Shown one piece after another: positions 1-18,047 of a DNA stretch of 18,047 bases (within the stretch, counting starts at the first letter, position 1; the number at the start of each line of letters is the position of its first letter). The stretch is from Sediminibacterium sp. (GTDB lineage: Bacteria; Bacteroidota; Bacteroidia; Chitinophagales; Chitinophagaceae), in the NCBI GenBank assembly GCA_017987615.1, contig JAGNTI010000008.1, positions 1 through 18,047 of the forward strand, in the 5' to 3' direction. A program made the translations under genes and the position numbers. The notes under the pieces were generated by a model. It made no database searches. It saw only the letters and a list, made by a program, of their open reading frames with translations, and was not told the origin of the DNA.

Positions 1-296
1 GCCACAATAAAACAGGACAGTGTAGAAATATTAAACGTATTTTTTCCATCCCCACCCGTACCCACAATATCCAGTAAATCATGCGTTCCTAAATTTACAG
101 GAACAGCCAGCTCAAGTAAGGCATCTCTAAAACCTTGTAGTTCCGCAATGGTAATGCTGCGCATTAAAAACACAGTCATTAGAGAAGCTAATTCGCTATC
201 ATTATAGGCACCCGAAGACATAGACAGTAAAAGATCTTTAGCTGCCGCTCTAGTTAGCGTTTTGTGTTCGAATAAATATTGTAAAATCTTTTTCAT
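1..296 (-). CDS. trpD: Anthranilate phosphoribosyltransferase, N-terminal part (cut by window edge)
   Basis: This enzyme transfers the phosphoribosyl group of PRPP to anthranilate, the second step of tryptophan synthesis in the cytosol. The first 98 codons lie here, read from an ATG at 296-294, and the rest is beyond position 1. The N-terminal part fits the small helical domain of the family. Residues 77-92 carry the PRPP/pyrophosphate-binding signature DIVGTGGDG followed by TFNIST, which is diagnostic for TrpD within the nucleoside phosphorylase-like class III transferases. The ATG overlaps the trpG TGA by four bases (ATGA), so translation is probably coupled to trpG. Being the third gene of trpE-trpG-trpD, it should be controlled by the attenuator upstream of trpE. 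Identification is firm; the length and the genes that follow cannot be seen. Confidence 0.95.
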   Translation of the reverse strand, partial: MKKILQYLFEHKTLTRAAAKDLLLSMSSGAYNDSELASLMTVFLMRSITIAELQGFRDALLELAVPVNLGTHDLLDIVGTGGDGKNTFNISTLSCFIV

Positions 297-859
297 TTTA
301 ATAACCAGTTTTTAATAACCGTTTCGCCACTTGGCGTTAAAACACTTTCTGGATGGAATTGAACACCACAAACATCATACACAGTATGCTCAATGGCCAT
401 AATCAATCCGTTTTCATCGGTGGCCGTTACTTTTAGCACATCTGGCAAGTCTTTGCTTGCAATAACCCAACTATGATAACGTCCTACTTCGACACTATCT
501 TCTAAACCATTGAATAAATAATTAGTGTTATCAATTTTTATGGGGGTAGCAACACCATGATATACCGTAGTTAAATTTTCTAGTGTAGCACCAAACGCCT
601 CACCAATGGCCTGATGACCAAGGCAAACACCAAGTATAGATTTAGACGCAGCATACTGCTTAATTAATGGAAGCAGCAGCCCCGCTTCTGATGGAATACC
701 TGGCCCTGGAGACAATATAATTTTATCGTACTCCGCAACCTCTTCTAGCGTAATTTGATCATTTCTAACAACTGTCACTTTTTGATTCGTTATTTTTTCA
801 ACGAGGTGTACTAGGTTGTATGTAAATGAATCATAATTATCAAAAACCAATATTTTCAT
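293..859 (-). CDS. trpG: Anthranilate synthase component II (glutamine amidotransferase)
   Basis: This subunit hydrolyses glutamine and passes ammonia to TrpE, so that chorismate becomes anthranilate. The 188-residue protein is a single class I glutamine amidotransferase domain of normal length. Visible motifs are the oxyanion region LSPGPG (residues 49-54), the nucleophile elbow GVCLGHQ with Cys79, and FHPES with the catalytic pair His169 and Glu171. It is not fused to TrpE or TrpD, unlike in some bacteria. In many bacteria a TrpG-like subunit also serves PabB in folate synthesis; the position between trpE and trpD argues for a tryptophan role here, but dual use cannot be excluded. It starts 11 bases after the trpE stop codon and its TGA overlaps the trpD ATG. 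Confidence 0.96.
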   Translation of the reverse strand: MKILVFDNYDSFTYNLVHLVEKITNQKVTVVRNDQITLEEVAEYDKIILSPGPGIPSEAGLLLPLIKQYAASKSILGVCLGHQAIGEAFGATLENLTTVYHGVATPIKIDNTNYLFNGLEDSVEVGRYHSWVIASKDLPDVLKVTATDENGLIMAIEHTVYDVCGVQFHPESVLTPSGETVIKNWLLK

Positions 860-870
860 ACCAACTACTT

Positions 871-2277
871 TTATATTCCAGCAGCTAAAACCACTGCTCG
901 TTTTAATGCATTTAATTTATTGTTCACTTCTTGCAATTCACTTTCAGGACTGGATGAAACAACCACACCTGCCCCTGCTTGATAATAGAGTGTATTGTCT
1001 TTACTTAAAAAGCTACGAATCATAATGGCATGGTTAAAATCACCATTAAAGCCTACAAAGCCAATAGCGCCACCATAATAGCCGCGTGCCGTTGGTTCCA
1101 ACCCGTCTATAATTTCTAGTGCCTTAAATTTTGGCGCACCACTTAATGTACCGGCAGGAAATGTTTGCGCTAACACACTAAACGGATTTGCATCAGCTCC
1201 TAATGTGCCCACCACTTCGCTCACCAAATGAATCACATGCGAATAAAATTTGACCTGCTTGAACTGACTAACCGTTACCGCAGTGCATGACCTACTTAAA
1301 TCATTACGCGCAAGATCAACAAGCATTACATGCTCTGCATTTTCTTTGGCGTCTTCTAATAGTTTTGCAGAAAGCGCTTTATCTTCCTCATCATTTCCTG
1401 TTCTTTTAAATGTTCCTGCAATTGGATGCATCACGGCTTTATTGTTTCGAACAATTAGCTGCGCTTCTGGAGATGACCCCATTAATTTATAATCACCATA
1501 ATCAAAGAAAAATAAATACGGTGAAGGATTAACGCTCCTTAAAGCGCGGTATACATTAAACTCATCTCCTTTAAAGGACTGTTCAAATCTTCTACTGAGT
1601 ACAATTTGAAAAACATCCCCACGTAAACAGTGTTGAATACCTTTTTCTACCATGGCCTTATACGCGTCGTCTGTAACATTTGAACGCTCATCACCAACTG
1701 GGTTAAATGGAAACTGCGGCACGTCTTTGTTTCGAATAAGGGATTCGATAAGTGAAGTGTCTGCTTCTTCGCTTGCTAGCAAATTTTGACAAATAAATAA
1801 TTCGTCTTTATAATGATCAAATACAATAACGTACTGATACAACCTATAACGAATGAGTGGAATATTTGTGTTTTTTGCTTCGGAAAATGAAATGGTTTCA
1901 AATAAAGGAATAGCATCAAAACTGGTATACCCAAATAATCCTTGGGCAAAATTAGTTTCTTTGTGCGCATGGGGCACCACTTGGTAGCCCTGCATATAAC
2001 TCCACAACTGTTGATCGATTTGTGAACCAGCTACCTCCTTTTTTATAGGATCTTGGTTGGGATATTTTAGTTCGATGGTTTTTGAATCTCTAACTTCAAT
2101 ACCACCAATAGCATTAATACATATAAAAGAGTAGCTATTTTCTGCAACATGAGCATCGGTACTTTCTAGTAAGATCGTATCTCTAAAACGGTCTCTTAAA
2201 CGCAGGTAAATACTAACGGGCGTATACACATCCGCTAACATTCTTTTGCTCTCTGTACGTAAATCAATTTTTTTCAT
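871..2277 (-). CDS. trpE: Anthranilate synthase component I
   Basis: The large subunit binds chorismate and, with ammonia from TrpG, makes anthranilate, the committed step of tryptophan synthesis. At 468 residues it has normal length. The N-terminal domain holds LLEST at residues 36-40; in characterised TrpE proteins the LLES motif forms part of the tryptophan feedback site, so feedback inhibition is inferred. The C-terminal chorismate-binding domain shows GDVFQIVLSRRF, PIAGTFKRTG, HVMLVDLARNDL and PAGTLSGAPK followed by YYGGAIGF, all typical of TrpE. PabB and isochorismate synthases share this fold, but the LLES motif, the trpG/trpD neighbours and the Trp-codon attenuator upstream make TrpE the clear choice. 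The ATG lies 12 bases after the attenuator hairpin and has no Shine-Dalgarno sequence. Confidence 0.96.
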   Translation of the reverse strand: MKKIDLRTESKRMLADVYTPVSIYLRLRDRFRDTILLESTDAHVAENSYSFICINAIGGIEVRDSKTIELKYPNQDPIKKEVAGSQIDQQLWSYMQGYQVVPHAHKETNFAQGLFGYTSFDAIPLFETISFSEAKNTNIPLIRYRLYQYVIVFDHYKDELFICQNLLASEEADTSLIESLIRNKDVPQFPFNPVGDERSNVTDDAYKAMVEKGIQHCLRGDVFQIVLSRRFEQSFKGDEFNVYRALRSVNPSPYLFFFDYGDYKLMGSSPEAQLIVRNNKAVMHPIAGTFKRTGNDEEDKALSAKLLEDAKENAEHVMLVDLARNDLSRSCTAVTVSQFKQVKFYSHVIHLVSEVVGTLGADANPFSVLAQTFPAGTLSGAPKFKALEIIDGLEPTARGYYGGAIGFVGFNGDFNHAIMIRSFLSKDNTLYYQAGAGVVVSSSPESELQEVNNKLNALKRAVVLAAGI

Positions 2278-2280
2278 AGG

Positions 2281-2318
2281 ATATAAATAAAAAGCCCCGA
2301 CTTATGATCGGGGCTTTT
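2281..2318 (-). terminator. trp attenuator: intrinsic terminator
   Basis: On the minus strand an 11-bp stem (plus-strand arms 2290-2300 and 2308-2318, core GCCCCGA/TCGGGGC) closes a 7-base loop and is followed by a U-rich tract, TTTTTATTTATAT in DNA form. This has the form of a rho-independent terminator, yet it sits just before the trpE start codon, so it is best read as the terminator arm of an attenuator. The 5' arm can instead pair with an upstream segment inside the leader peptide gene. No other terminator is visible after ispD, so it may also stop transcripts coming from the operon upstream. Confidence 0.9.
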
Positions 2319-2362
2319 GAAATTATTCAAAAAGTAGTGGACAGGCCATTACAATCCCCGAT
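2307..2362 (-). promoter_or_regulatory. trp attenuator: antiterminator and competing pairings
   Basis: Plus-strand CCCCGAT at 2356-2362 is the exact complement of ATCGGGG at 2307-2313, giving a 7-bp antiterminator that uses the 5' arm of the terminator. The upstream segment lies inside the last codons of the leader peptide gene (Asn16 to Leu18), so a ribosome at the leader stop codon would cover it, while a ribosome stalled on the Trp codons would leave it free. Two further pairings can compete. CAATC/GATTG (2352-2364) forms a small hairpin that hides the antiterminator segment. The Trp-codon stretch 2379-2387 pairs over 9 bp, with one G-U, to 2332-2340. The regulatory scheme is inferred from these complementarities and the classic E. 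coli model. Confidence 0.82.
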
Positions 2363-2408
2363 TGGAGTTAGTATGCCACCACCACTTGTTATTTAATACT
2401 TGAACCAT
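2349..2408 (-). CDS. trpL: trp operon leader peptide with three consecutive Trp codons
   Basis: A 19-codon reading frame starts at an ATG at 2408-2406 and ends at TAA at 2351-2349. It encodes MVQVLNNKWWWHTNSNRGL. Codons 9 to 11 (2384-2376) are all TGG, a striking cluster for the rarest amino acid, placed before a terminator and a tryptophan biosynthesis gene. The peptide itself probably has no function; its translation would sense charged tRNA-Trp. With little charged tRNA-Trp, the ribosome stalls on the TGG run, the antiterminator forms and trpE is transcribed. With ample tryptophan the ribosome reaches the stop codon and the terminator forms. The start lies only five bases after the -7 promoter element, so the mRNA may be leaderless. 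The symbol is given by function; sequence homology to E. coli TrpL is not claimed. Confidence 0.88.
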   Translation of the reverse strand: MVQVLNNKWWWHTNSNRGL

Positions 2409-2413
2409 GGATA

Positions 2414-2446
2414 CAAATTTAAGAAAGATTGACGGGTTAGGCCAAT
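2414..2446 (-). promoter_or_regulatory. Predicted promoter of the trp operon (Bacteroidota type)
   Basis: On the minus strand TAAATTTG (plus 2414-2421) matches the Bacteroidota -7 consensus TAnnTTTG exactly. ATTG (plus 2443-2446) lies 21 bases upstream, within the known spacing, and matches TTTG at three of four positions. Transcription would begin a few bases after the G, close to or at the leader ATG at 2408. The promoter lies entirely in the short gap after ispD. Confidence 0.7.
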
Positions 2447-2453
2447 TTTTTTT

Positions 2454-3116
2454 CTAGAAAAGGGATTCGGCCACAATTAAATCTTGGGGGCGTGTAATCT
2501 TAAGATTACTATACTCCCCTTCTATTAAACGAACCGTGTGCCCTGCGGCTTCCACCACGGTAGCTTCATCGGTAAAGCTAGCCTGGTAGGGCTGTTCAAA
2601 AGCAGGCAATAATAGGGTGCTTAAAAAGGTTTGTGGGGTTTGTATGATTTTAACCAGGTTTCGGTCCACAACCTGGTGGGTATCCCCTGAAATAAGCCTT
2701 ATACTATCGGTAGCAGTAACAGCTGGTATAGCCGACCCGTGAACCAGGGCCTGTTCGTAGCATTTTTTAATTAAATCACTAGACACGAGGCATCTTACCC
2801 CATCATGCACAAAAATTACGCCTGGCTCTTTAATAGCCTTTAAACCATTTTTTACAGAATCAAATCTGGTTGCACCACCCGCAATAAACTGAATATGCGA
2901 AAGTTGGGCAGGTTCAAAATAAGTAGCCGCTTCCTCCAAATAAGAAGCTGGCAATACCAGAACAATTTGAATATCGTAATAGGCATAAAAAAACTGTTGC
3001 ACGGTATGCCAAATGATGGGCCTACCTTTCAAATGCAAAAATTGTTTAGGCACATCCGTACCCATTCTTACACCTGACCCACCCGCAACAATTACTGCCG
3101 TTTTTTTCATTGTCAT
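2454..3116 (-). CDS. ispD: 2-C-methyl-D-erythritol 4-phosphate cytidylyltransferase
   Basis: IspD joins CTP and methylerythritol phosphate to form CDP-methylerythritol in the non-mevalonate isoprenoid pathway, so the host probably uses the MEP route. The 220-residue protein has normal length and a Rossmann-like nucleotidyltransferase fold. The CTP-binding loop is visible near the N-terminus as GGSGVRMG followed by PKQF, with the Arg and Lys expected to hold the phosphates. FVHDGVR (around residue 100) and a central TATDSI segment also fit the family. Its ATG follows the TAA of the asparaginase gene with no gap. A second ATG two codons later (MTMKK) is an equally possible start, since many family members begin near the VIVAGG strand. 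No terminator of its own is seen before the trp promoter. Confidence 0.93.
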   Translation of the reverse strand: MTMKKTAVIVAGGSGVRMGTDVPKQFLHLKGRPIIWHTVQQFFYAYYDIQIVLVLPASYLEEAATYFEPAQLSHIQFIAGGATRFDSVKNGLKAIKEPGVIFVHDGVRCLVSSDLIKKCYEQALVHGSAIPAVTATDSIRLISGDTHQVVDRNLVKIIQTPQTFLSTLLLPAFEQPYQASFTDEATVVEAAGHTVRLIEGEYSNLKITRPQDLIVAESLF

Positions 3117-4064
3117 TTATTTATAAATAGCTATTGCAGACTCGCCTTTACTATTTTGAAATGCGCGGTACATACCTGCACTATTAAACACCATCGCCGT
3201 ATTGCCTTTGGCATCTACACCAATCATTCCGCCTTCACCATTAAGTGCCATTAATTTTTCATGCACGACTACTTCCATAGCAGCTTGTAAACTAAGGCCT
3301 TTATATTCCATGAGGCAACTAACATCGTAAGCTGCAACGGATCTGATAAACATTTCGCCATGACCCGTACAACTTATTGCACAGGTTTTATTGTTGGCAT
3401 AGGTTCCACTTCCAATAATAGGACTATCGCCAATACGCCCATATTTTTTATTGGTCATACCACCTGTAGAAGTTGCGCCAGCAATATTCCCAAGACTGTC
3501 ACATGCAACAGCACCCACGGTTCCAAACTTTTTATCTTTTAATAATTCCTCTAGGTGATGATTGGTATGATCTAGTGAATAGGAATCAGAATCGCGAATA
3601 GCTTTCCACTGATCATATCTAAATTGAGAATAAAAATATTCGTCGGGCGCTAACACCACACCTTGCTTGATTGCAAAATCGTTGGCGCCTTTACCACTTA
3701 AAAAAACGTGGTTGCTATTACGCATCACTTCGGTAGCGAGCTGAATAGGATTTTTAACATTGCGAACTGCGGCGATAGCCCCTGCTTCTAATGTAGCGCC
3801 GTCCATAATGGCAGCGTCCATTTCTTGTAATCCTTTTTTGGTAAACACACTACCCTTTCCTGCGTTAAATAAAATATTATTTTCTAGCGTAAAAATAGAT
3901 GCCTGAATTGCATCCACCGCAGAACCTCCATTTTTCAAGATGGAATAACCTGCATCCATCGCTTCTTGCAATCCGTTTTGATAGGCCTGCTCTAGCGCAG
4001 GAGACATATCTTCTTTTAAGATAGTACCTGCTCCTCCATGTATAACCAATGAAAATTGTTGCAT
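3117..4064 (-). CDS. iaaA: Isoaspartyl peptidase / plant-type L-asparaginase (Ntn hydrolase)
   Basis: The family cleaves isoaspartyl dipeptides and, less efficiently, L-asparagine; it matures by cutting itself just before a threonine that becomes the nucleophile of the beta chain. The 315-residue sequence has the typical start LVIHGGAGTI. The cleavage site is KKFGTVGAVA, giving Thr182 as nucleophile, and is followed by ATSTGGMTNKKYGRIGDSP and GSGTYA, the substrate-binding region. No signal peptide is visible, so it is probably cytosolic, unlike the lysosomal or periplasmic glycosylasparaginase relatives. It lies 14 bases after the heptose kinase gene and abuts ispD, so it is probably co-transcribed with them, though no shared pathway is obvious. 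The exact substrate preference cannot be told from sequence. Confidence 0.88.
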   Translation of the reverse strand: MQQFSLVIHGGAGTILKEDMSPALEQAYQNGLQEAMDAGYSILKNGGSAVDAIQASIFTLENNILFNAGKGSVFTKKGLQEMDAAIMDGATLEAGAIAAVRNVKNPIQLATEVMRNSNHVFLSGKGANDFAIKQGVVLAPDEYFYSQFRYDQWKAIRDSDSYSLDHTNHHLEELLKDKKFGTVGAVACDSLGNIAGATSTGGMTNKKYGRIGDSPIIGSGTYANNKTCAISCTGHGEMFIRSVAAYDVSCLMEYKGLSLQAAMEVVVHEKLMALNGEGGMIGVDAKGNTAMVFNSAGMYRAFQNSKGESAIAIYK

Positions 4065-4078
4065 AGTTTACTATTTAA

Positions 4079-5068
4079 TTAAGCCAATAGTAGTTTACAT
4101 TCAGCAAGTAAACGCGATTTATTAATAGCCGCGGTACCTACTTCTTCACAAACAAGTCCACCTGCAATGTTGGCCATTTCAGTGGCGAGTTCAATATTTT
4201 TTGTTGCTGCATATACTAGTGACGCAACAGCAATAACGGTATCGCCTGCCCCACTTACATCTGCAATGGATCTAACGTGTGTAGGAATAATTTTTGCAGT
4301 ATCACCCGTGTCATAAAACATTCCTTTTTCTGACAAAGTGATAAGCGATATTTGATGTGCTAAATGCGTTTTAAGTGCCGCATGTACCGCTCTTAAATTA
4401 TCGAGTGTAACAGAAGCGATAGGCACTTGCAATCCTTCTTTAACTTCTTTCAAATTAGGTTTAAAAAGTGTTACACCTTTATATGCTAAAAAGTTATTTT
4501 TTTTAGGATCTACAGACATAACAATATTTCGTGCGGTGCAAATAGCAATAGCTGCCTCAATAAATGTTGGCGTTAAAACCCCTTTGTCATAATCTTCAAA
4601 AATAACAACGTCTGGATTTTTTGCATCTAAGCAAGCAACGAATTTTTGTAGCAATACCGCTTCAATATCAGTACTAATTGGCGTTGTAATTTCTGCATCA
4701 AGGCGCATCATTTGCTGATTGCGACTCATTACACGCGTTTTATTGGTAGTAATGCGGGAAGCATGTGTAAGTAAATAACTGGTGTCAATATGGTCTGCTT
4801 CAAATAACGATTGAAGTAAAGCACCATCTGCATCTGAACCAATTACGGATACGATGGTTGTTTGCGCTCCCAGTGCAACTGTGTTTAAAGCTACATTGGC
4901 AGCACCACCTACGCGGTGTTCTTTACGCTGAAGTGCCACAACCGGCACGGGCGCTTCTGGAGATATACGGTCTACCTGACCCCACCAATAGGTATCAAGC
5001 ATAACGTCTCCAATGATTACAACTTTTAGCTTGCTAAAGTCTATGAAAAGTTGGTCAAAATTTGTCAT
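4079..5068 (-). CDS. rfaE1: D-glycero-beta-D-manno-heptose-7-phosphate kinase (kinase-only form)
   Basis: A PfkB-family sugar kinase that phosphorylates heptose 7-phosphate at C1 on the way to ADP-heptose, used for lipopolysaccharide core or other heptose-containing glycans. The 329 residues match only the kinase domain of E. coli HldE; the C-terminal nucleotidyltransferase domain is absent, so that step must be encoded elsewhere. Visible features are GDVMLDTYWWG (20-30) and SPEAPVPV (36-43), typical of RfaE; HRVGGAANVALN (51-62), the sugar-binding motif; VDPKK (186-190); and DVSGAGD (270-276) with Asp276 as catalytic base. Ribokinase or ADP-dependent kinases share the fold, but the SPEAPVPV segment strongly favours the heptose kinase. 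It begins two bases after the permease stop codon. Confidence 0.88.
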   Translation of the reverse strand: MTNFDQLFIDFSKLKVVIIGDVMLDTYWWGQVDRISPEAPVPVVALQRKEHRVGGAANVALNTVALGAQTTIVSVIGSDADGALLQSLFEADHIDTSYLLTHASRITTNKTRVMSRNQQMMRLDAEITTPISTDIEAVLLQKFVACLDAKNPDVVIFEDYDKGVLTPTFIEAAIAICTARNIVMSVDPKKNNFLAYKGVTLFKPNLKEVKEGLQVPIASVTLDNLRAVHAALKTHLAHQISLITLSEKGMFYDTGDTAKIIPTHVRSIADVSGAGDTVIAVASLVYAATKNIELATEMANIAGGLVCEEVGTAAINKSRLLAECKLLLA

Positions 5069-5070
5069 GT

Positions 5071-6486
5071 TTATTTTTTATTACTTCGCACTGCAAGGTA
5101 ATACAAAGGAATGCCTAATAGTGCAATAATGAGCCCAGGCCATGTAAAATTAGGCTTATAAATGATCAATAATACACAAAACAGGGTTCCCATTAAAACA
5201 TAGATAGCCGGTAAAACAGGATAACCTACCGCTTTATAAGGACGCTCCATTTCTGGGCGTTTTTTGCGTAAAATAAAGATGCCTATAATGGTTAATACAT
5301 AAAATATCACCACAATAAATGAAACCATATCTAGTAGGTCGCCATATTTACCACTTAAGCATAATAGCGCTGCTACCACACATTGTGCCCATAAGGCCCA
5401 CTCTGGTACTGCATTTTTATTAAGGGTAGATGCCTTTTTAAAAAACAAACCATCTTGTGCCATGGTGTAATACACCCTTGCACCAGCTAATATTAGACCG
5501 TTGTTACAGCCAAACGTAGAAATCATAATCATGACTGCAATTACATAAGTACCTATATTTCCAAAAATAGCATTCGCGGAAGATACAGCTACCCTGTCTG
5601 CTGGTGCGTGTGCAATATCATTTAATGGAAGCACACTGATGTACATGAGGTTAGCAGATACATAAATAATGGTAACAATGAGTGTACCTAAAAATAAACT
5701 GAGTCCAATATTGCGTTTTGGATTTTTAATTTCACCTGCAATAAATGTTACGTTATTCCATGCGTCACTACTAAAAATTGAACCCACCATTGAAGCCGCG
5801 ATGGCGCCAAAAATAGCAAGACCTATAACGGGTGTAGTACTATTGTCTGCAGCAATGGTTTTCATAGACCAAGCGTCCTGCCAATTGGCATTCCAAATTT
5901 CTGATTTAGCGGCCAGTAAAAAACCAAAGCCGATGAGTCCAAAAAGAGAAACAAGTTTGGTTACCGTAAAAGTGGTTTGAATGAGCTTACCACCCTGTAC
6001 CCCTTTGGTATTGATATAGGTTAATAAAATAATAATGGCGATGGAGACCAGCTGTGCCGGATAAATTTTTAGTACCCCCAACTGAAAAATAATATTGGCA
6101 TCCGTCATTTCTAATGCTGGAAAGAAGTAGCCCGCAAATTTACTAAACGCGACACCCACGGCTGCGATGGTGCCGGTTTGAATTACCGAAAAAAAGCTCC
6201 AACCATATAAAAATCCAAGAAGTGGATTGTAAGACTCTTTTAAGTACACGTACTGACCTCCTGCTTTTGGGAACATGGCACTTAGCTCGCCATAACTTAA
6301 AGCCGCTGTTAGCGTCATAAAGCCCGTTATAAGCCATACTGCTACTAACCAGCCTGCAGAGCCCACATTGCGGGTAATATCTGCACTTACAATAAAGATA
6401 CCAGAACCAATCATGCTACCAGCCACAATCATGGTGGCGTCCAGTAACCCTAATGATGGTTTAAAATCAGTTGTAGTTGTACTCAT
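5071..6486 (-). CDS. APC-superfamily amino acid permease (SLC7/LAT-like)
   Basis: An inner-membrane transporter of 471 residues with about twelve hydrophobic segments, the usual size for the amino acid-polyamine-organocation family. TM1 carries the substrate-binding unwound motif GSMIGSGIF (residues 23-31). After TM2 comes YGELSAMFPKAGGQYVYLKE (65-84), a signature of the L-type/SteT-like branch that exchanges amino acids. The C-terminus ends shortly after the last TM in basic residues. Substrate is not predictable; serine/threonine or broad neutral amino acid exchange is plausible for this branch. It appears to be the first gene of a tight four-gene operon with the heptose kinase, asparaginase and ispD. 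Its ATG follows a run of eight T that ends the hairpin downstream of ompH, so it has almost no independent 5' leader. The next Met (19) lies in TM1, which supports the ATG chosen. Confidence 0.87.
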   Translation of the reverse strand: MSTTTTDFKPSLGLLDATMIVAGSMIGSGIFIVSADITRNVGSAGWLVAVWLITGFMTLTAALSYGELSAMFPKAGGQYVYLKESYNPLLGFLYGWSFFSVIQTGTIAAVGVAFSKFAGYFFPALEMTDANIIFQLGVLKIYPAQLVSIAIIILLTYINTKGVQGGKLIQTTFTVTKLVSLFGLIGFGFLLAAKSEIWNANWQDAWSMKTIAADNSTTPVIGLAIFGAIAASMVGSIFSSDAWNNVTFIAGEIKNPKRNIGLSLFLGTLIVTIIYVSANLMYISVLPLNDIAHAPADRVAVSSANAIFGNIGTYVIAVMIMISTFGCNNGLILAGARVYYTMAQDGLFFKKASTLNKNAVPEWALWAQCVVAALLCLSGKYGDLLDMVSFIVVIFYVLTIIGIFILRKKRPEMERPYKAVGYPVLPAIYVLMGTLFCVLLIIYKPNFTWPGLIIALLGIPLYYLAVRSNKK

Positions 6487-6518
6487 AAAAAAAAGTTCTG
6501 TTGGTTAAAACAGAACTT
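6487..6518 (-). terminator. Hairpin terminator after ompH, touching the permease start
   Basis: AAGTTCTG (plus 6493-6500) and CAGAACTT (6511-6518) form a perfect 8-bp stem with a 10-base loop. On the minus strand it is followed by T residues that run straight into the permease ATG at 6486. It fits an intrinsic terminator of the OmpH-like gene, of modest strength because the stem has only three G-C pairs. Read-through, or translation control by the hairpin, could set permease operon expression. Confidence 0.75.
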
Positions 6519-6551
6519 CAAGATAATTAAAAAAAATAAGAAAGTAGACCC

Positions 6552-7139
6552 CTATTTTTTTGCTTTGTACAATTCATTTAAACCTTTTACAAGGTCTGAA
6601 GTAATATCGTAAGCAGTGTCTTTGTAGTACATAGAAAGCATATCTGAATTGTTACCCAAAATAAAGGCGTAACCTTTAGCTTTATTGTAATCCGCTAAAT
6701 AATCCGTAATTTTTTTCTTTACGTCTTGTAATTTTTTCATGCTTTCGTCCTGCATTTCATTATTCATCATTTGTTCTTTGCTCTTGAATGTTTTATCCAT
6801 TTGCTGAAGCTCTTGTTGTCTAGCATTTACTTCTGCTTCTGACATACGCTGACCATTTTTTTGCAACTCTTGGTATTTTGCCGCAAACACTTCTTTTAAT
6901 TGATTGAGCTCATTGTTATTTTGCTGCGCTTTTGCTTGAATAGAATTACTTACTTCTTTATAGTAATTAAACTGAGATTCTACTGAATCAATTTCAAAAT
7001 AAGCGATTCTGAAATCACCAGATGCTACTGATTTAGAACCAGTTGCTACCGCAGACTTGCTGCCGCTAAATTGAAAATAAAATAAAACTGCAACAGCAAT
7101 TCCTAAAACAACATTTAAAACGGTATTGATATTTTTCAT
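6552..7139 (-). CDS. OmpH/Skp-like periplasmic chaperone family protein
   Basis: A 195-residue protein of the OmpH/Skp family, whose known members are periplasmic holdase chaperones for outer-membrane proteins. Residues 1-26 form a hydrophobic N-terminal segment preceded by one or two Lys, acting as signal peptide or membrane anchor; there is no lipobox Cys. Residues 44-53 (RIAYFEIDSV) match the first beta strand of the Skp body. Residues 58 to about 152 are rich in Lys, Glu, Gln and Asn with coiled-coil spacing, as in the Skp tentacles, and YAFILGNNSDMLSMYY (157-172) matches the final strands. Bacteroidota usually encode several paralogues, and this one sits alone between two terminators, after rpoC and not next to bamA or lpxD, so I do not give it the symbol skp. 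Its own promoter is not clear. Confidence 0.82.
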   Translation of the reverse strand: MKNINTVLNVVLGIAVAVLFYFQFSGSKSAVATGSKSVASGDFRIAYFEIDSVESQFNYYKEVSNSIQAKAQQNNNELNQLKEVFAAKYQELQKNGQRMSEAEVNARQQELQQMDKTFKSKEQMMNNEMQDESMKKLQDVKKKITDYLADYNKAKGYAFILGNNSDMLSMYYKDTAYDITSDLVKGLNELYKAKK

Positions 7140-7162
7140 GATACTAATTTATACATTTTATC

Positions 7163-7205
7163 TATTAAAAAGTAAAAGTAGGAAGTGTTGGCTTCCTACT
7201 TTTAC
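7163..7205 (-). terminator. Strong intrinsic terminator of the rpoB-rpoC transcript
   Basis: GTAAAAGTAGGAAG (plus 7172-7185) and its perfect complement (7192-7205) form a 14-bp stem with a 6-base loop. On the minus strand the stem is followed by TTTTTAAT. It lies 23 bases after the rpoC stop codon and before the ompH-like gene, so it closes the polymerase operon. Confidence 0.88.
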
Positions 7206-7228
7206 AAATATACTAAGGCTATAAAATA

Positions 7229-10200
7229 TTATTCTTCCTCATCAAAGCTCATCGCTTCGCGAGTAGTAGCTAATACTTCATATTCTTCTTTGCTTCCTAC
7301 AATCATGTTCTCGAACTCTTTTTGTCCGGTACCTGCAGGAATCAAATGACCTGTAATTACATTTTCTTTAAGACCTAACATCAAGTCTTTTTTACCTTGT
7401 ATAGCCGCTTGGCTTAATACTTTGGTTGTTTCTTGGAACGAAGCAGCAGAGATCCAACTTCTAACACCAAGAGACGCTTTGGTAATACCTAGTAAAACCG
7501 GTGTAGCCGTTGCAGGTTTTGCATCACGCACTTCCACTAGTTTTCTATCCGAGCGACGTAGAATTGAATTCTCTTCGCGTAGTTCTCTTAATGTTATAAT
7601 TTGACCAGCTTTGTACGTTGCACTTTCGCCAGCTTCTGTAACTACTTTTTTGTCATAGATACGGTCATTTTCTTCGATAAAGTCAAATCTATCTTCTAGA
7701 TCCTCCTCTAAGAATTTAGTATCACCAGCATCTACAATTTCAACCTTCTTCATCATCTGACGTACAATCACTTCTACGTGCTTGTCATTGATTTTTACAC
7801 CTTGTAAACGGTAAACCTCTTGGATTTCATTTACAACGTACTCTTGTACTGCAAATGGTCCTTTAATAGCGAGGATTGCCGCAGGTGCAATTTGACCATC
7901 AGACATTGGCGTACCCGCTTTTACGAAGTCACCATCTTGAACTAGGATTTGACGCGTTAGAGGTACTAAGTACTTCTTGATCATGCCATCTTTAGACTCA
8001 ACAATGATTTCTCTGTTACCACGCTTAACGCTACCAAATGCAACCACACCATCGATTTCACAAACAATCGCAGGGTTACCTGGATTTCTTGCTTCAAATA
8101 ATTCAGTTACACGTGGAAGACCTCCCGTGATATCGCGGAGCTTACCTAAAATACGAGGAATTTTAACCATCACAAAACCAGCTTTTACTTCGTCGCCTTC
8201 TTCTACAGCGATGTGAGATCCTACTGGTAAGTTGTAATGCTTGTTGTCTTTTCCTTCTACAATGATAGTAGGTATTTTGGTTTTATCTTTTGTTTCAATA
8301 ACCACTTTTTCACGGTGACCTGTTTGCTCATCGGCCTCATCACGGTAGGTAATACCTTCGAGTACGTTGTCAAATTTGATCTTACCGTTTTGCTCAGAAA
8401 CGATAACGTTGTTGAATGGATCCCAAGTACAAATCACATCACCTTTTTTCACTTCTTGGCCATCTTTAACATTTAAGGTAGCACCGTAAGGAACGTTGTT
8501 GGTAATCATCAAACGGTCGTTTTTAACATCCGTGATTCTTACTTCACCTGTACGTCCAATAACAATTTTAGCTTTTTTGCCTTCGTTGTTTACAGTTTCT
8601 ACCGTACGTAATCCGTCAAACTGAATGGTACCATCAAACTTAGCTACGAGTGTTGATTCGATAGAAGCAGATCCTGCAACACCACCTACGTGGAACGTAC
8701 GAAGTGTAAGCTGTGTACCTGGTTCACCAATCGATTGCGCTGCAATAATACCTACTGCGTCACCACGCTGTGCGAGGTAACCAGTTGCTAAGTTTTTACC
8801 ATAACATTTTACGCAAACACCACGCTTACTTTCGCAAGTAAGTACAGAACGAATCTCTACAGATTCGATACCTGCATCATCAATTTCTTTAGCAACATCA
8901 GAAGAAATTTCTTCGCCTGCATTGATAATTAATTGTTCCGTAACTGGATGGTAAACATTATGTAATGAAGTACGACCTTCAATTCTATCTGCTAATGCTT
9001 CAATAACATCTTCATTGTCTTTTAGTGCAGATGTAGCAATACCTCTTAAAGTACCACAATCATCATCTGCAATAACAACGTCTTGAGAAACGTCTACTAG
9101 ACGACGAGTTAAGTAACCAGCATCCGCTGTTTTTAACGCCGTATCCGCAAGACCTTTACGCGCACCGTGCGTAGAGATAAAGTAATCTAATACGTTTAGA
9201 CCGCTCTTAAAGTTAGACAAGATTGGGTTTTCAATTACCTCAGATCCTGCGCTACCACTCTTACGCGGCTTAGCCATTAGACCTCTAATACCTACTAGCT
9301 GCTTAACCTGTGTTTTACTACCACGAGCACCTGAATCAAGCATCATGTAAACAGAGTTAAAGCCTTGCTTATCTGTTTGCATTTCATGCATCAATGTTTC
9401 AGTAATTCTCGTATCCACACGACCCCAGATATCAATAACTTGGTTGTAACGCTCGTTATTGGTAATAAGACCCATGTTGTAGTTTTCCCAAACTTCTTCT
9501 ACTTCTGCTTTAGCATTATCAAGTAATTCACCACGCTTATCAGGAACGATTAAGTCGTTTACGTTAAATGATAAACCACCACGGAATGCCATTCTAAATC
9601 CTAATGTTTTAATATCATCAAGGAATTTAGCGGTTGTAGGAACGTTTGTGATTTTAATAATATCACCAATGATATCTCTTAAAGATTTTTTAGTTAAAAG
9701 CGCATTGATATAACCTACTGGAGCAGGTACGTGTTGGTTGAATAACACACGACCAACAGTGGTATCAATTAATTTTTTAACAATCACACCACCTTCACGA
9801 ACATTGGTTTTTACTTTGATGTTAGCGTGTAAGTCTACACGATTTTCATTGTACGCAATGATCACTTCATCCATGCTGTAGAAAGCCATGCCCTGTCCTT
9901 TAACGGTTTCAGTTTCGGTGGTTTTCTTACCCTTTGTAATGTAGTATAAACCAAGTACCATGTCCTGAGAAGGAAGGGTGATTGGCGTACCATTTTGTGG
10001 GTTAAGGATGTTGTGAGAAGAAAGCATTAATAACTGTGCTTCAAGTACCGCTGCACTGCTAAGTGGAACGTGTACCGCCATTTGGTCACCATCGAAATCC
10101 GCGTTAAACGAAGACGTTACGAGTGGGTGTAATTGAATGGCTTTACCTTCTACCAACTTAGGTTGGAATGCTTGAATTGACAAGCGGTGAAGTGTTGGGG

Positions 10201-11512
10201 CACGGTTTAATAATACCGGGTGACCTTTTAAAATATTTTCTAAGATATCCCAAATCACAGCTTCTTTTTTATCTACTAATTTTTTAGCAGACTTCACTGT
10301 TTTTACAATACCTCTTTCAATTAATTTACGAATAACAAATGGCTTAAATAATTCAGCAGCCATATCTTTTGGTAATCCGCACTCGTGCATTTTTAACTCA
10401 GGTCCTACAACGATTACAGAACGACCAGAATAATCCACACGCTTACCAAGTAAGTTTTGACGGAAACGACCTTGCTTACCTTTTAATACATCCGATAAAG
10501 ATTTTAAAGCACGTCCACCTTCTGCTTTAACAGCATTAGATTTACGAGAGTTATCGAATAAAGAATCGATCGCTTCTTGTAACATACGTTTTTCATTACG
10601 TAAGATTACTTCTGGCGCTTTAATTTCTAACAAACGCTTTAAACGGTTGTTACGGATAATTACACGACGGTATAAATCGTTTAGATCCGAAGATGCAAAA
10701 CGACCACCATCTAGAGGTACTAATGGACGAAGTTCTGGTGGAATAACTGGGATGTATTGCATCACCATCCACTCAGGCTTATTTACAATATGCGTACCTG
10801 CTTCACGGAAAGATTCTACAACGCTGAGGCGCTTTAAAGCATCTGCTTTACGTTGTTGAGATGTTTCGTTTGCAGCAGCATTACGTAAAGAGAAACTTAA
10901 ACCATCTAAATCAATTCTTTGCAATAAACCGTGAACGGCTTCTGCACCCATTTTAGCGATGAACTTGTTTGGATCTTCGTCAGGTAAGAATTGGTTTTCT
11001 TTTGGTAAAGTATCTAATAAATCTAAGTATTCTTCTTCGGTTAAAAGATCACCCATGTTTAGGTTTTCTTTGATACCGCCTTGTAATACTACATAACGCT
11101 CGTAGTAGATGATGGTTTCTAATTTCTTAGAACTCATCCCTAATAAATAACCAATTTTGTTTGGTAAAGATTTGAAGTACCAAATGTGCACTACAGGTAC
11201 CACTAATTTAATGTGGCCCATACGCTCACGACGTACTTTTTTCTCTGTTACTTCTACCCCACATCTGTCACACACAATGCCTTTGTAACGGATACGCTTG
11301 TATTTACCACAAGCACACTCATAATCTTTAACTGGACCAAAAATTCTTTCGCAGAATAAACCATCTCTTTCAGGCTTATACGTACGGTAGTTAATGGTTT
11401 CAGGCTTTAATACTTCACCGAAACTTCTTTCTAATATATTATCTGGAGAAGCCAGACCGATAGTGATCTCGGAGAAAGTTAATCTTGGTCGATTGTCTCT
11501 TTTAATGGCCAT
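7229..11512 (-). CDS. rpoC: DNA-directed RNA polymerase subunit beta'
   Basis: The beta' subunit carries half of the active site of RNA polymerase. The 1427-residue protein is complete. Zinc site 1 is at Cys66, Cys68, Cys81 and Cys84. The catalytic Mg-binding loop NADFDGDQM is at residues 470-478 with Asp472, Asp474 and Asp476. Zinc site 2 is formed by Cys819, Cys893, Cys900 and Cys903. The bridge helix and first half of the trigger loop ([17 protein letters not shown]) are separated from the second half ([17 protein letters not shown]) by about 190 residues that look like sandwich-barrel hybrid motif domains, as in the SI3 insertion of E. coli. It follows rpoB after 61 bases and is most likely transcribed from the rpoB promoter. 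No Shine-Dalgarno sequence precedes the ATG. Confidence 0.98.
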
Positions 11513-11573
11513 ATCTAGGTTGTAAATTTGTAATGATAATTGTTGTTAATAGATGTGTTGGTTTTTTAAAATC

Positions 11574-14500
11574 TTATTCAAATTTTAAGTCTAAACCTAA
11601 ACCTCTCAATTCATGTACTAATACATTAAATGATTCTGGTACACCCGGACGTGGAATGTTTTCACCTTTAACGATGGCTTCATAGGTTTTTGCTCTACCA
11701 ATGATATCATCAGATTTAAGGGTTAATAATTCCTGTAAGATGTTAGCAGCACCATATGCTTCAAGTGCCCAAACCTCCATCTCACCAAAACGCTGTCCAC
11801 CAAACTGAGCCTTACCACCAAGCGGTTGCTGGGTAATTAAGCTGTATGGTCCGATAGAACGGGCGTGCATTTTATCATCAACCATGTGGTGTAGTTTAAT
11901 CATGTAGATAACACCCACAGTAGCTTTCTGATGGAAACGCTCTCCAGTTTCACCATCATATAAATACGTATGTCCATTTCTTGGAATACCCGCATCTTTA
12001 CAATATTGCTCAATTTGATCGGTGCTTGCACCATCAAAAATTGGTGTAGCAAATTTCACACCTAAACGCTTACCAGTCCAACCTAAGATGGTTTCATAGA
12101 TCTGACCAAGGTTCATACGAGAAGGTACCCCTAGTGGGTTAAGAACGATGTCTACCGGTGTACCGTCTTCCATAAATGGCATGTCTTCTGCACGCACAAT
12201 TTTGGCAACGATACCTTTGTTTCCGTGACGACCCGCCATCTTATCTCCCACTTTAAGCTTACGCTTAACGGCTAAGTATACTTTCGCTAATTTTAATACA
12301 CCTGCTGGTAATTCATCACCAATTGAGATGTTGAATTTCTCACGCTTGTAACGACCTAACTCTTCGTTGAAACGAATGCTATAGTTGTGTAATAAGGTGT
12401 TGATTTGTTGATCGATTTTTTCGTCACCAGTCCAACCAAGTGGATTTACGTTTTGGTAATCGAGGGTAACTAAGTTTTTCTGATTGAACTTAGAACCTTT
12501 AGGAATCAACATTTCACCAAAGTTGTTGCTTACACCAGCAGAAGATTTCTCTTTTAGTAGTGTTTGTAATTTATCAAGCAACAATTCTTTGATATGCTCG
12601 GTATTTTGTTCGTGTACTTTTTCTACTTTTTCAAGTAAAGCTTTTTCACGAATTTTTCCGTTCTTATCTTTTTTGGCGCGTTGGAATAATTTTTTATCAA
12701 TTACTACACCTTCAGTACCGTTTGGTGCTTTTAAAGAAGCATCTTTTGCATCACCTGCTTTGTCACCAAAGATGGCACGTAAAAGTTTTTCTTCTGGTGT
12801 AGGATCTGATTCACCTTTAGGTGTAATCTTACCAATTAAAATATCACCTTCTTTAATCGTAGCACCAATTCTGATGATACCATGCTCATCTAAATCTTTG
12901 GTTGCTTCTTCAGAAACGTTAGGGATATCTGGTGTTAATTCTTCTTCACCTAATTTAGTATCGCGTACTTCTAATTCATATTCATCGATGTGAACAGAAG
13001 TAAATAAATCTTCGCGAACAACTTTTTCACTAATTACAATCGCATCCTCGAAGTTGTAACCTTTCCATGGCATGAACGCCACTTGTAAGTTACGACCTAG
13101 TGCTAACTCACCATCTTTAGTTGCATAACCTTCGGTTAAGAAATCACCTTTCTTAACTTTTTGTCCTTTTTTAACAGCAGGACGTAGGTTGATACAAGTT
13201 GCTTGGTTTGTTTTGATGAACTTGGTTAGTTTATAAATTTGTAAATCGTCGCTAAAAGAAACCAAACGATCTAAATCATTTCTATCATAACGAACATGAA
13301 TTTCGTTTGCATCAACAAACTCAACCACACCATTACCATCTGCATGGATTTGGATACGCGCATCACGTGCAGCTTTTCCTTCTAAACCTGTACCAACAAT
13401 TGGTGCTTCAGGAATAATTAACGGAACAGCTTGACGTTGCATGTTTGATCCCATTAGGGCACGGTTGGCATCATCATGTTCTAAGAATGGAATTAAAGAC
13501 GCACTCAAACCAACAATCTGGTTAGGTGCAACGTCCATATATTCTACATCTTCTTTATCTAAAATTGGGAAGTCTCCGGTTTGACGAGAAACAACTTTAT
13601 CTTCTGCGAATTCTCCTTTTTCTGTTAATGGTGAGTTTGACTGTGCAATTTTTGCAGTATCCTCTTCTTCAGCGCTGAGGTACGTTAATTGCTTCATGTT
13701 TACTTTACCATTTTCTACTTTACGGTATGGTGTTTCAATGAATCCCATATCGTTAATAGAAGCATGCACACACAACGTAGAAATTAGACCAATGTTTGGT
13801 CCTTCCGGTGTTTCAATGGTACATAAACGGCCGTAGTGAGAATAGTGTACGTCACGTACTTCAAATCCTGCACGCTCTCTACTTAAACCGCCGGGTCCAA
13901 GAGCAGAAATACGACGCTTGTGCGTGATCTCTGATAACGGATTTGTTTGGTCTAAGAATTGAGATAACTGTGAAGTACCAAAGAATGAATTGATTACACT
14001 AGAAAGTGTTCTTGCATTGATAAGGTCAACTGGTGTAAATACCTCGTTGTCACGTACGTTCATACGCTCACGGATAGTACGCGCCATACGCGCTAAACCA
14101 ACACCAAATTGTGCATACAACTGCTCACCTACGGTACGTACACGACGATTGCTTAGGTGATCAATATCGTCAATCTCTGCTTTCGCATTGGTTAAACGAA
14201 CTAAGTATTTAACAATTTCAATAATGTCTTGCTTTGTTAAAACTTTTTTCTCTAATGGATAATCTAAGTCAAGTTTACGGTTGATTTTGTAACGACCAAC
14301 TTCACCTAAATCATAACGCTTATCAGAGAAGAATAATTTGTCAATGATACCACGCGCCGTTTCATTATCTGGAGCATCCGCACCACGTAATTGACGGTAA
14401 ATATGTTGTACCGCTTCTAACTCAGAGTTAGAGGTATCTTTGTTTAATGTGTTGTAGATGATTGCATAATCACCACCAAATTCTTCTTTTTGAATAAAGA

Positions 14501-15377
14501 CACTCTTCACATCCATCTCAACAATTGTTGCGATAGCAGCTTCATCTAAAACAGTGTCACGCTCCATAACAATTTCGTTACGCTCGATGCTCACTACTTC
14601 ACCTGTATCTTCATCCACAAAATCTTCTACCCATGTTCTTAAAACACGCGCAGCTAATTTGCGACCAACTTGATTGGCTAAAGATTTTTTATCGGCTTTG
14701 ATTTCGTCAGCCATTCCAAATAATTCTAGAATGTCTTTGTCTGTTTCAAAACCAATTGAACGTAATAAAGTAGTTACTGGGAACTTCTTTTTACGATCGA
14801 TATATGCATACATAACATTGTTGATGTCTGTAGCAAATTCCATCCATGCACCTTTAAAAGGAATTACACGAGCAGAATAAATTTTTGTACCGTTCGGGTG
14901 AACTGATTGTCCAAAGAATACACCAGGTGAACGGTGTAACTGAGAAACAATAACACGCTCAGCGCCATTAATTACAAACGTACCACGCGGCGTCATGTAA
15001 GGAATGTTTCCGAGGAATACATCCTGTACGATGGTTTGGAAATCCACGTGCTCTTCATCGTTACAGCTTAAACGTAGTTTAGCTTTAAGAGGAACTGCAT
15101 ACGTTAATCCACGCTCCATACACTCATCAAGTGTGTAACGTGGTGGATCAATAAAATAATCTAGGAACTCTAGTACGAAAATGTTACGCGTGTCTGTGAT
15201 TGGAAAATTTTCCTTAAACACACGGAACAAACCTTCCACATTTCTGCGATCTGGTGTTGTTTCTAACTGAAAAAATTCTCTAAATGACTCTAACTGAATG
15301 TCAAGTAAATCTGGCGTTTCTGCCAAGTTCTTTGTTTTACCAAAGTTGACTCTGTTGTTCAAAATTGTTGTAGACAT
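11574..15377 (-). CDS. rpoB: DNA-directed RNA polymerase subunit beta
   Basis: The beta subunit of RNA polymerase, 1267 residues, complete. The rifampicin-binding region reads [29 protein letters not shown], broken here only by naming its key sites: Asp476, His486 and Ser491, equivalent to E. coli Asp516, His526 and Ser531. All three are wild type, so rifampicin sensitivity is inferred as far as the target goes. [10 protein letters not shown], the active-site Lys segment [12 protein letters not shown] near residues 1044-1055, and the C-terminal [24 protein letters not shown] are all present. It has its own predicted promoter about 60 bases upstream and is separated from rplL by a strong terminator. 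Its stop codon is 61 bases before rpoC. Confidence 0.98.
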
Positions 15378-15437
15378 GTATATAAAACCGGTTTAAATAC
15401 AAAAAATATTGAGACAAGTATCCCAATTTAAGGATGG

Positions 15438-15468
15438 CAAAGGTACGAAATGAGGGGCAGGAAACAAA
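15438..15468 (-). promoter_or_regulatory. Predicted rpoB promoter (Bacteroidota type)
   Basis: On the minus strand TTTG (plus 15465-15468) and TACCTTTG (plus 15438-15445) are separated by exactly 19 bases. Both match the Bacteroidota primary sigma consensus TTTG-N19-21-TAnnTTTG. Transcription should start a few bases downstream, near 15432, giving a 5' leader of about 55 bases before rpoB. It drives rpoB and rpoC independently of the ribosomal protein genes. Confidence 0.83.
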
Positions 15469-15647
15469 CAAATACTGGACCAAAATGTCCAAAAAATCAA
15501 TAATTTTTACCGCAAAAGTCAGCCTGTCATGAAAAAAGGCTAAAATTTTGTAAGATTTATTGTAAAATATTGATTATCAGTAGATTTTCAGAAAAAATAA
15601 TTTGTTAAAATACAGCGAAGTTCGAGAAAAATGTAGCAAGATGGCAT

Positions 15648-15687
15648 AAAAAAAGCGGTTTCAACAAAGTTGAAACCGCTTTTTTTT
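15648..15687 (-). terminator. Strong terminator/attenuator after rplL
   Basis: GCGGTTTCAAC (plus 15655-15665) and GTTGAAACCGC (15669-15679) form a perfect 11-bp stem with a 3-base loop. A and T runs on the two sides extend it to 18 bp and give a U-tract in both directions. It starts 29 bases after the rplL stop codon. In E. coli a partial terminator lies at the same place; this one looks strong, and rpoB has its own promoter further on. Confidence 0.92.
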
Positions 15688-15716
15688 GAATGTATTGGAC
15701 TAGAATTAGTCGTAAA

Positions 15717-16091
15717 TTACTTTACTTCTACTTCAGCACCAGCTTCTTTAAGCTTAGCTACGATATCGTCAGCTTCTGCCTTAGAAACACCTTCTTTAAC
15801 AGGTTTTGGTGCACCGTCAACTAGATCTTTTGCTTCTTTAAGTCCTAAGCCAGTTAATTCTTTTACGATTTTAACTACGCCTAATTTGCTAGCACCACCG
15901 CTTACTAAGATTACATCAAAAGATGTTTTCTCTTCTGCAGCAGCAGCTCCGCCACCATCACCTGCGCTCATTACAACCGCAGCAGCAGCTGGTTCAATAC
16001 CGTAATCAGCTTTTAATACATCAGCTAATTCTTGTACTTCTTTTACTGTTAAGCCTACTAATTGTTCGGCTAATGCTTTAACGTCTGCCAT
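15717..16091 (-). CDS. rplL: 50S ribosomal protein L7/L12
   Basis: The stalk protein of the large subunit, present as dimers on L10, recruits and stimulates the translation GTPases. The 124 residues have normal length. Residues 1-30 form the dimerising, L10-binding N-terminal domain ([20 protein letters not shown]). Residues 31-58 form a flexible Ala/Gly-rich hinge. From about residue 59 follows the conserved C-terminal domain with [29 protein letters not shown] and [13 protein letters not shown], the factor-binding face. It follows rplJ by 104 bases, a gap that holds a possible hairpin, and is the last gene before a strong terminator. In most bacteria it is made in excess over L10, which would need extra translation here, as no separate promoter is evident. 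Confidence 0.97.
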
Positions 16092-16098
16092 TTGATTT

Positions 16099-16155
16099 AA
16101 ATTTTTTCCGCCTTCATACTTTGTTACAAGTCCGGCGGAGGGTTTAAAAAAATTT
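16099..16155 (-). promoter_or_regulatory. Inverted repeat in the rplJ-rplL spacer
   Basis: CCGCC (plus 16108-16112) pairs with GGCGG (16134-16138), and next to it AAATTTTTT (16099-16107) pairs with AAAAAATTT (16147-16155), with an eight-base bulge on one side. The result is a 14-bp interrupted stem ending seven bases before the rplL ATG. It may be an mRNA stabiliser or processing signal, or may affect rplL translation; no function is known. It does not look like a terminator, because no clean U-tract follows. Confidence 0.45.
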
Positions 16156-16195
16156 GCCTTTATTTTCCCTCAGGCCTGGGATATTTTTACGCTAC

Positions 16196-16804
16196 TTATT
16201 CAGCAGCTGGAGCTTCTGCTTCAGGAGCTTCAGGAGCCGCTTCTGCAACTGGTGCAGCAGCTTCTTCTACAGCAACTTCTACAGATGCAGCAACAACTTC
16301 AGTTTCGGTTTTGGTGCTACCATTTTCGGCGTGGTTTAATAAAGCAGCAATTACGCGCTTAGCCGGAGATTGTAGTAATCCAAGAACTTCACCAATAAGT
16401 TCGTTTTTAGTTTTGATTTGAGTTAACGCCTTAAGTGTGTTATCACCAGAGTAAACATCTCCATTGATAAACGCAGCTTTTAATTGAGGCTTGTCTCCAC
16501 CCTTTCTGAACGCGCTGATAATAACAGCTGGATCTTTAGGATTTTCAGAGAACATTAACGCAGTAACATTATTTAATGCTGGATAAATCGCAGCATATTT
16601 TTCTGCATCGATAGCTTCTAATGCTTTACGGATAAGCGTGTTTTTAGCAACTTTCATTTCTACTTGCTTATCAAAACAAGTACGACGAAGTGCAGAAACC
16701 TGCTCTACAGATAAAGATTCGGTATCGGTAATGTAGAAGTTATTGTATTGAGTGAACTTTTGTTTAAGAACCTCAATCACTTCATTTTTTTGATCTTTTG
16801 TCAT
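16196..16804 (-). CDS. rplJ: 50S ribosomal protein L10 with long Ala/Glu/Pro-rich tail
   Basis: L10 anchors the L7/L12 dimers to 23S rRNA at the base of the stalk, and in many bacteria the L10-L12 complex also represses its own mRNA. The globular RNA-binding domain covers residues 1 to about 130, with VEMKVAKNTLIRKAL (48-62) typical of the family. The L12-binding helix is at about 134-160 (ELIGEVLGLLQSPAKRVIAALLNHAE). After it comes an unusual tail, residues 161-202, which is low-complexity and acidic (EEAAAPVAEAAPEAPEAEAPAAE near its end). Typical bacterial L10 proteins end near residue 165-175, so this is about 30 residues longer. It lies 57 bases after rplA; that spacer has two small palindromes. 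Identity is certain, the role of the tail is unknown. Confidence 0.96.
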   Translation of the reverse strand: MTKDQKNEVIEVLKQKFTQYNNFYITDTESLSVEQVSALRRTCFDKQVEMKVAKNTLIRKALEAIDAEKYAAIYPALNNVTALMFSENPKDPAVIISAFRKGGDKPQLKAAFINGDVYSGDNTLKALTQIKTKNELIGEVLGLLQSPAKRVIAALLNHAENGSTKTETEVVAASVEVAVEEAAAPVAEAAPEAPEAEAPAAE

Positions 16805-16861
16805 GTCTGATCTTTTTTAAAAACCCGGGTCATTTTTCTAGAAAATAGAAATCACCAGGAA

Positions 16862-17554
16862 TTAGTTCATTAATGATTTTGTGTCTAACATAATGCCAGG
16901 ACTCATGGAGCTAGCCATGCTTACACCTTTGATGTAAGTTCCTTTAGAAGAAGATGGCTTTAACTTAATAATAGCGTTGATTAATTCTGTGCTATTTTCA
17001 GCAAGCTTATCTGGTGCAAAAGAGATACGTCCAATTGAAGCATGAACAATACCTGCTTTATCAACCTTGAAAGCAATTTTACCACCTTTTACTTCATTAA
17101 CAGCTGCTGCTACATCGTTTGTAACAGTACCTGTTTTAGGGTTTGGCATTAAGTTACGTGGACCTAATACTTTACCTAATTTACCAATCTTAGGCATTAC
17201 TGCTGGCGTTGCAATGATTACATCCATATCAACCCAACCGCTTTCGATCTTTGCAATAAATTCATCAAGACCCACATAATCAGCACCTGCTTCTTTAGCT
17301 GATGCTTCTTTATCTGGAGTACAAAGAACTAATACTTTTTTTGTTTTACCAGTACCGTGTGGTAATGATACAGTACCTCTAACTTGTTGGTCTGCTTTTT
17401 TAGGATCTACACCTAAACGAATGTGTAAATCTACAGAGCTATCAAATTTTGTACAGTTAATTTCTTTTACAAGTGTAGACGCTTCTTTAAGGGAATAAGA
17501 TTTGTTTTTATCCACCTTTGTAACTGCTACTTTTCTTTTTTTAGTAAGTGACAT
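16862..17554 (-). CDS. rplA: 50S ribosomal protein L1
   Basis: L1 forms the mobile L1 stalk near the ribosomal E site and takes part in tRNA exit. The 230-residue protein has normal bacterial length. It shows the two-domain pattern of the family: [20 protein letters not shown] near the start, the inserted Rossmann-like domain in the middle with [16 protein letters not shown], and the closing domain with [20 protein letters not shown]. In E. coli L1 represses the rplK-rplA mRNA by binding its leader; the leader here would lie mostly beyond the right window edge, so this cannot be checked. It starts 25 bases after rplK in an A/T-rich spacer. Confidence 0.97.
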
Positions 17555-17579
17555 TTTTTAATAATTAAAGGTGAATAAA

Positions 17580-18023
17580 TTAATTTTCCCAAGGAGCTTG
17601 GCCATCAACTGTGATACCCATACTACGTGCAGTACCTGCCACCATGCTCATTGCACTGTGAAGGGTAAATGCATTTAAGTCAGCCATCTTGTCTTTTGCG
17701 ATTTCTTCTACTTGCGCCCAGGTAACTTTACCCACTTTTTGACGGTTGCTTTCTTTAGATCCTTTTTGGATTTTAGCAGCTTCCATTAATTGTACAGGTG
17801 CTGGTGCAGTTTTGATGATAAAGTCGAAAGACTTGTCTGCGTAGACAGTAATTAAAACAGGAACAACTTTTCCTTGTTTGTCTTGAGTTCTAGCATTAAA
17901 CTGCTTACAGAACTCCATGATGTTTACACCCTTAGAACCAAGGGCCGGACCTACTGGAGGTGCAGGGTTGGCTTGACCGCCTTTAACCTGCAGCTTTACA
18001 TAGCCTGTGATTTCTTTAGCCAT
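17580..18023 (-). CDS. rplK: 50S ribosomal protein L11
   Basis: L11 binds 23S rRNA at the GTPase-associated centre, next to the L7/L12 stalk, and is needed for RelA activation and thiostrepton action in bacteria studied. The 147-residue protein has two domains: the N-terminal domain with [20 protein letters not shown], whose prolines form the thiostrepton-linked loop, and the C-terminal rRNA-binding domain from about residue 75 with [15 protein letters not shown] and DLNA, ending in [15 protein letters not shown]. It is the most upstream gene seen of the rplK-rplA-rplJ-rplL block; nusG and secE commonly precede it but would lie outside the window. Only 24 bases of upstream sequence are visible, including an A-run before the ATG. 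Confidence 0.97.
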
Positions 18024-18047
18024 TTTTTTTTGATTTAATTGGTTATA

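Follow-up and report, generated by a model that had tools for sequence, protein, structure and literature searches.

A conserved tryptophan-codon leader upstream of trpE in Sediminibacterium-like Bacteroidota very probably acts as a ribosome-mediated attenuator

The window, i.e., the whole stretch of 18,047 nt of DNA analysed here, comes from a Sediminibacterium-like genome (Chitinophagaceae, Bacteroidota) that is 55% complete. Its closest trpE among the best 80 of 580 named matches (99%) is in a metagenome-assembled genome labelled Sediminibacterium sp. The genes trpE, trpG and trpD follow, in this order and on the minus strand, 3' of a short leader, and ispD ends 45 bp upstream of the leader ATG. 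The genes and elements are the following.

3–296, minus strand: 5' part of trpD, the gene being cut by the contig end (TIGR01245, partial match, below cut-off)
293–859, minus strand: trpG (TIGR00566, above cut-off)
871–2277, minus strand: trpE, anthranilate synthase component I (best matched by TIGR00564, under the cut-off of that model)
2290–2318, minus strand: predicted intrinsic terminator hairpin with stem AAAAGCCCCGAT/GTCGGGGCTTTT; a T-rich stretch then runs to about 2283
2307–2313, minus strand: shared segment CCCCGAT, part of the terminator 5' arm and partner of either the antiterminator segment or the terminator 3' arm
2332–2387, minus strand: predicted protector hairpin P1, AAGUGGUGG (2387–2379) with CCACUACUU (2340–2332), from folds and covariation
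2349–2408, minus strand: leader peptide ORF of 19 codons, MVQVLNNKWWWHTNSNRGL (ATG at 2408, stop TAA at 2349)
2356–2362, minus strand: antiterminator segment ATCGGGG, within the last leader codons, starting 13 nt past the last Trp codon
2376–2384, minus strand: three adjoining Trp codons, TGG TGG TGG
2414–2421, minus strand: TAAATTTG, which fits the sigma-A −7 motif of Bacteroidota (TAnnTTTG) and ends 5 nt before the leader ATG
2442–2445, minus strand: TTGG, a weak candidate for the −33 element, some 20 nt further upstream than the −7 motif
2454–3116, minus strand: ispD

The 45-bp gap between ispD and the leader ATG holds no terminator-like site and, since both lie on the same strand, read-through from ispD into the leader is possible.

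A preliminary description of this locus had proposed a 19-codon frame with three consecutive TGG codons, an 11-bp terminator before trpE and a 7-bp antiterminator pairing that excludes it. The frame is indeed present at 2408–2349 of the minus strand, with the TGG run at 2384–2376. The terminator hairpin (2318–2290) also holds, its length being revised from 11 to the 12 pairs given by the folding tool, of which one, at the top, is a G-U; the stem ends 12 nt upstream of the trpE ATG. The segment ATCGGGG (2362–2356) is fully complementary, over 7 bp, to CCCCGAT (2313–2307), and because the latter belongs to the terminator 5' arm the antiterminator and the terminator are mutually exclusive. The antiterminator segment lies, as had been claimed, in the last leader codons, where a ribosome at the stop codon would mask it. 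The fold of 2430–2280 has a z-score of −4.67, and none of 200 shuffles was as good. Between P1 and the terminator there is a small A/U-rich hairpin, CTTTTTGAATAATTTCAAAAG (2333–2313, minus strand); by eye, a similar stretch, GAATATATTC, can be seen in a number of relatives in the alignment described below.

We took the regions upstream of trpE from 110 loci, namely the best 80 of 580 named matches and the best 30 of 38 places in 60 related genomes. The latter 30 are all of the same genus and include the window, and the two sets overlap in genomes. The titles of the 80 loci are Chitinophagaceae, Sediminibacterium, Niastella, "Bacteroidetes bacterium" and a few others, and "Chitinophagaceae" is used here as shorthand for the set. 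A script looked for leader ORFs in which two or more Trp codons adjoin, and required a hairpin with a T-rich tail. The preliminary description had suggested looking in relatives for conserved Trp codons and stems and for compensatory changes. These were found: the layout of leader ORF, Trp run and terminator is present in 101 of the 110 loci (the window counted), and compensatory changes occur in the terminator and in P1. Seven of the nine loci outside this count have just 26–117 nt of upstream DNA (L041, L048, L064, L005, L006, L012, L026). Inspection by eye of the two others, both missed by the script rules, showed WWW in a frame with a GTG start (L055), and an ORF end with a terminator, the Trp run lying beyond the 320 nt taken (L054). 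WWW occurs in 100 of the 101 leader peptides, the exception being WWG (L033). All 101 leaders have the hairpin and T-rich tail, the tail being no independent evidence because it belonged to the search rule. The distance from the stop codon to the stem is 26–37 nt in these leaders, versus 10–168 nt from the stem to trpE. Removal of rows that were more than 97% alike left 79 rows (alignment A1).

The three alternative helices are supported to unequal degrees in this comparison: strongly for the terminator, once a one-base slip is allowed for the antiterminator, and also for P1. The terminator has 92.5% of cells paired and 93 both-side changes, against 23.9 (sd 9.3) upon shuffling, with none of 500 shuffles as high. 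When the antiterminator was read in one fixed register, the change measures were not above those of the shuffles in the 79-row alignment. The absence of a signal is attributable to a slip of one base between peptide classes: the G run lies one base later in the frame in 45 of the 79 rows (peptides ending in RGL and similar) and in an earlier register in 31 (GVL, RVL), while three fit neither. With class-specific registers, which were picked after the alignment had been inspected, a mean of 6.67 of eight positions pair over 76 rows, versus 6.34 (sd 0.05, maximum 6.54) with permuted partners. A-U replaces G-C in six of the 31 rows of the GVL/RVL class, and the four-G core shows no both-side changes in the 45 rows of the larger RGL class. 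An alignment-free comparison of mean duplex energies between own and foreign partners gave −18.0 and −14.1 for the terminator, −12.9 and −11.5 for the antiterminator, and −11.4 and −10.2 for P1, each gain lying beyond all 5000 permutations; two control pairings were nearly equal (−7.2 and −7.1, −6.9 and −6.8). The own partner beats the average foreign one in 75 of 79 rows for the terminator and in 68 of 79 for the antiterminator.

The protector hairpin P1, the conservation and the sigma-A motif just before the leader AUG go beyond the preliminary description. P1 is the most stable fold of the window RNA upstream of the terminator. It spans the Trp codons and bases past the stop codon, and its inner pairs include CUCC (2367–2364) with GGGG (2359–2356), which hides the antiterminator segment. 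Minimum-energy folds of the 79 rows contain its stem and tip in 65 cases, the stem alone in nine, the tip alone in three and neither in two. In the covariation analysis, 86.4% of cells are paired and there are 34 both-side changes, against 16.0 (sd 2.6) upon shuffling (0/500 as high). Two pairs account for 29 of these 34 changes. Pairs that change on both sides number six, a figure reached in 39 of the 500 shuffles. One pair named beforehand, at columns 68–97, is present in just four of the 79 rows. Row by row, the own partner of P1 is better than the mean foreign one in 48 of 79 rows, hardly above the 45 and 47 rows of the two controls, so only some of the rows account for the gain. These data support a protector hairpin over the Trp codons that would compete with the antiterminator, less strongly than they support the terminator.

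The residues after WWW, HTNS and then RGL or GVL, also look conserved, and the codons after the WWW run contribute to both P1 and the antiterminator. Since the slip alters the peptide and the helix is kept, it is the RNA rather than the peptide that looks conserved in this part of the leader. We thus infer that selection past WWW acts on the RNA and not on the peptide.

The ORF, its Trp codons, the terminator, the alternative pairings, and their conservation and spacing are read from the sequence and its comparison with relatives. Attenuation by tryptophan, the reading given in the preliminary description, is the best explanation that we have for them, and conservation, compensatory changes and own-partner pairing support it. 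The element very probably controls the trpEGD operon by ribosome-mediated attenuation of transcription, and would sense tRNA-Trp. RNA polymerase would start at the leader AUG or a few bases upstream, and a ribosome would translate the leader. If charged tRNA-Trp is scarce, the ribosome should stall on the three UGG codons and open P1, leaving AUCGGGG free about 13 nt ahead; this segment could then pair with the 5' arm of the terminator while the 3' arm is still to be transcribed, and transcription would enter trpE. If tryptophan is plentiful, the ribosome would reach the stop codon and cover AUCGGGG, the terminator would form, and a leader RNA of some 120–125 nt would be released. If the leader is left untranslated, P1 would sequester AUCGGGG and the terminator should form as well.

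Fold models of partial transcripts were made for the 79 leaders, with assumed ribosome masks reaching 11 nt past the last Trp codon and 12 nt past the stop codon. A ribosome modelled on the last Trp codon, with the 3' arm unmade, gives the antiterminator in 79/79 folds; a ribosome modelled at the stop codon gives the terminator in 79/79; and folds without a ribosome contain P1 and the terminator in 76/79. The terminator, once complete, wins at equilibrium in 77 of the 79 leaders even with a stalled ribosome, so the switch must work kinetically. In the models without a ribosome and with the 3' arm unmade, five or more P1 pairs cover the Trp codons in 53 of the 79 leaders and four or more antiterminator pairs are present in 31, which indicates that P1 is not an absolute lock.

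The position of the −7 motif (2421–2414) gives a predicted start at about 2409, and hence a 5' untranslated region of about 1 nt. In Flavobacterium psychrophilum, the sigma-A −7 motif TAnnTTTG lies at −12 to −5, as stated in excerpts of PMC9723704. In 62 of the 79 leaders, the end of a relaxed form of the motif precedes the AUG by 4–8 nt (by 7 nt in 41 of them), which predicts a start 0–4 nt before the AUG; the strict form does so in 31 of 79. The relaxed motif is missing at 4–8 nt in 17 of 79 leaders; some leaders carry a motif 11–23 nt upstream. Among 482 control ORF starts from the same loci, we found five relaxed and four strict motifs within 3–9 nt. Since the control ORFs are mostly operon-internal genes, this comparison shows the motif to be non-random and does not show leaderless starts to be special. 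Messages of this kind are rare: 5' ends shorter than 10 nt make up about 3.7% of messages in Bacteroides thetaiotaomicron (passages of PMC7366714), and leaderless messages 5.5% in F. psychrophilum (parts of PMC9723704).

A similar Trp-rich leader before trpE in Bacteroidota, Bacteroid-trp (RF01692), was predicted in 2010 (Weinberg et al. 2010; sections of PMC2864571). Its consensus comprises the AUG and a run of UGG codons, together with a hairpin that covers the Trp codons and the first part of the terminator. The model differs from the window element in that it stops at the terminator 5' arm and has a structure without the antiterminator pairing. Leaders of one class family (f74) score 59–76 bits with it, and five of the 20 class loci scanned reach its gathering score of 49; none of the 20 Chitinophagaceae loci scanned does so, and the window has 26.4 bits. 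Of the five matched loci, three have 18 nt between the end of the relaxed promoter motif and the AUG, one has 20 nt and one 4 nt, as compared with the 4–8 nt that prevail in Chitinophagaceae. The window leader is the local counterpart of Bacteroid-trp, missed by the model at its threshold. The enteric type of leader (RF00513, Trp_leader), which has the same logic of stall, antiterminator and terminator, has the best E-value among the 29 matches listed (28.3 bits, E = 0.00059 in a 301-base search) and is below its gathering score of 41. In Escherichia coli the antiterminator segment comes after the stop codon, whereas in the window it is inside the ORF, and in the wider class it is found before, across or after the stop.

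The trpLE(G) system (rnTrpL/peTrpL) of the alphaproteobacterium Sinorhizobium meliloti shows a further resemblance. According to portions of PMC7298713, its leader RNA begins with the AUG of the leader ORF and attenuation yields a small RNA; the peptide there has 14 residues, and the 5' end is known in that species whereas it is predicted here. The statement in the preliminary description that there is far less experimental evidence for such attenuation outside Proteobacteria is fair and not absolute, since Corynebacterium glutamicum and Streptomyces venezuelae have experimental support, as cited in passages of PMC4833913. Closer to the window, in the same phylum, leader-peptide attenuators have been suggested in F. 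psychrophilum, no test of mechanism being reported in the available parts of PMC9723704; "trp" and "tryptophan" do not occur in its main text, hence a trp leader is not named there. PMC2965389 contains none of the words Bacteroid, Flavobacter, Cytophaga, trpE and tryptophan, and we found no experimental test of a Bacteroidota trp attenuator in accessible portions of the open-licence literature.

We then considered the class, which we take to be the Bacteroidia of GTDB. A trpE match at E ≤ 1e-60 was found in 64 of 197 genomes, the source genome included, and not in the other 133, so the sample represents trpE genes like that of the window. From 65 places we kept 62 upstream regions, among which two belong to the same family; the source genome, a place at a contig edge (G287) and a weak match of 39% (G345) were left out. 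A W-rich ORF is present in 52 of these 62 regions, and an ORF with a terminator in 46; the reverse strand has two and none, respectively, and 20 dinucleotide shuffles give means of 2.6 (maximum 6) and 0.1 (maximum 1). By the rule used, 10 of the 62 regions have no W-rich ORF. In 27 of 45 class regions the antiterminator helix begins 11–20 nt downstream of the last Trp codon; shuffled controls give a mean of 9.0 such regions (maximum 18) and foreign terminator arms one of 17.8 (maximum 26), over 200 rounds each. For 68 of the 79 Chitinophagaceae rows this distance is 12–15 nt. The leading edge of a stalled ribosome should lie at about this distance. The spacing between Trp codons and antiterminator is the best evidence obtainable from sequence alone that ribosome stalling may be the sensor. 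Relative to the stop codon, the antiterminator of 46 class regions is inside the ORF in 11, across the stop in 27 and after it in eight. Relaxed promoter motifs end 4–8 nt before the ATG in 23 of 52 class leaders, 9–22 nt in 15 and in neither range in 14, these counts being without a control. A covariance model (R1) has strong matches (at least 74 bits) only inside the family, in samples of 198 and 296 genomes; its class-wide matches, at about 43–56 bits, concern 26 loci (L142–L167), of which 12 adjoin trpE and 14 do not, some being short contig ends. Some class families have separated Trp codons (WRWQ, WLWQ, WCW) and not a WWW run (L200, L201, L212, L188, L194, L215, L217, L185).

A broader scenario can be put forward tentatively, and we are somewhat more inclined to doubt it than to accept it: these leaders may form an old, class-wide family of trp attenuators in which many lineages, that of the window among them, start the transcript at or near the leader AUG, ribosome and polymerase being synchronised by leaderless initiation. 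A ribosome would then load once the RNA emerges, without a Shine-Dalgarno sequence, and the antiterminator would stay at its distance from the Trp codons but drift in position with respect to the stop codon.

Other explanations of the leader were weighed against ribosome-mediated attenuation of transcription. Released products might act in trans in addition to attenuation, as rnTrpL and peTrpL do in S. meliloti; the layouts are alike, with an AUG-initial leader RNA (predicted here) and a small RNA from attenuation (portions of PMC7298713), whereas the change of peptide class by a one-base slip after the Trp run argues against a conserved function of the peptide, and we find such an addition unlikely. 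It is less likely still that the hairpin hides the trpE start and that the leader controls translation instead of termination. The stem of the window is just 12 nt from the trpE ATG, within reach of a ribosome, but among the 101 leaders the distance from stem to trpE varies from 10 to 168 nt while that from stop to stem keeps to 26–37 nt, and long T runs are plain in the sequences after the stem (a T-rich tail as such was part of the search rule).

Two further possibilities have hardly any probability in our judgement. The hairpin might merely terminate ispD transcription and the WWW frame be due to chance, a suggestion invited by the presence of ispD on the same strand, 45 bp from the leader ATG and with no terminator-like site between, and contradicted by the recurrence of leader ORF and Trp run in 101/110 loci; an ORF of this type with a terminator arose in at most one of 62 shuffled regions per round. 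Regulation by TRAP, a T-box or a riboswitch is just as implausible, as we found no supporting evidence for any of them and a comparison with Rfam gave no match at gathering score in the window, nor in 20 Chitinophagaceae loci. TRAP of Bacillus subtilis binds 11 (G/U)AG repeats (sections of PMC4027176); a TRAP-regulated leader was rejected, since such a row of repeats is missing in 2408–2290, where reading of the sequence revealed no GAG or UAG triplet.

The probable ribosome-mediated attenuator of this leader belongs to a familiar type of system, here in a version particular to its lineage and well conserved in a group where such attenuators have hardly been studied. The new details are the protector hairpin, the register slip, the spacing preferred across the class and, probably, the near-leaderless start. 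If the mechanism operates as described, transcription and translation in Bacteroidota would be coupled closely enough for an attenuator of the classical type, although the phylum has a different sigma-factor motif (passages of PMC7366714) and, according to excerpts of PMC9723704, lacks Shine-Dalgarno sequences. The preferred spacing would allow the ribosome footprint to be measured from genomes, and the near-leaderless start that we predict bears on how the first ribosome gets synchronised. The Rfam model of Bacteroid-trp covers just part of what appears to be a class-wide set of leaders.

Some features outside the leader deserve mention. A second TrpE-like match in the same genome (L002, G000:C206) covers the C-terminal part, is 38% identical and is likely another chorismate-using enzyme. 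A perfect sigma-70 consensus, TTGACA-17-TATAAT, is found at 1786–1814 of the plus strand, opposite to and within trpE, and is probably due to chance because Bacteroidota use a different sigma-factor motif (passages of PMC7366714). Finally, a strong terminator-like hairpin of 14 pairs lies immediately 3' of rpoC (7205–7172, minus strand).
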